NCBI GenBank assembly: GCA_002127285.1
Contig: NFUW01000002.1
Coordinates: forward strand, 1,016,744 to 1,080,743
Reading direction: 5' to 3'
DNA length: 64,000 bases
Source of the DNA: Chitinophagaceae bacterium IBVUCB1
GTDB lineage: Bacteria; Bacteroidota; Bacteroidia; Chitinophagales; Chitinophagaceae
Shown: positions 1 through 64,000 of the stretch, piece by piece
How the letters are laid out: each line of letters begins with the position of its first letter
How positions within the stretch are numbered: the stretch's first letter is position 1
Notes under the pieces: generated by a model
What the model saw: only the letters and a program-made list of their open reading frames with translations
What the model was told of the DNA's origin: nothing
The model's database searches: none
Position numbers and translations under genes: made by a program

Positions 1-201
1 CGTGATGGGGAGTGTGGTTTCGTGCCCTGCCATTACATTGGATGCGCTATCGCCCACTAGCAGTACATCTATACCTGCATCGTCCAGTATGCGTGCCATA
101 GAGAAATCGTATGCCGTGAGCATAGATATTTTTTCGCCTTGCTGCTTCATCACTTGCAGCGTATTAGTGGTAACTTTCGTTATTTCTTTGTGTACAGACA
201 T
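1..201 (-). CDS. panB: Ketopantoate hydroxymethyltransferase PanB (N-terminal fragment)
   Basis: The first 67 codons of a minus-strand gene that runs off the left edge of the window. The translation begins [12 protein letters not shown] and contains [19 protein letters not shown] and [20 protein letters not shown], which match the N-terminal barrel strands of 3-methyl-2-oxobutanoate hydroxymethyltransferase, including the metal-ligand Asp of the VGDS motif. The enzyme makes ketopantoate from alpha-ketoisovalerate and methylene-THF in the cytoplasmic pantothenate/CoA pathway. The ATG at 199-201 is the natural start. A GC-rich palindrome at about 210-231, belonging to the dispersed C-rich repeat family, lies in its 5' leader. 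Identity is secure; the rest of the gene is outside the window. Confidence 0.93.
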
Positions 202-287
202 AAACTAAAACCCCAAACCCCGAAAGGGGCTTCCTATTGTATAATGAATGTAAAGATAGATATACAATTTGAATAGAATACTTCTTG

Positions 288-749
288 CTATTCAGGTTGT
301 GTGAAGATATATGCTTCGTTATAATCTATGCCGAACTTCTGCAGCATATCTTTGTATTCTTCCAGAAAGCTTGTTTTCTTATGATGTTCTTGTTGGTTGG
401 CAATATAGTTTACCACATTATCCAATTGAGATTTGGAATAAGAGAATGCACCAAAACCATCTTGCCAGTTGAACTTAGTAGGTGTAAGTTTTTCTTTATT
501 AATCCATTCAGAGGATTCGCCTTTTACTACCCGCATCAATTCAGAAATAGATTGCGCAGGATGCAAGCCGATAAGCATGTGCAAATGGTCGGGCATATTA
601 TTTATAGCCAGCATTTTGTGATGATGGTTTTGAACAATGGCGGTTATGTATAGTCGAAGCCTTTCGTCCCATTCGGGTTTTAGCATAGCGGCACGGTATT
701 TTACGGCAAATACAAAGTGAATGTACAGTTGGGTGTATGTGTTTGGCAT
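288..749 (-). CDS. REP-associated tyrosine transposase (Y1_Tnp / IS200-like, RAYT)
   Basis: A 153-residue single-domain Y1 transposase starting MPNTYTQLYIHFVFAVKYR. The HUH metal-binding motif is visible as MPDHLHMLIGL around residue 50. The catalytic tyrosine is expected in VVNYIANQQEHH near the C-terminus, followed by the family-typical HHKKTSFLEEY. I chose the internal ATG at 749; the longer reading frame to 899 would begin inside the upstream REP palindromes and encode a low-complexity leader. Such domesticated, usually single-copy transposases act on REP hairpins through single-stranded DNA. A REP-like cluster lies immediately 5' (about 848-1164), which fits a RAYT rather than an autonomous IS200. 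No left or right IS ends were identified. Confidence 0.88.
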   Translation of the reverse strand: MPNTYTQLYIHFVFAVKYRAAMLKPEWDERLRLYITAIVQNHHHKMLAINNMPDHLHMLIGLHPAQSISELMRVVKGESSEWINKEKLTPTKFNWQDGFGAFSYSKSQLDNVVNYIANQQEHHKKTSFLEEYKDMLQKFGIDYNEAYIFTQPE

Positions 750-847
750 CCGATTGGTATTGACGATACAATTAAATAAGTGTATGTAAATTATATGTTG
801 TTGCACATTGTTTTTGCCCAGATGATTACACACATTGTTTTTGTTCC

Positions 848-1164
848 GATGATTACATATTGTTTTGTCCCTACGGGACAAGAATAAAATAACGAACATC
901 TGGATACAAGTGCTACAAAGCTTTCAGTCCTATGGACTGCTCGTAGTAATCTAATACCCTTGCTTTAAATACCTAAATGCCCCAGCGGGGCTAAAGCTTT
1001 GTAGCATACAAAACCAAAAAAAACTGCCCCAGCGGGGCAGAACATGAACATCACACATTAATTTGCCCAGATGATTACTTATTGTTTTGTCCCTACGGGA
1101 CAAGAATAAAATAATGCACATGTGGCTACAAGTGCTACAAAGCTTTCAGTCCTACGGACTGCTC
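848..1164. repeat. REP-like palindrome cluster upstream of the RAYT gene
   Basis: Two ~95-bp direct repeats (about 848-942 and 1070-1164) share a 17-bp palindrome, TTGTCCCTACGGGACAA, at 865-881 and 1087-1103. Each ends in the head TGCTACAAAGCTTT (911-924, 1133-1146) followed by a palindrome: CAGTCCTATGGACTG at 925-939 and CAGTCCTACGGACTG at 1147-1161. An inverted third unit at 978-1006 has the same head with a different palindrome (CCCCAGCGGGG), and a lone CTGCCCCAGCGGGGCAG sits at 1024-1040. A conserved head plus variable hairpin is the classic REP architecture. The 465-bp gap contains no other gene that I can support. Confidence 0.85.
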
Positions 1165-1214
1165 GCATAATAATATAATATCCTTATTGTGAAAGACATT
1201 CCCCCTTTAGGGGC

Positions 1215-2081
1215 TTAGGGGGTAAACACCTCTGCCGCCATCATCCATGCTTTATTAAATGCTTCTCTGTTGATGGGGATTGCGATGTTATTTTTATCTG
1301 CCCACTGTAGTATGTTTTCGGTGGCTATGTTGCCTACCAGTTCGTCCTCTGCCATCGGGCAGCCGCCTATGCCTTTCATGGCACTATCAAAACGCAGGCA
1401 ACCGTTTGCGTATGCAGTTTGTATTTTTTCTTCCCAAGTATCTGCGGTGCTATGGAAATGCGCACCTATGTGTATGCCCTTAAACTCGGGCACCAGTGTT
1501 TTGAATATATACTCAATATTATCGGGCTTGGCTACGCCTACGGTATCAGACATGGCAATGGTTTTTATACCCATCTGTGCCAACTGCCCTACCCATTTGA
1601 TGGCTACCTCTGCACTATATTCATCGCCATACGGATTGCCAAAACCCATAGATATATATACTACCAATTCTTTGCCATGCTGCACGCATAGCTGTTGTAT
1701 TTCCTCTACCTGCTGTAGCGACTCTGCAATGGTCTTATTGGTATTGCGTAGCTGAAATGTTTCTGATATAGAAAACGGAAAACCGAGATAGTGTATCTGC
1801 TCGTACCCTACGGCTTCTGCTGCACCGCGTGTGTTGGCTATAATGGCTAGCAGCTTGGTATCAACACCGTCCAATTGCAGTTGGGGTATCACCTCTTTGG
1901 TATCGGCAAGCTGCGGTATGGCTTTGGCAGATACGAACGAACCAAAGTCCAACACATCAAAGCCTACCTGTAGCAGTGCGTTCAGGTATTTCACCTTTAC
2001 CGCTGTAGGTATGTGATGCTTCCACCCTTGCATTGCATCGCGGGGGCATTCTATCAATGTTAGTCGTAAGTCGTTAGTCAT
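1215..2081 (-). CDS. mvaB: Hydroxymethylglutaryl-CoA lyase-like protein (HMGL/DRE-TIM family)
   Basis: A 288-residue TIM-barrel protein of the HMG-CoA lyase family, which cleaves HMG-CoA to acetoacetate and acetyl-CoA in leucine degradation. Visible family landmarks are LIECPRDAMQGW near the N-terminus (family 'EVGPRDGLQ', here degenerate), AMSDTVGVAKPDNI, the metal-binding HFH of GAHFHSTADT, and the lyase signature KGIGGCPMAEDELVGN with its active-site Cys. The ATG at 2081 is chosen; an upstream in-frame ATG at 2111 would add ten residues with no similarity. The final codons and stop (TP*) lie inside a TTAGGGGG dispersed repeat, so the C-terminus is repeat-derived. The substrate could be another acyl-CoA in this branch of the family. 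Confidence 0.85.
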   Translation of the reverse strand: MTNDLRLTLIECPRDAMQGWKHHIPTAVKVKYLNALLQVGFDVLDFGSFVSAKAIPQLADTKEVIPQLQLDGVDTKLLAIIANTRGAAEAVGYEQIHYLGFPFSISETFQLRNTNKTIAESLQQVEEIQQLCVQHGKELVVYISMGFGNPYGDEYSAEVAIKWVGQLAQMGIKTIAMSDTVGVAKPDNIEYIFKTLVPEFKGIHIGAHFHSTADTWEEKIQTAYANGCLRFDSAMKGIGGCPMAEDELVGNIATENILQWADKNNIAIPINREAFNKAWMMAAEVFTP

Positions 2082-2149
2082 GAGGAGTGAGTACACTAAA
2101 AAACATATCAAAGATACTGTGCTTGTATGGCATATACTATCAATACATC

Positions 2150-2890
2150 TTATTCTGCTATCATCTCTAAAAACAATTCCATCCCTTTCTTCTTCTCCGC
2201 ATCCAGCAGGTAGTGTATGTTTTGGGTATAGTAGGTGTGCAGGTTGTAATACGGAAAGGGGGTTTGGGCTACAATCTCGTCTATATGCTGCAAGCCCGTT
2301 GCATTGGCTGCGTTGAAGGCAGCCATAAAATCTGCGGGTAGTTCTTTATTGGCTACCCATGCGGCAAACACAAAGGGCAAACCTGTTAGTTCCTTCCACC
2401 CTGCGGCAAGGTCGTAGATGTATTCAAAATTGGTAAGCTGTTTTAATGCCCTGTCGCCGATGATAACGCCTGCCGTAGTACCGTTGATGTAGTCTATATA
2501 ATTTTCGGTAGCGGGTTTTAATACTACGTTCTTCTTCCAAAGCTTTGCCAATAACAACTGCGCCAGCCTTACCGATGTGCGGCTCTGATAATCGAGATAT
2601 AGGGTTTCTATCTCTTCCATCGGCACCATGCTGAAGATGCAAACAGATGCTACATGGCCATCGGCAGCTATACCATAGTCTGCCACTACACGCGCATTGG
2701 GTATGGTAGGTATGGCGGCAACGGGTAGCAGGGCAAGGTCTATATCGCCACGCTGCAATGCGGCGGCTACATTGGCAGGATAGTCTGCCAGCAGTTCTAT
2801 ACGCTCCATCACACTACTGCGCTCTATACCATATAGCAAGGGCTTGGTATTCAAATAACTTACAGGTGCAACTTTTATTTTGGCGTTCAA
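2150..2890 (-). CDS. mqnA: Chorismate dehydratase MqnA (futalosine menaquinone pathway)
   Basis: The translation KIKVAPVSYLNTKPLLYGIE, GDIDLALLPVAAIP, and TAGVIIGDRALKQL is characteristic of MqnA. MqnA folds like a periplasmic binding protein and dehydrates chorismate to 3-[(1-carboxyvinyl)oxy]benzoate, the entry step of futalosine-dependent menaquinone synthesis. The start is a TTG at 2890, giving MNAKIKVAPVSYLN, the usual family N-terminus. An ATG at 2935 would add 15 residues, overlap the divergent rnhA start, and lie upstream of a good -7 promoter box (2907-2915). No other menaquinone gene lies in the window, as is usual for scattered mqn genes in Bacteroidota. Confidence 0.9.
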   Translation of the reverse strand: MNAKIKVAPVSYLNTKPLLYGIERSSVMERIELLADYPANVAAALQRGDIDLALLPVAAIPTIPNARVVADYGIAADGHVASVCIFSMVPMEEIETLYLDYQSRTSVRLAQLLLAKLWKKNVVLKPATENYIDYINGTTAGVIIGDRALKQLTNFEYIYDLAAGWKELTGLPFVFAAWVANKELPADFMAAFNAANATGLQHIDEIVAQTPFPYYNLHTYYTQNIHYLLDAEKKKGMELFLEMIAE

Positions 2891-2906
2891 CAGACTAAAT
2901 TTGGGC

Positions 2907-2915
2907 GCAAAGATA
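2907..2915 (-). promoter_or_regulatory. Bacteroidota -7 promoter box for mqnA
   Basis: On the minus strand this reads TATCTTTGC, a full match to the TAnnTTTG -7 consensus. It lies 17 nt upstream of the TTG start and downstream of the alternative ATG, so it supports the shorter MqnA. Confidence 0.6.
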
Positions 2916-2933
2916 GTACTCGCTACCCAATAC

Positions 2934-3398
2934 ATGCCTCAACAACTGATAATTTATACAGACGGCGCATCTCGTGGCAACCCCGGCCCCGGTGGCTATG
3001 GCATTGTGATGCAATGGGGGCAAACCCGCAAAGAGTTTTCGCAGGGATTTCGCAAAACTACCAACAACCGTATGGAACTGATGGCGGTAATTGTAGCACT
3101 GCAAATGCTGACGCGCGACGGGCTGGATGTAGTTATATACAGCGATAGCAGCTATGTGGTAAACGCCATAGACAAAGGCTGGATATGGGGATGGATAAAG
3201 AAAGGCTGGAAAGACGTGAAGAACCCCGACTTGTGGCAGCAATACCTGACCTGCCATAGCAAGCACCGTATCAAATTTGTATGGGTAAAAGGACATGCCA
3301 ACAACCCCATGAACAATCGCTGCGACGAACTGGCTACCGCTGCCGCCGATAGCGGTCAATGGCTGGTAGATGAGGGCTACGAGGCGGTGAATGGTTGA
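2934..3398 (+). CDS. rnhA: Ribonuclease HI
   Basis: A 154-residue cytoplasmic endonuclease that degrades the RNA strand of RNA-DNA hybrids. The catalytic DEDD residues are in place: Asp of IIYTDGASRGNPGPGGYG, Glu of NNRMELMAVIVAL, Asp of VIYSDSSYVVNAI, and Asp of NNRCDELATAAA. The basic handle region WIKKGWKDVKNPDLW is present, so this is the E. coli-like type with the substrate-binding loop. Length and order of elements are normal. The ATG at 2934 overlaps the alternative mqnA ATG head to head. Confidence 0.95.
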   Translation: MPQQLIIYTDGASRGNPGPGGYGIVMQWGQTRKEFSQGFRKTTNNRMELMAVIVALQMLTRDGLDVVIYSDSSYVVNAIDKGWIWGWIKKGWKDVKNPDLWQQYLTCHSKHRIKFVWVKGHANNPMNNRCDELATAAADSGQWLVDEGYEAVNG

Positions 3399-3447
3399 TT
3401 GGATAATTGGATAATAGAGATGGAAGGGATGCGCAAATATTAATTAA

Positions 3448-3525
3448 AGCTCCCCTGAAAGGGGATTTAGGGGTAACCACTCGCAACGAGCAAACACTCA
3501 TTTCACGAGATTGCTTCGTCTCTTT
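3448..3525. repeat. Dispersed repeats: C-rich palindrome plus GAAGCAATCTC-type repeat
   Basis: At 3448-3478 there is CCCCTGAAAGGGG followed by ATTTAGGGGT, a copy of the C-rich repeat family also seen at about 1200, 38200, 38610 and 54715. Immediately next, at 3480-3525, is a copy of the 'CTCATTTCACGAGATTGCTTCGTC' type repeat, also seen near 20890, 21290, 38270, 38550 and 60300. The second copy forms the 3' end of the neighbouring minus-strand gene. Confidence 0.75.
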
Positions 3526-3806
3526 CTTCTATGCTGTATGTACAATACTGATACTATTAAGTAAAGCAAAGTGCTTAATATACTCATTGGCACAACAAAA
3601 GCCATAGTCCATAATATCTTATACGATACTTTATTGCTGCTATTTAATACTTCTGCAATAGACAAGGTTGAAAAAACTACACCTGCTACACCTCCTACTA
3701 TCCATATTGGTACACCATACGGCCAATGCTGTATTTTAAATAGTATACCGATAATAAGCAGTACTACACTCAATACATACGATGCCCTGATGACTGTATC
3801 TTTCAT
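3498..3806 (-). CDS. GldL-related small membrane protein
   Basis: A 102-residue protein starting MKDTVIRASYVLS, with two to three predicted membrane helices: about residues 8-22, 32-52 and 66-90. The stretch IIGILFKIQHWPYG matches the conserved helix-loop motif (FKI.HWPG/YG) of GldL, the inner-membrane motor partner of GldM in T9SS. This protein is much shorter than GldL and stands alone, so it is a paralogue of unknown role. The C-terminal SNLVK and stop codon are encoded by a dispersed intergenic repeat, suggesting the original 3' end was replaced. Codons upstream of 3806 add only MLTLYI. Confidence 0.6.
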   Translation of the reverse strand: MKDTVIRASYVLSVVLLIIGILFKIQHWPYGVPIWIVGGVAGVVFSTLSIAEVLNSSNKVSYKILWTMAFVVPMSILSTLLYLIVSVLYIQHRRKRRSNLVK

Positions 3807-3839
3807 TATGTACAAAGTAAGCAAATTGCGGCACTACAA

Positions 3840-4484
3840 CTATACCATCCCCAACTCAAACTCCGCCATACTCCTTAGCTTGGCATCTGCTATGGCAAAG
3901 CGGGGGTCGTTGTAATGGGCGGGTTCGGGTACGGCTACCACCTTCATACGGGCAGCCTTGCCTGCTATCACGCCATTGATGGAGTCTTCGAGTACCAAAC
4001 ATTGCAGGGGCAATGCACCAAGCTGATTGGCACAATGCAGAAACACCGCAGGGTGTGGCTTACCCAGTTCCACCTCGTCGGCAGATGTGATGCAGTCGAA
4101 ATAATGCTTTATGCTAAAATGTTCTACCAACGCATTTATCATGCGTATGGGCGATGAGGATGCCAGCCCTATTTTATAGCCGTTTGTTTTCAACAGTTCC
4201 AACGCCTGCACTACCCCATCCATCACCCTACCCTGCGCTATGGTCAGGGCTATAATGTCGTCCAGTATTTCTTCGGCTACTTCTTCCGATGTTTTTCCCT
4301 GCCAAGGGTATTTTACCGCCCAATAAGCCGTTACCTCGTATATATGAAAGCCGCGTGTGTCTTTAAATCGTTCTTGGGTTACGGGTATGCCATGCCGCTG
4401 TGCTATACGCAGCATACTGATGCCCCATAGGGGTTCGGTATCAAACAGCAACCCGTCCATATCAAACAGCACGGTATTTATCAT
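3840..4484 (-). CDS. hxpB: HAD-family sugar-phosphatase, HxpB/YniC-like
   Basis: A 214-residue HAD phosphatase of the beta-phosphoglucomutase-like subgroup. Motif I is LFDMDGLLFDTEPLWG with both Asp residues, motif II Ser lies in IGLASSSPIRMIN, motif III Lys in VELGKPHPAVFLHCA, and motif IV acid in LVLEDSINGVIAGKAARM. The sequence order and wording closely resemble E. coli hexitol phosphatase B (FDMDGLL.D.EPLW, LASASP, KPHP, EDSVNG, NDPRF). It most likely hydrolyses small sugar phosphates in the cytoplasm. The exact substrate is inferred from similarity only. Confidence 0.85.
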   Translation of the reverse strand: MINTVLFDMDGLLFDTEPLWGISMLRIAQRHGIPVTQERFKDTRGFHIYEVTAYWAVKYPWQGKTSEEVAEEILDDIIALTIAQGRVMDGVVQALELLKTNGYKIGLASSSPIRMINALVEHFSIKHYFDCITSADEVELGKPHPAVFLHCANQLGALPLQCLVLEDSINGVIAGKAARMKVVAVPEPAHYNDPRFAIADAKLRSMAEFELGMV

Positions 4485-4588
4485 ATATCTGGCTTATTTA
4501 CCCGCAAATATCTGCTCTGCGGGTGATATTGTGGGTGAAATTATCGGCATTGTGGTTAATTAACATCTTATAATACCGTTCTATCAGT

Positions 4589-4597
4589 TATTTTTGC
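4589..4597 (+). promoter_or_regulatory. -7 promoter box for the M16 protease pair
   Basis: TATTTTTGC fits the Bacteroidota -7 consensus TAnnTTTG and ends 17 nt before the ATG at 4615. Confidence 0.55.
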
Positions 4598-4614
4598 GCC
4601 AAATCTTTTTAATT

Positions 4615-5949
4615 ATGAAGCGCAAAGCTTTCTATGCCATGATGTTGGGAGCATCGTTGCTCGCTAACACAGCAAAAGCAGAAGGAAACATCAAGTTTAC
4701 CGAATTCGACCTGCCCAACGGGCTGCACGTTATCCTGCACGAAGACCACGCAACACCCATCGTGTGCGTATCGGTTATGTATCATGTAGGTTCTAAAAAC
4801 GAAGACCCCCAACGTACGGGTTTCGCTCACTTCTTCGAGCATCTGCTGTTTGAAGGCAGCACCAATATAGGCCGTGGCGAATACATGAAGATGGTACAAG
4901 CCGCAGGCGGACAGCTAAACGCCAACACATCTCAAGACCGTACTTATTATTACGAGGTGCTGCCGTCTAACCAACTGGAGCTGGCATTGTGGATGGAAAG
5001 CGAGCGTATGTTTCAAGCCAAGATAGATATGGTGGGTGTAGAAACACAACGCAAAGTAGTAAAGGAAGAAAAGAAACAACGCTACGACAATACGCCTTAT
5101 GGCCAATTGCTGAACTGCGTGTATGAAAACGCATATACCAAACACCCCTACCGCTGGAGCCCCATCGGCAAGGAGCAATACATAGACCAAGCCAAACTGG
5201 AAGAGTTTATGGATTTCTACAAAACCTTCTACGTACCCAACAATGCGGTACTGTCTATAGCGGGCGATTTGGATGTTGCTAAAACAAAAGAACTGATAAC
5301 CAAATACTTTGGAGAAATACCTAAAGGTACAAAAGCAATACCCCGCCCTACAGAAGTAGAGCCTGCACAAACAGCCGAGAAGCGTGTAGAGTTTTTTGAC
5401 AATGTGCAGCTACCCGCTACCATCGTAGCCTACCATACACCCAAGATGGGTACAGACGATTGGTATGCTATGCAACTGCTGACACAAATGCTGTCGCAGG
5501 GCAAAAGCTCTCGTTTCCAGAAAGAGATAGTAGAGAAGCAACAAAAAGGACTGGCAGTAGGTGCGTTTATGATACCTAACGAAGACCCGGGCGTTGCCTT
5601 TATGTACGGCATAACGAATGCAGGCGTTAAGCCCGAAGACTTGGAAAAATCTATGATTGCAGAAGTGGAAAAAGTAAAAACAGCCCTGATATCTGACGAA
5701 GAATACCAGAAGCTGATGAATCAGGCAGAGAACGATTTCGTATCTCAAAACCAACGTGTAGCGGGTATAGCAGAAAACTTGGCTACTTACTACACTTACT
5801 TCCGCAATGCCGACCTCATCAACACCGAGTTATCAAAATATACCAAGATAAGCAAAGAAGACCTGAAGCGCGTTGCGAACAAATACTTTACTAAAGAAAA
5901 CAGGCTGGTAGTACATTACTTACCTAAGTCGCAACAAAAGAAAGGATAA
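4615..5949 (+). CDS. M16 family zinc metalloprotease (catalytic subunit type)
   Basis: A 444-residue secreted protein starting MKRKAFYAMMLG with a signal peptide ending near NTAKAEG. It carries the inverted zinc motif HFFEH (HxxEH) in GFAHFFEHLLFEGSTN, and the distal zinc-ligand glutamate is expected in the VVKEEKKQRYDNTPYG region. The architecture is one M16 half, an N-terminal peptidase domain plus a C-terminal M16_C domain. The next gene, 39 bp downstream on the same strand, encodes an M16 half lacking the zinc motif. The two probably form a heterodimeric clam-shell like mitochondrial MPP or bacterial PqqF-type pairs. ATG at 4615 is preferred over the frame opening at 4594, as it gives a clean signal peptide. 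Confidence 0.92.
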   Translation: MKRKAFYAMMLGASLLANTAKAEGNIKFTEFDLPNGLHVILHEDHATPIVCVSVMYHVGSKNEDPQRTGFAHFFEHLLFEGSTNIGRGEYMKMVQAAGGQLNANTSQDRTYYYEVLPSNQLELALWMESERMFQAKIDMVGVETQRKVVKEEKKQRYDNTPYGQLLNCVYENAYTKHPYRWSPIGKEQYIDQAKLEEFMDFYKTFYVPNNAVLSIAGDLDVAKTKELITKYFGEIPKGTKAIPRPTEVEPAQTAEKRVEFFDNVQLPATIVAYHTPKMGTDDWYAMQLLTQMLSQGKSSRFQKEIVEKQQKGLAVGAFMIPNEDPGVAFMYGITNAGVKPEDLEKSMIAEVEKVKTALISDEEYQKLMNQAENDFVSQNQRVAGIAENLATYYTYFRNADLINTELSKYTKISKEDLKRVANKYFTKENRLVVHYLPKSQQKKG

Positions 5950-5988
5950 TCCATTTTTCAAAACACAAGCTTCAACTGTATTAATAAA

Positions 5989-8082
5989 ATGAAAAAGTTA
6001 ACACTCTCTATATTATCACTGGCAGTTGCCATCAGCGCATCTGCACAGAAGTTAGACCGCAGCATACGCCCCAAAGCAGGGCCTGCCCCCGAGGTGAAGC
6101 TGGGCGAACCCCAAAGCTTTACGCTGGCAAACGGCTTGCGCGTATTTGTGGTAGAAAAGCACAAACTGCCTGTAGTTAGCATCAGCATACAATTAGATGT
6201 ACGCCCTGCACTGGAAGGCGAAAGCGCAGGCTATAGCAGCATGGTGGGCGAACTGCTGACAAGCGGCACTAAAACCCGCAGCAACGAGCAACTGGCAAAA
6301 GAAATAGACTATATAGGTGCCAATATCAACGCATCCAGCACCAGCGTATATGCAGGTGGCCTTAAAAAGCATGTGGGCAAGATGATGGAACTGATGGCGG
6401 ATATGACTATCAATTCAGACTTCAAACAAGAGGAAGCAGATAAGATTAAAAAGCGCACCCTATCAGGTCTTGAAGCCAGCAAGAATGAACCCGATGATAT
6501 GCTGAACAATGTGAGCGCATCACTCAACTTTGGCAAGCAACATCCGTATGGCGAGGTAGTAACAGACGTTACTGCCGCTAAAATGACATTGGAAGACTGC
6601 AAGAAATATTACAGCACATACTTCCGTCCCAATGTAGCCTATATGGCTGTTATCGGCGACATCACCGTTGGCGAAGCGAAAGAACTGATAGAAAAACACT
6701 TTGGCAAATGGCAGAAGGCAGAAGTACCCGTTGCTACATACAGCAACCCTACCGCACCTGCCAAAACCAATGTAGCATTCGTACCACGAGAGGCTGCTGT
6801 GCAGAGCGTTATCAACGTTACCTACCCGATAGACCTGAAGCCCGGTGAGCCCGATGTTATCAAAACACGTGTTGCCAACTCTATACTGGGTGGTGGTTCT
6901 AACGGTCGTTTGTTCCTGAACCTGCGCGAGAAACACGCATGGACGTATGGCTCTTATTCTTCTATCTCTCAAGACGATTTGAAAGGCAACTTTACCGCTT
7001 ATGCCAAATGCCGCAACGCGGTGAGCGATAGTGCATTGGCAGAGATACTGGTAGAGATGAACCGCCTGCAAAACGAAAAAGTAGGTGCGGAAGAATTGCA
7101 AAACCACCTCAACTACCTGTCTGGCAGCTTTGCCATAGGTTTAGAGAATGCGCAGACTATAGCGCAGTATGCCATCAATATAGAGCGTTATAAAATGCCT
7201 AAAGATTACTACCAAAACTATCTGAAAAACCTGAACGCCGTTACTGCCGATGATATACAGAACGTAGCGCGTAAATATATTACTGCAAGCAACGCACACA
7301 TAGTAGTAGTAGGTGCCAAAGGCGATGTAGATAAAACATTGACACGATTTGACAGCGATGGCAAACTGGACTATTACGATAACTACGGCAACCCGCTGAA
7401 AGCTGCTGAAACCAAAGCAGCACCTGCCAGCATTACTGCCGACGAGATATTAAAGAAATACATTGCAGCAATAGGTGGCGAAAAAGCCATCACCAGTATC
7501 AAAGATATTAAGACGGTAACAAAAGCTAAGATGGATGCAGGCGGACAGGAAATGACACTGACTGTTACTGAAATGAAAAAGAACGGCAAGCTGAAATCTA
7601 CCGTTGAGGCAATGGGTATGACATTCCAGAAGAAAGTATTTGATGGTACAAAAGGCTATGAAGAGCAGCAAGGGCAAAAACAGGAAATGGATGCAGACGC
7701 GATAGCATCTGCTAAAGAAGAAGCAGACATTGCTGCCGAACTAAACCCTGCTAAATACGGCAATAAGCGCACGGTAAAAGGCATGGAAACCCTGAATGGT
7801 GCGGAAGTGTATGCTGTAGAAAATATGGATGCTAAAGGCAAAAAATCTACTGAATACTACGATGTAAAAACAGGCTATTTAGTTAAAAACGTAGCTACCG
7901 AAGAAATGCAGGGACAGTCTATGACCATGATAACCGAATACGGCGACTATAAAGAAGTACCCGGCGGTAATGGTTATAAAATACCACACAGTGTAAAACA
8001 ATCTGCTGGCGGACAAACCATCCCCGGCAAGGTAGAAACTGTAGAAGTAAACAAAAACATACCTGACAGCGAGTTTAATTAA
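5989..8082 (+). CDS. M16 peptidase-like protein, catalytically inactive, with C-terminal extra domain
   Basis: A 697-residue secreted protein (signal peptide MKKLTLSILSLAVAISASAQ). Residues about 35-460 are an M16 fold, but the region equivalent to HxxEH reads GYSSMVGELLTSGT, so zinc ligands are missing. The substrate-binding glycine-rich loop SILGGGSNGRLFLNLREKH is kept, as in MPP-alpha-type subunits. Residues about 480-697 form an extra domain (beginning ITADEILKKYIAAIGGEKA) resembling LolA-like outer-membrane lipoprotein-sorting folds common in Bacteroidota. It follows the active M16 gene and probably forms its non-catalytic partner. A terminator follows. Confidence 0.88.
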   Translation: MKKLTLSILSLAVAISASAQKLDRSIRPKAGPAPEVKLGEPQSFTLANGLRVFVVEKHKLPVVSISIQLDVRPALEGESAGYSSMVGELLTSGTKTRSNEQLAKEIDYIGANINASSTSVYAGGLKKHVGKMMELMADMTINSDFKQEEADKIKKRTLSGLEASKNEPDDMLNNVSASLNFGKQHPYGEVVTDVTAAKMTLEDCKKYYSTYFRPNVAYMAVIGDITVGEAKELIEKHFGKWQKAEVPVATYSNPTAPAKTNVAFVPREAAVQSVINVTYPIDLKPGEPDVIKTRVANSILGGGSNGRLFLNLREKHAWTYGSYSSISQDDLKGNFTAYAKCRNAVSDSALAEILVEMNRLQNEKVGAEELQNHLNYLSGSFAIGLENAQTIAQYAINIERYKMPKDYYQNYLKNLNAVTADDIQNVARKYITASNAHIVVVGAKGDVDKTLTRFDSDGKLDYYDNYGNPLKAAETKAAPASITADEILKKYIAAIGGEKAITSIKDIKTVTKAKMDAGGQEMTLTVTEMKKNGKLKSTVEAMGMTFQKKVFDGTKGYEEQQGQKQEMDADAIASAKEEADIAAELNPAKYGNKRTVKGMETLNGAEVYAVENMDAKGKKSTEYYDVKTGYLVKNVATEEMQGQSMTMITEYGDYKEVPGGNGYKIPHSVKQSAGGQTIPGKVETVEVNKNIPDSEFN

Positions 8083-8102
8083 TCATTAAACAAAATTCAT
8101 AT

Positions 8103-8133
8103 ACAAAGCCACCTCTATACGGGGTGGTTTTGT
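8103..8133 (+). terminator. Rho-independent terminator after the M16 pair
   Basis: The stem ACAAAGCCACC / GGTGGTTTTGT brackets a loop of about nine nucleotides and is followed by a T-rich run. It lies just after the stop at 8082. Confidence 0.75.
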
Positions 8134-8199
8134 TGTTTATATTATAAGCCTATCAACATTTTTAACCCCTCATTAGGATAGCCATAACTGCCTTTATAT

Positions 8200-8208
8200 T
8201 ACCTTTGC
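8200..8208 (+). promoter_or_regulatory. -7 promoter box for miaB
   Basis: TACCTTTGC, a perfect TAnnTTTG match, 20 nt upstream of the miaB ATG. Confidence 0.65.
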
Positions 8209-8227
8209 ACAAACCGAAACTGAAAAT

Positions 8228-9643
8228 ATGGCAGACATTCTGCACAAGGTAATTGAAGAAAACAGGCAGGGAGAGGCGTATGCACCCTTTGCCGAAGACC
8301 CTAATGCGTATAACAAGAAATTCTATATAGAAAGCTATGGCTGTCAGATGAATTTCAGCGATAGCGAAATAGTAGCATCCATCCTGCACGAAGAGGGTTT
8401 TGGTGCTACGCGCAATCTGGACGATGCCAACCTCGTGTTCATCAACACCTGCTCTATCAGAGAAAAAGCAGAGCAAACCGTACGCAACCGCCTGCAGGCT
8501 TTTAAGAAGATGAAGGACGAAAAGCCCGGTATGCTGATAGGTGTGCTGGGGTGTATGGCAGAGCGTTTGAAAGCCAAGTTTCTGGAAGAAGAAAAACTGG
8601 TAGATATAGTAGTAGGCCCTGATGCCTACCGCAGCCTGCCAGCCCTGATAACCGAAGCTGAGGGCGGACAAAAAACCGTGAACGTACTACTGAGCCGAGA
8701 GGAAACATACGCCGATATATCGCCCGTACGGTTAGATAGCAATGGCGTAACGGCATTTGTAAGCATCATGCGCGGGTGCAATAATATGTGTACGTTTTGC
8801 GTAGTACCCTTTACCCGCGGGCGTGAACGCAGCAGAGATAACCTGAGCATCGTAGCCGAGTGTCAGGATTTATTCAATCGTGGTTTCAGAGAGGTAACAC
8901 TTTTGGGGCAAAATGTGGATAGTTATTATCATACTACAGCATCGGGCGAGGAAATCACTTTTGCCAAATTACTGGAACAAGTAGCACTCGTCTCTCCCCT
9001 GCTCCGCATACGTTTCAGCACCTCTCATCCCAAAGACATAACGGACGATGTACTGCATACAATGGCTAAGTACGAAAACATTTGCGAATACATACACTTG
9101 CCAGTGCAGAGCGGTAATACCCGCATACTGCAACACATGAACCGCACCTATACCCGCGAGTGGTATCTGGCAAAAGTGAAGCGCATACGCGAGATAATGC
9201 CCGATTGCGGATTGAGTACAGACGTTATCAGCGGCTTTTGTACCGAAACGGAAGCAGAGCATCAAGACACGCTGAACCTGATGGAACAATGCCGTTTCGA
9301 TATGGCATATATGTTCTCTTACAGCGAACGCCCCGGCACATTAGCAGCACGCCGTTATGAAGATGATGTGCCTGAAGATGTAAAGAAAAGAAGGCTGGAA
9401 GAAATCATCAACCTGCAAAACAAACACTCAAGAGAAAGCTACAAGAACGATATAGGAAAGACTTTCAAAGTACTGATAGAAGGCGATAGCAAACGCAGCG
9501 ATGCAGACTGGTGCGGACGTAATACACAAAACAAAATGGTCGTCTTCCCCAAAGGAAACTATCAACTAAACAAAGGCGACTATGTAAACGTGAAAATAAA
9601 CACGGCTACATCCGCTACACTTATTGGCGAGATAGTTGAATAA
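8228..9643 (+). CDS. miaB: tRNA-2-methylthio-N6-dimethylallyladenosine synthase MiaB
   Basis: A 471-residue radical-SAM methylthiotransferase that adds the 2-methylthio group to i6A37 of tRNAs reading U-initial codons. The N-terminal UPF0004 domain has its three cluster cysteines in [24 protein letters not shown] and [13 protein letters not shown]. The radical-SAM Cx3Cx2C is [20 protein letters not shown], and a TRAM domain closes the protein ([11 protein letters not shown] to the end). Length and domain order are normal. The MntA/HepT toxin-antitoxin pair begins only 4 bp after the stop codon, so the three genes are probably co-transcribed. Confidence 0.97.
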
Positions 9644-9646
9644 AGT

Positions 9647-9961
9647 ATGATAGAACTGATAAAAAATAACATGGATAAAATACAGGATGTTTGCAGAAAG
9701 CATCATGTATTGTCATTGTATTTAATAGGTAGCGCTGCAAGAGATACTGGTTTTTCAGCAGATAGTGATATAGATTTTTTATACAGATTCGATAAAGCTG
9801 CCATAGGTGAAATGGATTATGCAGACAACTACTTTAGCCTGCTACATGAGTTACAAGGCTTGCTTGAACGTAAAGTAGATTTAGTACCCGAAGAAAAACT
9901 GAAAAATCCCTATTTCATAGATAGCATCAATAAAAGTAAATACAAGCTGTATGAATGCTGA
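9647..9961 (+). CDS. mntA: MntA-type nucleotidyltransferase antitoxin
   Basis: A 104-residue minimal nucleotidyltransferase. The active-site motif is LYLIGSAARDTGFSADSDID, with the GS pair and the Asp-Ile-Asp metal ligands; a further Asp lies in ERKVDLVPEE. In the MntA/HepT family this protein neutralises the HEPN RNase by AMPylating a tyrosine next to the RNase motif. The gene overlaps hepT by 11 bp and lies 4 bp after miaB. Base composition is visibly more AT-rich than miaB, as expected for a horizontally acquired module. The antitoxin-first order and partner gene support the call. Confidence 0.88.
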   Translation: MIELIKNNMDKIQDVCRKHHVLSLYLIGSAARDTGFSADSDIDFLYRFDKAAIGEMDYADNYFSLLHELQGLLERKVDLVPEEKLKNPYFIDSINKSKYKLYEC

Positions 9962-10289
9962 AACAAACAAATATCTATTCGACATACAGGCTTCTATTGA
10001 TACCATAATCTCTCATCTTGATGGTGTAACTGATTTACAACACTATAAAAAAGATGCAAAAACGATTGATGCAGTAGAAAGAAGATTAGCCATTATTGGA
10101 GAAGCACTTTGGAAAGCTGATAAAATAAATAATACACTACCAATAACTAACAAAATAAAAATAATAGGTCTAAGACATATTTTGGTACACGATTACGACC
10201 TTATAGACGATGAAGCTATATGGACAATCTGTAAAAAATATCTGCCTGTATTGAAAACGGAAGTAATGGATATATTATCTAAACAATAA
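9951..10289 (+). CDS. hepT: HepT-type HEPN ribonuclease toxin
   Basis: A 112-residue alpha-helical HEPN protein. The RNase motif Rx4H followed by xY is present as LRHILVHDYDLID, in which the tyrosine is the residue AMPylated by MntA in characterised homologues. HepT toxins cut tRNA or mRNA when unmodified. The acidic N-terminal helix DIQASIDTIISHL and ERRLAIIGEALWKA are family-typical. The gene overlaps mntA and is AT-rich. All known functional residues are present, so the toxin looks intact. Confidence 0.88.
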   Translation: MNAETNKYLFDIQASIDTIISHLDGVTDLQHYKKDAKTIDAVERRLAIIGEALWKADKINNTLPITNKIKIIGLRHILVHDYDLIDDEAIWTICKKYLPVLKTEVMDILSKQ

Positions 10290-10340
10290 TGATAACCCAA
10301 ACTTTCTACTTTCTACTAAAGACTTACGACTTAACGAAAC

Positions 10341-11606
10341 ATGGATAACCAGAATATAAAAAACAGGTTTGGCATCATAGGTAATACGCCTGCGCTGAAC
10401 CATGCCCTCGATACTGCCGTGCAGGTAGCCGCTACCGATTTGTCGGTACTGATAGCAGGTGAAAGCGGTGTGGGTAAAGAAGCGTTTTCCAACATCATAC
10501 ACGCACTATCATCTCGCAAGCACAATCCGTTTATAGCCGTCAACTGTGGTGCCATACCAGAGGGTACGATAGATAGCGAACTCTTCGGGCACGAGAAAGG
10601 TTCTTTTACAGGTGCTGTAGATGCCCGCAAGGGCTATTTTGAAACCGTAAACGGTGGTACTATCTTCTTAGATGAGATTGGCGAAATGCCCCTCGGCACA
10701 CAAGCGCGCTTGTTGCGTGTATTAGAGAGTGGCGAGTTTATACGAGTAGGTTCATCCAAAGTGCAAAAGACAGACGTGCGTGTAATAGCAGCAACCAACC
10801 GCGATTTGCTGGAACATGCACAAAACGGCAGGTTTAGGGAAGACCTGTATTACCGTCTTAGTACCGTACCCATTCGTGTACCATCACTGCGAGACAGGAA
10901 AGAAGATATACCCCTGCTATTTCGCAAGTTCACGGGCGATTTTGCGGAGCGATACAAAACACAATCTGTACAGCTTGATGCTAATGCACAACAAGTGCTG
11001 ATGAACTACCCTTGGCCGGGCAATGTGCGCGAGCTAAAAAACATAGCCGAACAAATATCTGTACTAAGCACCGAGAAAGTGCTGACAGCAGATGCCCTGC
11101 AACGCTTTCTGCCCAATGCAGCAGGCAACAGAGGGCTGGCATTGCTACAACCCGCAGGTATGCCCATACCCAGCCCACAGGCATCTGCTACTGGCGACTT
11201 TAATACCACGGAACGGGATATACTATACAAGCTCTTTTTCGAGTTAAAGAAAGACATGACCGAGATAAAACAAATGCTGTACGAAATGGGGCATCAGGGT
11301 ACAGGGTTTGCACCTGTTGCCATGCCCGATGCAGCACCTGTAATGCCCGCCTATACTATGCCTGCAGCCGAGGGAATGGTAACACCCGTTGCTACGCCCA
11401 TCGTACTGCACCAACCCAATGCCAATACAACGGTTGACCATCACGAAGATGTGGAAGAATCGCTGATGCTGACAGACAGAGAAAAAGAATTCATCGTAAA
11501 ATCACTAAAGAAACACAAAGGCCGCCGCAGAGATGCCGCCAACGAACTGGGCATATCAGAGCGTACCCTCTACAGAAAGATAAAAGAATACGACATCAAA
11601 GATTAA
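10341..11606 (+). CDS. Sigma-54-dependent transcriptional regulator (AAA+, Fis HTH, no receiver)
   Basis: A 421-residue bacterial enhancer-binding protein. The AAA+ domain starts almost at the N-terminus: Walker A AGESGVGKEAF, sigma-54 contact loop GSFTGA in HEKGSFTGAVDARKG (a common GAFTGA variant), Walker B GGTIFLDEIGEMP, and the arginine-finger region FREDLYYRLSTVPIRVPSL. After a proline/alanine-rich linker (about residues 290-375) comes a Fis-type helix-turn-helix, DAANELGISERTLYRKIKEY. There is no receiver, GAF or PAS input domain, so regulation is probably by abundance or partner proteins. It heads a run of envelope genes (lptE, secG, mltG). This regulator-lptE order is, to my knowledge, common in Bacteroidota. 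Confidence 0.93.
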   Translation: MDNQNIKNRFGIIGNTPALNHALDTAVQVAATDLSVLIAGESGVGKEAFSNIIHALSSRKHNPFIAVNCGAIPEGTIDSELFGHEKGSFTGAVDARKGYFETVNGGTIFLDEIGEMPLGTQARLLRVLESGEFIRVGSSKVQKTDVRVIAATNRDLLEHAQNGRFREDLYYRLSTVPIRVPSLRDRKEDIPLLFRKFTGDFAERYKTQSVQLDANAQQVLMNYPWPGNVRELKNIAEQISVLSTEKVLTADALQRFLPNAAGNRGLALLQPAGMPIPSPQASATGDFNTTERDILYKLFFELKKDMTEIKQMLYEMGHQGTGFAPVAMPDAAPVMPAYTMPAAEGMVTPVATPIVLHQPNANTTVDHHEDVEESLMLTDREKEFIVKSLKKHKGRRRDAANELGISERTLYRKIKEYDIKD

Positions 11607-11615
11607 TTTTACAAG

Positions 11616-12122
11616 GTGGCTATCATACGCAGTTTTTTCATCTTATTGCTTCCTGTGCTATTACTATGCAGCGGTTGTGGTGTGTACAGCTTTACAGGTG
11701 CCAGTATCGAGGGTAAGACAATAAACATACATACATTCGAAAACCGTGCACGTAATGTAGTACCCACACTTAGCCCCAGCCTCACAACTAAAATACGCAG
11801 CCGCATCCTGTCGCAAACGGGGCTAACCCCTCTTAGCACCGACAAAGCAGACTACGACCTGACGGGTACCATTACCGGCTACGAGGTAACGGTATCGGGT
11901 GTTACCAATACACAACAAGCCAGCCAAAACAGGCTTACCATTTCGGTAGCCGTGGTGTTCAAAAACAAACTGAATGAAAAAGGTGATTTTTCACAAACCT
12001 TTACCCGTTTCGAGGACTTTCCTGCCAACCAAACCGTGCAGGCGGTAGAGGCTGCATTGATAGAAAAAATAGGAAATCAACTGGCAGATGATATTTTTAA
12101 TAAAGCATTTGTAAATTGGTAG
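11616..12122 (+). CDS. lptE: LPS assembly lipoprotein LptE
   Basis: A 168-residue outer-membrane lipoprotein with signal peptide MAIIRSFFILLLPVLLLCSG and lipobox Cys followed by GVYSFTGASIEG. The LptE family fold is indicated by GYSFTG.....KTINIHTFENRA, the central SPSLTTKIRSRILSQTGL and the late ALIEKIGNQLADDIFNKAF. LptE plugs the LptD barrel and assists LPS insertion at the outer membrane. The start is a GTG at 11616, nine bases after the preceding stop, so it probably shares a transcript with the sigma-54 regulator. Confidence 0.87.
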   Translation: MAIIRSFFILLLPVLLLCSGCGVYSFTGASIEGKTINIHTFENRARNVVPTLSPSLTTKIRSRILSQTGLTPLSTDKADYDLTGTITGYEVTVSGVTNTQQASQNRLTISVAVVFKNKLNEKGDFSQTFTRFEDFPANQTVQAVEAALIEKIGNQLADDIFNKAFVNW

Positions 12123-12139
12123 TAGTTTTACGCTGAAAC

Positions 12140-13165
12140 ATGATTACATCATCTTCCATACAATACATATCGCAGGTACTGGCAGAGCCGCAAAATATTT
12201 CGGATGCAGATGCCGAAAGCATATCGGCTTTAATAGAAACTTATCCTTACTTTGTACCTGCCAGATATATGGATGCTGCCAATAAACATAAGCAAGAACC
12301 ATACAACAACCCGATGATGTCGGCCATGCAGCTGTACATGAACAACTGGCTGATGTATTGCCAGTTTCTGGCTACTGCCATGAATAGCGACGCGGCTATA
12401 CCTGCACAAGCAGCAACAGAGACAGCAGCCACAGCCGAAGAAGTAATAACAGCACCAACAACGGCTATAACAACTGAAGATACAGACATAGCGGCAGATG
12501 AAATAATAGAAGAGCCCTTTACTGTACACGAAGAAGCGATTGCAGATACCATAACAGAAGAGACCACCCCAACCACGCCTGTTGTAGCAGAGAGCGAAGC
12601 CTTTATACAGCCACCACCCCAACCCATCTACACTCAAAAGAAAGCACCTAAGCAGGAAGATGAAGACTACCAGCCCGAAACGGACGAGTCCTTTATACTA
12701 CCCGTATATACCGAAGACTACTTCTTGCATCAGGGTATGCAGGTGTCAAATAATATACCAACTGACCTGCCCGGCAAAGACATAAGCCCTGCCGAAGAGG
12801 CAAAATCGCTGATGGTAGTGATGAGCTTCTCCGAATGGCTCGTTTACTTCAAAAAACGCAAGGAACAGGAGCAGGAAGAGGTAGAAGGGCAAAAAGCCGT
12901 AAAAACCATGTGGCAAAAGGAAAAGCTGGCTGCCGCATTGGAAGAAGAAAACGAAGAAATACCCGAAAAAGTGTTTGAAATGGCGGTCAACTCCATAACA
13001 AAAGAAGACGACCTTGCCAGCGAAAGCCTAGCCGAAATACACGCCATGCAGGGCAAATATGATAAAGCCATCGAGATGTATCGTAAATTAAGTTTGCGCA
13101 ATCCGCAAAAAAAGGCTTACTTTGCCCGCAAAATTGAGGTTCTCTTAAAGGATAAACAATCATGA
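12140..13165 (+). CDS. Conserved Bacteroidota protein with acidic linker and C-terminal TPR-like motif
   Basis: A 341-residue cytoplasmic-looking protein. Residues about 1-85 form a helical head (QYISQVLAEPQNISDADAES, ETYPYFVPARYMDAA). Residues about 90-160 are an Ala/Thr/Glu-rich low-complexity linker. The C-terminus ends in a single TPR-like helix pair, SLAEIHAMQGKYDKAIEMYR. Its ATGA overlap with secG implies translational coupling. I recognise it as a conserved hypothetical family beside lptE and secG in Bacteroidota, with no known activity. A role in envelope biogenesis is inference from neighbours only. Confidence 0.75.
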   Translation: MITSSSIQYISQVLAEPQNISDADAESISALIETYPYFVPARYMDAANKHKQEPYNNPMMSAMQLYMNNWLMYCQFLATAMNSDAAIPAQAATETAATAEEVITAPTTAITTEDTDIAADEIIEEPFTVHEEAIADTITEETTPTTPVVAESEAFIQPPPQPIYTQKKAPKQEDEDYQPETDESFILPVYTEDYFLHQGMQVSNNIPTDLPGKDISPAEEAKSLMVVMSFSEWLVYFKKRKEQEQEEVEGQKAVKTMWQKEKLAAALEEENEEIPEKVFEMAVNSITKEDDLASESLAEIHAMQGKYDKAIEMYRKLSLRNPQKKAYFARKIEVLLKDKQS

Positions 13166-13449
13166 TACCATTTGTAACCATACTAATAATATTGGCTTGT
13201 TTAGTGCTGGCTTTCTTTGTGCTGGTACAAAACCCCAAAGGCGGTGGCTTGGCAGGCAGCTTTGGCAGCCTCGGCAATCAGGTAATGGGTGTTAAGCAAT
13301 CTACCGATGTGATGGAAAAAGGAACGTGGACTTCTATGGCTGTAATAGCCGCGCTGTGCCTGATAGCTGTAACGATGTACGAAACGCCGAAGGAAGTAAA
13401 AGAAACGAAGAAGCAAAACACGCAGCAAAAAGCCCCTGCACAGAAATAA
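13162..13449 (+). CDS. secG: Preprotein translocase subunit SecG
   Basis: A 95-residue membrane protein with two helices (about 1-22 and 52-72) separated by the family-typical loop VLVQNPKGGGLAGSFGSLGN. It is the small subunit of the SecYEG translocon in the inner membrane. The C-terminal tail is Lys/Gln/Thr-rich. The ATG overlaps the preceding stop (ATGA). A terminator follows at 13480-13512. Confidence 0.94.
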   Translation: MIPFVTILIILACLVLAFFVLVQNPKGGGLAGSFGSLGNQVMGVKQSTDVMEKGTWTSMAVIAALCLIAVTMYETPKEVKETKKQNTQQKAPAQK

Positions 13450-13479
13450 TTTAAACCAAAAATCATTTCGCAATACCGT

Positions 13480-13512
13480 ACCTGCTCTGTAATATTGAGC
13501 AGGTATTTTTTT
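13480..13512 (+). terminator. Strong Rho-independent terminator directly before mltG
   Basis: The stem ACCTGCTC / GAGCAGGT (8 bp, 9-nt loop) is followed by a run of seven T residues. The T run ends two bases before the mltG ATG at 13515, so it ends the secG transcript and at the same time occupies the mltG ribosome-binding region. Confidence 0.85.
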
Positions 13513-13514
13513 AT

Positions 13515-14528
13515 ATGAAATCCAGACGCGGGTTATATGTCTTACTCTCATCGCTTACCTTGTTGGCTATACTGGCATTGGCACAAGTGTTTGCTGATAA
13601 TATCGCTACTACTACCCGATACATTTATATACCTACAGGTGCCAACTACGATACAGTACAAAACATACTGAAAAGAGAAAATATACTCATTACCCATGCC
13701 AGCTTTAATGTTGTAGCAAAGGCAGCTAACTACCCTACAAAGGTAAAGGCCGGCAAGTATAAGATAACGGCTGACATGAGCAACTACCGCATGGTACGTA
13801 TGCTGCGTGCAGGCGCACAAGAACCTGTAAGGCTCGTTATCAACAAGCTGCGTACCAAGCAAGATTTCTTTGACTTTGTAGCTGCTAACTTAGAGGTGAA
13901 GACTGCCTACATGCACTGCCATCTGCACGATACCACATTCCTTGCCGCCTATGGTCTTGATACCAATACCGCCATGTGCCTTGTGGTACCCGATACCTAC
14001 GAACTATACTGGAATACCACCGCAGAGAAAGTGCTGCAAAAAATAGCCGCCAACTACAAACGATATTGGAACGATGAACGCAAACAAAAAGCTACCGCAC
14101 ACAACCTGACACCCCAACAAGCAACCATCATAGCATCTATAGTAGAAGAAGAAACCAATATGCAAGCCGAAAAAGGAAATGTAGCCAGCGTGTACATCAA
14201 CAGGCTGCGTATGGGAATGCCCCTACAAGCCGACCCTACCATCAAGTTTGCCATCGGCGATTTCAGCATCAGGCGTGTAACGGGCACACATCTGCAAATA
14301 GCATCGCCCTACAACACATACAAAAACACAGGGCTGCCACCAGGGCCTATCTGCACACCCTCAAAAAAAACCATAGATGCTGTACTGAATGCCCCAGATA
14401 CTAAGTACCTGTACTTCTGCGCCAAAGAAGATTTTAGCGGCTACCACAGCTTTGCCACTAACCTCAACGAACATTTACAAAACGCACGTCGCTATCAGCA
14501 GGCATTAGATGCAAGGGGAATAAAGTAA
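13515..14528 (+). CDS. mltG: Endolytic murein transglycosylase MltG
   Basis: A 337-residue YceG/MltG protein that cleaves nascent glycan strands at the inner-membrane face and helps set glycan length. It has an N-terminal signal anchor (LYVLLSSLTLLAILALAQVF), a LysM-like part, then the catalytic domain with the Glu-containing IIASIVEEETNMQAEKGNVA, LQADPTIKFAIG and the C-terminal signature SPYNTYKNTGLPPGPICTPS. All core motifs are present. The start codon sits directly behind a terminator hairpin, leaving no room for a normal leader unless read-through transcripts are used. The hairpin could reduce translation by masking the start. Confidence 0.93.
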   Translation: MKSRRGLYVLLSSLTLLAILALAQVFADNIATTTRYIYIPTGANYDTVQNILKRENILITHASFNVVAKAANYPTKVKAGKYKITADMSNYRMVRMLRAGAQEPVRLVINKLRTKQDFFDFVAANLEVKTAYMHCHLHDTTFLAAYGLDTNTAMCLVVPDTYELYWNTTAEKVLQKIAANYKRYWNDERKQKATAHNLTPQQATIIASIVEEETNMQAEKGNVASVYINRLRMGMPLQADPTIKFAIGDFSIRRVTGTHLQIASPYNTYKNTGLPPGPICTPSKKTIDAVLNAPDTKYLYFCAKEDFSGYHSFATNLNEHLQNARRYQQALDARGIK

Positions 14529-14581
14529 GCGGCTGCATGTTAATTAGTTGACTTCTGCATCATTATGGATGGTAAGATGAT

Positions 14582-14676
14582 TGTTTCACAGCACCATGCT
14601 GTAATGCAAAATATTGCGTTTTTTTATTTCAGTCTGTTTTAGTGTTTCATGATACAGTGGCTGAAACGCTGAAACA
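14582..14676. repeat. Small palindromic heptamer array (TGTTTCA type)
   Basis: TGTTTCA occurs at 14582-14588 and 14643-14649. After a 12-bp core come the reverse heptamers TGAAACG (14662-14668) and TGAAACA (14670-14676). The layout matches the larger TGYYYCA arrays at 34.9, 36.7, 44.8 and 46.1 kb. It is the weakest member, with no mirror partner seen nearby. Confidence 0.5.
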
Positions 14677-14716
14677 AAATTTAGAATGCAGCTATTAGAT
14701 ATTGGGATTTTCAACG

Positions 14717-15688
14717 CTATTCCTTTCCGTGCTTAGAGTCGTACCAAAGGTTGGATAGTTTCCATTCGTGCTGGGCGTTGTAGGGTGCCTGCCGTTCTTT
14801 GCAATCGGGCATGGCACATAGCTTGCATTGATAGGGCTGGCAGGCATCCAGATGTATAAACACTTCTACTTTATTGCCAAAGTGTTGCTTTATCATTTCT
14901 TCCAGCAGGTGTATCTCTGCATCGGCAGCCTGTACACTGTAGTACCAAGGCAGTGTCATGTGGGCATCCAGGTGCAGTACATCGCCATACTGCATCACAC
15001 GCAGGTTGTGCAGGTCTATCCACTGCGCTTTGCGGTGCTGTTGCAGGTAGGCTATTACATCGTTCAGCAGTTGCATATCTGCTTCGTCCATAATACCTGC
15101 AAGGCTGCGGCGTAGTAATTTATATCCCGTTATCAGTATGATGATGGCTATGAGCATAGCCACCGCGCTATCCAACCATTGCACATTGGTAAGCATGATG
15201 AGTACCAACCCCGCTACGATGGCAAATGTAGAATACGCATCTACCCGCAAGTGCTTGCCCGCGCTCTGCAACACCAGCGAGCGTTGTTTTTTGCCCTGCG
15301 CTACTGCATACGTACCTACCAGAAAATTGACGATGCCAGTAGCCCCGATGATGTACATACCCGTATCCAGCTTGTAGAGTGCTTTGGGGTGTATCAGTTG
15401 GTCTATAGCCTCGTAAATAATCATGAGCCCTGCTATACATATCAGCGCACCCTCTACCGCGCTCGATACAAACTCTGCCTTGCCATGCCCGTAGGGGTGG
15501 TCTATATCGCGCGGCTTTGCTGCCAGTATGATACTATACAAACCGATGAAGCCAGCTATTACATTCACCGTGCTTTCCAATGCATCCGTCAGTACCGTTA
15601 CTGAGTGTGTAAGATACCAAGCCCATAGCTTACCCAAAAAGAGTACTACAGACAATATAGCAATGTATCGTTGTATGCGTATTGGCAT
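14717..15688 (-). CDS. Cation diffusion facilitator (CDF) family metal transporter
   Basis: A 323-residue inner-membrane metal/proton antiporter starting MPIRIQRYIAILSVVLFLGK, with six predicted helices. The transport-site residues are visible as VLTDALESTVN (helix II) and AYSTFAIVAG (helix V). The cytoplasmic-loop motif HPYGHGKAEF is also present. The C-terminal domain is extended by a cysteine-rich tail, CQPYQCKLCAMPDC, a plausible extra metal site. The metal is unknown (Zn, Fe or Mn typical). Codons upstream of the ATG at 15688 read into the C-rich dispersed repeat, so I exclude them. Confidence 0.9.
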   Translation of the reverse strand: MPIRIQRYIAILSVVLFLGKLWAWYLTHSVTVLTDALESTVNVIAGFIGLYSIILAAKPRDIDHPYGHGKAEFVSSAVEGALICIAGLMIIYEAIDQLIHPKALYKLDTGMYIIGATGIVNFLVGTYAVAQGKKQRSLVLQSAGKHLRVDAYSTFAIVAGLVLIMLTNVQWLDSAVAMLIAIIILITGYKLLRRSLAGIMDEADMQLLNDVIAYLQQHRKAQWIDLHNLRVMQYGDVLHLDAHMTLPWYYSVQAADAEIHLLEEMIKQHFGNKVEVFIHLDACQPYQCKLCAMPDCKERQAPYNAQHEWKLSNLWYDSKHGKE

Positions 15689-15692
15689 GATG

Positions 15693-15853
15693 CCCCTCCC
15701 GACCTCCCCCAAGGGGAGGAGTTTTTTTCAAATCTAATTTATTTATCGTCACGAGAAGCCCCTCCTGACCTCCTCCAAGTGGAGGAGTTTTTTTCAAATC
15801 TAATTTATTTTTTGTCGCGAGAAGCCCCTCCTTGGGAGGGGTTTGGGGAGGCT
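15693..15853. repeat. Tandem copies of the C-rich palindromic repeat
   Basis: Two near-identical ~67-bp units run from about 15693 to 15826. Each holds CCCCTCC.GACCTCC.CCAAG.GGAGGAG-type palindromes, then a T run and CAAATCTAATTTATTT. A third, partial palindrome (CCCCTCCTTGGGAGGGG) follows at 15826-15842. The third copy forms the 3' end of the neighbouring membrane-protein gene. Confidence 0.8.
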
Positions 15854-16200
15854 CTAAAAGCCCAATTCATTACCACACCACTCCATCCAGACAACCCACC
15901 AATCAATCCGCCTAACAAAACATTTACCAATATAAACAAGGCTGCATTGGGTAAGCTAAGCACACCTGCCATGCGGGTAGATAGTATATGATGGTTGGGT
16001 ACGTCTTTCAGCAATATCAATAGCAGCCATAGTATGGCCATGCCCAAAAAACCAAGCACAAACCCCTGCTTTCCTTTTATCTGCATACTGACGGTGGATA
16101 TAAAAGGAATCACAGCAGCTACCCACAAGCCATTCATAAAAAGCGAACACAACCAACCTAATGCCACCATGACGATTATAGTAATTATCTTTTGCCTCAT
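15805..16200 (-). CDS. Hypothetical membrane protein with repeat-derived C-terminus
   Basis: A 131-residue protein starting MRQKIITIIVMVALGWL with about four predicted membrane helices (roughly 5-25, 28-42, 50-66, 85-110). I recognise no family. The gene begins 4 bp after the penicillin acylase stop on the same strand, so the two are co-transcribed. The last 14 residues (SPNPSQGGASRDKK) and the stop codon are encoded by a copy of the dispersed C-rich repeat. The original 3' end was therefore probably overwritten and the tail is unlikely to be functional. Confidence 0.65.
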   Translation of the reverse strand: MRQKIITIIVMVALGWLCSLFMNGLWVAAVIPFISTVSMQIKGKQGFVLGFLGMAILWLLLILLKDVPNHHILSTRMAGVLSLPNAALFILVNVLLGGLIGGLSGWSGVVMNWAFRASPNPSQGGASRDKK

Positions 16201-16204
16201 ACAC

Positions 16205-18586
16205 TTATTTGTTTTTGGGGTTAATAGTCCATGTATATGTTGGGGCGGGTTTGTTTGTACTGGTGTAGAATTGCAGCTTGTAGTATTCACCCTTTACCCA
16301 TTTATCTAAGAAGGTAGCATAATACTTACTACCCACATTGCCCGATTGCCCGCCGGGGTACACACCATAGGCTTCTATCTCATCGCCCATCTGCACCACC
16401 ATACGCCACGATGGCCCGTGGTCTGTTTTGGTAGCATTGACGGTATTGCCCCATCCGCCCATCTTCAAGCTTGCATAGCTGAATGATGGTAGTTTGGTTA
16501 AATGACGTACCATTGTATTCTTGGCACGATACCATTGCAGCTTATCGGCTTTCTTCAGCCTGTCGAGACTGTCCATACTGTTTCTCAAACTAACAACGAC
16601 CGCATCGGCAATATTACCAATATAAGGGCTGCCCTCTACTAATAGTTGCATAGTACGCTCTGGCGTGGGGCGCAGCGCCTCGGGCATTTTTTCCATCCGC
16701 TTTGCCCATAGTGTGTTGTACAGATTTGCCCACCATACCTGAAACACGGTAGCGGCTTTGCTTTCAGCCGTCAGCCTGTAATCCCAATCGCCCAGCATAT
16801 TCAGATAGCCGCGTTCTTTATCCGTCAACGCAGAGGGGGTAATATTAGTGAGCATAACAGGCAGCACACGGGCAGCCAGTACGCTGTACACATCGTTTTG
16901 CAGTGCAAACATATCTTGCACCGTAGCAGCTTTGGTATTGCGCAGCACATCATTTATACGCCATGCCCTGAATTCGTGAAACGTGCCATTGTACCAATAC
17001 GGGTAGGTAGTATCTGTTACCGTTTGATTGGCAGATGCTATATAACCCTGCCGCGGATTGCGCGTATGCGGGTTTTCGGCAACGGGTATTTCTTTGCCCC
17101 AAAGCGTAGCACTATCCGCACCGTTCATTACATACCTGCCCTGCCCGCGCCATTTGTTGATGAACTGTCCCTGCCCCCATAGGGCTATATCGCCGTGCCT
17201 GTCTGCATACAACATATTCTGCGCAGGGCATAGAAAGTGGTGTATGGCTGCAACATATTCATCGTAACCGTTGCTGCGGTTCAGCAGGTACAGTGCCAGC
17301 ACCTCGTTGCTTGGACGGTGCGCCATCCATGTTACGGCAAGTGGTTTCTTTAATCCGCCCGTACCATGAAAAGCCTCGTCGTATATAACAGGCCCGTGTA
17401 CCGTGTATTGCACCGTATCAAAATAATCAGGCTTACCCTTAATGCTTATTTTCTCTAACCTGATGGTATATGGCAACTCTTTACCCGCCAGCCAGTAAGT
17501 ATTGGCAGATGCGCATTTGATGGCGTAGAAATCTTTTACATCTCTGTAATTGTTGGTAAAGCCCCATGATATGTTTTCGTTGAAGCCAATGATAACACCG
17601 GGCGATCCGGGCAGAGATACGCCATACACATTCACCCCCGGAGCTGTCATCTGCACCTCGTACCACAACGATGGCAGGTTGAGCCCCAGATGCGGGTCGT
17701 TGCACAATATGGGTTTACCACTTTTGGTACGGCTACCACTCAATGCCCAGTTATTACTGCCCTTGCCTTCTTCGCTTTTGTCAAAATCCGTTGCTGCTAT
17801 ATGCGCCCACGCTATGCTATCGGCAGGTGCGGCGGGTATGGGCATGGTAGCTACTGGTGCTATGCTGTCTTTAGGTATTACAGGGTTAACGCCTTGCAGC
17901 CTTTCGGGGTATAGTGAGGCAAATACTTCGGGGCTTAGGGCATCGCGCAGCATGGTGAGGGCTATATCATCGGTGCTGCCCGTCAGGTCGTCTGCCATAT
18001 ACTTTAGCAGCAATGCGCTTTTCAGGTTCGTCCAAGCCTCGGGTTTGAAGCTGGCCAGTTTATACTCAAGCGGGTATCTTTTAAAACTAAGTGTATTGAT
18101 ATACGCATTGATGCCAGCGGTGTATGCATCCATCATCTGCTTGCTGCGCGGGTCTCCTTCCATAGCCTGTAGCGACTGCTCTGCACCATATACCATCCCC
18201 TTGCGGCGTTGTGTACGGTCAAACTTCAAAGCCTTTTCGCCCAGCACTTCGCTCACCCTGCCTGCGGCTGCCCTTGTCTGCAAATCCATCTGCCATAGAC
18301 GAAAGTATGCGTGCAGGTAGCCTTGTGTATAATACAGGTCGTAATCATTAGCAGCGGTGATGTGCGGCACCAATCTATCATCAAACATTACGGTAACACC
18401 TGCTTTCACCCCGTCCAGTTTCAGTTTGTGATTGTAGTCTTCAGATACAGATTCTGCATTTGCCCAGCAGCCATCTACAGGGTCTAACAACTTGCCCAAT
18501 GCAGGCAGCCCGCCAATAGGCTTGCACAACAGCGCCACCAATACAGATGTAAGCACAATGGGCAATACACCAACAAGTTTCCGCAT
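16205..18586 (-). CDS. Penicillin acylase family amidase (Ntn hydrolase)
   Basis: A 793-residue exported protein with an N-terminal signal or anchor (MRKLVGVLPIVLTSVLVALL). The autoprocessing site and nucleophile serine are in EEGKGSNNWALSGSRTKSGK, giving an alpha chain of about 260 residues and a beta chain of about 530. The following DPHLGLNLPSLWYEVQM and the conserved GFNENISWGFTN are typical of the family. Members cleave amides such as beta-lactam side chains, acyl-homoserine lactones or peptides in the periplasm, and the substrate cannot be told from sequence. A small membrane-protein gene follows 4 bp downstream. Confidence 0.92.
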   Translation of the reverse strand: MRKLVGVLPIVLTSVLVALLCKPIGGLPALGKLLDPVDGCWANAESVSEDYNHKLKLDGVKAGVTVMFDDRLVPHITAANDYDLYYTQGYLHAYFRLWQMDLQTRAAAGRVSEVLGEKALKFDRTQRRKGMVYGAEQSLQAMEGDPRSKQMMDAYTAGINAYINTLSFKRYPLEYKLASFKPEAWTNLKSALLLKYMADDLTGSTDDIALTMLRDALSPEVFASLYPERLQGVNPVIPKDSIAPVATMPIPAAPADSIAWAHIAATDFDKSEEGKGSNNWALSGSRTKSGKPILCNDPHLGLNLPSLWYEVQMTAPGVNVYGVSLPGSPGVIIGFNENISWGFTNNYRDVKDFYAIKCASANTYWLAGKELPYTIRLEKISIKGKPDYFDTVQYTVHGPVIYDEAFHGTGGLKKPLAVTWMAHRPSNEVLALYLLNRSNGYDEYVAAIHHFLCPAQNMLYADRHGDIALWGQGQFINKWRGQGRYVMNGADSATLWGKEIPVAENPHTRNPRQGYIASANQTVTDTTYPYWYNGTFHEFRAWRINDVLRNTKAATVQDMFALQNDVYSVLAARVLPVMLTNITPSALTDKERGYLNMLGDWDYRLTAESKAATVFQVWWANLYNTLWAKRMEKMPEALRPTPERTMQLLVEGSPYIGNIADAVVVSLRNSMDSLDRLKKADKLQWYRAKNTMVRHLTKLPSFSYASLKMGGWGNTVNATKTDHGPSWRMVVQMGDEIEAYGVYPGGQSGNVGSKYYATFLDKWVKGEYYKLQFYTSTNKPAPTYTWTINPKNK

Positions 18587-18604
18587 AGACGTGGTTTTAA
18601 ATAA

Positions 18605-18745
18605 AGCTAATAAAACGACGTTTAAATTCTAAATCCGAAGTTCTAAATCCTAAATTCTAAGCACTAAATCCGAAGTTCTAAATCCTAAAAGGAATCAATA
18701 TTCAGTATTTAAACATTAGATTTTAGAACTTAGGCATTAGGATTT
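18605..18745. repeat. Low-complexity tandem repeat (TAAATTCTAAATCC type)
   Basis: Degenerate tandem copies of AAATTCTAAATCC/GAAGTTCTAAATCCTAAA fill the gap between the acylase and lytic transglycosylase genes and end in TTAGAACTTAGGCATTAGGA. A similar block, reading TTTAGAGTTTAGAACTTAG, lies at 32705-32825. It contains no gene. Confidence 0.75.
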
Positions 18746-18749
18746 TCAT

Positions 18750-19682
18750 TTACTGATTATCCACCGGAAACTCTATCTGATATATTTTACCTGCCTTTAC
18801 GGTGAGCGTATGCGCACGCAGCCACGGGTTCAGCAGCTTTAGCATTTTGTAGCTGCTACCATTGTCTATGGCAAACTGCGCAAGGTCTTTAATGGTACTA
18901 TCTACAGATACCGTGCGTGTTTTTACAGGCTTGAAAGCCTCGTTGCCGTTTAGTATATAACCATGTGCCTGCGCATCGCTTAGCAGTATCTTGAGAGCTA
19001 GTATGCGGAAGATGTAACGGTTGGTTTCTTCGGGGAAGGCGAGGTCGTAATAATTGCTTTTGTGCTGATATTCTATCTGCTTGGTATAGCCACCCATACC
19101 GCAGTTGTACGATGCCGCTGCAGCCGTCCAGCTATAAAACTTGCCATAGGCTTCTTTCAGATAAGCGCAAGCCGCATCGGTAGCCTTGGCGGGGTGATAG
19201 CGTTCGTCCACCTCGTTGTTTATCTCTAAGCCGTAGCGCGGGCCTGTTTCTTTCATAAACTGCCAAAAGCCCGAAGCACCTACGGCCGACACCTGATTTT
19301 GCAAAGCACTCTCTGCCACGCAGAGGTATTTAAAATCATCGGGCACACCATTGGCACGCAGCTTCTGCTCTATCATCGGGAAGTAGCGCGTGGTCAGCTT
19401 CAGTATATACAGCGTAGTGCCGTGCATGTAGTAGTTGATAATCATTTCGCGCTCCAGCCGTTCGCGCACTTCCCAACGCTCCAGTGGCACACGTTCTTGT
19501 GCAAAAGACAAAGTCTTGGGCAGTTCGGGCTGATACCATTTGTATTGCAGCTTGCCGTCTTCCTTTACCTTAACGGTACCCTCGTCCTTGCCCGTTTCTC
19601 TGAACGACTGCATGAAGAAAGTCCCTGCACCCATCGCCAGCCCTATGGAAAAATATAATATCGGTTTCGCCCTCAAACGCAT
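18750..19682 (-). CDS. Lytic murein transglycosylase (SLT domain, MltD-like)
   Basis: A 310-residue envelope protein with N-terminal signal or anchor ILYFSIGLAMGAGTFFM. The SLT catalytic core has the Glu-Ser pair in YLCVAESALQNQVSAVGASG, then GFWQFMKETGPRYGLEI and the late AAASYNCGMGGYTKQI, the standard three motifs of family 1 lytic transglycosylases. A C-terminal segment (residues about 255-305: KTRTVSVDSTIKDLAQFAID) resembles the LysM-like tail of MltD. It cleaves peptidoglycan glycan strands in the periplasm. Domain order and length are normal. Confidence 0.9.
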   Translation of the reverse strand: MRLRAKPILYFSIGLAMGAGTFFMQSFRETGKDEGTVKVKEDGKLQYKWYQPELPKTLSFAQERVPLERWEVRERLEREMIINYYMHGTTLYILKLTTRYFPMIEQKLRANGVPDDFKYLCVAESALQNQVSAVGASGFWQFMKETGPRYGLEINNEVDERYHPAKATDAACAYLKEAYGKFYSWTAAAASYNCGMGGYTKQIEYQHKSNYYDLAFPEETNRYIFRILALKILLSDAQAHGYILNGNEAFKPVKTRTVSVDSTIKDLAQFAIDNGSSYKMLKLLNPWLRAHTLTVKAGKIYQIEFPVDNQ

Positions 19683-19778
19683 GTAATGGTGTTGTGTGTG
19701 TATTTGTTATAAATATAACGAAAAAAGCGGGGATTGCGTGTAGGGTGGGTGTTAAAAGTGAGAATAACCAACCTCCTA

Positions 19779-20627
19779 TTACCGATAAGAAGCAGTAGAT
19801 CTTAGAACATTCACATTCTCAATTCCAGAAGTTTCCAAAAAAATAGATATCGCTGTTGTTTTAATGTCATTTCTTGGTCCAATTACAACTTCTTTTATAG
19901 GATTTATTTTACCATCGTTTGTAAAATCAAATTCTACATAAGGAGTAGGTATATCTTGTTTAATTCTAAATTTCACTTCCTCTCCATAACGTTCAGTTCC
20001 AAAATACTGACCGCCCTCATCAACTAGTTTTAAAAATCTATTACTCTTCTTCAATGTTAATAAATGAATTAAACGAATTTCCTTTTCTTCAGAAAATGCA
20101 GGGTTCTTAAATGATGATATATCATAGCCAAAGACGCTACAACATTCTTTATACTCCTTAATACCGTCTTTTTTCATTTGGTATAAAACATCTATCGCTG
20201 CAATAGTTTCCTTTATTTGTTCTTCTTCATTATATAACACCTTCAATGCACGAACTGGTAATCCTAATAATTGCTTCGCATCAAAACCAATAACATATCC
20301 TTTCCCATCATTTGCATATGCACGCCATTGACTTAGAACATCTTTGTCTGTTGAAAAACAATTTGCTAATAACAACCCTTGAATACCTGAGTAATGAATT
20401 ACTTTATCAATTTCATCAAGAAAATCTTTACCATATGTATCAATTCTTTTACTTGCAGCTTGCTCCCATATAGAGTATCCCCAATGGAGTTCCATGTAAT
20501 CATTCATGGAAAACAAATCATTAAACCACAATTTTTTATTAGTACAAATTGAATAAAAAGCATTTGCATCACAATAGTGATATATTTTTTCATCATCAGT
20601 AGGAACATATACTCTCGAAAATATCAT
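19779..20627 (-). CDS. DUF2971 family protein
   Basis: A 282-residue soluble protein with the DUF2971 pattern: KIYHYCDANAFYSICTNKKL, LWFNDLFSMNDYMEL, then CFSTDKDVLSQWRAYANDGK and GYVIGFD. The biochemical function is not established to my knowledge. Members are accessory genes and often lie in variable or defence-type regions. The gene is clearly more AT-rich than its neighbours and is followed on its 5' side by an 800-bp repeat block including a heptamer array, consistent with an acquired gene. Confidence 0.8.
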   Translation of the reverse strand: MIFSRVYVPTDDEKIYHYCDANAFYSICTNKKLWFNDLFSMNDYMELHWGYSIWEQAASKRIDTYGKDFLDEIDKVIHYSGIQGLLLANCFSTDKDVLSQWRAYANDGKGYVIGFDAKQLLGLPVRALKVLYNEEEQIKETIAAIDVLYQMKKDGIKEYKECCSVFGYDISSFKNPAFSEEKEIRLIHLLTLKKSNRFLKLVDEGGQYFGTERYGEEVKFRIKQDIPTPYVEFDFTNDGKINPIKEVVIGPRNDIKTTAISIFLETSGIENVNVLRSTASYR

Positions 20628-20759
20628 GTAAGAATAGTTTAAAATTATAGGTTGATAATTTGCTACGTTATTTCATAGATAATATTATATAAATTTATTT
20701 TACCCTTCAAGCATCCAATTAAAATACACCCTGATTCCGTATAATATTGCTACATACAC

Positions 20760-20935
20760 ATCTCAATTCACAGATACTCCCTCGCAATGACGCACACCAA
20801 AAACACACGGGTCATTGCGCGGAAGCAAAGCATAGCCATCATGTATAGCTTGCTGACAAAGCAATCTCACAATAACACAAACTCTTCATTTCGCAAGATT
20901 GCTTCGTTCCTCGCAATGACGCGAGTATGTGAGTT
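20760..20935. repeat. Dispersed GTCATTGCGAGG / GAAGCAATCTC repeats
   Basis: Several copies of a repeat of the type CGCAATGACGC, AAAGCATAGCCATCATG, GACAAAGCAATCTCAC and CATTTCGCAAGATTGCTTCG lie in both orientations. Copies recur at about 3492, 21288, 38260, 38540 and 60290. Similar repeats are widespread between bacterial genes. The whole gap 20628-21437 (810 bp) consists of this block, a heptamer array, a ~200-nt structured repeat and another copy of this repeat; no gene was found. Confidence 0.75.
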
Positions 20936-20939
20936 TCCT

Positions 20940-20994
20940 TTGTCCATTTGTCCACCAAAACAAATATCTGGACAATGTGGGCAAACTTGGACAA
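20940..20994. repeat. Palindromic heptamer array (TTGTCCA type), solo
   Basis: Forward heptamers TTGTCCA at 20940-20946 and 20948-20954 are followed by a 14-bp A-rich core and reverse units TGGACAA (20969-20975), TGGGCAA (20978-20984) and TGGACAA (20988-20994). The organisation matches the arrays flanking the two cassettes at 35-37 and 45-46 kb, but no mirror copy was found beyond the adjacent DUF2971 gene. Confidence 0.65.
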
Positions 20995-21074
20995 GTCCTT
21001 ATTTCGTGAGATTATTACGCTCCGCTCCATGAGAAAAGTTGCTTAGTACATTGCAAAGACGCGAGTGTGAGAGT

Positions 21075-21275
21075 AGAATTATTCTGCTTGGCAGTACAGT
21101 AGTAACGTAGCTTAATAGATAGCCCCAGCCATCCGCAGGTAACTGATGGCTGTACGCTTTTATTCATTACTTGTTTGTCTTTTAATGGTATTCATCTGCT
21201 TCGCGGTCTTTGTTTCTTTCTTTTGGGTAAGCAAAAGAAAGAAAGGAAGCGCAGGTGTGAGCGCAGCAACTACTC
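21075..21275. repeat. ~200-nt structured repeat, copy A
   Basis: Shares with 38370-38530 the conserved block CTTGGCAG.ACAGTAGTA, TTAATAGATAGCC, a variable hairpin (here AGCCATC / GATGGCT at about 21127-21151), and a perfect inverted repeat TTTCTTTCTTTTG / CAAAAGAAAGAAA. It then runs into GGAAGCGCAGGTGTGAGCG. This copy has about 46 extra nucleotides between the two hairpins. No protein is encoded. Confidence 0.7.
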
Positions 21276-21287
21276 GTGTAGGGTAAA

Positions 21288-21342
21288 CCACTCATTTCGC
21301 AAGATTGCTTCGTGCCTCGCAATGACGCGAGAGTGTGAGCAT
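21288..21342. repeat. Dispersed GAAGCAATCTC-type repeat
   Basis: CTCATTTCGCAAGATTGCTTCG followed by CTCGCAATGACGCGAGAGTG, the same repeat as at 20885-20930. Confidence 0.7.
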
Positions 21343-21437
21343 TGAACAGTTTAATACTAACCCATTAAACCATCCGCACCATACATTGTCTTATTTTTGG
21401 CAAAGTTTTTGGTTATAAGGGGCTATACTTCGTTTTC

Positions 21438-23813
21438 ATGCACATAGGTTTTTTTATACGCTTGTTGTTGGTTGTTATGTTATTTCCCGTAGTATCGTTT
21501 GCGCAGCAGGCGGTGCTTACGCAAAATGTGCGCGGGCAGGTACTGGATGCGGAGTCTAAAAAACCCATAGAGGGTGTGGTGGTATTGCTGGCTGCCAACA
21601 AGCAGCAAAACGCTATGACAGATAGCAATGGCTACTACCTGCTGCCCAATGTGCCGGCAGGCAGGCAGTCTTTCCAGTTCAGCATGGTGGGCTACGAGCC
21701 GCGCACTGTAGCAGAGGTATTGGTAACAACGGGCAAGGAGCTGGAACTGAACGTATCACTCACCGAAAACTATACCAGCCTGCAAGAGGTAAATGTGAGT
21801 GCCAATAAAGACCGCAACAAAGCCATCAACGAGTTTGCTACCGTCAGCGCACGTTCTTTTTCGGTAGAGGAAACCAAACGCTTTGCCGCATCGGTATCAG
21901 ACCCTGCACGTATGGCTCAAAACTTTATGGGGGTATCGGGCAACGACGATTTGGAAAACGGCATCGTAGTACGTGGCAATTCGCCCAAGGGCATACTATG
22001 GCGGTTGGAAGGTATAGAGATACCCAACCCCAACCACTTTGGCAGCCTCAGCACATCGGGCGGTGCGGTGAGTATGCTGAACGCGAGTATGCTGGGTACC
22101 AGCGATTTTTATACAGGTGCTTTCCCTGCCGAGATAGGCAATGCCTTATCTGGCGCGTTCGATTTGCAGTTTCGTAATGGTAATACACAACGCAGCGAGC
22201 ATACTTTTCAATTAGGCACACTGGGCGTAGAGGCAGCTACCGAAGGGCCTTTTAAGAAAGGTGGCAAGGCATCGTACCTTGTCAACTATCGCTACTCTAC
22301 CCTTGCACTGCTTGAGGGTTATTTTGATTTGGGCGGGGTATTGCCTGCTTATCAGGATGCATCTTTCAAGCTCAACTTCCCTACCAAAAAAGCGGGCACG
22401 TTCTCTGTCTTTGGGTTATGGGGCTACAACACGGCTACTAAAAACCCAGATACAGACAGCACCAAGTGGACGGACGATAACCCCAACTTCAAACTGCGGG
22501 CAGACGGTAGCTTGGCAGTAGGCGGTATATCGCATCAATATTTTGTAAACAATCACGCTTATATCAAAACCATCGTATCAGCATCGTACGACGATGGTAA
22601 GACGAATGTGGATACACTGAACCCATCTGACAACTATGCCGAAGTACCCACGCAAAAATCATTATCGAGCAACACGGCACTGCGCGCAACGGTGATGTAC
22701 AATAATAAAATCAACAGCCGCAATACATTCCGCACGGGTGTGGTGGTGCAGTTCCTCTCTTTCGATATAGACGAAAATCTCTTTGACCAAGGGGCGAAGG
22801 TGTGGAAGACACTTATCAGGAGCAATGGCAGCACCCAATATTATCAAGCCTATGTGCAATGGAAAACAAGGCTTAGTCAGCGCATCACCGCTACGGGTGG
22901 CTTGCATGGCTCTTACTATGCACTGAACGATAAGTATAGCATAGAACCTCGCGCATCGGTTAGTTATCAGGCAAGTAAAAACACTTTTACACTGGCAGCG
23001 GGGCTGCATAGCAAACCCGAACACATATCTACCTACCTGTATAGCAATGCCACACAAGGCACGGCTATCACCTACCCCAACAAAAACCTCGACCTGCTGC
23101 GTGCAGCACACGTAGTGCTGGGCTACGACCGCCCCTTACCTTTTAAAACAAGGCTGAAAATTGAAACCTATTACCAGCACTTGTATAGCATACCTGTAGA
23201 GGCAGACAGTGCCAGCAGTTTCTCTGTCATCAATGCAGAAAACATATACTCGCTGCTGGATACAAAACCGCTTGTAAGCCAAGGCATGGGGCGCAACTAT
23301 GGTATAGATATGTGCATAGAACGCCCGTTCAGCAATGGGTATTATGTATTGGCAACTGGTTCGCTGTTTCGTTCGCTATATACTACCTACAAGGGAGAGG
23401 AATATAATACCCTCTTCAACCGTGGCTACCAACTGAATGTATTGGGTGGCAAGGAATGGAAACTGAACAGCAAGGGCAAAACCATAGTGGGCATCAACGG
23501 CAAGTTTCTGTATAGTGGTGGGCTACGGGAGAGTGTAATAGACATTACCAGTTCTATGATGCAACGCAGAACGGTGTATTACAACGGACAATACTTTACC
23601 AAACAAAGCACACCCTATCAGCGTATAGACGGCAGCGTGTATGTGAAGTTTAACCGCAGACGGGCTACACATAGCATACAGGTAGATGCGCAAAACATCT
23701 TCAACCGCCGCAACTATTTCTACTCATTTTTCGACAAGCGCGATGGTGTTGTAAAAACCGTATATCAAACAGGCTTTATCCCCAACTTGGCGTACAGGGT
23801 TGAGTTTCATTAG
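21438..23813 (+). CDS. TonB-dependent outer-membrane receptor with N-terminal carboxypeptidase-like domain
   Basis: A 791-residue outer-membrane transporter. The signal peptide (MHIGFFIRLLLVVMLFPVVS) is followed by a CarboxypepD_reg-like beta-sandwich (VRGQVLDAESKKPIEGVVVL, YEPRTVAEVLV), a plug domain (SFSVEETKRFAASVSDPARM, VVRGNSPKGILWRLEGIEIP) and a beta-barrel ending in an aromatic-rich strand (GFIPNLAYRVEFH). The final Phe-His is close to the usual terminal aromatic. No SusD partner is adjacent, so it is not a classical SusCD locus. The substrate is unknown; siderophores, metals or peptides are all possible. Confidence 0.92.
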   Translation: MHIGFFIRLLLVVMLFPVVSFAQQAVLTQNVRGQVLDAESKKPIEGVVVLLAANKQQNAMTDSNGYYLLPNVPAGRQSFQFSMVGYEPRTVAEVLVTTGKELELNVSLTENYTSLQEVNVSANKDRNKAINEFATVSARSFSVEETKRFAASVSDPARMAQNFMGVSGNDDLENGIVVRGNSPKGILWRLEGIEIPNPNHFGSLSTSGGAVSMLNASMLGTSDFYTGAFPAEIGNALSGAFDLQFRNGNTQRSEHTFQLGTLGVEAATEGPFKKGGKASYLVNYRYSTLALLEGYFDLGGVLPAYQDASFKLNFPTKKAGTFSVFGLWGYNTATKNPDTDSTKWTDDNPNFKLRADGSLAVGGISHQYFVNNHAYIKTIVSASYDDGKTNVDTLNPSDNYAEVPTQKSLSSNTALRATVMYNNKINSRNTFRTGVVVQFLSFDIDENLFDQGAKVWKTLIRSNGSTQYYQAYVQWKTRLSQRITATGGLHGSYYALNDKYSIEPRASVSYQASKNTFTLAAGLHSKPEHISTYLYSNATQGTAITYPNKNLDLLRAAHVVLGYDRPLPFKTRLKIETYYQHLYSIPVEADSASSFSVINAENIYSLLDTKPLVSQGMGRNYGIDMCIERPFSNGYYVLATGSLFRSLYTTYKGEEYNTLFNRGYQLNVLGGKEWKLNSKGKTIVGINGKFLYSGGLRESVIDITSSMMQRRTVYYNGQYFTKQSTPYQRIDGSVYVKFNRRRATHSIQVDAQNIFNRRNYFYSFFDKRDGVVKTVYQTGFIPNLAYRVEFH

Positions 23814-23896
23814 CAGAAATGCTTTGAAGGGATAGAAGGGATGCGAGAGATAAAAGGGATAAAAAGATAAATTATGTTTATTACTATTGGCGTACT

Positions 23897-23924
23897 ATCC
23901 ACGATTGGCTTACAGTTCGTGGAT
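23897..23924. promoter_or_regulatory. Inverted repeat upstream of amino-acid permease
   Basis: ATCCACGA and TCGTGGAT (8-bp arms, 12-bp spacer) lie 50 bp upstream of the permease ATG. A -7-like box (TATCTTTCA) sits at about 23960-23968. It could be an operator or a transcript-end hairpin for the TonB receptor. There is no T run, so I favour an operator, weakly. Confidence 0.35.
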
Positions 23925-23974
23925 TGACATACATCTAATCAATAAAATCCCCGTTCTTTTATATCTTTCACTCT

Positions 23975-25696
23975 ATGAGCCAATCTGTTTTTCGCCGCAA
24001 GTCGTTGCACCATATACAAAAAGAAGCCGCTACGGGCATGAGCGATGCACATAGCACTGGGCTGCACAAGGTATTAGGCGTGCGAGACCTGACACTGATG
24101 GGTATTGCCGCCGTTGTAGGTGCGGGTATATTCAGCACCATTGGCAAGGCAAGCTACGATGGTGGCCCCGGTATCGTATTCCTCTTTCTGTTTGTATCGG
24201 TAGCTTGTGGTTTTGCTGCGGTGTGTTATGCCGAGTTTGCCAGCATGGTACCTGTATCGGGCAGTGCCTATACATACAGCTATGTCGCTTTTGGCGAAAT
24301 CATTGCATGGATAATAGGCTGGGATTTGCTGATGGAATACGCCATTGGCAATATAGCAGTTGCCATATCGTGGAGCGACTACTTCACTACCCTGCTGGAT
24401 GGGCTGGGCATACACCTGCCAGCATGGATAACGATGGACTACTGGACGGCTAAAGACGGGCTGACTGATGCTGCCAAAGAGGCGTGGGCTACGGCCCCAT
24501 CACTTGGCAATTTTAAGCTCATTTGTGATATTCCCGCATTTATCGTTACCATCATCATCACATGGATAATATATATCGGTATTAAAGAAAGTAAACGTAC
24601 TACCAATGCCATGGTGATACTGAAACTGGCGGTGATACTATTGGTAATAGTTGGCGGTGCTTTCTTTGTAAAACCCGAAAACTGGAACCCTTTTATGCCT
24701 AATGGCATAAGTGGCATACTAAGCGGTACGGCAGCCGTATTCTTTGCCTACATTGGTTTTGATGCCATCAGTACCACTGCCGAGGAGTGTAAAAACCCGC
24801 AACGGGATTTGCCTCGTGGCATGTTCTATTCACTCATTGCATGTACCATCATCTATGTGCTGATAGCACTTGTGCTTACAGGAATGGTAAGCTACAAAGA
24901 CCTGAACGTGGGAGACCCTTTGGCTTATGTGTTTGAGGCTAATGGTATGGGCTGGCTGGCTGGTGTTATAGCCGTTAGCGCGGTGGTAGCTACTGCCAGT
25001 GTGTTACTTGTATTTCAGCTTGGGCAGCCTCGTATATGGATGAGCATGAGCCGCGATGGTTTGCTGCCACCCATATTTGGCAAGATACATCCCAAGTACA
25101 AAACGCCCTCTTTCAGCACCATACTTACTGGGTTTATTGTGGGCATACCAGCCCTGTTTCTCAACCTGAATGTGGTGGTAGAACTAACAAGTGTAGGTAC
25201 GCTCTTTGCCTTTGTATTGGTATGTGGTGGTATTATACGCTTGCAACAACAACGCAAAAAAGCAAAGCACCTGCAGCATGAAGATGTAATAACCGAAGAC
25301 GACCACAGCCGCCAGCATGTACCTGTCAGCAAATTTACTACACCCTATATTAACGCTAAATGGATAGTCCCTGCGCTTTTTATTGCTACCATTGTTTTGT
25401 TAGCAAAATACTACCCTGGCGGCATAGCAGGTTTATTTGATACCCACGGCGACCATAGCTGGGATGCTGTGCGCCTGAAAATTCCTTACATACTCTTTGG
25501 CTGCATCTTCTTTACCATTGCACTCTTATCCTTTTTGCACAACTACAGCCTGATACCTGTATTGGGTTTCCTCTGTTGCAGCTACCTGCTATGCGAAAGC
25601 GGCATCAGCAATTGGGAACGCTTCCTGATATGGTTGATAATTGGGATGATTATTTATTTTCTGTACGGTTATCACAAGAGTAAACTGGCAAAATAA
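23975..25696 (+). CDS. APC-family amino-acid permease (CAT/YfnA-like)
   Basis: A 573-residue polytopic inner-membrane protein with about 12-14 helices. The substrate-binding unwound segment of helix I is visible as GIAAVVGAGIFSTIG, and the family landmarks GFDAISTTAEECKNPQRDLP and RIWMSMSRDGLLPPIFGKIH are present. These are typical of the cationic amino-acid transporter/YfnA branch. A hydrophilic loop of about 40 residues (KKAKHLQHEDVITEDDHSRQ) and two extra C-terminal helices are also typical. It imports an amino acid by proton or exchange coupling; the substrate cannot be fixed. Confidence 0.92.
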   Translation: MSQSVFRRKSLHHIQKEAATGMSDAHSTGLHKVLGVRDLTLMGIAAVVGAGIFSTIGKASYDGGPGIVFLFLFVSVACGFAAVCYAEFASMVPVSGSAYTYSYVAFGEIIAWIIGWDLLMEYAIGNIAVAISWSDYFTTLLDGLGIHLPAWITMDYWTAKDGLTDAAKEAWATAPSLGNFKLICDIPAFIVTIIITWIIYIGIKESKRTTNAMVILKLAVILLVIVGGAFFVKPENWNPFMPNGISGILSGTAAVFFAYIGFDAISTTAEECKNPQRDLPRGMFYSLIACTIIYVLIALVLTGMVSYKDLNVGDPLAYVFEANGMGWLAGVIAVSAVVATASVLLVFQLGQPRIWMSMSRDGLLPPIFGKIHPKYKTPSFSTILTGFIVGIPALFLNLNVVVELTSVGTLFAFVLVCGGIIRLQQQRKKAKHLQHEDVITEDDHSRQHVPVSKFTTPYINAKWIVPALFIATIVLLAKYYPGGIAGLFDTHGDHSWDAVRLKIPYILFGCIFFTIALLSFLHNYSLIPVLGFLCCSYLLCESGISNWERFLIWLIIGMIIYFLYGYHKSKLAK

Positions 25697-25710
25697 CTTA
25701 TCACCCCAAA

Positions 25711-25726
25711 TGTGACAAAAGTCACA
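25711..25726. promoter_or_regulatory. CRP/FNR-type operator upstream of the MbnP-like gene
   Basis: TGTGACAAAAGTCACA is a perfect TGTGA-N6-TCACA palindrome. Its centre lies about 41 bp upstream of the start point predicted from the -7 box at 25748-25756. That is the class II activator position, so activation by a Crp/Fnr-family protein is likely. Confidence 0.7.
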
Positions 25727-25747
25727 AAACTATTTGCTATCGGTTCA

Positions 25748-25756
25748 TAACTTTGA
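25748..25756 (+). promoter_or_regulatory. -7 promoter box for the MbnP-like gene
   Basis: TAACTTTGA matches TAnnTTTG, 21 nt before the ATG. No -33 TTTG is present at normal spacing; the CRP/FNR box occupies that region, as expected for an activator-dependent promoter. Confidence 0.6.
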
Positions 25757-25777
25757 AGAAATAAAAACAATTAATGT

Positions 25778-26548
25778 ATGAAAACTCGTATCAGTAAATA
25801 CACTTTGCTGCTGGCATCAGTAGCAGTGCTGGGTGCAGGTAGCTGCAAGAAAAAAGAAGACACGCCTGCACCTGTAGTGCCTATAGTAGGTAATGCGAAT
25901 GTGAAGTTCAGTTATGTATATGGCTCATCTATGTTGCCTTGGGAAATGAATAAACAATATGTACATCCCAAAACAGGTGATACCATGACGTTTACCATGT
26001 TCAGATTTTTTGTTTCAAACATAAAGCTGAAACGTACAGATGGCACATGGTGGGCACAACCTGAAAGCTACTTTCTTTTAGATGCCGCTTCTGCTGCTGC
26101 GTCCAACTGTTTTGTTTCTAATGTACCCGATGGCGAATACACAGCTATGGAATATACAATGGGGGTGGATAGCCTGCGCAATGTAAGTGGTGCACAAACT
26201 GGCGCGCTATCAGTACAATCGGGAATGTTTTGGGATTGGAACACAGGCTACATTATGCTGAAAGCTGAGGGTAACAGCCCGCAATCACCCACAGGCAAGT
26301 TTGCACTGCATATGGGTGGCTTCAGTGGTGTTAATAATACCGTTGTAGTAAAAACAGCCGACTTTGGTAAAAATGTAAAAATAGGAAAAGACAATACCCC
26401 AACCATTACACTGATAGCCAACCCTGCACGTTTATGGCATAGCTCGCCAGGCTTGGATAGCATTAGTGTGATACACATGCCCGGAGCAAATGCAGTCAGG
26501 ATGTCAAAAGACTTTTATGACAATATTTCTTTAGGCAGCATCCAATAA
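25778..26548 (+). CDS. MbnP-like copper-binding lipoprotein
   Basis: A 256-residue lipoprotein (lipobox LGAGSC followed by KKKED). The body has MbnP-family features: VKFSYVYGSSMLPWEMNKQY, MTFTMFRFFVSNIKL, and the strongly conserved MFWDWNTGYIMLKAEG followed by FALHMGG. In methanotrophs MbnP is a copper protein in which one tryptophan is oxidised to kynurenine by the dihaem enzyme MbnH. Here an MbnH-like gene lies convergently just downstream, behind a shared terminator. A CRP/FNR-type box precedes the gene. The family call is firm; copper binding and kynurenine formation are inferred. Confidence 0.85.
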   Translation: MKTRISKYTLLLASVAVLGAGSCKKKEDTPAPVVPIVGNANVKFSYVYGSSMLPWEMNKQYVHPKTGDTMTFTMFRFFVSNIKLKRTDGTWWAQPESYFLLDAASAAASNCFVSNVPDGEYTAMEYTMGVDSLRNVSGAQTGALSVQSGMFWDWNTGYIMLKAEGNSPQSPTGKFALHMGGFSGVNNTVVVKTADFGKNVKIGKDNTPTITLIANPARLWHSSPGLDSISVIHMPGANAVRMSKDFYDNISLGSIQ

Positions 26549-26574
26549 TTTTCATTCTATATCAGGCAAAACAA

Positions 26575-26602
26575 AGAAGCCATTGCAAATGCAGTGGCTT
26601 CT
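26575..26602. terminator. Bidirectional terminator between the MbnP-like and MbnH-like genes
   Basis: AGAAGCCA / TGGCTTCT stem with an inner TGCA/TGCA extension. It lies between convergent stop codons at 26548 and 26631, with AT-rich flanks on both sides. Confidence 0.75.
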
Positions 26603-26630
26603 TCTATTATTACAACATAAGGGTTGATAA

Positions 26631-27689
26631 TTACTGTTTAAAATCGGGATTGTTGATAAAGTCGTTATCTGTAAGTGTTTTAAGGAAAGCCACTAATTGT
26701 TTCTTTTCCAATTCAGTCAGGTTCAATCCGTTTTCTTTCCCTGGCTTCAGCATTACGGGGTCTATGTTTGGTACACCCCTATGTACATCTTTGTTATAAA
26801 AATTAACTACTTCTTCCAGTGTCTTAAACCTGCCATCGTGCATAAACTCTGTACGCAATGCTACATTGCGCAGGTTGGGCGATCGAAACTTGCCCATGTC
26901 TTGCACATTACCTGTTACGTTGTAAAATCCTTTATCAATGTCTTTTTTATACACACTATCCAGCCCGTTGTGGTGCATTTGGTTGTCTGTAAGCAATACC
27001 TGCACATGGCAATGAAAGCAATCACCTTTTTCGGTAAAGAAAATATCGTGTCCGGCTTTTTCGTCCATCGTCAGGCTTTCTAATCCTAATAAAAAACGGT
27101 CGTACTTATTGTTCTTCGACACCAGTACACGCATAAACTGCGCCAGTGGTTTTGCCATCAGCTCGGGTGTTATGTTATCATTGCCGTAATACCTGCAAAA
27201 CAGGTCTTTGTATTCCTGTATGCCGTTAATTTTATTAAAATCCGTACTAAAGCGTTTTGTCAGTTCAGCAAACATTACATCTTCCAGTGTGCCTGTAATG
27301 CGGCCACTCCACATAAAGTTGTTGTACCACGCCATATTCACCAATGGCATCTTCTGCAATCCTTTATCAAACGCCGATACCTCTGATGCTGAAAAGCCCA
27401 TGTTTTGTTTGTGGCAACTCTCGCACGATTCTCCGTTATTAGATAAGCGCGTATCGTAAAACAACTTTTTGCCCAGTGCTATGCGTTCTACGAACATCTG
27501 GTTATCTGCAGGAATGACAGCTTTGGGAAAACGTGCAGGGTCGAACCATGTATAAGGCACCATAGTACTCATACCATTACAGCCACCATTGCTATTATCA
27601 CCATCATCATCTGGTTTTCTGCACGATATGGCAAGGCTTACAATGGTAGCGATGACTATCAAAACTTTGTATGTGTGTTTCAACTTCAT
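26631..27689 (-). CDS. MbnH-like dihaem cytochrome c peroxidase/MauG family lipoprotein
   Basis: A 352-residue lipoprotein (lipobox SLAISC, then RKPDDDG). Two c-type haem sites are present, ESCESCHKQNMGFS and GDCFHCHVQVLLT. The axial-ligand and active-site segment RTEFMHDGRFKTLEEVVNFY is also present. The first half keeps the short LGKKLFYDTRLSNN signature of the bacterial CCP/MauG family. The convergent MbnP-like gene suggests it is the MbnH-type tryptophan oxidase, not a peroxide scavenger. A hairpin (CGAAGCC / GGCTTCG, 27718-27735) lies just upstream of its start. The peroxidase alternative cannot be excluded. Confidence 0.87.
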   Translation of the reverse strand: MKLKHTYKVLIVIATIVSLAISCRKPDDDGDNSNGGCNGMSTMVPYTWFDPARFPKAVIPADNQMFVERIALGKKLFYDTRLSNNGESCESCHKQNMGFSASEVSAFDKGLQKMPLVNMAWYNNFMWSGRITGTLEDVMFAELTKRFSTDFNKINGIQEYKDLFCRYYGNDNITPELMAKPLAQFMRVLVSKNNKYDRFLLGLESLTMDEKAGHDIFFTEKGDCFHCHVQVLLTDNQMHHNGLDSVYKKDIDKGFYNVTGNVQDMGKFRSPNLRNVALRTEFMHDGRFKTLEEVVNFYNKDVHRGVPNIDPVMLKPGKENGLNLTELEKKQLVAFLKTLTDNDFINNPDFKQ

Positions 27690-27789
27690 ACCAAGGCATT
27701 TTATTATCTACAATTTACGAAGCCCAGAGGCTTCGAGCAATGATATTCGTCATGTTTTAAGGTAACAGAATAAAAAAATGAAAAAATAA

Positions 27790-27823
27790 TTTGGTGATTT
27801 TAAAATAATACTATTACCTTTGT
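27790..27823 (+). promoter_or_regulatory. Bacteroidota promoter for padR (-33 TTTG and -7 TACCTTTGT)
   Basis: TTTG at 27790-27793 and TACCTTTGT at 27815-27823 are separated by 21 bp, a textbook Bacteroidota arrangement, 21 nt upstream of the padR start. Confidence 0.65.
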
Positions 27824-27844
27824 ACTATACAAGTTGAATAATAC

Positions 27845-28228
27845 ATGATGCGTACAACAAATAAACAGGAGCAGTACAAAAATGAATTGCTGGAAGCCTG
27901 GGAAGAAACATACAAAAAAGGGCAACTCACTTTGTGGATATTCCTTGCACTGAAAGAGAGCGAAAAATTTGTAGATGACATAAAGCAGTATGTAGAAGCC
28001 GCTACCAACCACACGCTGACCTGCGAGGAACAAAGCCTGTACCGCACACTGCGCAAGTACAAGGAACTGGATATGGTAGATTATAACACAAAGCCCGGTG
28101 ATGGCGGCCCTGAACGGAAATACTATTACCTCACCAAGCTGGGCGAGGAATTGCTGCAACGCTTTTGCGAACGCAACATCAAGCTGTTTTTTCAACCACA
28201 GATAAAAAATTTAATGTTTAAAAACTAA
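27845..28228 (+). CDS. PadR family transcriptional regulator
   Basis: A 127-residue winged-helix protein. Features are KKGQLTLWIFLALKESEKFV, EEQSLYRTLRKYKELDMVDY (recognition helix and wing entry) and GGPERKYYYLTKLGEELLQR (wing), which is the PadR signature. The family usually represses its own operon, and the next gene, 4 bp downstream, encodes a small membrane protein that is the likely target. Two ATG codons in tandem (27845, 27848) could both serve as start. The ligand is unknown. Confidence 0.88.
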   Translation: MMRTTNKQEQYKNELLEAWEETYKKGQLTLWIFLALKESEKFVDDIKQYVEAATNHTLTCEEQSLYRTLRKYKELDMVDYNTKPGDGGPERKYYYLTKLGEELLQRFCERNIKLFFQPQIKNLMFKN

Positions 28229-28232
28229 GTAT

Positions 28233-28640
28233 ATGAATTTCATCAATCGTTACATTTTGTTATTTGCAAGTATTGCAATCGTTCTGTCAACTACTTTTAT
28301 GCTGTTGTTATACAACATGCTTACAAACAAAGCCTATACAGGCATCATCATCCTGAGTGTGCTATATGCGGCTGCCTATTTTATTACCGCTTTGCTGATA
28401 GGCAAAAAGGATATGTATGAAGGCTACATAGGCTTTAATTATCACCTCACTACTTATGTAGTATGTATTACAGTACCTATTGTATTAGCCACTATTGGTT
28501 ATTTACCCGAACATTTCATAGAACAAGCATTAAGCATGGGCATTTTTTGGGGTATTGGTTTAACAATCCATTTTATTGTCTTTATGATTAACAGAAAGAA
28601 AAACATAAAAGGATATGATAAAACCGAAGTGTTTGAATAA
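28233..28640 (+). CDS. Small integral membrane protein in operon with PadR
   Basis: A 135-residue protein with four predicted membrane helices (about 7-27, 36-57, 66-88, 97-118) and a basic C-terminal tail (MINRKKNIKGYDK). I recognise no family. Pairing of a PadR regulator with a small multispan membrane protein is common and usually implies envelope-stress or efflux-type regulation, but no function can be assigned from the sequence. Confidence 0.75.
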   Translation: MNFINRYILLFASIAIVLSTTFMLLLYNMLTNKAYTGIIILSVLYAAAYFITALLIGKKDMYEGYIGFNYHLTTYVVCITVPIVLATIGYLPEHFIEQALSMGIFWGIGLTIHFIVFMINRKKNIKGYDKTEVFE

Positions 28641-28772
28641 TACACACAATTGTCATAGTAGGGTGAAATAATGGGGCAGTTTAAGTTTTATTAAGGATTG
28701 TTAGGTTTTATTGTCAGCCTGATGGTTGGATTGTAAATAATTTTTCGGTGCATTTTTCACAATTAAAAAAAC

Positions 28773-29630
28773 ATGTACCAAATGAAGACTTTTACAACAC
28801 TCCTCTTTTCAATGTCTATGCTGGCAGCCGTTAGTGCCGATGCGCAATATTGTATGCTGCCGGGGCGCACATCTTACAGTCAGATTCAACCGGGCATCAA
28901 GGTATTCAAACTAAATACCATCAACCGCACATCGGTTCAGGTAGAAAACCCGTTGAGCCAGCCATCAATCGTTGTAACAACTGATACAACCAGCTTGCAA
29001 CGCGGACAAACATATACCATTTCCATGCTGCATACACGCGACAGCTTGAACGTGGGTTTTGCAACCGCACGAAATAACATACGTGTATGGATAGATTATA
29101 ATAACGATAAAGACTTTGAAGACGCAGGCGAAACAGTTATATCTGCAGACCTGCAAACAGCAGGATGGTACACCAATACATTTACCGTACCCGCTACTGC
29201 ACCATTAGGCACGGTACGTCTGCGCGCTACTGCCAAAATGAGTGCAGATGCAGGTCATACTGTACCCACCTCTTGCGATATGCCCAAAGACCCCATAGAC
29301 TATCATGGCGAAATGGAAGACTACCACCTGAAGATAATGCCCGCAACAAGTGTAGCAGAACTAACTAACAATATGCAGGTATCGCTCTACCCCAACCCTG
29401 CAAGCAGCAAAGTATCTGTATTGATAGATAGTAAAGACAATCAAGAACTGTATATAACACTGCACGATGTTACAGGTAAGACGCTGCAAACATTATTGCA
29501 CGAAACAAAGCAAAGTAACTACCGCTACAACTTTGACTTGGCAGCACACAACCTGCAAACAGGTGTGTACTATATCCGTGTTGCATCTACCGAAGGACAA
29601 TCGTATCAAAAACTGGTTTTCACTAATTAA
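28773..29630 (+). CDS. Secreted GEVED-domain protein with T9SS type A sorting signal
   Basis: A 285-residue secreted protein. A signal peptide (from MKTFTTLLFSMSMLAAVSADA, second ATG at 28782 equally likely) is followed by a beta-sandwich containing NNIRVWIDYNNDKDFEDAGE and ending HGEMEDYHLKI, the GEVED-domain hallmark. The last ~75 residues (VSLYPNPASSKVSVLIDSK to YYIRVASTEGQSYQKLVFTN) are a type A CTD that directs T9SS export and cell-surface attachment. The cargo function is unknown; GEVED domains are usually accessory to surface enzymes or adhesins. Confidence 0.9.
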   Translation: MYQMKTFTTLLFSMSMLAAVSADAQYCMLPGRTSYSQIQPGIKVFKLNTINRTSVQVENPLSQPSIVVTTDTTSLQRGQTYTISMLHTRDSLNVGFATARNNIRVWIDYNNDKDFEDAGETVISADLQTAGWYTNTFTVPATAPLGTVRLRATAKMSADAGHTVPTSCDMPKDPIDYHGEMEDYHLKIMPATSVAELTNNMQVSLYPNPASSKVSVLIDSKDNQELYITLHDVTGKTLQTLLHETKQSNYRYNFDLAAHNLQTGVYYIRVASTEGQSYQKLVFTN

Positions 29631-29649
29631 GCATTACGCACGGTAGCAG

Positions 29650-29680
29650 GGGTACACCATTACGGTGTGCCCTTGTTTTA
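29650..29680 (+). terminator. Terminator after the GEVED protein gene
   Basis: GGGTACACC / GGTGTGCCC stem (9 bp, one G-T pair, 5-nt loop) followed by TTGTTTTATTT. Confidence 0.75.
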
Positions 29681-29690
29681 TTTACAGCTT

Positions 29691-30026
29691 ATGAAAAAAT
29701 ACATCCCCATATTATTCTTACTCTTATTGGCCTGCAAAAAGGAAAAGAAACCAGCCGACACCACACCAACACCCTGTACCGCATCTTATGCTACAGACAT
29801 AAAACCACTGATGGCCAATAAGTGCGCTACTACTGGCTGCCACGGGTACAACGGATTAGCCAACCTGAACGACTATAGTGTGCTAAAGGAACGGGCAGAC
29901 AATGGCAACATTAACAAGTTTGTATTTGAACTGAAGATGATGCCACCAACAACTGCTGCACAACTAACCGATGCCGAAAAAGAAAAACTGCAATGCTGGC
30001 TGAAGAATGGCGCACCGAATAATTAA
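29691..30026 (+). CDS. Small lipoprotein with c-type haem motif (CATTGCH)
   Basis: A 111-residue lipoprotein starting MKKYIPILFLLLLACKKEKK. Residues about 35-110 form a short cytochrome c-like domain: YATDIKPLMANKCATTGCHG contains a CxxxxCH haem-attachment variant, followed by a distal MMPPTTAAQLTDAEKEKLQC that would supply the methionine ligand. It overlaps the next haem lipoprotein gene by 20 bp, so the two are co-expressed. CxxxxCH is unusual for the Ccm/Ccs machinery but recurs in this Bacteroidota family. Haem attachment is inferred. Confidence 0.75.
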   Translation: MKKYIPILFLLLLACKKEKKPADTTPTPCTASYATDIKPLMANKCATTGCHGYNGLANLNDYSVLKERADNGNINKFVFELKMMPPTTAAQLTDAEKEKLQCWLKNGAPNN

Positions 30027-31452
30027 ATACTGCCTCTTAGCCTGTTTGGTTGTTGCGTGCAGGCATCAGCCTTATGTAGCACTCGGTGGTTATCCGCCAG
30101 ATGTGGGGCGCATCATCGCACCAAAATGTGCTACCAGTGGCTGCCACAATAACCAAAGCGCGGCAGGGGCAAGCGGGCTGAACCTCACTACATGGAACGA
30201 TATGTTTGCAGGTGCGCGCAGTGGTGCGGTAACTATACCCTACCGCCCCGATTTCAGCACACTATGCTTCTACACCAACATAGATACGGCACTTGGCGTG
30301 GCTCTGATACCTACAATGCCCGAGGGACAACCACCATTATCCAAACAAGAATACATAACCCTGCGAGACTGGATAGCTGCCGGCGCACCCAACGACAAGG
30401 GCGAAGTGAAATTTGCAGATAACCCCAACCGTAAGAAGATATACGTGCTGCATCGTATGTGCGATGTCGTTACCGTGTTTGACGCTGCTACCCTATTACA
30501 GATGCGCTATATAGATGTGGGTGTAAAACCTTTGCAAGATTATCCATATTGCCTCAAAGTATCGCCCGATGGCAGGTATTGGTACGTATCGTTCTTTGCA
30601 CAGTCAAATATCATTCAGCAATACGATGCAAGCAATGACAAACACGTTACCGACATAATATTGGGCGATGGTGTATGGACAAGTTTTACCATAAGCAAGG
30701 ATGCCCGCTACGGTTATTTTGTTGACAACAGCAGCCAAGGCAAAATAGTTTGTGCCGACCTGCTTGATAAGAAAGTGCTGCACACCTATACATTCAACAA
30801 CATACTGCAATACCCTTATGGCATAACGTATAACGAAGCAATGCAACGCCTATACATAGGCACTACATCGGGAAATTATGTGTATAGCATAGACATAACC
30901 AACCCTGCACAGCCCCAAATGCAGCACATACCCATAGATGGCAGCAGCACCATACGCCGCCATACAAGTGTAGAACCATTGCAGATGATAACAAACGGCA
31001 ACTATTGCTACATAGCTTGCCAGCATACACAAGACCTGCGAGTGCTTGATATGCAAACCAATACCATCACCAAAACCATACCACTACCTGCAGCACCTAC
31101 AACAATAGACTATTCTGCAAAACATCAAAAACTATTCATCAGTTGCACAGAAGATGAAAAAAGCTTTTCACCGTTGCGTGGCAGCATTTGTGTGATAGAT
31201 ATGAATAGCAATACACTGCAAAAAACTATCTATAGTGGCTACCAACCATACGGACTGGCGGTAGATGACGCAATGGGTATAGTAGCCGTAGCTAATGCCA
31301 ACCTGAACAGTGCAGGCCCAGCACCCCACCACACCGGCAACTGCGGCGGACGAAACGGCAACGTCAGCTTTATAGACATCAACACCCTCACCCTCATCAA
31401 CGGCAAAAAATCGGAAGTAGCCGTGTTTCCTATAAGTGTAGGAGTAAGGTAA
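30007..31452 (+). CDS. Lipoprotein with haem-type N-terminus and YncE-like beta-propeller
   Basis: A 481-residue lipoprotein (lipobox CLVVAC followed by RHQPY). Residues about 25-125 are a cytochrome c-like domain with VGRIIAPKCATSGCHNNQ and a methionine in LIPTMPEGQPPLSKQEYITL. The remaining ~350 residues form a seven-bladed propeller of the YncE/NHL sort (CLKVSPDGRYWYVSFF, YPYGITYNEAMQRLYIG, YGLAVDDAMGIVAVANANL). It starts inside the preceding small haem lipoprotein gene. Proximity to the MbnP/MbnH-like pair suggests a shared role in metal handling or extracytoplasmic electron transfer, which is inference. Confidence 0.8.
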   Translation: MAHRIIKYCLLACLVVACRHQPYVALGGYPPDVGRIIAPKCATSGCHNNQSAAGASGLNLTTWNDMFAGARSGAVTIPYRPDFSTLCFYTNIDTALGVALIPTMPEGQPPLSKQEYITLRDWIAAGAPNDKGEVKFADNPNRKKIYVLHRMCDVVTVFDAATLLQMRYIDVGVKPLQDYPYCLKVSPDGRYWYVSFFAQSNIIQQYDASNDKHVTDIILGDGVWTSFTISKDARYGYFVDNSSQGKIVCADLLDKKVLHTYTFNNILQYPYGITYNEAMQRLYIGTTSGNYVYSIDITNPAQPQMQHIPIDGSSTIRRHTSVEPLQMITNGNYCYIACQHTQDLRVLDMQTNTITKTIPLPAAPTTIDYSAKHQKLFISCTEDEKSFSPLRGSICVIDMNSNTLQKTIYSGYQPYGLAVDDAMGIVAVANANLNSAGPAPHHTGNCGGRNGNVSFIDINTLTLINGKKSEVAVFPISVGVR

Positions 31453-31462
31453 ATCCCAACCT

Positions 31463-31494
31463 TTTTTAGTATTTTGATAGTCTAATACTAAAAA
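31463..31494. promoter_or_regulatory. 11-bp inverted repeat before a T9SS gene
   Basis: TTTTTAGTATT and AATACTAAAAA with a 10-nt loop lie between the propeller gene and the next ATG at 31504. It could terminate transcription on the minus strand, or be a leader hairpin. There is no T run on the plus strand, so a simple plus-strand terminator is unlikely. Confidence 0.45.
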
Positions 31495-31503
31495 CCAACC
31501 TGT

Positions 31504-32655
31504 ATGAACCTCAAATTATGCTTTGCAAGCCTGTTGCTTGTTCCTTCCCTATCGTTTGCACAACCCTGCAATTTGCAACCCAACGCCACTTACGGGCCAG
31601 GTAAAATATGTAACAATCAAGACGTTTACCTATATGGCACTTCTGCTGTTTCGGGAGTTACGTATAGCTGGACAGGCTCCGCAGGCTTTAGTTCCTCTCT
31701 ACAAAATCCTGTAATTTCTGGTTTAAAGGCTTGGCATATGCCTTTTACTTATGTCTTATCCGTTGCTAAAGCTGGCTGTAACACTGAATATGACACAGTG
31801 ATTGTAAACAACATTATTAGTGTTCCACATACTCCCAAAATAGAAACCGACTCTGTTGTTTGCACAGGAGACACTCTTAGGTTATGGCTAGAAACTGTAT
31901 CTCTAGTGGTTACAAAAGGTTATATATACGGACCTAACCTACCAGTTAGCTTTTCAGCGGTTACTACAAGAGATTATGTGTACATTCCCAATGTAAGCCT
32001 TGCAGATACTGGATGGTACTATGCATATGCAACAAATAACGATACATTCAAATGCTATACTGATACCAGCAAACTGTATATTGGAACAAATATTATTGTT
32101 CCACGCCCTGCTACACCCCCCATCACTACCATTACAGCAACACCCGGCACTACCGTAGGGCCATGGGTTACTGTTACCTTTAAGGCTAATACTTTAGCGG
32201 CAGGCACTAAACCCAAATACCAGTGGCGCAAAAATGGCGTAAACATACCTGGTGCTACAGACAGCATTTATACAGCAACAACTAATGTTGACATTATGAA
32301 TGGAGATACCCTAACAGTGTTGGTAGAAAGAGGACCAGTATGTATAGAAGACAGCATCAGCGGGCCTGTTACAATAAATGTAAACCTCAGCATTGGAGAA
32401 AACAGCAAAAGTAAATACGGAGTGTACCCCAACCCGTCAAATGGCAGATTTACAATACGATACGATGCTGCAAAAAATGAACATCCGAAGATTGAAGTGC
32501 TGAACAGTGTAGGACAGAAAATATCCATACAATATTTGCACAATGCAAACAGCAGTCAAATAATATTGCCTACCAATATACAGAACGGCATATACTATTT
32601 GCGGATACAATCTGCCAACAACACAGAAACAATGCCCCTACTGATAAATAAGTAG
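31504..32655 (+). CDS. Secreted Ig-like protein with T9SS type A sorting signal
   Basis: A 383-residue secreted protein (signal peptide MNLKLCFASLLLVPSLSFAQ). It has two or three immunoglobulin/PKD-like beta-sandwich segments (VSGVTYSWTGSAGFSSSLQN, DTGWYYAYATNNDTFKC, PKYQWRKNGVNIPGATDSIY). The C-terminal domain YGVYPNPSNGRFTIRYDAAK to GIYYLRIQSANNTE is a type A T9SS signal. Cysteine pairs suggest disulfides. It is probably a surface-displayed structural or adhesive protein. The gene is somewhat AT-richer than the flanking housekeeping genes. Confidence 0.88.
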   Translation: MNLKLCFASLLLVPSLSFAQPCNLQPNATYGPGKICNNQDVYLYGTSAVSGVTYSWTGSAGFSSSLQNPVISGLKAWHMPFTYVLSVAKAGCNTEYDTVIVNNIISVPHTPKIETDSVVCTGDTLRLWLETVSLVVTKGYIYGPNLPVSFSAVTTRDYVYIPNVSLADTGWYYAYATNNDTFKCYTDTSKLYIGTNIIVPRPATPPITTITATPGTTVGPWVTVTFKANTLAAGTKPKYQWRKNGVNIPGATDSIYTATTNVDIMNGDTLTVLVERGPVCIEDSISGPVTINVNLSIGENSKSKYGVYPNPSNGRFTIRYDAAKNEHPKIEVLNSVGQKISIQYLHNANSSQIILPTNIQNGIYYLRIQSANNTETMPLLINK

Positions 32656-32704
32656 CTTAGTATTGCAGCATATCTAATCCGATATTTGAGTATTGACATC
32701 TGTA

Positions 32705-32825
32705 ATTTCTTATTTAGAGTATAGAGTTTAGTGCTTAGCATTTAGAGTTTAGAACTTAGTGTTTAGAGTTTAGAATTTAGTATTTAGAACTTAGTATTTA
32801 GAGTTTAGAACTTAGTATTTAGTAT
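32705..32825. repeat. Low-complexity tandem repeat (TTTAGAGTTTAGAACTTAG type)
   Basis: About eight degenerate copies of a 14-15-bp unit (TTTAGAATTTAGTA / TTTAGAACTTAGTA) lie between the T9SS gene and the membrane-protein operon. It is related to the block at 18605-18745 read on the opposite strand. No coding content. Confidence 0.8.
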
Positions 32826-32853
32826 TTGGCTTTCCCTATGCTATATTTACATA

Positions 32854-33837
32854 GTGCGAAGCAATGCTACAACCATACAACGCCTCACCGCATTGTGGGC
32901 TCTCTGCGAGAGTGGCCTTGGCGGATGGATGCATGCCCTCAAAATACCCCTAACAGGCTTTTTTGTAGGGGGCTTTGCAGTCGTTATTATCGGGTTGCTG
33001 GCACACTACACACGTTGCAACATCAGGCAGATGCTGCAAGCTACCCTGTTGGTTATATTGGTAAAAGCAGCCGTTAGCCCGCAGTCTGGTATTCCCGCTT
33101 ATGTGGCGGTGGGTTTTCAGGGTGTGGCAGGTGCATTGCTGTACAGAGCCATACCCAACTATACCATCGCATCTGTACTGTTTGCCATAATAGCCATGCT
33201 GGAGAGTGCCTTTCAGATGTTGCTGATGATGACGATTTATTTTGGCAATTCGCTATGGCAAGCCTTAGACAAATTCTTTCAAAACCTGCTTAGCAGTTTT
33301 CATCTACCCTCAGATACCTCTTATAGTTTTTGGATAATAGCCATCTATGGCGGCATCTACACACTATGGGGGCTGGCTATAGGTATATGGATAGCCCGCC
33401 TGCCTAAGCGTATAGAAGCTGTAGGTAAAATACAGTTGGCAGTTGATAGTTCGCAGTTGGCAGTTGCTACAGGCAAAAAAAGTATTGCCGGTAAAATTGT
33501 ATTCTTGTTATCTACCCTGTTGTTTATAGCCACTGTATTTGCATTTAGCGGCAGCATGGGCAAGGCATTATATGCCATACTGCGCACCATAGCAGTGTTG
33601 CTGCTGATATTCGGTATTGTAGCACCGCTGATGAAATGGGCTATGCAACGCTTCGTCAACAGCAACCGCAGCAAGCATAGCCAGCAATTGCAGCCCATAC
33701 TGGATATGATGCCCACCCTGCGCAGCTACATACGCCCTGCCTACAAACTGGCTACCGAACGATACACAGGCATACGCAGATATACTGGTTTCTTGTTTAT
33801 TCTGATTGCCGCTACCCTGCAGCCCGATGGAGAATAA
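32854..33837 (+). CDS. Multispan membrane protein, first gene of an NTPase/MobA-like operon
   Basis: A 327-residue protein with about eight predicted helices (for example FFVGGFAVVIIGLLAHY, AILRTIAVLLLIFGIVAPLM). It starts with GTG at 32854. I recognise no characterised family. It overlaps the next gene by 11 bp, which in turn overlaps the MobA-like gene, so the three are translationally coupled. Between two helices the stretch QLAVDSSQLAV is encoded by tandem CAGTTGGCAGTTG units typical of intergenic low-complexity repeats, so it looks like a tolerated in-frame insertion. Confidence 0.7.
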   Translation: MRSNATTIQRLTALWALCESGLGGWMHALKIPLTGFFVGGFAVVIIGLLAHYTRCNIRQMLQATLLVILVKAAVSPQSGIPAYVAVGFQGVAGALLYRAIPNYTIASVLFAIIAMLESAFQMLLMMTIYFGNSLWQALDKFFQNLLSSFHLPSDTSYSFWIIAIYGGIYTLWGLAIGIWIARLPKRIEAVGKIQLAVDSSQLAVATGKKSIAGKIVFLLSTLLFIATVFAFSGSMGKALYAILRTIAVLLLIFGIVAPLMKWAMQRFVNSNRSKHSQQLQPILDMMPTLRSYIRPAYKLATERYTGIRRYTGFLFILIAATLQPDGE

Positions 33838-34324
33838 CAATATATACATACTAAGCCAACCCATACACAGCGGCAAAACCACTTTGCTGATGAACTGGCT
33901 GCAACGTACACCCAATACAGCAGGCATACTAACCCCCGATGTAGACAAATGGCGTATGCTATATGACGTTGCTGCCCGCACATACCACCCCTTGCAGGTA
34001 CGTGCCAGCCACCCTGTGAACGACCTTGTGATGATTGGCAAATACCGCTTCAGCAAAACGGGCTTTCACTTGGCACAGCAGCTATTGCTAAAGGGTGCTG
34101 AAAGCAACGCAGAATGGGTGATAGCGGACGAGGTGGGATTGCTGGAAATAAAACAACAAACAGGGCTTGAACCTGCTATTTCAAAAATTATATCTTTGTA
34201 CAATACCCGTCAGGTACAACATAACAAACTACTCTTGGTCATCCGCGACTATCTGCTCGACGATGCAAGGCTTCATTACAAAATAGAAAACGCAACCGTA
34301 CTTGATAAAGCTTTTTTTGAATGA
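33827..34324 (+). CDS. P-loop nucleoside-triphosphatase (THEP1/NTPase_1-like)
   Basis: A 165-residue cytoplasmic protein starting MENNNIYILSQPIHSGKTTL, where HSGKTT is the Walker A motif. WVIADEVGLLEI is a Walker B-type strand with the DE(V/I)G pattern of the THEP1 nucleoside-triphosphatase family. The sequence NTAGILTPDVDKWRMLYDVA also fits that family. The ATG at 33827 lies inside the end of the membrane-protein gene, and the stop overlaps the MobA-like ATG (ATGA). A role as a MobB-like partner of the MobA homologue is possible but unproven. Confidence 0.7.
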   Translation: MENNNIYILSQPIHSGKTTLLMNWLQRTPNTAGILTPDVDKWRMLYDVAARTYHPLQVRASHPVNDLVMIGKYRFSKTGFHLAQQLLLKGAESNAEWVIADEVGLLEIKQQTGLEPAISKIISLYNTRQVQHNKLLLVIRDYLLDDARLHYKIENATVLDKAFFE

Positions 34325-34908
34325 ACGTATTACACGGCCTTGTAGTGTGCGGCGGACAAAGCACACGCATGGGTATGGACAAGAGCCAATTACAATATCA
34401 TGGCTTGCCACAGAGAGAATGGCTGTATGACATGCTGCTACCTCTGTGCGACGATGTATTTATATCCTGCAACGACGAACAAGCCACAGAGATAGGCAAT
34501 AACTACCCCACCATCACAGATGCTACTGCATACAGGCACACTGGCCCTATGGCGGCTCTGCTATCGGCATACAGGCACTACCCCGATGATAATTTTCTGC
34601 TCATCGGCTGCGACTATCCCTACATACGCAAGCACCATATAAGCAAGCTGGCAAACGAATACAACGGCAAAACCACCGTGTACTACAACGACGAAGCCAA
34701 TGTGTACGAACCCCTGTTGGGCATCTATACCCCCGATGTGAGGGACATTGTAATGGCGCAGCACGATATGGGACAATACTCGCTGCAATGGATACTGAAA
34801 CAAACCAATGCACAAAAAATAATACCCGATAACAACGATATACTGCAAAGTATAGACACCCGCATGGGCTATATGGAAGCCCTTGTAAAGCTATCGCAAC
34901 AGTATTAG
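34321..34908 (+). CDS. mobA: MobA-like NTP transferase
   Basis: A 195-residue nucleotidyltransferase. The signature GLVVCGGQSTRMGMDKSQLQ is the MobA/IspD-type GGxSxRMGxDK loop. The metal-binding Asp is in FLLIGCDYPYIRKHHISKLA, the equivalent of 'CDMP' in MobA, and YEPLLGIYTPDV follows as in MobA. MobA attaches GMP to molybdopterin to make MGD. The three-gene operon with a P-loop NTPase and a membrane protein supports a cofactor role, but no other moa/moe gene is in the window, so substrate specificity is inferred. Confidence 0.8.
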   Translation: MNVLHGLVVCGGQSTRMGMDKSQLQYHGLPQREWLYDMLLPLCDDVFISCNDEQATEIGNNYPTITDATAYRHTGPMAALLSAYRHYPDDNFLLIGCDYPYIRKHHISKLANEYNGKTTVYYNDEANVYEPLLGIYTPDVRDIVMAQHDMGQYSLQWILKQTNAQKIIPDNNDILQSIDTRMGYMEALVKLSQQY

Positions 34909-34936
34909 CTACTGCATTTTCACAAATAGTTAGCTG

Positions 34937-35140
34937 GTGTTCCAGTTGTTCTATACCTGAAACATGGAACATTGGAACAAGGGATTGTTTTTGTTCCACT
35001 CGTTCCACCTGTTCTGCAAGTGGAATATTGGAACAATGGAACAAGTGGAACGGATGGAACAGGTAGCCTGTCCCAAACTGTCCCATGTGTCCCGCCTGCC
35101 CCATATATATTATAGTTGGGACAGTGGGACAGTTGGGACA
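34937..35140. repeat. Left ~200-bp inverted repeat of palindromic heptamer arrays
   Basis: Three successive palindromic arrays. The first two use TGTTCCA/TGGAACA (about 34937-34980 and 34991-35062). The third uses TGTCCCA/TGGGACA, with four forward units, an AT-rich core (TATATATTATAGT) and three reverse units ending at 35140. The reverse complement of the block matches 36693-36880 almost along its whole length; the TGTCCCA part differs at only a few of about 63 positions. Together with 35141-35195 it fills the gap after the MobA-like gene. Confidence 0.85.
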
Positions 35141-35195
35141 CTATCCGCTATAAACTATACGTTACATATAGTACATTAGATATTATTATTAACCC

Positions 35196-36683
35196 TTGTC
35201 TTTATTACAAACCATACTACACTACAAGCCATCTGCCCTTGTGCTTACTACCCTGATGTATGGGGTATTGTGTATAGCACAATTAACACATTTACAAATA
35301 CCAAGAAATGCAAATTCGTTTGTGTACGATGAGTACATAGCATATTTAGATAGTGAAAGCAAGCACTCTACTGAACATATAAAACTTATCATTCGAAAAG
35401 CTATACAGAATGAAAAAGAATATAATGCCATTGAAAAAAGAGGTTCTATATTATGTTTTGCTGCACAAAAGCAATCTGAAGTAGTAACTACATATATAGA
35501 CTCTATAAGAAATACAATCACTCTATCTGAAAAAGAGTATGATAAGTATATTGATGACAGTACAATATATAAGCTTACATTACTTATTGGCAACTGTATA
35601 GATTCCTCTGCGAAAATTATCTCATCCCGAGATTGGGAATTTCTACAAAGAGATATATACAACACATTCTGGAAGGATATACCACCGTATCAAACTTGGC
35701 ATAAAACATTATTTAACTACCAACCCAAGAAAGAAGCTATAGCCTTATTGGCAAGCATTAAATTAAATATCCTTATTACAACAGAATACACAGTACATCA
35801 AGCTTACTTAAATAATATGTTTGATAGATTCACTTGTATGCCAATACAAGTAATTGCTCTACCTAACACATCATTTGTATTCAATGGAGAAAAAGCCGCA
35901 GCCACTATGTTTTTTGCTGCATACAACTGGGCTATCGCCCCTACAATTACTACCAATACTAAAAGCAGTATTAAAGTAAAAAATAGAGTGTCAAGCTTAA
36001 CAACCTATGCTAAAACACCTGGCATTAAAATATTATCGGGCACTGCAAGTATAAAAATAAAAGATATTGTGCATACCTATCCTTGGCAAACACAATATTA
36101 TGTAGCTCCAAAGGGCATCTATATGCACGTAGATAATGCCAATAGATGCTATGCAGGCATACCCTTTACTATCAGCATACATGTAGATGATTACAGTGCC
36201 GATAAATTATCATTAAGATGTAAAGATGCTGTAATAAATAAAATAAGAGATAGTATATATACCATCACTACCAATAAAAATGTAAAAGCATGTATGTTAT
36301 ATATGGATGCGGTAAATGCAGATGGCAGCATCAGCCGGTCTATTGCAGCCAAGCACATCAAAGTATTACAACCCATGCCTGATATAGCCATTGGCAATAT
36401 AAAACATGGGATGATAGCTAAAGCATATATACAACAACACGCTTCCCTATCTGCCATAGCAAGAGACGAAGAACTGGATATTACCTACCGCATACGGCAA
36501 TACGATATAAGCTATATAAAAGCTGATAATAAATACATAGAACCCACTACTATACAAGGCAGCACATTGCATATAGACAATACCCTGCAAAGCGGAGACA
36601 GAATGTTTATTACAGACATTGTAGCTACAGACAATTATGGCAATACACACCATATGGCAGGTACTTCTTTTCGAATAGAGTAA
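35196..36683 (+). CDS. GldM-like protein enclosed by inverted repeats
   Basis: A 495-residue protein with one N-terminal membrane helix (ALVLTTLMYGVLCIAQL) and a long periplasmic part. The C-terminal ~100 residues, from HIKVLQPMPDIAIGNIKHGM through GDRMFITDIVATDNYGNTHH to TSFRIE, follow the pattern of the last GldM domain (FRVK.IPdP....G...GG.....ISFKI). GldM is the periplasm-spanning stator of T9SS/gliding motors. This copy has no gldK/L/N neighbours, uses a TTG start, and is clearly AT-richer than mobA and recA. It lies exactly between mirror-image repeats (ending 55 bp before the start and beginning 10 bp after the stop), like a cassette. The role is unknown. Confidence 0.7.
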   Translation: MSLLQTILHYKPSALVLTTLMYGVLCIAQLTHLQIPRNANSFVYDEYIAYLDSESKHSTEHIKLIIRKAIQNEKEYNAIEKRGSILCFAAQKQSEVVTTYIDSIRNTITLSEKEYDKYIDDSTIYKLTLLIGNCIDSSAKIISSRDWEFLQRDIYNTFWKDIPPYQTWHKTLFNYQPKKEAIALLASIKLNILITTEYTVHQAYLNNMFDRFTCMPIQVIALPNTSFVFNGEKAAATMFFAAYNWAIAPTITTNTKSSIKVKNRVSSLTTYAKTPGIKILSGTASIKIKDIVHTYPWQTQYYVAPKGIYMHVDNANRCYAGIPFTISIHVDDYSADKLSLRCKDAVINKIRDSIYTITTNKNVKACMLYMDAVNADGSISRSIAAKHIKVLQPMPDIAIGNIKHGMIAKAYIQQHASLSAIARDEELDITYRIRQYDISYIKADNKYIEPTTIQGSTLHIDNTLQSGDRMFITDIVATDNYGNTHHMAGTSFRIE

Positions 36684-36692
36684 TGGTTCACT

Positions 36693-36880
36693 TGTCCCAC
36701 TGTCCCAGCTACAATATATATGGGGCAGGTGGGACACATGGGACAGTTTGGGACAATCTGCTTGTTCCATTGTTCCAATTGTTCCAATATTCCAGACATA
36801 GAGCAAGTGGAACGAGTGGAACAAAAAACTGCACCTTGTTCCAATGTTCCAATATTTCAAGCGCTGAACAGGTGGAACAG
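36693..36880. repeat. Right ~190-bp inverted repeat of palindromic heptamer arrays
   Basis: Mirror image of 34937-35140. A TGTCCCA array comes first (two forward units at 36693-36707, core with ATATATA, four reverse units to about 36755), then two TGTTCCA/TGGAACA arrays ending in GGTGGAACAG at 36880. Order and spacing of the three arrays are inverted relative to the left copy. Confidence 0.85.
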
Positions 36881-36948
36881 ATTTTCGTACAGCATTCTTT
36901 TCCCCAAGCAAGTATTTACGGGCAATCCATACAAATGTGGATAACTTT

Positions 36949-36977
36949 TTTGTACAAATGTGTAATATTTGTACAAA
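36949..36977. promoter_or_regulatory. Twin TTTGTACAAA operators in the recA promoter
   Basis: The perfect palindrome TTTGTACAAA occurs at 36949-36958 and 36968-36977, centres 19 bp apart (about two helical turns). It lies directly upstream of the recA -7 box, in the -33 region. The arrangement suggests a cooperative repressor such as LexA; the SOS box of this lineage is not known to me. Confidence 0.6.
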
Positions 36978-36984
36978 ACGTTTA

Positions 36985-36993
36985 TATCTTTGA
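36985..36993 (+). promoter_or_regulatory. -7 promoter box for recA
   Basis: TATCTTTGA matches TAnnTTTG, 34 nt before the recA ATG. Confidence 0.65.
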
Positions 36994-37027
36994 AAAAAAT
37001 TAGTTTAGCAGTTTAAATCACAACACA

Positions 37028-38023
37028 ATGGCAGCAGACGAAAAATTAAAAGTATTAAAGCTCGCTCTCGACAAGATAGAGAAGGACTATGGCAAGGGCT
37101 CGGTTATGATGCTGGGCGACAAGAAAAGTGATGGTATAGAAACCATCAGTACAGGTTCATTAGGATTGGATGTAGCATTAGGTGTTGGCGGTTTTCCGCG
37201 CGGGCGTATTATAGAGATATACGGCCCTGAATCTTCGGGTAAAACAACGATAGCCATCCATACCATTGCAGAGGCGCAAAAGAAAGGTGGTATCTGCGCT
37301 ATTATAGATGCGGAGCATGCTTTTGACGCGGCCTATGCACGCAAGCTGGGGGTGGATATAGATAACCTCATCATCTCTCAACCAGACTATGGCGAGCAGG
37401 CACTGGAAATAGCCGACCGCCTTATATCATCGGGTGCTATAGACGTAGTAGTGATAGACTCTGTCGCCGCACTGGTACCCAAAGGCGAACTGGAAGGCGA
37501 AATGGGCGATAGCAAAATGGGCTTGCAGGCACGCCTCATGAGCCAAGCACTTCGCAAGCTGACGGCTACCATCAACCGTACAGGCTGTTGCTGCATATTC
37601 ATCAACCAGCTACGCGAAAAGATTGGTGTAATGTTTGGCAACCCCGAAACTACTACGGGTGGTAACGCCTTGAAGTTCTATGCTTCTGTACGTTTAGACA
37701 TCCGCCGCATCAGCCAGATAAAAGACGGCGATGTAGCCAGTGGCAACCGTACCCGTGTAAAAGTGGTGAAGAACAAAGTAGCACCACCTTTCCGTCAGGT
37801 AGAGTTTGACATCATATTCGGCGAGGGCATCAGCAAGATTGGTGAGATAATAGACATGGGTGTAGAACTGAACATATTGCAGAAAAGCGGTTCGTGGTTT
37901 AGCTACGGCGATAGTAAGATAGGACAAGGGCGCGATGCCGTTAAGCAGTTCCTTACAGACAACCCCGAAGTAGCAGAGCAGATAGAAGGACAGATACGTG
38001 CAGCACTACAACCTGCGGAATAA
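37028..38023 (+). CDS. recA: Recombinase RecA
   Basis: A 331-residue RecA of normal length and domain order. Walker A is [16 protein letters not shown], Walker B lies in [20 protein letters not shown], the L1 region follows, the L2 loop is [20 protein letters not shown], and the C-terminal domain ends in [11 protein letters not shown]. RecA forms filaments on single-stranded DNA for strand exchange and triggers LexA self-cleavage. The promoter contains two TTTGTACAAA palindromes that could mediate SOS control. A terminator follows at 38124. Confidence 0.98.
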
Positions 38024-38123
38024 CTTGTTAGTTGATTAGTTAATCTGTTTCAACTTGTCGTTGCACTTACAACTAATCAACAAGTAAACCAATCAACAAT
38101 TTTTGGGTTAGTATACAAAAAGA

Positions 38124-38158
38124 AACGCCTCGTGTTTACGGGGCGTTGTTCTTTTATT
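38124..38158 (+). terminator. Terminator after recA
   Basis: AACGCC / GGCGTT stem with an extended CGT/ACG inner pairing, followed by a T-rich tail. Confidence 0.75.
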
Positions 38159-38164
38159 TTTAAC

Positions 38165-38365
38165 CGCTAAGACGCAAAGGGAAACGCAAAGACAAAGAAA
38201 GTCCCCTGCAAGGGCCTGCCAGCCGCAGGCAGAGATTTAGGGGGTACTACTCGCAACGAGCAAGTACTCATTTTGTGAGGTTGCTTCACTATCGCTCGCA
38301 AAGACGGGAGAATGCATAACCGCAAAGCCGCTAAGGCGCAAAAAGGAAACGCAAAGACATGAGAG
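38165..38365. repeat. Mixed dispersed repeats after recA
   Basis: This block contains AACCGCTAAGACGCAAAG-type units (38161-38195 and 38318-38360), a C-rich palindrome ending GATTTAGGGGGTACTAC (38199-38250), and the TCATTTTGTGAGGTTGCTTC repeat (38268-38310). The whole 766-bp gap 38024-38789 is repeats and terminators; no gene was found. Confidence 0.7.
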
Positions 38366-38369
38366 AGTA

Positions 38370-38530
38370 GCATTCCTTAGCTTGGCAGCACAGTAGTAGT
38401 GTGGTTTAATAGATAGCCACCGCGCATTACGCAGTAATTAATGCGTGGCAGCTTTTCTTTGTTTCTTTCTTTTGCTGCCAAAAGAAAGAAAGGAAGCGCA
38501 GGTGTGAGCGTAGCAAAATACTCTACGCAG
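38370..38530. repeat. ~200-nt structured repeat, copy B
   Basis: Same conserved blocks as 21075-21275. The variable hairpin here is CCGCGCAT / ATGCGTGG with an inner TAC/GTA pairing (about 38418-38448). It is followed by the perfect inverted repeat TTTCTTTCTTTTG / CAAAAGAAAGAAA and then GGAAGCGCAGGTGTGAGCG. The arms differ from copy A in sequence but keep pairing. Confidence 0.7.
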
Positions 38531-38539
38531 CGTAAACCC

Positions 38540-38680
38540 TCATTTCGCGAGGTTGCTTCGCTATCGCTCGCAAAGACGTGAGAATTTATAACCGCAAAGT
38601 GCAAAGGGAAGTCCCCTGCAAGGGGATTTAGGGGTACTACCCGCAACAAGCAAGCACTCATTTTGTGAGATGGCTTCATT
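38540..38680. repeat. Dispersed GAAGCAATCTC-type and C-rich repeats
   Basis: CATTTCGCGAGGTTGCTTCG at about 38540, CCCCTGCAAGGGGATTTAGGGG at 38612-38635, and CATTTTGTGAGATGGCTTC at about 38660. Confidence 0.7.
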
Positions 38681-38705
38681 CTTCACCACGACTCATTTCT
38701 TTATA

Positions 38706-38733
38706 AGAAAAAAGCCCCTCAAACCGAGGGGCT
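38706..38733 (-). terminator. Terminator for the large M16 protease gene
   Basis: On the minus strand: AGCCCCTC / GAGGGGCT stem (5-nt loop) followed by TTTTTTC. It lies 57 bp past the stop codon at 38790, beyond a C-rich repeat at 38759-38787. Confidence 0.8.
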
Positions 38734-38758
38734 CAATATATTATTACGCAACCACATC

Positions 38759-38787
38759 TCCTCCCCTTGGGGGAGGACGGGAGGGGC
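38759..38787. repeat. C-rich palindromic repeat
   Basis: CTCCTCCCCTTGGGGGAGGA followed by CGGGAGGGGC, another member of the family tandemly repeated at 15693-15853 and inserted in recF. Confidence 0.7.
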
Positions 38788-38789
38788 TA

Positions 38790-41615
38790 CTACGATTCAG
38801 GATATAACACAGCAACAAATTCGTTCTTGCCGTTGAAGAGCATATTGGCTGCTTCTTTTATATCGTTCGGTGTCAGGCTGTCTACCCATTTGTCGTAGTC
38901 AAACAGGTTTTTGCGCTGCTTGCCCCAAAACATGATAGACTCCATCTTCTCGTTCCAGAAGCCGTTTTCTTTCATCTTATCGCGGCGTTGTTCGTGCCAT
39001 TGTGCTTTTACTTTGTCAAGGTCTTTGGCATCAGGGCCGTTCTTTTTTATTGCAGCTACTACTTCTTTAGTAGTACTCAGCAGCTTCTCTACATTCTCTG
39101 GCCCGCAAGGCAGGTACAGGCTGGCACTGTAACGCTCGTAAGGATATTGCGATACATTAGCACCAAAGCCACCCGAATAGATACCACCCAGTTTCTCGCG
39201 CAGTTCTTCTATCACTTTTATGTTCAGTATCTCTGCCAGTGCATTCATCTTCAGGTTCAGGTCTTCAGAGTATTTGGTTTCGCCGTTATACATAGCCAGT
39301 ATCAGGCTTTGCTTCTCTGCCCCTCTTTTGAAAGATATGTTTTGTACACCCGTTATTGGCCTTACACCATTGTCTTTGAAAGATGGTGCTTTGCCTGTTA
39401 CTGGCAGCCCGCCTATGTACATCTCTATCAGTGGCAGTGCAGTAGTCATATCCACATTGCCTGTTATAAAGAATTCCATACCGTCTGCGCTACCCAGTTC
39501 GGCTTTGTATATTTCCAAAGCACGGTTCATGCTGATGGCATCGTAGTACTCTGCTTTAGGCACTGCAATAGGTGCTAATGGGTTTTTCTGATACATCACA
39601 CCATACAGCGTATCTAAAAATGCAAATTGCGGATTGGCAGACATGAATTGTATTTGTGTCTTTTGCTTATCTACAAATGCCTTAAACAGTGCTTCGTCTT
39701 TGCGGGGTTGTGTCAGCTTCAGATACATCAGTTCCAGCATAGACTCAAAGTCTTTGATAGTGCTGTTGCCCGTTACTGTATTATTAATATCGCCGATGCC
39801 GCCACCTGCACGGATGGTTTTGCCGGCAATGGCTTTTTCAAGGTCGGTAGGTGGGAAGTTGCCGTAGCCCATTGCACCTACTACCTGCGTAGCATACTGC
39901 ACACTGTACCTGTCTATCGCACCATAGTTGCACATACCACCCTTGCGCACACCACGCAGCAATATTTCATCGCTTTTAAAAGTGGTAGGCTTGATGGTTA
40001 CTTTCACACCATTGCTGAGTGTATAAGTTGTAGCACCAAATTCTTTGTCTTCTTTTTGCGATACTATCTTGCCCGGTGTTGGTTTTTTATCCAGCAGGTT
40101 TTCGGCTACTTTCTTTTCTTCCATAGCCGTTACCTTTTGTGCAAGGCCTTTCTTCGTCATTTCAAGCAGTTGCGCATCTGTAGGCAGGTTGTTGCCCGTA
40201 GCTTGCGATGGTCCTGTGATGAGCGAAAAAGTATTCATGTTCTCCATCCAGCTTTTTACATCCGCATTCAGTTCGGCAATCGTTATGCCGGGCATCAGTT
40301 GCATATAGTATTCGCGCTCTTTCTCTATGCCGGGTATGGGTTCATCTTCCAAAAAGTTGCGTATATACTCGCCAATCAGTGATCCGCTTTCTGTAGTATT
40401 ACGTTCGTTGTATGCTTTTTCCATAAAGCTCATCATGCCTTTCTTCACTATTTCCAGTTCGCTATTGGTAAAGCCGAATTGTTTTGCCCTTATCAGTTCT
40501 GCAGTCAATGCGTTCATGGCTTTTTCTGGGCCTTCAGCACCAAACATAGCAAAGGCAGAAAGGCTTTCGTAACCGCGAGCCCATCCATCATACCCTACTG
40601 CTGCGTATGGGAATGGCGGGTTGCTGCTGCGTGCCAAATCATTTAAGCGTTGATTCCACATTTGTGTTATCAGCGATTGTTTGATGTTATCTCTGTAACC
40701 TTCCAGTGTGCTTTCGTCTCCTTTCTTTACAGACGGGAATATGATTTGCAGTTGGAAGTTGGTAGCTTCTTTATCTGTCAGCACCATTGCCTGCGATGTA
40801 GTACGTGCAGGCACGGGAAAGGCATCGCGCTTGCGTTCTTTGCTTGGGTTTTTCATACCCTCAAAGTGCTTTTTCAGGTACTTCATGGCTGTAGCCTCAT
40901 CTATATCGCCCACTACGGCAACAGCCATCAGATTGGGCCTGTACCATTCGCGGTAGAAACGGCGCACCGCATCATACTTAAAGGTTTTCAGTATATCGTC
41001 TTTACCTATAGGCAGGCGGCTGGCATACTTAGAACCTGTCATCAATGTAGGCAGGTATTTATCAAGCATACGCATCTCTGCGCCTTTACCACCACGGCTT
41101 TCTTCCAGCACCACACCACGCTCGTCGTCTATATCCTTATCTGTAAGCAGTGCATTGTGCGCCCAGTCTTCTATTATCTGGAAGCCTTTATCAAGATTGC
41201 CTTCTTTATCGGTAGGCACAGGCAATATATATACCGTTTCGTCAAAGCTTGTATAGGCATTCAGGTCGGCACCAAACTCTACGCCTATAGATTGCAGATA
41301 GTTCACCAATTCATTCTTCGGAAAGTTTTTACTACCGTTAAAGTTCATGTGCTCCATAAAGTGCGCCAAACCTTGCTGGTCATCATCTTCCAGTACAGAG
41401 CCTGCGTTCACTATCAGGCGCAGTTCTACTTTCTTTTCGGGTTTAGAGTTGGGGCGTATGTAGTAGGTCAGCCCGTTGGCAAATTTGCCTTTCTTCACCT
41501 TGGGGTCAAGCGGCAGTTTGGCCTTCATATCTTGTGCATGGGTAGTCCATACACTGGCTGCCAACACTACAAGTGCCACTAAGCCTTTTTTGAAATTACT
41601 TAATATAGGTTGCAT
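38790..41615 (-). CDS. Large M16 family zinc protease (PqqL/pitrilysin-like)
   Basis: A 941-residue secreted two-half M16 protease with signal peptide MQPILSNFKKGLVALVVLAA to THAQ. The zinc site is QQGLAHFMEHMNFNGSKNFP (HxxEH), with the third ligand Glu in DDERGVVLEESRGG. Four M16 subdomains follow, the second half lacking a zinc motif (GAIDRYSVQYATQVVGAMGY). This fits the PqqL/YddC group, which degrades peptides inside a closed chamber in the periplasm. It stands alone, bounded by its own terminator. It is the third M16 protein in the window and differs from the separate-subunit pair at 4.6-8.1 kb. Confidence 0.93.
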   Translation of the reverse strand: MQPILSNFKKGLVALVVLAASVWTTHAQDMKAKLPLDPKVKKGKFANGLTYYIRPNSKPEKKVELRLIVNAGSVLEDDDQQGLAHFMEHMNFNGSKNFPKNELVNYLQSIGVEFGADLNAYTSFDETVYILPVPTDKEGNLDKGFQIIEDWAHNALLTDKDIDDERGVVLEESRGGKGAEMRMLDKYLPTLMTGSKYASRLPIGKDDILKTFKYDAVRRFYREWYRPNLMAVAVVGDIDEATAMKYLKKHFEGMKNPSKERKRDAFPVPARTTSQAMVLTDKEATNFQLQIIFPSVKKGDESTLEGYRDNIKQSLITQMWNQRLNDLARSSNPPFPYAAVGYDGWARGYESLSAFAMFGAEGPEKAMNALTAELIRAKQFGFTNSELEIVKKGMMSFMEKAYNERNTTESGSLIGEYIRNFLEDEPIPGIEKEREYYMQLMPGITIAELNADVKSWMENMNTFSLITGPSQATGNNLPTDAQLLEMTKKGLAQKVTAMEEKKVAENLLDKKPTPGKIVSQKEDKEFGATTYTLSNGVKVTIKPTTFKSDEILLRGVRKGGMCNYGAIDRYSVQYATQVVGAMGYGNFPPTDLEKAIAGKTIRAGGGIGDINNTVTGNSTIKDFESMLELMYLKLTQPRKDEALFKAFVDKQKTQIQFMSANPQFAFLDTLYGVMYQKNPLAPIAVPKAEYYDAISMNRALEIYKAELGSADGMEFFITGNVDMTTALPLIEMYIGGLPVTGKAPSFKDNGVRPITGVQNISFKRGAEKQSLILAMYNGETKYSEDLNLKMNALAEILNIKVIEELREKLGGIYSGGFGANVSQYPYERYSASLYLPCGPENVEKLLSTTKEVVAAIKKNGPDAKDLDKVKAQWHEQRRDKMKENGFWNEKMESIMFWGKQRKNLFDYDKWVDSLTPNDIKEAANMLFNGKNEFVAVLYPES

Positions 41616-41799
41616 ATATTATTGGTTAAGGCAACAAAAGAAAGCAAAATACCCGTCAAAGTCCAGTAAAAGCGGGAATTTAATTGCTAAAAAAATGTTA
41701 TACCTTATGCCTGCAAAATGGTATAAACTTAACCACATCATTATCTGCGGGATGCGTAATCGCTTATCTTCGCAAACGGTAAAATATTTCAATCAACGC

Positions 41800-43188
41800 A
41801 TGGCACTTATCAAATCAATATCGGGCATCAGGGGTACAGTAGGCGGCAGACCGGGCAATGGCTTATCGCCCATAGACGTAGTAAAATTCACCACGGCTTA
41901 TGCTGCATGGATAAAGGAACAAGGCAAGGGTAAGAAAATAATCATTGGCAGAGACGGGCGCATATCGGGCGAGATGGTACGCAACTTAGTAACGGCTACC
42001 CTGCAAGGCTGCGGACTGGATGTGGTTGACTTGGGGCTTAGCACCACACCTACCGTAGAGATGGCAGTGAAGATGGAAGAAGCTGCAGGCGGTATTATAC
42101 TAACAGCCAGCCACAACCCCAAAGAATGGAATGCGCTGAAACTACTGAACAGCGATGGCGAATTTCTAAGTGCGGAAGCAGGACAATGGATACTGGACTT
42201 TGTAAACACAACAGAACCCGACTATGCCGATGTGAACCATTTGGGCAGCCTGCAACACGATGACAGCTATATACAAAAACATATAGATACCATACTGGCG
42301 CATCCGTTGGTAGATGTGGAAGCCATCAGAGCGAAAAACTTTAGTGTGGTGGTGGACCCTGTCAACTCTACAGGTTCGCTATCTGTGCCACAACTGCTGC
42401 GTGCATTGGGTGTAGAAAACATAACGGTGATAAACGAGGAAGTAACAGGCCGCTTTGCACACAACCCCGAACCGCTACCTGAAAACCTGACAGAGCTATG
42501 TAATACAGTTGCCAAGAAGAACGCACACCTCGGCATAGCTGTTGACCCCGATGTAGACCGTCTTTGTTTTGTGTGCGATGATGGCAGCCTGTTTGGCGAA
42601 GAATATACGCTGGTAGCGATAGCCGACTATATATTGAGCCACAAAAAAGGTAATACCGTATCGAACCTGTCATCTACCCGCGCATTGAGGGACGTTACCG
42701 AAAAGCATGGCGGCACATACTACCCAAGTGCGGTAGGCGAAGTGAATGTGGTGAAGAAAATGAAAGAGGTAAACGCCGTGATAGGTGGCGAGGGCAATGG
42801 TGGCGTGATAGTACCCGAACTGCACTACGGGCGCGATGCATTGATAGGCATTGCCCTGTTCCTTACGCATCTTGCAAAATTCGGCAAGAGCATCAAAACA
42901 CTGCGAGGTACTTACCCCGATTACTTCATATCTAAAAATAAAATAGAACTGAACGATGGTGTGGATGTAAAACACATCTTCGGGCAGATAAAGGAAAAAT
43001 ACAGCAAGCAACCCATCAATACCGAAGACGGGCTGCGTATAGATTTTGACAGCGATTGGGTACACCTGCGTACATCTAATACAGAACCCATTATACGCAT
43101 CTATGCGGAAAGCACTAACGAAACAACTGCCAACAATGTAGCCAAGCGCATCATGGCAGATATTGGCGAAATGATGTTTGCTAAATAA
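41800..43188 (+). CDS. glmM: Phosphoglucosamine mutase GlmM
   Basis: A 462-residue alpha-D-phosphohexomutase. The phosphoserine loop is GGIILTASHNPKEWNALKLL, the metal loop IAVDPDVDRLCFV, the sugar loop VIGGEGNGGVIVPEL and the phosphate-binding loop LRTSNTEPIIRIYAES. The N-terminus SGIRGTVGGRPG is GlmM-like. It converts glucosamine-6-P to glucosamine-1-P for UDP-GlcNAc, peptidoglycan and LPS. The start at 41800 (MALIKSISGIRG) is chosen; the frame opens much earlier, but upstream residues overlap the divergent protease gene and lack similarity. A phosphomannomutase activity is an alternative in Bacteroidota. Confidence 0.9.
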   Translation: MALIKSISGIRGTVGGRPGNGLSPIDVVKFTTAYAAWIKEQGKGKKIIIGRDGRISGEMVRNLVTATLQGCGLDVVDLGLSTTPTVEMAVKMEEAAGGIILTASHNPKEWNALKLLNSDGEFLSAEAGQWILDFVNTTEPDYADVNHLGSLQHDDSYIQKHIDTILAHPLVDVEAIRAKNFSVVVDPVNSTGSLSVPQLLRALGVENITVINEEVTGRFAHNPEPLPENLTELCNTVAKKNAHLGIAVDPDVDRLCFVCDDGSLFGEEYTLVAIADYILSHKKGNTVSNLSSTRALRDVTEKHGGTYYPSAVGEVNVVKKMKEVNAVIGGEGNGGVIVPELHYGRDALIGIALFLTHLAKFGKSIKTLRGTYPDYFISKNKIELNDGVDVKHIFGQIKEKYSKQPINTEDGLRIDFDSDWVHLRTSNTEPIIRIYAESTNETTANNVAKRIMADIGEMMFAK

Positions 43189-43214
43189 GGACTGCTAAAG
43201 AGATAAACACAATA

Positions 43215-43246
43215 AAGTCAGGGCTCGGGTGTCCTGACTTTCTTTA
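43215..43246 (+). terminator. Terminator after glmM
   Basis: AAGTCAGG / CCTGACTT stem (8 bp, 10-nt loop) followed by TCTTT. It ends 10 bp before the TTG start of the next gene. Confidence 0.75.
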
Positions 43247-43256
43247 ATACAGGCGA

Positions 43257-44771
43257 TTGACAAACAACCATACATACGATGTAGTGATAGCAGGTGGCGG
43301 GCTGGGCGGCATGCTCTGCGCCATGATGCTTGCCAAAGAGGGTATGAAAGTATGTGTGTTGGAGCGCGATAAACAGATAGGCGGATGCCTGCAAACCTTT
43401 TCGCTGCACAAGAAAGTATTTGACAGTTGTGTACACTACATAGGCGGGTTGGGCGAAGGGCATACACTACACACTATACTGCAATATGCAGGTGTGATGG
43501 ATAAACTATCGCTGAAAGCATACGATAGCAATGCCTTTGACAAAATAGCCTTTGGTGACGAAGAAACCATGTACCCCCATGCGCAGGGGTTGGATAACTT
43601 CGTAGAGCAGTTGCTACCGTACTTTCCGCAAGAAAAAGAAGCACTGCAACAATACATTAAAACCGTAACAACCGTTGGCGACCATTTTCCGCTATACAGG
43701 CTGCGGCATGGCAGTGCCGATGAAAAAGCTGCCGTCAGCAATTGGGGTGTAACACAAACCCTGCAACAGATAACAAGCAATACCAAGCTGCAAAACGTAT
43801 TGGCAGGCAACAACCTGCTGTATGCAGGCATGGCAGAGCGGACACCCTTCTACCTGCACGCCCTCGTTACCGAAAGCTATATACATAGCAGCCACAAAAT
43901 AAGCCCCGGTAGCAGTGAGCTTAGTAAATACCTATGGAAACAATTACAGACGTATGGTGGTGAAGTAATGCGCAATGCGGAAGTAACAAAGCTGGCAGAA
44001 GAAAACGGACAGATTGCCTATGCCGAAACCGCAGATGGGCAACGCTATTACGGCAAGCAATTCATAGCCAATGTTGCACCAGAAGTATTGCTCGATTGGG
44101 TAGATAGCCCCATCTTTCGCACGGCATACCGCAAACGCATTAAGGGATTGGAACAAACCATCTCAACCTTTATGCTGAATGTTGTGCTGCAACCTCGCAC
44201 AGTACCCATGCGCCACTACAATATCTACTGGCACGCAAGCCACAACGCTTGGAATGCCGTGCAATACCAACACGGGCAATGGCCTGCCAACTACGCCGCT
44301 TTCTTTACAGAAGATGCCAATAACAAAGGCTATGCAGAAAGCCTGTCTGTACTTAGCTATATGCACTACGATGAGGTGAAACCTTTTGAGCATATCATAA
44401 ACCGTACAGGGCACGAGCAAGACAGGGGCGATGCGTATGCAGCCTTTAAAGAAATACGTGCAGAACTATTATTGGATAAACTATACCAACGCTTACCCGA
44501 GCTAAGAGGTAATATTGTAGCACAAAGCTCTGCTACGCCCCTCACCTATCGGGATTATACTGCCACACCTAAAGGCAGCCTCTACGGCATACTGAAAGAC
44601 ATCAACAAACCCGCCGAAACAAGCATAGCCACCCGCACCAAAATACCCAACCTGCTGCTTACTGGGCAAAACGTAAACCTGCATGGCGTACTAGGTGTCA
44701 GCATCACCGCCCTCGCCACCTGTGCAGAATTGGTAGGTATGGAGTATTTGTTAAAGAAAGTGAGGGGGTAA
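43257..44771 (+). CDS. FAD-dependent oxidoreductase of the phytoene desaturase / retinol saturase family
   Basis: A 504-residue flavoprotein. The N-terminal Rossmann dinucleotide site is YDVVIAGGGLGGMLCAMMLA, with ERDKQIGGCLQTFSL next. The C-terminal FAD motif is LLLTGQNVNLHGVLGVSITA, as in CrtI, CrtO and retinol saturases. No crtB or other carotenoid gene is near, so the substrate (carotenoid, polyene or another unsaturated lipid) is open. The start is a TTG at 43257 immediately behind the glmM terminator. No other good start gives the complete dinucleotide fold. Confidence 0.85.
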   Translation: MTNNHTYDVVIAGGGLGGMLCAMMLAKEGMKVCVLERDKQIGGCLQTFSLHKKVFDSCVHYIGGLGEGHTLHTILQYAGVMDKLSLKAYDSNAFDKIAFGDEETMYPHAQGLDNFVEQLLPYFPQEKEALQQYIKTVTTVGDHFPLYRLRHGSADEKAAVSNWGVTQTLQQITSNTKLQNVLAGNNLLYAGMAERTPFYLHALVTESYIHSSHKISPGSSELSKYLWKQLQTYGGEVMRNAEVTKLAEENGQIAYAETADGQRYYGKQFIANVAPEVLLDWVDSPIFRTAYRKRIKGLEQTISTFMLNVVLQPRTVPMRHYNIYWHASHNAWNAVQYQHGQWPANYAAFFTEDANNKGYAESLSVLSYMHYDEVKPFEHIINRTGHEQDRGDAYAAFKEIRAELLLDKLYQRLPELRGNIVAQSSATPLTYRDYTATPKGSLYGILKDINKPAETSIATRTKIPNLLLTGQNVNLHGVLGVSITALATCAELVGMEYLLKKVRG

Positions 44772-44836
44772 ACAACGTAATACAATCAAGGCCGTCATGC
44801 CGCCGAAAGGCGGTATCTCCTGAGCATTTGTACTGT

Positions 44837-44898
44837 TGCTCCATCTTTGCTCCACTTGCTCCAATTATAGTAGTTTGGATTTGTGGAGCACTGGAGCA
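44837..44898. repeat. Left inverted copy of a TGCTCCA palindromic heptamer array
   Basis: TGCTCCA units at 44837-44843, 44848-44854 and 44857-44863, a 20-bp core, then TGGAGCA at 44884-44890 and 44892-44898. The reverse complement closely matches 46110-46170: the cores differ at only three of 20 positions and the unit count is inverted (3+2 versus 2+3). Confidence 0.85.
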
Positions 44899-44952
44899 AG
44901 GTGGGTGGTTTGAGATTATTAATTATTAACTTTATTATCATAATCTACTTTG

Positions 44953-45348
44953 ATGAAAATTATCATCATATCCATACTGCTATTATTATGTTATACATCA
45001 TATTGCCAAACACAATATGACTTGAATATGGAAGCAAAAGAAGCATTTCAAAAAGCGGATAGTGAACTTAATATAATCTATAAGAAAGTAATTAAACTAC
45101 ATAGTGCTGATTCTATATTTATCAGTAACCTAAAAAAATCGCAAAGATTATGGACACAGTTCAGAGATGCAGAAATGGATATGATGTATCCTGATTATGG
45201 ACCTCTTTATCCTTATGGTAGTGTCCGTCCAATGTGTTGGAGTTATTACAAAGAAAGTCTTACCAGAGAAAGAATTAAAACCTTAATGCAATGGATTGTT
45301 GGTATTGATGAAGGGGATGTATGTCGAGGAACAATACCCTCGAAATAG
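44953..45348 (+). CDS. LprI/DUF1311-like secreted protein
   Basis: A 131-residue secreted protein with signal peptide MKIIIISILLLLCYTSYCQ. The mature part TQYDLNMEAKEAFQKADSEL, NIIYKKVIKLHSADSIFISN and LKKSQRLWTQFRDAEMDMMY matches the lysozyme-inhibitor LprI N-terminal family pattern (alpha-helical, 'kaD.eLN.vY.....L....k..L..aQr.W..frda'). Cys residues near the C-terminus may pair. The gene is AT-rich and is the first of three genes between mirrored heptamer arrays. A TTG three bases upstream is an alternative start. Confidence 0.78.
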   Translation: MKIIIISILLLLCYTSYCQTQYDLNMEAKEAFQKADSELNIIYKKVIKLHSADSIFISNLKKSQRLWTQFRDAEMDMMYPDYGPLYPYGSVRPMCWSYYKESLTRERIKTLMQWIVGIDEGDVCRGTIPSK

Positions 45349-45409
45349 GAATTAGAACACTCCGAAAATCGATAAACATTTCGTAATTTCAATAAACAAG
45401 CAATGCTTT

Positions 45410-45658
45410 ATGAAAGTAGCGGAAATACGGGAACGTTTGCAATATTTTATACAAACAGCAGAAGAGAAGAAACTGAAAGCTATTTATACACTTGTAGAAG
45501 ATGACATTGCAGAACAAAGCCTTTGGGAAGACGAAAGTTTTGTATCAGAGATGGAAACACGCTATAATGAATATAAATCCAGTAAGGTTAAAACATCTAC
45601 ACTGGAACAGGTAGAAACCAAAGCAAGGCAGGCCGCAAAATACCTGAAACGCAAGTAA
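45410..45658 (+). CDS. Probable antitoxin of a ParE-type module
   Basis: An 82-residue protein, MKVAEIRERLQYFIQTAEEK, with helical, strongly charged middle and C-terminus (EQVETKARQAAKYLKRK). It is followed 6 bp later by a ParE/RelE-superfamily toxin gene, an arrangement typical of toxin-antitoxin operons. The sequence LKAIYTLVEDDIAEQSLWED resembles small 'addiction module' antitoxins of Bacteroidota that bind their toxin through a long helix. No clear DNA-binding motif is seen. AT-rich, within the repeat-bounded cassette. Confidence 0.75.
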   Translation: MKVAEIRERLQYFIQTAEEKKLKAIYTLVEDDIAEQSLWEDESFVSEMETRYNEYKSSKVKTSTLEQVETKARQAAKYLKRK

Positions 45659-45664
45659 GCTGTC

Positions 45665-45955
45665 ATGCTTTTCACTTACGAATTATTACCAAAGGCTGAA
45701 GAAGAATACATCAATGCCTACTTGTGGTACGAAGAACAACAACAGGGTTTAGGAGAAAAGTTTGCTAAAGCTGTAAGAGGAAAACTTGACAAAATAACAT
45801 CAAACCCTAAGCTCTACTACATCAGGAAAGGTGTTTTCAGAGAAGCAGTATTGGACAATTTCCCTTTTATTATCGTCTTCATTATTGAAGAAAGCAATAT
45901 TATTATCGCATCAATTTTTCATACAAAAAGAAACCCTTCAAAAAAATATAGGTAA
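45665..45955 (+). CDS. ParE/RelE-superfamily toxin
   Basis: A 96-residue protein with the RelE/ParE fold pattern: YELLPKAEEEYINAYLWYEE (first helices), LGEKFAKAVRGKLDKITSNP, then strands REAVLDNFPFIIVFIIEESN and IIIASIFHTKRNPSKKY. The residue pattern F.Y.i.f.i....i.i..i.H..R.p is that of ParE-type gyrase poisons more than RelE ribonucleases. It is coupled to the preceding antitoxin gene. About 155 bp separate it from the right inverted repeat. Confidence 0.85.
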   Translation: MLFTYELLPKAEEEYINAYLWYEEQQQGLGEKFAKAVRGKLDKITSNPKLYYIRKGVFREAVLDNFPFIIVFIIEESNIIIASIFHTKRNPSKKYR

Positions 45956-46109
45956 ACATGCAATGCCATAGTTTGTATTCAGACATAGCACCATAGCCTT
46001 TGTAAATAAAAAGCTTGGCAACACAATAGATAACACATACACCAATCCTGCAGGGGTATAAAAATCTCGATGTTTTTAAACTATAGCCCCATACGGAGGC
46101 AAGTGTATC

Positions 46110-46170
46110 TGCTCCACTTGCTCCACAAATCCAGACCAGTATAATTGGAGCACTGGAGCAGCATGGAGCA
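46110..46170. repeat. Right inverted copy of a TGCTCCA palindromic heptamer array
   Basis: TGCTCCA at 46110-46116 and 46119-46125, a 20-bp core, then TGGAGCA at 46146-46152, 46154-46160 and 46164-46170. It is the mirror image of 44837-44898 and closes the three-gene cassette. Confidence 0.85.
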
Positions 46171-46252
46171 AAACAAAAAAGCGGCAGCAACCGCCACCGC
46201 TATAAAAATATCACGAATTAACTAATCAACAAGTCAACCAATCAACAAAACA

Positions 46253-47227
46253 CTACCACCCCAACAGATACGCAAATATCAACGGGGCTACTATCGTTGC
46301 ATCGCTCTCTACAATGAATTTAGGCGTGTTGATATCCAGCTTGCCCCAAGTGATTTTTTCGTTAGGCACTGCACCACTGTAAGAACCGTAAGATGTAGTG
46401 CTATCGCTTATCTGGCAGAAATAGCTCCAGAACGGTACATCGTGCCACTCAAGGTCTTGGTACATCATTGGTACAACACATATCGGGAAGTCGCCAGCTA
46501 TACCGCCACCTATCTGGAAGAAGCCCACACCCTTGCCACCACTATTGGCACGGTACCAATCGCTCAGCCATACCATGTATTCAATACCACTCTTCATGGT
46601 ACTGGCTTTCAGTTCACCTTTTATGCAGTAAGACGCGAAGATGTTGCCCATCGTGCTATCTTCCCATCCGGGTACTACTATTGGCAGGTTCTTTTCGGCA
46701 GCAGCAATCATCCAACTGTTTTTAGGGTCTATCTCGTAGTCGGGTTTCATCACCTCACTCAGCAGTAGTTTATACATATACTCGTGCGGAAAGTAACGTT
46801 CGCCTTTATCTTCTGCATCTTTCCATATTTTATAGATATGCCTTTGTATGCGGCGGAAAGCTTCTTCTTCAGGTATGCATGTATCTGTAACACGGTTGAA
46901 ACCACCTTCCAACAACTCCCACTCATCTTGCGGGCTCAGGTCGCGATAGTTAGGTACACGCTTATAGTGTGTATGTGCTACCAGATTCATGATGTCTTCT
47001 TCAAGGTTAGCGCCTGTACAACTAATAATAGCTACTTTATCCTGACGTATCATTTCTGCCAGCGATATACCCAACTCTGCCGTACTCATGGCACCCGCCA
47101 GCGATACCAGCATTTTACCACCTTCCAGCAAATGCGTTTCGTAACCTTTTGCAGCATCTACCAATGCAGCCGCATTGAAGTGACGATAGTGGTGTTGTAT
47201 AAACTGAGAAACAGGACCCTTTACCAT
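46253..47227 (-). CDS. Deoxyhypusine synthase-family protein (bacterial, probably homospermidine-type)
   Basis: A 324-residue NAD-dependent enzyme. GGKMLVSLAGAMSTAELGIS, AIISCTGANLEEDIMNLVAH, GGGIAGDFPICVVPMMYQDL and SGAVPNEKITWGKLD match the deoxyhypusine synthase family. The catalytic lysine of the WGK motif, which forms the imine intermediate in human DHS, is conserved. Bacteria lack eIF5A, so bacterial members such as this are thought to act as homospermidine synthases or related aminobutyl transferases on polyamines. It is a stand-alone gene downstream of the citrate synthase terminator. Confidence 0.88.
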   Translation of the reverse strand: MVKGPVSQFIQHHYRHFNAAALVDAAKGYETHLLEGGKMLVSLAGAMSTAELGISLAEMIRQDKVAIISCTGANLEEDIMNLVAHTHYKRVPNYRDLSPQDEWELLEGGFNRVTDTCIPEEEAFRRIQRHIYKIWKDAEDKGERYFPHEYMYKLLLSEVMKPDYEIDPKNSWMIAAAEKNLPIVVPGWEDSTMGNIFASYCIKGELKASTMKSGIEYMVWLSDWYRANSGGKGVGFFQIGGGIAGDFPICVVPMMYQDLEWHDVPFWSYFCQISDSTTSYGSYSGAVPNEKITWGKLDINTPKFIVESDATIVAPLIFAYLLGW

Positions 47228-47340
47228 GATTGATTATTATTTACTATGATTGATTGTTATTGCGGAGCGCAAAGATAATTGATTAATAGAAACTACACCG
47301 CTATCACTACTCTATACGATGGTTAAAATAACATGAATAA

Positions 47341-47370
47341 AAAAGCAGACAGCCTGAACTGCCTGCTTTT
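47341..47370 (-). terminator. Terminator after citrate synthase
   Basis: On the minus strand: AAAAGCAG.CAG / CTG.CTGCTTTT stem with one mismatch, followed by a T-rich tail. It lies 28 bp past the gltA stop. Confidence 0.75.
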
Positions 47371-47397
47371 ATTTATTGTTTTTTCTTTTTTTACTTA

Positions 47398-48717
47398 TTA
47401 AGCAGTCGCTTGTTTTTTAGCTATGAATTTCTTCACCCACTCAGTAGTCATAGACTTAGGACGCTCTATCGGGAAGCCCAATGCCCTATCCCAACAAAGG
47501 CTTGCCAGTACACCCAATGCACGGCTTACACCAAATAATACAGTATAGAAATCTTCTTCTACTAAACCATAATGTTTCAGCAATGCACCGGAGTGTGCAT
47601 CCACGTTAGGCCATGGATTTTTGATTTTACCTGTACCCTCCAGTATCGGTGGTGCTACTTCATATACATTCCATACTGTTTTTACTGTAGGGTCGTCAGG
47701 ACAATGTGTTTTGGCAAACTCCATCTGCGCTGTAAAGCGTGGGTCTGTTTTGCGCAATACTGCGTGTCCGTATCCGGGAACAACTTTACCTGCTGTCAAT
47801 GTATCTTTTATATATTGTGCTATCTGCTCTTTAGTAGGCTCTAATGTGCCAAGGTTCTCCTGAAGCTCCTCTATCCAACGGATAACTTCCTGATTTGCCA
47901 AACCATGCAGTGGTCCTGCAAGCCCTGTCATACCTGCGCAAAAAGACAAATAAGGGTCACTGAGTGCAGAGCCTACAAGGTGTGTGGCGTGTGCAGATAC
48001 GTTACCGCCTTCGTGGTCGGCATGTATAGTCAGATACAAGCGCATCAGTTCTTTGAAGCTCTCGTTATCATAACCCAGCATGTGTGCAAAGTTGGCGCTC
48101 CAGTCCAGCATACCATCGGGCTGTATGTGTTCGCCATTCTTGTACTTGCGGCGGTATATATAAGCAGCTATGCGTGGCAGGCGGGCTATCAGTGTCATTG
48201 TATCCTCGTACACATAATCCCAGTATTCTTTTTTGCTGATGCCTTCTTCGTATGCTTTCGCAAATTTAGATTCCGTTTGCAATGCCAGTACCGCTATGCA
48301 AAACTGCGTCATAGGGTGTGTGGCAACAGGCAATGCTTCTATTGATGCAAATACGTGGTTTGGTACGTGCGAACGACGCGCCCATGTGGCAGAAATATGT
48401 TCTGTATTTTCCAGCGTTGGCACTTCGCCCGTCAGCATCAGGTAAAACAAGCCTTCAGGCAATGGTTCGCTGCCACCTTCTGCATGTGGCAATTTTTCCC
48501 TCAGTTCAGGAATAGAAAAACCACGGAAACGAATACCCTCGTTTGAATCAAGCAAAGATGTTTCAGTAATAAGACCTGGTATACCACGCATACCCTGATA
48601 GGCCTGCGCTATTGTTACTTTGTCCAGTTCCATTTCACCATGCTCTGCAATGATGCTCTTGATTTCTTTTGCTTGTTCGTCAGCTACTGCTTTGAACTTA
48701 TCTTTTACGTAACCCAT
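47398..48717 (-). CDS. gltA: Citrate synthase
   Basis: A 439-residue TCA-cycle enzyme condensing oxaloacetate and acetyl-CoA. Active-site histidines are in [20 protein letters not shown] and [16 protein letters not shown]; the catalytic Asp follows in the [14 protein letters not shown] region. The opening [20 protein letters not shown] and [10 protein letters not shown] are of the eukaryotic/mitochondrial-like type I dimer, not the NADH-inhibited hexameric type of enterobacteria. A -7 box lies at 48758-48766 and a terminator follows the stop, so it is monocistronic. Confidence 0.95.
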
Positions 48718-48757
48718 ATTTTTATTAAAAGCTGTATATAGCTGTTTTTTAACGCCC

Positions 48758-48766
48758 CCAAAGGTA
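48758..48766 (-). promoter_or_regulatory. -7 promoter box for gltA
   Basis: On the minus strand TACCTTTGG, a TAnnTTTG match, about 40 nt upstream of the ATG. Confidence 0.6.
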
Positions 48767-48876
48767 AGGAAAGCAGATTATTTTTTCGGGCAACAAATAA
48801 TTAATTTATCGCATACCCTGTTATTACCGAAGTATAACATTGAAACTCAACTAATGTTGAAGGAATTAATGTTTTG

Positions 48877-50010
48877 TTATAAAATAATCATCCCCACTTC
48901 CACTCCTTCTCCAAATGCATGACGTACCCTATCTGCATGGGTATCTGTCAGCACCACTTGCCCGAATTCGTCGCTGCGTATAATGCGTAGCAGGGCTTCC
49001 ATACGGCTCTGGTCCAGTTTTTCAAATACATCGTCCAGCAGTAGTATGGGCTTATAACCCAATACACCAGTCAGGTATTTGTACTGCGCCAGTTTCATGG
49101 CAAACAAGAAACTCTTCTTCTGCCCTTGCGAACCGAAGCCTTTTACGGGTACACCGTTCAACAATAGTTGCAGGTCGTCTTTATGTATGCCGCGCAAGGT
49201 GCGTTGCAAGCGCATATCGTGTTGCAGCCCCTCTTGTAGCCATGCTGCCATTGGCTGCTGCTGCAAATCGCTCTGATACTGCATATCTACAGCCTCTTTG
49301 CCACCCGTCAGGCTTTGGTAATAGGCTTGCAGGTGGGGCAAAAATGCATAGGCAAAATCGCTACGTTTATCATATATATAAGTACCGTCTGTTGCCAGTT
49401 GGGTATCGTAATACTCCAGTGTAGTATAGTCTGGTGCAGGGCTGTTGCCATACTGTTTCAGCCATGCGTTGCGTTGTTGCAACACACGCTGGTAGCGCAT
49501 CAGGCATTCCAGATACCCCCTGTCTGCCTGACTCAGTATGCTGTCTATCCATTTGCGGCGTGGCTCGCTGCCGTCGTTTACCAGTTCCAAGTCGTCTGGG
49601 GCTATCATCACGGCGGCATATTTGCCTATATGGTCGGTTGGCTTTTCGTAAGGTACGCCGTCTGCATACAGTTCTTTTTTGCCTTGTACCCATTTACAAA
49701 CGATAGCCTCCTCCCTGCCTCCTCCCAAGGAGGAGGGGATAGATTGCATTCCTCCCCCTTGGGGGGAGTCAGAGGGGGCCTGTGTAAACACACCCTCTAC
49801 CCTAAAGCCGTCTGTACCCATCTGCACGCAGTTTTGCTGGTAAGCCGTAAAATAGCTCTTGGTATAGCATAGGTAGTAAATGCCATCCAGCAGGTTGGTT
49901 TTGCCGCAGCCATTAGGGCCTGTAATACAGGTAACGGTTGCCTCAAAAGCGAAACTGCGCACTGAATAGTTGCGAAATTGTACTAATGTTATCTTCTTAA
50001 TTGACGACAA
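48877..50010 (-). CDS. recF: DNA replication/repair protein RecF with in-frame repeat insertion
   Basis: A 377-residue SMC-like ATPase. Start TTG at 50010 gives MSSIKKITLVQFRNYSVRSF, the standard RecF N-terminus; a GTG at 50046 would add 12 residues. Walker A is CITGPNGCGKTNLLDGIYYL, the signature motif lies in KGFGSQGQKKSFLFAMKLAQ, and Walker B is PILLLDDVFEKLDQSRMEAL. Between two strands at about residues 79-103 lies a Gly/Ser/Pro-rich segment (SDSPQGGGMQSIPSSLGGG) encoded by two C-rich palindromes of the dispersed repeat family. The frame is kept, so the protein is probably still functional. RecF loads RecA at gapped DNA. Confidence 0.92.
   Translation of the reverse strand: MSSIKKITLVQFRNYSVRSFAFEATVTCITGPNGCGKTNLLDGIYYLCYTKSYFTAYQQNCVQMGTDGFRVEGVFTQAPSDSPQGGGMQSIPSSLGGGREEAIVCKWVQGKKELYADGVPYEKPTDHIGKYAAVMIAPDDLELVNDGSEPRRKWIDSILSQADRGYLECLMRYQRVLQQRNAWLKQYGNSPAPDYTTLEYYDTQLATDGTYIYDKRSDFAYAFLPHLQAYYQSLTGGKEAVDMQYQSDLQQQPMAAWLQEGLQHDMRLQRTLRGIHKDDLQLLLNGVPVKGFGSQGQKKSFLFAMKLAQYKYLTGVLGYKPILLLDDVFEKLDQSRMEALLRIIRSDEFGQVVLTDTHADRVRHAFGEGVEVGMIIL
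49704..49780. repeat. C-rich palindromic repeat inserted in frame within recF
   Basis: Two palindromes, CTCCTCCCAAGGAGGAG and CTCCCCCTTGGGGGGAG, separated by ATAGATTGCATTC. They are the same type as intergenic copies at 15693-15853, 38759 and 54755. The insertion adds about 25 codons. Confidence 0.85.
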
Positions 50011-50035
50011 GCGAAAAAAGCAGCGAAAGTTTTTA

Positions 50036-50044
50036 TATTTTCGC
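50036..50044 (+). promoter_or_regulatory. -7-like promoter box for pdhA
   Basis: TATTTTCGC differs from TAnnTTTG at one position and lies 17 nt before the pdhA GTG. It overlaps the alternative recF start, favouring the shorter RecF. Confidence 0.4.
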
Positions 50045-50061
50045 ACAAATTTAAAAAAACA

Positions 50062-51054
50062 GTGCAGACTCCTTTCGGAAAAGAAACATATCTATACTGG
50101 TACGAAATCATGCTGTTGCTACGCCGCTTTGAAGAAAAGACAGGGCAGCTATATGGTATGCAGAAAATACGTGGTTTCTGCCACCTGTATATAGGACAAG
50201 AAGCAGTAGCAGCAGGCACTATGACCGCCATCCGCGATGATGACAACATGATAACCGCCTACCGCGACCACGGACTTGCCATAGCTAAAGGCATGAGCCC
50301 TAAAGAATGTATGGCCGAACTGTATGGTAAAGCTACCGGCTGTACGAAGGGCAAGGGTGGCAGCATGCACTTCTTCAGCAAAGAAAAACGCTTCTTTGGC
50401 GGGCATGGTATAGTTGGCGGACAGATAGGCTTGGGTGCAGGTATTGCATTTGCAGATATGTACCATAATAACGACCGTGTAACCGTTTGCTATTTTGGCG
50501 ATGGTGCTGCCCGTCAGGGTTTGCTGCACGAAACATTCAACATGGCGATGCTCTGGAACCTGCCCGTGATATTTGTTTGCGAAAACAACTATTACGCTAT
50601 GGGCACTTCGGTAGAGCGTACATCCAAAACACTTGATATATACCGCTTGGCAGATGCCTACGATATGCCTGCAGATAGTGTAGATGGTATGAGCTGCGAA
50701 GAGGTACACAAAGCTATGGAACGTGCCGTAAGACGTGCACGCGACAAAGGTGGCCCTACCTTCCTTGAGGTAAAAACATACCGCTACCGTGGCCACTCTA
50801 TGAGCGACCCTGCCAAGTACCGTACAAAAGAAGAAGTAGAAGAATATAAAGATAAAGACCCCATCAATCAGGTGCTGAAAACCATTATGGATAATAAATG
50901 GGCTACAGAGGCAGAGATTGAAGCCATTAACGAAAAAGTAAGGGCTGAGGTGGAAGAAAGCGTACAATTTGCAGAAGAAAGCCCATGGCCCGATGATAGC
51001 GAACTGTACAAGGATATTTATGTTGACGACAACTATCCTTACATCACCGACTAA
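50062..51054 (+). CDS. pdhA: Pyruvate dehydrogenase E1 component, alpha subunit
   Basis: A 330-residue thiamine-diphosphate enzyme subunit. The ThDP motif is VTVCYFGDGAARQGLLHETF to VFVCENNYYAMGT-type (GDG...NN), and the phosphorylation-loop segment KTYRYRGHSMSDPAKYRTKE is conserved. It decarboxylates pyruvate as part of PDH. The E1 beta gene (pdhB) does not follow; the next gene is a TPR protein, so the complex is encoded at split loci. The start is GTG at 50062. The branched-chain 2-oxoacid dehydrogenase alpha subunit is a less likely alternative; FGGHGIVGGQIGLGAGIAFA favours PDH. Confidence 0.93.
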   Translation: MQTPFGKETYLYWYEIMLLLRRFEEKTGQLYGMQKIRGFCHLYIGQEAVAAGTMTAIRDDDNMITAYRDHGLAIAKGMSPKECMAELYGKATGCTKGKGGSMHFFSKEKRFFGGHGIVGGQIGLGAGIAFADMYHNNDRVTVCYFGDGAARQGLLHETFNMAMLWNLPVIFVCENNYYAMGTSVERTSKTLDIYRLADAYDMPADSVDGMSCEEVHKAMERAVRRARDKGGPTFLEVKTYRYRGHSMSDPAKYRTKEEVEEYKDKDPINQVLKTIMDNKWATEAEIEAINEKVRAEVEESVQFAEESPWPDDSELYKDIYVDDNYPYITD

Positions 51055-51103
51055 TTTGTTTTACAAACCACACATACAATACTAATCTTATACATAGAAC
51101 TAA

Positions 51104-51799
51104 ATGGCAAACTCAGCTAGAAATAAACCGGGAACAACCCCTGTAACAGAAGCAGACGAATCGAAAGTGCTTGATAACCTGCTTGCAAAATATGAAGCAA
51201 ACAAGAAACGCATTAATACCATTGTAACAGTTGTATTGGCTGCTATTGTTGGTTATTTCGCATACACCAAACTATATAACGAGCCACGTGAGGTTAAAGC
51301 CTCTACCGCTATGGCATTTGCGCAACGCTATTTCGAGGCTGATTCGGTAGATAAAGCACTGAATGGTGACGGACAGCATAAGGGCTTCCTGTTTGTGATG
51401 AAGAAATATAGTGGTACAAAAGCGGCAAATCTTTGCAATTACTACGCGGGTGTTTGTTATCTGCAAAAAGGCGATTTCAAAAACGCTATCAAATACTTAG
51501 AAGATTTTGACGGTAATGGCTCATTAGTAAGCTATGCAGCAGCAGGTGCATTGGGAGATGCATATATGGAAACAAACAATACTTCCAAAGCCATCAGTGC
51601 GTACGAAAAAGCAATAGGTAATGATAAAGACAACCTGATGACGCCTATTTATTTATTCAGGCTGGCAAGCGTTTGCGACATCACTAACAAGAAAGAAGAC
51701 GCTAAAAAATACTACCAAAAGATTAAAGACGAGTATCCTCAAAGCGAGCAAGCGCGTGAAGTGGAAAAATACCTCGGTATGCTCGGCGAACACGATTAA
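51104..51799 (+). CDS. Membrane-anchored TPR protein (YfgM-like)
   Basis: A 231-residue protein with a cytoplasmic N-terminus (about 38 residues), one membrane helix (TIVTVVLAAIVGYFAYTKLY), then an outward-facing TPR array: GFLFVMKKYSGTKAANLCNY, YYAGVCYLQKGDFKNAIKYL, AAGALGDAYMETNNTSKAIS, LFRLASVCDITNKKEDAKKY. The layout matches YfgM/BamD-like periplasmic chaperone adaptors. It is probably involved in envelope protein folding. It ends with a terminator that also carries the ribH promoter. Confidence 0.85.
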   Translation: MANSARNKPGTTPVTEADESKVLDNLLAKYEANKKRINTIVTVVLAAIVGYFAYTKLYNEPREVKASTAMAFAQRYFEADSVDKALNGDGQHKGFLFVMKKYSGTKAANLCNYYAGVCYLQKGDFKNAIKYLEDFDGNGSLVSYAAAGALGDAYMETNNTSKAISAYEKAIGNDKDNLMTPIYLFRLASVCDITNKKEDAKKYYQKIKDEYPQSEQAREVEKYLGMLGEHD

Positions 51800-51822
51800 T
51801 ATTTTTCACTATTATTAAAATG

Positions 51823-51859
51823 CCCCTTTTTACCTTTGACGGCGAAAAGGGGTTTTTCT
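51823..51859 (+). terminator. Terminator with the ribH -7 box inside its loop
   Basis: CCCCTTTT (51823-51830) pairs with AAAAGGGG (51845-51852), followed by TTTTTC. The 14-nt loop contains TACCTTTGA (51831-51839), a full -7 consensus, so the same 37 bp can end the upstream transcript and start the ribH transcript. Confidence 0.75.
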
Positions 51860-51862
51860 TTT

Positions 51863-52375
51863 ATGGCACAATCAGCACATAGTACATCGTTATTAGATAC
51901 ATCTGCACTGCAAAATCTATCGGGGACAAGGGTAGCCATTGTATTTACAGAGTGGAATGACACTATCATAAAAGCCCTGCGCGATGGATGCCATAAAATA
52001 CTGGAACAGTACAATGCTACTATTACGCATTATATAGCCGTACCCGGCGCTTTTGAATTGCCATTTGCCTGCAAACAGATATGGGAAAGCAGTTCTTACA
52101 CCAACGATGGCCCTGAAGCCATCATCGCTTTCGGTACAGTGATACGTGGCGGTACGCCCCACTTCGACTATGTGTGCAAGGCAGTAACAGAGGGCATTAC
52201 ACAACTAAATCTGGAGCTTCCTATACCTACCATATTCGGTGTGCTGACACTGGATAATGAACAACAGGCGTGGGAAAGGCTGGGTGGCATACACGGGCAC
52301 AAAGGCGAGGAAGCCGCTATTACTGCCCTCAAGATGATAAAGAACAGCCGTATGCTTGCCAACCCTGCAAACTGA
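51863..52375 (+). CDS. ribH: 6,7-dimethyl-8-ribityllumazine synthase
   Basis: A 170-residue lumazine synthase starting MAQSAHSTSLL. Characteristic segments are VAIVFTEWNDTIIKALRDGC, HYIAVPGAFELPFACKQI, IAFGTVIRGGTPHFDYVCKA (active-site His and the GTVI(R/K)G motif) and IPTIFGVLTLDNEQQAWERL. It condenses the ribityl-pyrimidine and dihydroxybutanone phosphate in riboflavin synthesis and forms pentamers or icosahedra. The ATG at 51863 is right behind the terminator/promoter hairpin. The LutA-like gene follows 31 bp downstream. Confidence 0.96.
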   Translation: MAQSAHSTSLLDTSALQNLSGTRVAIVFTEWNDTIIKALRDGCHKILEQYNATITHYIAVPGAFELPFACKQIWESSSYTNDGPEAIIAFGTVIRGGTPHFDYVCKAVTEGITQLNLELPIPTIFGVLTLDNEQQAWERLGGIHGHKGEEAAITALKMIKNSRMLANPAN

Positions 52376-52406
52376 TTATATTTATAGCGCAAAGGACAAC
52401 CATTAC

Positions 52407-53129
52407 ATGACAAAAGTACAACTCTTCATACCTTGCTTTGTAGACCAGCTATACCCGCAAACGGGCATGAACATGGTGAAGGTATTAGAAAAGCTGGGCT
52501 GCGAAGTGTCTTACAACAGCAAACAAACCTGCTGCGGACAACCAGCTTTCAATGCTGGTTACTGGGACGAAACGAAGGCGGTAGCCAAAAAATTTCTGCA
52601 CGATTTTGATGGCGAGGGCTATATAGTAGGCCCAAGCGGGTCTTGTACAGGCTTTGTCCGCAATTACTACGATAAGATGCTGGAAAACAGTGCCGAACAT
52701 TTGCTTAGCAATAAAGTGCGGGGCAATATGTACGAGTTTACCGAGTTTCTGACACAAGTGCTGAAGATAGAAGACATAGGTGCTGCACTTGAGGGCAAAG
52801 CTACCTACCACGATGCTTGTGGCGCACTGCGCGAATGTGGCATAAAACAAGGGCCGCGCCAGTTGCTGCGCCATGTAAAAGGGCTGGAGATGGTAGAGAT
52901 GAAAGAATGTGAAACCTGCTGCGGCTTCGGCGGTACATTTGCCGTAAAGTACGAATCTATATCGCTGGGGATGGCGCAAACAAAGGTACAGAGTGCACTG
53001 GAAACAGGTGCTAAATACATGATAACTACAGACGTATCGTGCATGATGCACGTACAGGGTTATATAGAAAAGAACAACCTGCCTATACAAACCATGCACA
53101 TAGCCGACGTATTGGCAAGCGGATGGTAG
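52407..53129 (+). CDS. lutA: LutA/YkgE-like (Fe-S)-binding oxidoreductase subunit
   Basis: A 240-residue protein with two CCG domains: TKVQLFIPCFVDQLYPQTGM with NSKQTCCGQPAFNAGYWDET, and ATYHDACGALRECGIKQGPR with KECETCCGFGGTFAVKYESI. CCG pairs bind a noncubane or regular [4Fe-4S] cluster in succinate:quinone and lactate dehydrogenase-type complexes. This 240-aa form is the LutA subunit of the LutABC lactate oxidation system, but lutB and lutC are absent here. The start ATG at 52407 is chosen; upstream codons overlap the end of ribH. A terminator at 53154-53176 follows. Confidence 0.87.
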   Translation: MTKVQLFIPCFVDQLYPQTGMNMVKVLEKLGCEVSYNSKQTCCGQPAFNAGYWDETKAVAKKFLHDFDGEGYIVGPSGSCTGFVRNYYDKMLENSAEHLLSNKVRGNMYEFTEFLTQVLKIEDIGAALEGKATYHDACGALRECGIKQGPRQLLRHVKGLEMVEMKECETCCGFGGTFAVKYESISLGMAQTKVQSALETGAKYMITTDVSCMMHVQGYIEKNNLPIQTMHIADVLASGW

Positions 53130-53153
53130 GTCGTTGATACTGAACATAACAAA

Positions 53154-53176
53154 GGGTATATGCATTGCATATACCC
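53154..53176. terminator. Bidirectional terminator between lutA-like and osmC-like genes
   Basis: GGGTATATGCA and TGCATATACCC form an 11-bp perfect inverted repeat between convergent stops, with an A-rich left flank and T-rich right flank. Confidence 0.75.
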
Positions 53177-53205
53177 ATTTCATTTTCTATTACATGCTGT
53201 TTCGC

Positions 53206-53616
53206 TTACAGCAACGTAGCATCCAGTGTTATCTCGCAGTTGTATGCTTTAGATACCGGGCAATTGGCTTTGGCATCTGCCGCGCAAGCCTGAAACTGTT
53301 CCGCACTAATGCCAGGCACTTTTGCTTTCAGTGTCAGTTCGCTTTTGGTAATTGCGCCGTTATCTATCGTGATGGCGCAGTCAGTATGTATCTCATCGGG
53401 TGTAAAGCCCGCAGCACCCAATACAAAAGACAGCTTCATGCTAAAGCAGCCTGCATGTGCAGCAGCCATGAGTTCTTCGGGATTGGTACCTACCCCGTCC
53501 TCAAACCTCGAGCTGAATGAATATTGTGTTTTATTCAGCACCGTGCTGGCAGTAGTCAGGTGCCCGTTGCCCTCTTTACCCGAGCCGTTCCATACGGCAG
53601 TTGCATTACGTCTCAT
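53206..53616 (-). CDS. osmC: OsmC family peroxiredoxin
   Basis: A 136-residue protein. The two peroxidatic/resolving cysteines are in PEELMAAAHAGCFSMKLSFV and DAKANCPVSKAYNCEITLDA, the OsmC/Ohr arrangement. The N-terminal RRNATAVWNGSGKEGNGHL and RFEDGVGTNPEELMAAAH are OsmC-like rather than Ohr-like. OsmC reduces organic hydroperoxides in the cytoplasm and is stress-induced in many bacteria. Convergent with the LutA-like gene. Length is normal. Confidence 0.9.
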   Translation of the reverse strand: MRRNATAVWNGSGKEGNGHLTTASTVLNKTQYSFSSRFEDGVGTNPEELMAAAHAGCFSMKLSFVLGAAGFTPDEIHTDCAITIDNGAITKSELTLKAKVPGISAEQFQACAADAKANCPVSKAYNCEITLDATLL

Positions 53617-53726
53617 ATGCGTTTTAGTTTAGGCTGCAAAAGTAATATGGCAATTGCAGTATTGATATAAACTTAATATTAATATTTTAAATAGAAAACA
53701 TCTTTTAAATAACCACCTGCTTTCTT

Positions 53727-53735
53727 TACTTTTGC
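53727..53735 (+). promoter_or_regulatory. -7 promoter box for prs
   Basis: TACTTTTGC, a TAnnTTTG match, 18 nt upstream of the prs ATG. Confidence 0.6.
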
Positions 53736-53753
53736 AGCCTATTCCCCAAAAAA

Positions 53754-54704
53754 ATGTTCATGCAGCAGCCATCTGTTAAAATATTCTCCGGTACGGGTTC
53801 TACCTACCTTGCCGAGCAGATTGCCAAGTCATTTGGCAAAAAATTAGGTAATCTTGCCATCCCGAAATTCAGCGATGGCGAGTTTCAGCCCGTTTTCAAC
53901 GAGTCTATCCGTGGCGACTATGTTTTTCTTGTACAGTCCACATTCGCCCCGTCCGATAACCTGATGGAACTACTGATGATGATAGATGCTGCCCGCCGTG
54001 CATCGGCAGGCTACATCACGGCTGTTATCCCCTACTTCGGCTTTGCCCGTCAAGACAGGAAAGACAAGCCCCGCGTGGCTATAGCATCCAAACTGGTAGC
54101 TAACCTGCTGACAACCGCAGGGGCAGACAGGGTGATGACGATGGACCTGCACGCCCCGCAAATACAGGGTTTCTTTGATATTCCGGTTGACCACTTGGAT
54201 AGTTCTGCGATTTTCATACCATATATTGAAAATCTTAAGATGGAAAACCTTATCTTTGCGTCCCCCGACGTGGGCAGTACCAACAGGGTGCGCGAAGTTG
54301 CTAAGTACTTTGAGCTGGATATGGTTATCTGCGACAAGCAACGCAAACGTGCCAATGAGATTGCTGCCATGACGGTGATAGGCGATGTAAGCGGCAGGCA
54401 TGTAGTGTTGATAGATGATATTTGTGATACGGCAGGTACGCTCAGCAAATCGGCAGCTATACTGAAAGAACGCGGTGCATTATCTGTTCGCGCTTTCTGT
54501 ACACACCCGGTACTGAGTGGCAAAGCATACGAAAACATCGAGAACTCCGAATTGGAAGAACTCGTAGTATGCGATACCATACCGCTGAAGCAGGAATGTT
54601 CTAAAATAAAAGTATTGCCCACCGCAGAACTCTTTGCAGTAGCCATCCGCAATACCTTCGAGAACAAGTCCATTAGTTCTTTATTTGTACATGGTAAAAA
54701 GTAG
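53754..54704 (+). CDS. prs: Ribose-phosphate pyrophosphokinase
   Basis: A 316-residue class I PRPP synthetase. The signature PYFGFARQDRKDKPRVAIAS, the ATP-site MTMDLHAPQIQGFFDIPVDH and the PRPP-binding loop VVLIDDICDTAGTLSKSAAI are intact. It makes PRPP from ribose-5-phosphate and ATP for nucleotide, His and Trp synthesis. MFMQQPSVKIF gives two alternative ATG codons (53754, 53760). A C-rich repeat pair and the rplY gene follow; prs-rplY order is common in bacteria, though rplY has its own -7 box. Confidence 0.96.
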   Translation: MFMQQPSVKIFSGTGSTYLAEQIAKSFGKKLGNLAIPKFSDGEFQPVFNESIRGDYVFLVQSTFAPSDNLMELLMMIDAARRASAGYITAVIPYFGFARQDRKDKPRVAIASKLVANLLTTAGADRVMTMDLHAPQIQGFFDIPVDHLDSSAIFIPYIENLKMENLIFASPDVGSTNRVREVAKYFELDMVICDKQRKRANEIAAMTVIGDVSGRHVVLIDDICDTAGTLSKSAAILKERGALSVRAFCTHPVLSGKAYENIENSELEELVVCDTIPLKQECSKIKVLPTAELFAVAIRNTFENKSISSLFVHGKK

Positions 54705-54711
54705 GTACCCA

Positions 54712-54785
54712 ACCCCTGAAGGGGCTACCTGTTTTATAAAAATATTCTTCTCATCCCCTCCCTTTAGGGAGGTTGGGAGGGTACG
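54712..54785. repeat. C-rich palindromic repeats between prs and rplY
   Basis: CAACCCCTGAAGGGGCTACC at about 54717-54737 and CCCCTCCCTTTAGGGAGG followed by TTGGGAGGG at 54755-54780, both members of the dispersed family. The first could double as the prs terminator. Confidence 0.65.
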
Positions 54786-54859
54786 ACTGTTTAAACAAAA
54801 AAACCTGTCCGCCGCATCAATGGCGCACATTATTTAGTTAACTGCCATTTCAACGTCCG

Positions 54860-54868
54860 TATGTTTGA
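54860..54868 (+). promoter_or_regulatory. -7 promoter box for rplY
   Basis: TATGTTTGA fits TAnnTTTG and gives a predicted leader of about 35 nt. It lies inside a potential stem (TTTCAAC ... GTTGAAA, 54848-54890). Confidence 0.45.
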
Positions 54869-54907
54869 CGGGTATTCGCACGGTGTTGAAATACAAAACT
54901 TTTAAAA

Positions 54908-55495
54908 ATGAAAGTTGTAAAAATTGAAGGAAACAGCAGAAGCGAACACGGTAAAACAGCCACACGCCGTCTTCGTTCTGAAGGACAAGTACCAGCCGTA
55001 ATATACGGTGGTAAAGAAACAGTGCATTTCAGCGCGCCTCAATTGGCATTCCGCCCATTGGTGTACACGCCCGATTTCCAGTTGGCAGAAGTAAGTGTAA
55101 ACGGCAACACACACACTTGCATTATGAAAGACCTGCAGTTTGACGTGCTGACTGACGAACTGAGCCACGTTGACTTGCTGGAACTGGTAGATGACAAGAA
55201 AATCATCGCTAACCTGCCATTGAAATTCGTAGGCCAGCCTGCGGGTGTAAAGGCAGGCGGACGTTTGGAAGTAAAAGTAAAAAGCCTGAAAGTGCGCACA
55301 CTGCCTAAGTTTTTGAGAGAAAACATAGAAGTGAACATAGACAGCCTGGAACTGAACGGCAACGTACGTGTACAAGATGTAGCAGCAGATAACATGGAAA
55401 TCATGAACTCTCCGCGCATCCCCATCGCATCAGTAGTAATGACACGTGCCCTGAAACAAGCAGAAAACGAAGACGCGAAAGCAGGTAAGAAATAA
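54908..55495 (+). CDS. rplY: 50S ribosomal protein L25 (general stress CTC type)
   Basis: A 195-residue protein of the long L25/CTC form. The N-terminal 5S-rRNA-binding domain shows SRSEHGKTATRRLRSEGQVP, AVIYGGKETVHFSAPQLAF and MKDLQFDVLTDELSHVDLLE. The C-terminal TL5/CTC domain shows IIANLPLKFVGQPAGVKAGG, RTLPKFLRENIEVNIDSLEL. L25 binds 5S rRNA at the central protuberance. The tail KQAENEDAKAGKK is charged, as usual. Own promoter and a strong terminator (55517-55556). Confidence 0.95.
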   Translation: MKVVKIEGNSRSEHGKTATRRLRSEGQVPAVIYGGKETVHFSAPQLAFRPLVYTPDFQLAEVSVNGNTHTCIMKDLQFDVLTDELSHVDLLELVDDKKIIANLPLKFVGQPAGVKAGGRLEVKVKSLKVRTLPKFLRENIEVNIDSLELNGNVRVQDVAADNMEIMNSPRIPIASVVMTRALKQAENEDAKAGKK

Positions 55496-55516
55496 GCTTG
55501 AGCATCCTCAACATAC

Positions 55517-55556
55517 AAATCCCCGACTGTACATACAATCGGGGATTTTTCTTTTA
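55517..55556 (+). terminator. Terminator after rplY
   Basis: AAATCCCCGA / TCGGGGATTT stem (10 bp plus a TGT/ACA inner pair) followed by TTCTTTTAT. Confidence 0.85.
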
Positions 55557-55571
55557 TGTTATCTAACTACA

Positions 55572-57812
55572 TTACTTTATTATACTTACAGGCACTACAG
55601 ATTGGTTGCCTGCACTCTGTACTATGCAATAGTATATGCCATTCGATAAGTTTGAAACATCTATCAAAGCAGATGTATTAGTACCTGCAACGGTCAATTG
55701 CTTCACCACTTGCCCTGTTACTGATACAAGTTTTATCTCAACATTACCATTAGCAAAACCATCTTTCCAAGCTATGGTTATTTGGTTATTGGCAGGGTTG
55801 GGATATACATCTACTTTATTTTTGGTATCTGCTACGTTATCTATACCTACATTAAAGTATTGTTTGAACATCACTACACCGCCGGCGTATCCACCAATCA
55901 TCATTTCTTTCTTACCGTCACCATCAATATCTGCCACATATGGGGCAGAGCGTTGGTGAATGTTGATATAACAATAATTAGAATCTAAACGATTGTACTT
56001 CGTAATATTGCCGCTTACTACACTATCGTACCTGTAAATAGTGCCGCCTTGCGTACCTATTAACAAGTAATCTTTATTACTGTTATCAATTTTGCCAATA
56101 AAAGGAACTGTGTAGGTATAGATACTTCCTTCTTCCACTACTCTTACACCACCCAGGCTATCCGTTATTTTGTTGAATACCGGCACAGGTGTAGTACCTG
56201 TATTCCTGTAGTAAATGATATTACCTGCCTGATTGCCCGATACAATATCATTCTTACCGTCTTTATCTACATCGTAAATAAATGGTGTTGCGTAGTCGCC
56301 CACATCTATCGTTCCGCTCAAATCATTCAATATCATGGGTGTAGTATATACAGGCGTTACTGTATTACTTGCAGCTGTGTTTCTGAAAAAAGTAATATTA
56401 CCATCCCCTCTGCCCAGCAGCATATCGTCAATGCCATCACCATTCATATCTCCGAACGAAAGTGCTAAGTGTCTTAGATTGGAAGCCCAAAAACCCATGA
56501 AGTCGTTGTTCTTCAATTCAAAAGATTGTTTAGATGTAGTAGATGTGTTTTCGTAATAGCTGATGCGTGCTCGCAATGTACCGTTTGCCTGATAATAACC
56601 TTCGTTAGCAATAAACATATCGAGTTTGCCATCTTTATTATAATCATACATAACCGGTATAGCTGCCGAACCAGCATCTATCATGTCTTGCATAAACAGG
56701 GTATCCGAAACATATGAAAAATTGGGGAGCGCTGTTGTGCCGTTGTTTTTGTAATAAGCTATTGACTTGTAGTTTTCTGTATTATCAAGCCTTGGCGATA
56801 TGATGAGGTCTTTTTTACCATCATTATCTACATCTATATAATTGGCAAGCGGCATCATAGACATGTATGCTATTTTGCCGTTAGCGCCACCCCACATGGT
56901 GTCTTGAGATATGATGGTGTCTTTGTTGTAACTATACTCTACACGACCGTTTTTCAAAAATTGAATATCTGAATAAGAAACATTACCGTTAAAAGCATCC
57001 ATATCACCATCTCCGTCATAATCAAGCAACAAAAGCGTATTGCCGGCATGGGTGGTTTTGCAGGTAGTACCAAAAGAAAATTTATCGCAAGTAGTATCGC
57101 CCAATAATAGTTTTCGCTCGTAGAATTGCACTGTCTTGCCCCAGCAAGTACTCTTATAGCACATACGCATACTATCTTTGGGCAGACCGTCTTCTTTTTC
57201 ACAATTACGGAAGTAGCTGATGCGCGTACCCATTACATCGTAACTAAGCACATCCAAATCCTGATCATTATCTACATCTACTATCGCAGGTATATCTATT
57301 GGTGCTACATAACAGTTTACCAATCCCGAACCGGGTAGGTTATATCGCAATTCTCTGTAAAAAGTGAAATTCAGTTTGTTGTTTTGGTAATAGCCTTTGT
57401 AAACGCTAACGCCCCCCATGCCTTTGTGAAACAAATCCGGAATTCCATCACGGTTATAGTCTTCCATCTTCATATAGTCAGCAATCAACGGGAAATTGAT
57501 CTGATATTCCGGTCTGTATTCATACTTGGGGTTACCTGGTATGCTGCTTGTATTGATAAAAGTCTTTACACTGCCAAACCTACCTACCCTATCATATATG
57601 GCCATATCTTTTATTCCGTCATTATTAAGGTCTGCCATGCATATCTGCGGGTTGTTCAAACCACCGCTCCATGCTAATGGTTGCAACCTACCATACGCCC
57701 ATACTTCGGGTGGCGTAGTATTGGGCAGGTATATCTGTGTAGTTTGGGCAAACACATCAGCCGAACATACTAATACTGATGACAATAGGGCAATTTTCAG
57801 AAAACTCCTCAT
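55572..57812 (-). CDS. FG-GAP/VCBS-repeat surface protein with T9SS type A sorting signal
   Basis: A 746-residue secreted protein. After a signal peptide (MRSFLKIALLSSVLVCSADV to FAQ) come at least seven FG-GAP/VCBS blades with calcium-binding DxDxDG loops: MADLNNDGIKDMAIYD, MEDYNRDGIPDLFHKG, VDVDNDQDLDVLSYD, LDYDGDGDMDAFNG, IDVDNDGKKDLIISP, YDYNKDGKLDMFIAN, GDMNGDGIDDMLLGRGDG, YDVDKDGKNDIVSG. This is an integrin-like beta-propeller. The last ~80 residues (KVDVYPNPANNQITIAWKDG onward) are a T9SS type A CTD. Probably a surface adhesin or structural protein needing calcium. Confidence 0.93.
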   Translation of the reverse strand: MRSFLKIALLSSVLVCSADVFAQTTQIYLPNTTPPEVWAYGRLQPLAWSGGLNNPQICMADLNNDGIKDMAIYDRVGRFGSVKTFINTSSIPGNPKYEYRPEYQINFPLIADYMKMEDYNRDGIPDLFHKGMGGVSVYKGYYQNNKLNFTFYRELRYNLPGSGLVNCYVAPIDIPAIVDVDNDQDLDVLSYDVMGTRISYFRNCEKEDGLPKDSMRMCYKSTCWGKTVQFYERKLLLGDTTCDKFSFGTTCKTTHAGNTLLLLDYDGDGDMDAFNGNVSYSDIQFLKNGRVEYSYNKDTIISQDTMWGGANGKIAYMSMMPLANYIDVDNDGKKDLIISPRLDNTENYKSIAYYKNNGTTALPNFSYVSDTLFMQDMIDAGSAAIPVMYDYNKDGKLDMFIANEGYYQANGTLRARISYYENTSTTSKQSFELKNNDFMGFWASNLRHLALSFGDMNGDGIDDMLLGRGDGNITFFRNTAASNTVTPVYTTPMILNDLSGTIDVGDYATPFIYDVDKDGKNDIVSGNQAGNIIYYRNTGTTPVPVFNKITDSLGGVRVVEEGSIYTYTVPFIGKIDNSNKDYLLIGTQGGTIYRYDSVVSGNITKYNRLDSNYCYINIHQRSAPYVADIDGDGKKEMMIGGYAGGVVMFKQYFNVGIDNVADTKNKVDVYPNPANNQITIAWKDGFANGNVEIKLVSVTGQVVKQLTVAGTNTSALIDVSNLSNGIYYCIVQSAGNQSVVPVSIIK

Positions 57813-57895
57813 ACGGTTGTTTTTAGGATAATATCAGATATAAATTTAATGAAAAAACAGATGCAAAATGCACCGTTATCAAATATTACAGACGG

Positions 57896-58708
57896 TTAAT
57901 AACCCTTGAGTGGTGAGTTAGGTTCAGTTAAAAAGTGATTAAAAACCAGCTTATCGGCCAGTTTGGGGAAGAGTTTGTTTATCCATACAGTCAGTTTGCC
58001 TTGTGTTGTCATCACAATCGTGCGCTTTTTATGCTTTACACCGTCCAGTATAATGCCCGCGCAGGTTTCCGCACTCATCAGTTTGCCCTCATCCAGCGGG
58101 GTTTCGCCCTGTGCGCTGCCATCGGCACTGCGGGCTACGTTGCGAATATTGCTGGCAGTAAAGCCGGGGGATACCCACATTACATGCGCGCCTGTTTGGT
58201 ATAGCTCCGTACGCAAAGCTTCCAGAAAACCCTGCATCGCAAATTTGGATGCCGAATAACCCGTACGGGCTGGCAAGCCCCTGAAACCTGCTATTGAAGA
58301 TACCCCCACTATTACGCCTTTGTTTTCTCTAATAGACTTGACTGCGTATTTGGTGCAGTACACCGTTCCCCAAAAATTAATATCCATCAGTTCGCGTATC
58401 ACTTGCAGGTCGGCATGTTCAAACAATGCCCGCATACTAATGCCGGCGTTGTTTATCAACACATCTACCCTGCCCCATTTGCTTATGGCAGCTTCTATAA
58501 AGTTTTTACAATCTGCTTCTTTGCTCACATCGGCAGTTACATACAGCACTTTATCGCCCGTAGCCGTTATTGCTTCCCGCAGTTTGTCTGCATTACGGGC
58601 ACATACTGCTACACATGCTCCTTGTGCCAATGCCTCTTGTGCCAATGCCTTGCCAATACCCGATGATGCGCCTGTTATGGCTACTATTTTATCCTTAAGA
58701 GAATACAT
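57896..58708 (-). CDS. Short-chain dehydrogenase/reductase (SDR)
   Basis: A 270-residue classical SDR. The cofactor motif is VAITGASSGIGKALAQEA, followed by INNAGISMRALFEH (NNAG). The catalytic Ser lies in VIVGVSSIAGFRGLPARTGY, with YSASKFAM (YxxxK) next. An adenine-pocket Asp (VTADVSKEAD) is present, and the Ala-Arg-Asn after the second strand (CARNADKLREA) suggests NADP(H). The C-terminal extension with PKLADKLVFNHFL resembles the DHRS7-type subgroup associated with membranes. The substrate is unknown. Confidence 0.9.
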   Translation of the reverse strand: MYSLKDKIVAITGASSGIGKALAQEALAQGACVAVCARNADKLREAITATGDKVLYVTADVSKEADCKNFIEAAISKWGRVDVLINNAGISMRALFEHADLQVIRELMDINFWGTVYCTKYAVKSIRENKGVIVGVSSIAGFRGLPARTGYSASKFAMQGFLEALRTELYQTGAHVMWVSPGFTASNIRNVARSADGSAQGETPLDEGKLMSAETCAGIILDGVKHKKRTIVMTTQGKLTVWINKLFPKLADKLVFNHFLTEPNSPLKGY

Positions 58709-58810
58709 ATTGTAATAAAAAAGTAAAGTTAATGCTTACACGCTATCCCTATGATAATTAAACAAGTCTTATACATACTAAAAAGATATGCACAACTGTT
58801 GATTAATTAA

Positions 58811-59023
58811 GTACCTGCAAACAGCACAACTAAACAAGTAATACCTAAATTCACTACCGAGCAGTTGAGAGACAAGTGGCCTACCGGCAGGCAATGCGTC
58901 TGCAACTGCTGCATACAGGCAACGCGGCAATTAGTAGCGGCGCGTAGCACGGTTCCCGAAACGTGGGCATACGGGCGGGTACTGATAAAACAGATAAGGA
59001 TACCGGACTTTATAATTAGTTAA
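58811..59023 (+). other. Unexplained GC-richer open segment with Cys cluster, no canonical ATG
   Basis: The 380-bp gap between the divergent SDR and phoH genes contains a 71-codon open frame with only an internal TTG start (58865) that would give MRDKWPTGRQCVCNCCIQAT and a 53-residue product. The segment is GC-richer than its flanks. I recognise no protein or RNA family; it could be a gene remnant or a non-coding RNA. The rest of the gap is AT-rich and looks like promoter sequence. Confidence 0.25.
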
Positions 59024-59088
59024 CAACCGTTATTGTACGGTTTTTGTAAACTTACAGGCATTAATAGTTTTTAAACCCAGCATAGATT

Positions 59089-60102
59089 TTGACTGAAGCA
59101 ATCATCAATTTAGACACGGTTAACCCCATTGAGTTTTTCGGTGTTAACAACAGCAAGTTCGACATTCTGAAACGCAAATTCCCCCTTCTAAAAATCCTCT
59201 CGCGCGGCTCGCAGATAAAGTTATCGGGGCAGGCATCAGAGGTAACGAATGCACAAAACCGTATTGGCCAGTTGGTAAAATACTTAGAACGGAACGGGCA
59301 CTTATCCGAAAACTATTTTGCCGAAATACTGGGCGAAGATGAAAACGGCGAAACAGCAGTATCTGTAGAGAACGAAGCCAATAACGATATATTGGTATTT
59401 GGCCCCAACGGCAAGGTAATACGTGCCAAAACGGCTAACCAGAAACTGCTGGCAACAGTTAGCGAAAAGAACGACATCATCTTTGCACTGGGCCCCGCCG
59501 GTACGGGTAAAACATATACGGCTGTTGCATTGGCTGTACGTGCGTTGAAGAACAAAGCCGTACGCAAAATAATACTGACACGCCCTGCGGTAGAGGCTGG
59601 CGAAAGCCTTGGCTTCCTGCCAGGAGATTTAAAGGAGAAGATAGACCCCTACCTGCGCCCGCTGTACGATGCGCTGGACGATATGATACCTGCCGACAAG
59701 CTGAATTATTATATGGCCAACCGCATTATAGAGATAGCACCACTGGCATATATGCGTGGGCGTACGCTCGATAATTCGTTCATTATACTGGATGAGGCAC
59801 AGAATACGACAGACTTGCAGTTAAAAATGTTCCTGACACGTATAGGCCCCAGTGCCAAAGCCATTATCACGGGTGATATGTCGCAAGTGGACTTGCCTAA
59901 AAATCAGAAATCTGGGCTGGTAAAAGCCACCCGTATATTGCACGGTATAGAGGGCATAGCACATATTCAACTGGACGAGGCAGACGTGGTTCGCCACCGT
60001 TTGGTAAAGCACATCATCCGCGCGTACGACAAAGAGCAAGCCGCAGAAGAAAAACAAGAAGAAGAAAACAAGCAAGCATTCCGCAACCTGCCAAAACAAT
60101 AA
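59089..60102 (+). CDS. phoH: PhoH family ATPase
   Basis: A 337-residue cytoplasmic P-loop protein. An N-terminal KH-like region (FPLLKILSRGSQIKLSGQAS) precedes the PhoH domain: Walker A FALGPAGTGKTYTAVALAVR, KIILTRPAVEAGESLGFLPG, DLKEKIDPYLRPLYDALDD, Walker B SFIILDEAQNTTDLQLKMFL and TGDMSQVDLPKNQKSGL. PhoH-like proteins are ATP-dependent RNA-handling factors, often linked to ribosome maturation via ybeY. The start is TTG at 59089. The C-terminal tail is Glu/Lys-rich. A terminator follows immediately. Confidence 0.93.
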   Translation: MTEAIINLDTVNPIEFFGVNNSKFDILKRKFPLLKILSRGSQIKLSGQASEVTNAQNRIGQLVKYLERNGHLSENYFAEILGEDENGETAVSVENEANNDILVFGPNGKVIRAKTANQKLLATVSEKNDIIFALGPAGTGKTYTAVALAVRALKNKAVRKIILTRPAVEAGESLGFLPGDLKEKIDPYLRPLYDALDDMIPADKLNYYMANRIIEIAPLAYMRGRTLDNSFIILDEAQNTTDLQLKMFLTRIGPSAKAIITGDMSQVDLPKNQKSGLVKATRILHGIEGIAHIQLDEADVVRHRLVKHIIRAYDKEQAAEEKQEEENKQAFRNLPKQ

Positions 60103-60106
60103 TAAC

Positions 60107-60134
60107 AAGAGCCACTACTTAGTGGCTCTTTGCT
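60107..60134 (+). terminator. Terminator after phoH
   Basis: AAGAGCCACT / AGTGGCTCTT stem with a short ACT loop, then TGCTTTAG. Confidence 0.75.
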
Positions 60135-60167
60135 TTAGTAACGTTAATTAACCTATTAATTTTTACC

Positions 60168-60385
60168 GTCATTGCAGGGAAGCATCCCGCATCTCTCAAA
60201 TTCCTTTGCCAAAACCTTTGCGTCTTTGCGTCTTTGCAATTGCCTACCAAAGTCAGGTTTCAATGATACTTGCGTACGTCATTGCGAGGAAGCATTGCAT
60301 AGCCATGTGCATTGGCTGCTGACGTGGCAATCTCACGAAATTCCAAATCTGTATAACGTGAGATGGCTTCGTACCCCGCCAAGAC
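60168..60385. repeat. Dispersed GTCATTGCGAGG / GCAATCTCAC repeats
   Basis: GTCATTGCAGGGAAGCATC at 60169, CCTTTGCGTCTTTGCGTC (minus-strand AAGACGCAAAG unit) at about 60217-60235, GTCATTGCGAGGAAGCATTG at 60278 and GCAATCTCACGAAATTCC at about 60328-60345, plus GTGAGATGGCTTCG near 60357. The 350-bp gap before the DoxX gene holds only these repeats and the phoH terminator. Confidence 0.75.
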
Positions 60386-60453
60386 TCTCGATTTTCTAAA
60401 ACTATTATTAAAACAAAAAACACACTTTATATTTACAACAAAACTGACTGAAC

Positions 60454-60861
60454 ATGGCTTTCCTTACCAAACTGGGTAAATACAATAACGCGGCATTGCT
60501 GATACTGCGGCTGGGGGTGGGTTTTATGATGATACTGCATGGCTACCCTAAGCTATCGGGCGGCGCAGAGAAGTGGGAAAAACTGGGCGGTGCTATGGCA
60601 AGCATCGGCATCAAATTCGTACCCGTTGTATGGGGCTTTATGGCTGCTATTACCGAAACAGTTGGGGGACTGTTCTTTTTACTGGGCTTGTTCTTCAGAC
60701 CTACGTCTTTTCTGTTATTCTTTACGATGCTGGTAGCTGCGGCTATGCACCTCTCATCGGGCGATGGAATTATGGATGCTTCTCATGCCATAGAATTAGG
60801 CATTGTATTCTTAGCCATGTTCATCATAGGGCCAGGGAAGTTTTCGGTAGATAAAGGATAG
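60454..60861 (+). CDS. DoxX family membrane protein
   Basis: A 135-residue inner-membrane protein with four helices (about 15-30, 55-80, 83-100, 108-128). LLILRLGVGFMMILHGYPKL is the DoxX N-terminal signature, and the segments ITETVGGLFFLLGLFFRPTS and LFFTMLVAAAMHLSSGDGI follow as in DoxX/YphA proteins. Members are linked to thiol-redox or thiosulfate:quinone oxidoreductase subunits, but most, like this one, have no assigned reaction. It faces the pseudo-receiver gene convergently, 5 bp apart. Confidence 0.88.
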   Translation: MAFLTKLGKYNNAALLILRLGVGFMMILHGYPKLSGGAEKWEKLGGAMASIGIKFVPVVWGFMAAITETVGGLFFLLGLFFRPTSFLLFFTMLVAAAMHLSSGDGIMDASHAIELGIVFLAMFIIGPGKFSVDKG

Positions 60862-60866
60862 TAATA

Positions 60867-61268
60867 TTAAGCTGCATGGTTGCGCGCAGCAGGCAGGTGA
60901 TGCAACACATGGCTTGCCTCTTGCAGCGATACTTTGATACCGTCTATAATATTGTCTGATATAATCTTGTTCTTACGTCCCTGCATCCTCGATGGTGTTA
61001 TCAGGTACACATCATCTTCAGACACGGTATAGATAACAGGCAGGTCTGCCAATTCCTTGTCCTTTAGTATGCTATGATACGCTTTGGTAGTGCCCGCATC
61101 CGGCTCTTCGGGGTTGATGAATATAATATCAGGGTGCACCTCGTCCACCATTTCGTGCAGCAGGCTATCGGTACAGGTATATACCATAAAACCTCTTTCC
61201 TTCAGCATCTCTGCATCCGATACAGGCAGCCCCTGCTGATTACTGACCATTAATACTTTTATACGCAT
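60867..61268 (-). CDS. Degenerate response-regulator receiver-like protein
   Basis: A 133-residue protein with the alternating beta-alpha layout of a CheY-type receiver (IKVLMVSNQQGLPVSDAEML, MVYTCTDSLL, DIIFINPEEPDAG, ADLPVIYTVSEDDVY). The phosphoacceptor aspartate is replaced by asparagine (FINPEEP instead of LLDxxMP), and the acidic pair of the first strand is missing (VSNQQG). It therefore cannot be phosphorylated in the usual way. No output domain is present. It may be an adaptor or a decaying gene. The call rests on pattern similarity only. Confidence 0.55.
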   Translation of the reverse strand: MRIKVLMVSNQQGLPVSDAEMLKERGFMVYTCTDSLLHEMVDEVHPDIIFINPEEPDAGTTKAYHSILKDKELADLPVIYTVSEDDVYLITPSRMQGRKNKIISDNIIDGIKVSLQEASHVLHHLPAARNHAA

Positions 61269-61386
61269 ATCTTCTGATTTTTATCGTTTTACCTATTATA
61301 CTATACGTAAGAAAAACTGTGCCAGTTTGCGTTAAAAGAAAATCAAAAACTACTGCTGCCTGCCAAATGACAATTCCGTGATACTA

Positions 61387-61797
61387 TTAGATAAACCCTC
61401 TTCTGCGTTTCGATGCCGCACTACCTTTTAACAAATGCGTTTGCCCTACATAAGTATCTATAAGAACAACTAATTGTGCAATATGTTTATCCGCATATTC
61501 TTTTAACAATTGCTTAGTTATCATAGCTTCGGGGTTCAGCATACAGGATATGGTATAGTCCAGTTTTTCTTCAGCCAGCTCATGCCACCGTATTTCAGAA
61601 ATAGTGCTCCAGTGGTAGCCCGTTCGGCACAGAAAGGTGATGGAAAAATCGGTATTGCCAATAACGCGGTAATCGCTTTTGTGATTCGCAGATATTACTG
61701 CCGTTGCAAAACTCATTTGTATAGCCGTATATGCTACTGATAAAAACTCCTTGCTAATCATAAATAAACCTGTCTTATAAATCTCACCAATAAACAT
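61387..61797 (-). CDS. Hypothetical protein
   Basis: A 136-residue protein starting MFIGEIYKTGLFMISKEF (a second ATG at 61761 is possible). It is soluble, without signal peptide or membrane segment, and ends in a basic stretch (HLLKGSAASKRRRGFI). I recognise no family or motif. It lies on the same strand as the pseudo-receiver gene, 118 bp upstream of it, and is divergent from the queuosine-precursor transporter gene. Coding assignment rests on length and lack of competing frames. Confidence 0.5.
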   Translation of the reverse strand: MFIGEIYKTGLFMISKEFLSVAYTAIQMSFATAVISANHKSDYRVIGNTDFSITFLCRTGYHWSTISEIRWHELAEEKLDYTISCMLNPEAMITKQLLKEYADKHIAQLVVLIDTYVGQTHLLKGSAASKRRRGFI

Positions 61798-61923
61798 TAC
61801 TCCAACATCAACTGAGGTTTACTAAATCATTACCCTATTATTAATCCCTATGGAGCAGGCAATCGGCTTCGTAAACAAGTCTTGCCTATAATCATTAGAT
61901 TTACCCTACTAATCTGCTACTGC

Positions 61924-62703
61924 ATGATACGCAACATACTGAACGACAAGCCTACCAAGCTGTTCTTATTCATAGCTTCTTTTTTTGTAGCCAACGCGCT
62001 GATTGCCGAATGTATTGGCGGCAAGCTCTTCTCATTGGAAAGACTGTTGGGTATGGAGCCGCACCCCTTTTCGCTATTAGGGCAAGAGGGGCTTACCTAT
62101 ACCCTGACCTGCGGTGTGCTGCTATGGCCTTTAGAGTTTGTAATGACAGACATTGTAAACGAATACTACGGCCCAAAAGCCGTGAGGCGAATATCGTATA
62201 TAGCCGTAGCGCTTATCTGTTATGCATTTGTCATGTTCTATCTGGCTATACATGTACCACCCAATACAGAGTTTTGGGTAGGTAGCCGTGCGGCAGAGGG
62301 TGTACCTGATATGCAGGCAGCCTTCAGTGGCATCTTCGGGCAGGGTATGTGGATTATAGTGGGTAGCCTTACCGCATTTCTTGTTAGCCAGGTATTAGAC
62401 GTATGGGTATTTCATAAGATAAAGAAAGTAACGGGCGAAAAGAAAGTATGGCTGCGCGCAACGGGCTCTACTTTAGTATCTCAATTCATAGATAGCTTCA
62501 TCGTACTATTCATCGCTTTCAAGATAGGTAATGGCTGGAGCTTTCAGCAGGTATTGGCCATCGGATTGGTTAACTACAGCTATAAAGCAGTAATGGCGTT
62601 ATTGCTAACGCCATTAATATACCTTATAGAAAATCGTATAGAACACTACTTGGGAAAGGAAACCACCCTGCAAATGAAAGCAGCTGCCATGGGCAACGAT
62701 TAG
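61924..62703 (+). CDS. Queuosine precursor transporter (YhhQ/QPTR family)
   Basis: A 259-residue inner-membrane protein with about six to seven helices. FLFIASFFVANALIAECIGG and CGVLLWPLEFVMTDIVNEYY (the conserved P.....D...E.Y.G motif) plus VSQVLDVWVFHKIKKVTGE and TGSTLVSQFIDSFIVLFIAF define the family. Members import preQ0/preQ1 for queuosine tRNA modification. The ATG at 61924 is preferred over an upstream in-frame TTG. Its TAG stop shares bases with the stop of the convergent gene. Confidence 0.92.
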   Translation: MIRNILNDKPTKLFLFIASFFVANALIAECIGGKLFSLERLLGMEPHPFSLLGQEGLTYTLTCGVLLWPLEFVMTDIVNEYYGPKAVRRISYIAVALICYAFVMFYLAIHVPPNTEFWVGSRAAEGVPDMQAAFSGIFGQGMWIIVGSLTAFLVSQVLDVWVFHKIKKVTGEKKVWLRATGSTLVSQFIDSFIVLFIAFKIGNGWSFQQVLAIGLVNYSYKAVMALLLTPLIYLIENRIEHYLGKETTLQMKAAAMGND

Positions 62704-64000
62704 TATTCCCTTGTGCGGGGTTTGTACTTATTGTTGCTGAACCTGTAGGTCATATTTACTTGCAGTGATGGTGTACGGAACAATTCTTTAGACACCATGT
62801 ATGCACCTTTCGTCTTTACATTATCCCATATGGGTTGCGAAGCACGCAGGTCGAAGTTGACTGCAGGCGATAATTGATAACCTATACCCAGCATATAACC
62901 CATTGTGAAGCGTGCACCAAAATCGTCGTACACTATCTTCTTATTCTCTCCCCACTGCGATGTCAGAGATGCAGCGCTACCACTGTTGCTGATGTATTTA
63001 CGGGCATGCGGGTTTTCTTTTTCATCCACTTTTACTGCAAAGTTGTATGCGGTATTTATACCCACAAACATATTAACACGTTTGAGTGAATAACGAACAG
63101 CTATTGGTAATTCTATAGACGATGATGATGTAATATTGAAAGAGTGCTCAATTGAGTCCCAACGATGTTCGTACATATTATTGCCCAGATAGCTGACGTC
63201 TGTTACATCGTTGTAATTATTAGATAATGATTTACCATTACCAAAACGATAGATATACTTCAACTCGGCAAACATACCCCAGCGTTCATTAATATCCATC
63301 ATGCCTACTACACCAAAGTTCATACCCATCATATTGTAAGAACCGAGCGTACTGCTCACACCCATCATCAAACCCGGATGGAAGCTAACACCGGACAGGT
63401 TCATCCTGGCGTTTTGCACCATTTCTTCAAAGCGGCGCGGATTGTAGTTTTTGTTCTTATAATTCTTACTACCTATTTTCTTATCTGCCAGCGATGCCAG
63501 TTCTACTTTTTCAGTCGTTTCGGTAGCAGGTGCGGTGGCAGCAGGTTCTATCTGTTTGTTTGCAGATGCAGCAGCCACGGCAGCCTCTCCTACTACGTAT
63601 TTTTCATTAGCCAGTTTGCCCATAGCAATGGTATCTACCTTACGGATGCCTTTGCGGCTGCTTTCTTTAGTGGCTATCATATTGATTGAGTCCACTTTTT
63701 TGTCTTGCTTCACATACCTTGGGTTGCTTATTTCCGGTGCTATTGCAGCCTTTGCAGGTTGTGTATTACTACCCGATGCAAAGTTGCGGTTAGCTATGGC
63801 ATCCATTTTACCACTGTTCGCAGGTTTAGATACCGCTACAGTAGTTACAGGTTCTTTAACTTGCTCAGCAGGCTTCGGAGTTTCGATAGCTTTTGGTGCA
63901 ACAGGCTCTGCTTTGGCAACAGCATTAATTGCAGGTTTAGCAGCTGGAATTGTTTCGTTTTGTTGCTGTTTTTCTTCTGCTTGCTGTTTTGTTGCAGTTA
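62700..64000 (-). CDS. Outer-membrane beta-barrel protein with Ala/Lys/Pro-rich N-terminal region (partial)
   Basis: The reading frame stays open to the right edge, so the N-terminus lies outside the window; at least 433 residues are seen. Residues near the edge are Gln/Lys/Pro/Ala-rich linker (KPAINAVAKAEPVAPKAIET). The C-terminal ~230 residues form a beta-barrel: FHPGLMMGVSSTLGSYNMMG, NFGVVGMMDINERWGMFAEL, PIAVRYSLKRVNMFVGINTA, GARFTMGYMLGIGYQLSPAV and the final LQVNMTYRFSNN. This is an OmpA-like porin/OMP_b-brl type. An ATG at 63806 is unlikely to be the true start because the linker continues upstream. Confidence 0.8.
   Translation of the reverse strand, partial: TATKQQAEEKQQQNETIPAAKPAINAVAKAEPVAPKAIETPKPAEQVKEPVTTVAVSKPANSGKMDAIANRNFASGSNTQPAKAAIAPEISNPRYVKQDKKVDSINMIATKESSRKGIRKVDTIAMGKLANEKYVVGEAAVAAASANKQIEPAATAPATETTEKVELASLADKKIGSKNYKNKNYNPRRFEEMVQNARMNLSGVSFHPGLMMGVSSTLGSYNMMGMNFGVVGMMDINERWGMFAELKYIYRFGNGKSLSNNYNDVTDVSYLGNNMYEHRWDSIEHSFNITSSSSIELPIAVRYSLKRVNMFVGINTAYNFAVKVDEKENPHARKYISNSGSAASLTSQWGENKKIVYDDFGARFTMGYMLGIGYQLSPAVNFDLRASQPIWDNVKTKGAYMVSKELFRTPSLQVNMTYRFSNNKYKPRTREY

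Follow-up and report, generated by a model that had tools for sequence, protein, structure and literature searches.

The closest described relatives of the locus reported here are found in plasmid replication and among mobilisable transposons. Replication of pRN1 requires a stem-loop that lies downstream of the Rep gene, still works when relocated, and keeps its shape between relatives while its sequence varies (PMC4234260). In IncQ plasmids, a helicase and a primase act at ssiA and ssiB, single-stranded DNA is released, and satellites without rep genes depend on helpers (PMC6925257). In Tn4555-type elements, homologues of an AAA_25 ATPase carrying an HTH domain (AAA_25-HTH) sit beside DUF6371 and mobilisation genes, and the Butyricimonas plasmid NZ_CP032820 has a TGTCCCA array between its AAA_25-HTH and DUF6371 genes. 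We have analysed a window of 64,000 nucleotides from the genome of Chitinophagaceae bacterium IBVUCB1 (G000; other G numbers denote compared genomes and L numbers loci) in which one gene stands between mirrored blocks of heptamer arrays, and which bears on the open question of how single defence genes change rapidly at fixed chromosomal spots.

Reading the sequence from 34300 to 37500 bore out the original prediction of a left block (34937-35140) holding arrays in the order TGTTCCA, TGTTCCA, TGTCCCA and of a right block (36693-36880) that is its reverse complement, in the order TGTCCCA, TGTTCCA, TGTTCCA. On the left, the outer TGTTCCA array lies at 34938..34979 (sequence read and folding), the middle TGTTCCA array at 34992..35061 and the inner TGTCCCA array at 35069..35140; on the right, the inner TGTCCCA array, reverse complement of its left counterpart, lies at 36693..36755, followed by the middle and outer TGTTCCA arrays at 36763..36823 and 36837..36879, the last five arrays being also recovered by repeat search. 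That each array is itself a palindrome was likewise upheld, and all of them fold as hairpins better than shuffled sequences, with z values from inner to outer of -6.3, -4.3 and -2.4 on the left and -4.2, -6.0 and -2.9 on the right. The repeat search paired inverted arms at 35054-35131 / 36693-36770 (78 nt, 91% complementary), 34988-35051 / 36764-36827 (64 nt, 81%) and 35002-35045 / 36835-36878 (44 nt, 86%). As predicted, the blocks bracket one AT-rich gene; the gaps are 55 nt before its start and 9 nt after its stop, and GC content is 0.34 inside the cassette versus 0.45 in the flank. Outside the cassette, on the same plus strand as the cargo, lie a mobA-like gene to the left (34321..34908; NTP_transf_3, 5.8e-27) and recA to the right (37028..38023; RecA, 1.9e-140). 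Array pairs sharing a motif occurred twice in the 64-kb window and never in order-1 Markov controls (three per sequence, ~1.4 Mb in total), and 400 kb sampled from the same genome held no further pair. The mirrored blocks are confirmed and are not a product of chance. No known RNA family was detected at 34800-37100, and intrinsic terminators were considered and rejected, for although the arrays form hairpins, terminator prediction yielded no site with a T-run there.

The cargo gene (35196..36683, plus strand, GC 0.34) begins with a TTG codon at 35196, its stop codon ends at 36683, and it encodes a GldM-like protein of 495 aa that scores with the Pfam families GldM_2nd (5.7e-8) and GldM_4th (2.1e-6), its match to the NCBIfam GldM model falling below that model's cut-off. 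Bracketed homologues were found in G002 (47% identity, with the same heptamers as in the window) and in G007 (33% identity, with GTTCA-type arrays). The protein has no match to known anti-phage families, and a role in phage defence or in the envelope is a guess on our part.

The expectation that other single AT-rich genes would be bracketed by the same kind of array pair proved correct, both in this genome and across the genus. The window itself contains a second bracketed cassette (44836-46170), whose heptamer differs from that of the GldM-like cassette: a left array of motif GCTCCA (44836..44899) and an inverted right array (46110..46170), both found by array search and folding, enclose an LprI-like gene, a small ORF and a ParE-like toxin gene on the plus strand (44950..45955; Pfam LprI 1.4e-17, ParE_toxin 1.3e-7). 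A pattern search of the whole G000 genome found an AIPR gene at C2:541468-543645 bracketed by the same array type, as well as a solitary array following a DUF3987-HTH gene. Both heptamers of the GldM-like cassette also stand behind HTH genes of this genome: the helicase-HTH gene G000:C2:540370 carries a TGTCCCA array and the DUF3987-HTH gene G000:C2:364818 a TGTTCCA array. At L312, also in G000, the full order is helicase, array, bSEFIR-like gene, array, DUF6371 gene. At 20940-20996 of the window, REP-like repeats flank an isolated palindromic array of the TTGTCCA type; this array may be the solo remnant of a lost cassette.

Among the 61 genomes searched, the strict TGTCCCA array is present in 10 of the 15 genomes of the genus and in 0 of the 46 others, and TGTTCCA arrays occur in nine of the 15. 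In the stretches fetched from the genus, array pairs enclose AT-rich cargo of 0.4-2.6 kb with one to three genes per cassette; GC averages 0.319 inside and 0.447 outside, being lower inside in 30 of 30 cassettes (Wilcoxon p 2e-9), and the ends are inverted in 26 of the 30. By family matches, the cargo includes defence-like proteins (bSEFIR, AIPR/AbiU, SIR2/ThsA, OLD/GajA-like, ApeA, TIR and Fic/PDC-S04), so that several cassettes outside the window carry members of anti-phage families, together with a ParE-type toxin, GldM-like, TonB_C/MORN and LprI-like proteins and unknown proteins; about half of the examined cargoes, the GldM-like one among them, have no defence match. The notion that only TGTYCCA arrays are used was discarded, for the arrays that follow paralogues are built from GCCCA, GTCCA, GCTCA, GCTCC, TTCAC, GTTCAA, GTTTCA, GTTCG, GTTACA, TCGTAC and still other motifs. 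Some single loci deserve mention in their own right. In G004, four tandem TGTCCCA arrays about 114 nt apart lie on one side of a cassette (L097:5635-6037), and arrays can thus be amplified. At L018, L097 and L100, one cassette end has array cores terminating in GGTACGG and the opposite end has cores terminating in GGTTTTC, so the two ends seem distinguishable by their core in two species with different cargo. Finally, the records of L202 and L203 (JANLJF010000110.1 and JANLJF010000157.1) bear the title 'Azovibrio restrictus' although the genes on them belong to this Bacteroidota genus; as their positions match genome G011, the title is probably wrong.

The original prediction had called for a protein that recognises the arrays and for a co-occurring recombinase; a family of proteins that would probably recognise them does co-occur with the arrays, but it consists of helicases of the replicative type that carry an HTH domain, not of recombinases. 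Next to the arrays lie genes for an AAA_25 ATPase whose C-terminus is an HTH, or for a DUF3987 protein, and most of the latter also end in a C-terminal HTH. In the genus, nearly every AAA_25-HTH gene has a palindromic array of its own motif behind it, and the same holds for 80 of 94 helicase loci taken mostly from across Bacteroidota and in part from viral contigs, against 61 of 874 random windows and 49 of 327 other stop codons (the criterion for an array being four or more copies of an inverted 6-mer no more than 200 nt from the stop). Repeated sites or a hairpin next to a Rep-type gene, as in iteron or stem-loop origins, are accordingly present at 80/94 loci. The class of the HTH and the motif of the array go together (1.41 bits, 0/5000 shuffles), with all 21 SLGAVNKY-type HTHs accompanied by GTTCA and 24 of 27 SHMKV- and NxMKV-type HTHs by GTAAC, and a modest correlation persists given ATPase identity (partial Mantel r 0.19, 0/2000). 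In two within-genome paralogue pairs, the ATPase parts are 99-100% identical, the HTHs 43-55% identical and the arrays and cargo unrelated, homology stopping 105-150 nt before the stop codon; the orthologous loci L197 and L198 align collinearly until 137 nt ahead of the helicase stop, differ throughout the stretch that follows, and become collinear once more at the second array. These cases imply that the recognition domain, the arrays and the cargo were replaced as one block, and this block replacement is the strongest evidence that the HTH probably reads the array. As a separate observation, DUF3987-HTH genes at L019:4419-6252 and at L163-L168 have arrays of their own behind them, and in several species such loci are followed by a conserved gene of about 100 aa rather than by AT-rich cargo.

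Elsewhere in Bacteroidota, as in Tn4555-type elements, the helicase-HTH gene is usually followed by one array and then by the gene for a DUF6371 protein, which we read from its sequence as a putative primase-like protein with a zinc ribbon and a TOPRIM-like domain. A DUF6371 gene lies within 500 nt in 68 loci and is displaced to 1.7-3.6 kb by cargo and a second array at several loci of the genus and at L233 and L268. The module of helicase, array and DUF6371 gene with cargo inserted is found at L195, L197, L198, L200, L206 and L312 and is absent at the orphan cassette of the window. Where a helicase gene accompanies the cassette, its HTH tail varies in concert with the arrays and the cargo, whereas its ATPase part and the DUF6371 gene further downstream are retained. 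The modelled helicase adopts the RecA-type fold of hexameric helicases (mean pLDDT 86), and RSF1010 RepA, T7 gp4, DnaB, RadA and KaiC all score near Z 20 against it, tied. The matching proteins do not always accompany the cassettes: G002, G006 and G008 yielded no helicase with a TGTYCCA motif despite their TGTYCCA cassettes, so that a matching helicase in every genome with orphan cassettes had to be abandoned as a rule, and none of the helicases found in G000 matches the GCTCCA cassette of the window.

One may wonder whether these proteins simply regulate the cargo. The helicase-HTH protein would then bind the flanking arrays as operators or insulators, silencing a costly effector by looping or by blocking transcription and releasing it upon phage infection, and cargo would be exchanged by ordinary homologous recombination. 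We find this unlikely, even though in most helicase-linked copies the helicase and the cargo are co-directional with the first array between them, some cargo genes encode effectors harmful to the cell, and co-variation of HTH and motif suits operators equally. An operator needs neither a second array behind the cargo nor orphan cassettes far from any helicase, and the array is kept between the helicase and DUF6371 genes even where there is no cargo.

Comparison of chromosomal sites gives another view of the cassettes. The fdhD-mobA interval holds cassettes with differing cargoes in four species, and in three array-less relatives fdhD adjoins mobA, ~140-177 nt apart, with no cassette. At the nifS-side site, the alignment of G002 with G006 runs at 92% through the left block, breaks off over the cargoes (GldM-like and SIR2, respectively) and resumes at the right block, flank homology extending past the arrays. 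Judging from such alignments, the array blocks at shared sites persist between sister species as the cargo is replaced, and this exchange suggests that cassettes may move independently. At the window's own site, the cassette joins mobA to recA, which are not neighbours in the relatives, and there is therefore no ancestral empty mobA-recA junction. In addition, G000 has 715 kb between nifS and recA, whereas in G002, G006 and G008 nifS stands beside a cassette next to or near recA, so that the cassette site of G000 is a rearrangement breakpoint.

The proposal of a non-autonomous mobile cassette is thus sustained in part: cargo differs at shared sites and array-less relatives lack the insert, but target-site duplications, sought at 30 cassettes, do not stand out, and the element is not a usual transposon or MITE. 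Movement of an ordinary element of this kind by an unseen transposase would explain why inverted array blocks end the cargo, like terminal inverted repeats. Tn7-like elements have several binding sites per end, so that multi-site ends have a parallel there. This explanation was nonetheless already disfavoured and appears very improbable to us, given that the word shared by the two edges measures 3.17 nt versus 3.46 in controls (longest 5), that scanning the genes within the cassettes and next to them revealed no transposase, and that the end sequence varies with the HTH of the neighbouring helicase. The same sites could be viewed as passive spots, where arrays are old, immobile repeats that merely provide homology for cargo replacement through natural transformation or another route of DNA uptake, the orphan sites being no longer acted on by any protein. 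Such a view, which we judge decidedly improbable, would accommodate the several genomes in which no helicase was found to match the orphan arrays, the flank homology beyond the arrays and the breakpoint in G000, but it sits poorly with orphan arrays that retain both heptamers and palindromy and with the co-variation of HTH, array and cargo as a module.

Taken together, we favour, with a probability of roughly 0.55, the reading that the window feature belongs to a family of exchangeable single-gene cassettes whose ends are arrays of the replication-origin type. The anatomy, the cargo exchange and the co-variation of HTH and motif can be read directly from the compared sequences; binding, initiation, copying and replicative or trans mobilisation are suggested by analogy. 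By analogy with the pRN1 stem-loop and with IncQ ssiA and ssiB, the arrays are predicted to be binding sites of the hairpin or iteron type at which the AAA_25-HTH helicase and its primase-like partner would initiate. A gene between two inverted arrays would be unwound or copied as a unit, the helicase acting in cis or, on orphan cassettes such as that of the window, in trans, with G000:C2:540370 (helicase-HTH) and G000:C2:364818 (DUF3987-HTH) as likely partners, and RecA-type recombination would then swap the cassette copies into other array pairs; cargo exchange could also come from plain homologous recombination across the conserved flanks. It is tempting to go further and to propose, with slightly more doubt than belief, a transposase-free system in which a replicative helicase with a swappable DNA-binding tail and a primase-like partner delimit, copy and spread single defence genes, HTH, arrays and cargo would form one specificity module, and cassettes without a helicase would be satellites mobilised in trans.

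Cassettes at shared sites point to an undescribed, transposase-free swapping of single defence genes. They form a recurrent unit defined by sequence, whose ends are conserved and whose cargo varies and is often antiviral, with a co-varying candidate protein and no recombinase seen. The pattern is searchable for new defence genes, unknown AT-rich genes between arrays being good candidates, and it offers a directly testable code of recognition between HTH and heptamer. It may also connect the plasmid way of initiating replication with chromosomal gene exchange. We found no description of this cassette system in the open-access full texts searched, which is weak evidence that none exists; the components are of known kinds and, to our knowledge, the cassette system built from them is new. 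Set against transposons and MITEs, integrons and Tn4555-type elements, the cassettes lack a defining part of each, as far as their sites and neighbouring genes were scanned.

Tn4555/NBU-type mobilisable transposons of Bacteroides resemble the cassettes in having homologous AAA_25-HTH and DUF6371 genes side by side. They differ in that no integrase, excisionase or relaxase occurs among the genes scanned around the cassettes, whereas the Bacteroides plasmid copies have them, and in that the cassettes place cargo and a second array between the helicase and DUF6371 genes, orphans having neither gene. The pRN1 type shares a Rep protein made of a helicase with a C-terminal DNA-binding domain and a hairpin right behind the gene (PMC4234260), but its Rep combines prim/pol with an SF3 helicase where ours is a RecA-fold helicase, and here two inverted hairpins bracket a chromosomal cargo. 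With RSF1010 and IncQ plasmids the likeness lies in the RepA fold (Z 20, a score equalled by other RecA-fold ATPases) and in a helicase and primase acting at hairpins; these systems have a separate iteron-binding RepC, are plasmid-borne and not chromosomal, and have no cargo exchange described. Integron cassettes (attC) are likewise single-gene, variable, often defence-related and provided with folded ends, yet the ends described here are inverted and not direct, cargo is swapped at many scattered sites, and neither integron integrase nor attC was found among the genes scanned at cassette sites. Tn7-like transposons (PMC8649781) also carry defence cargo and several protein-binding sites per end; by comparison, the cassettes show no TnsA/B/C genes or target duplication, hold one to three cargo genes, and occupy sites that are fixed and common to several species.
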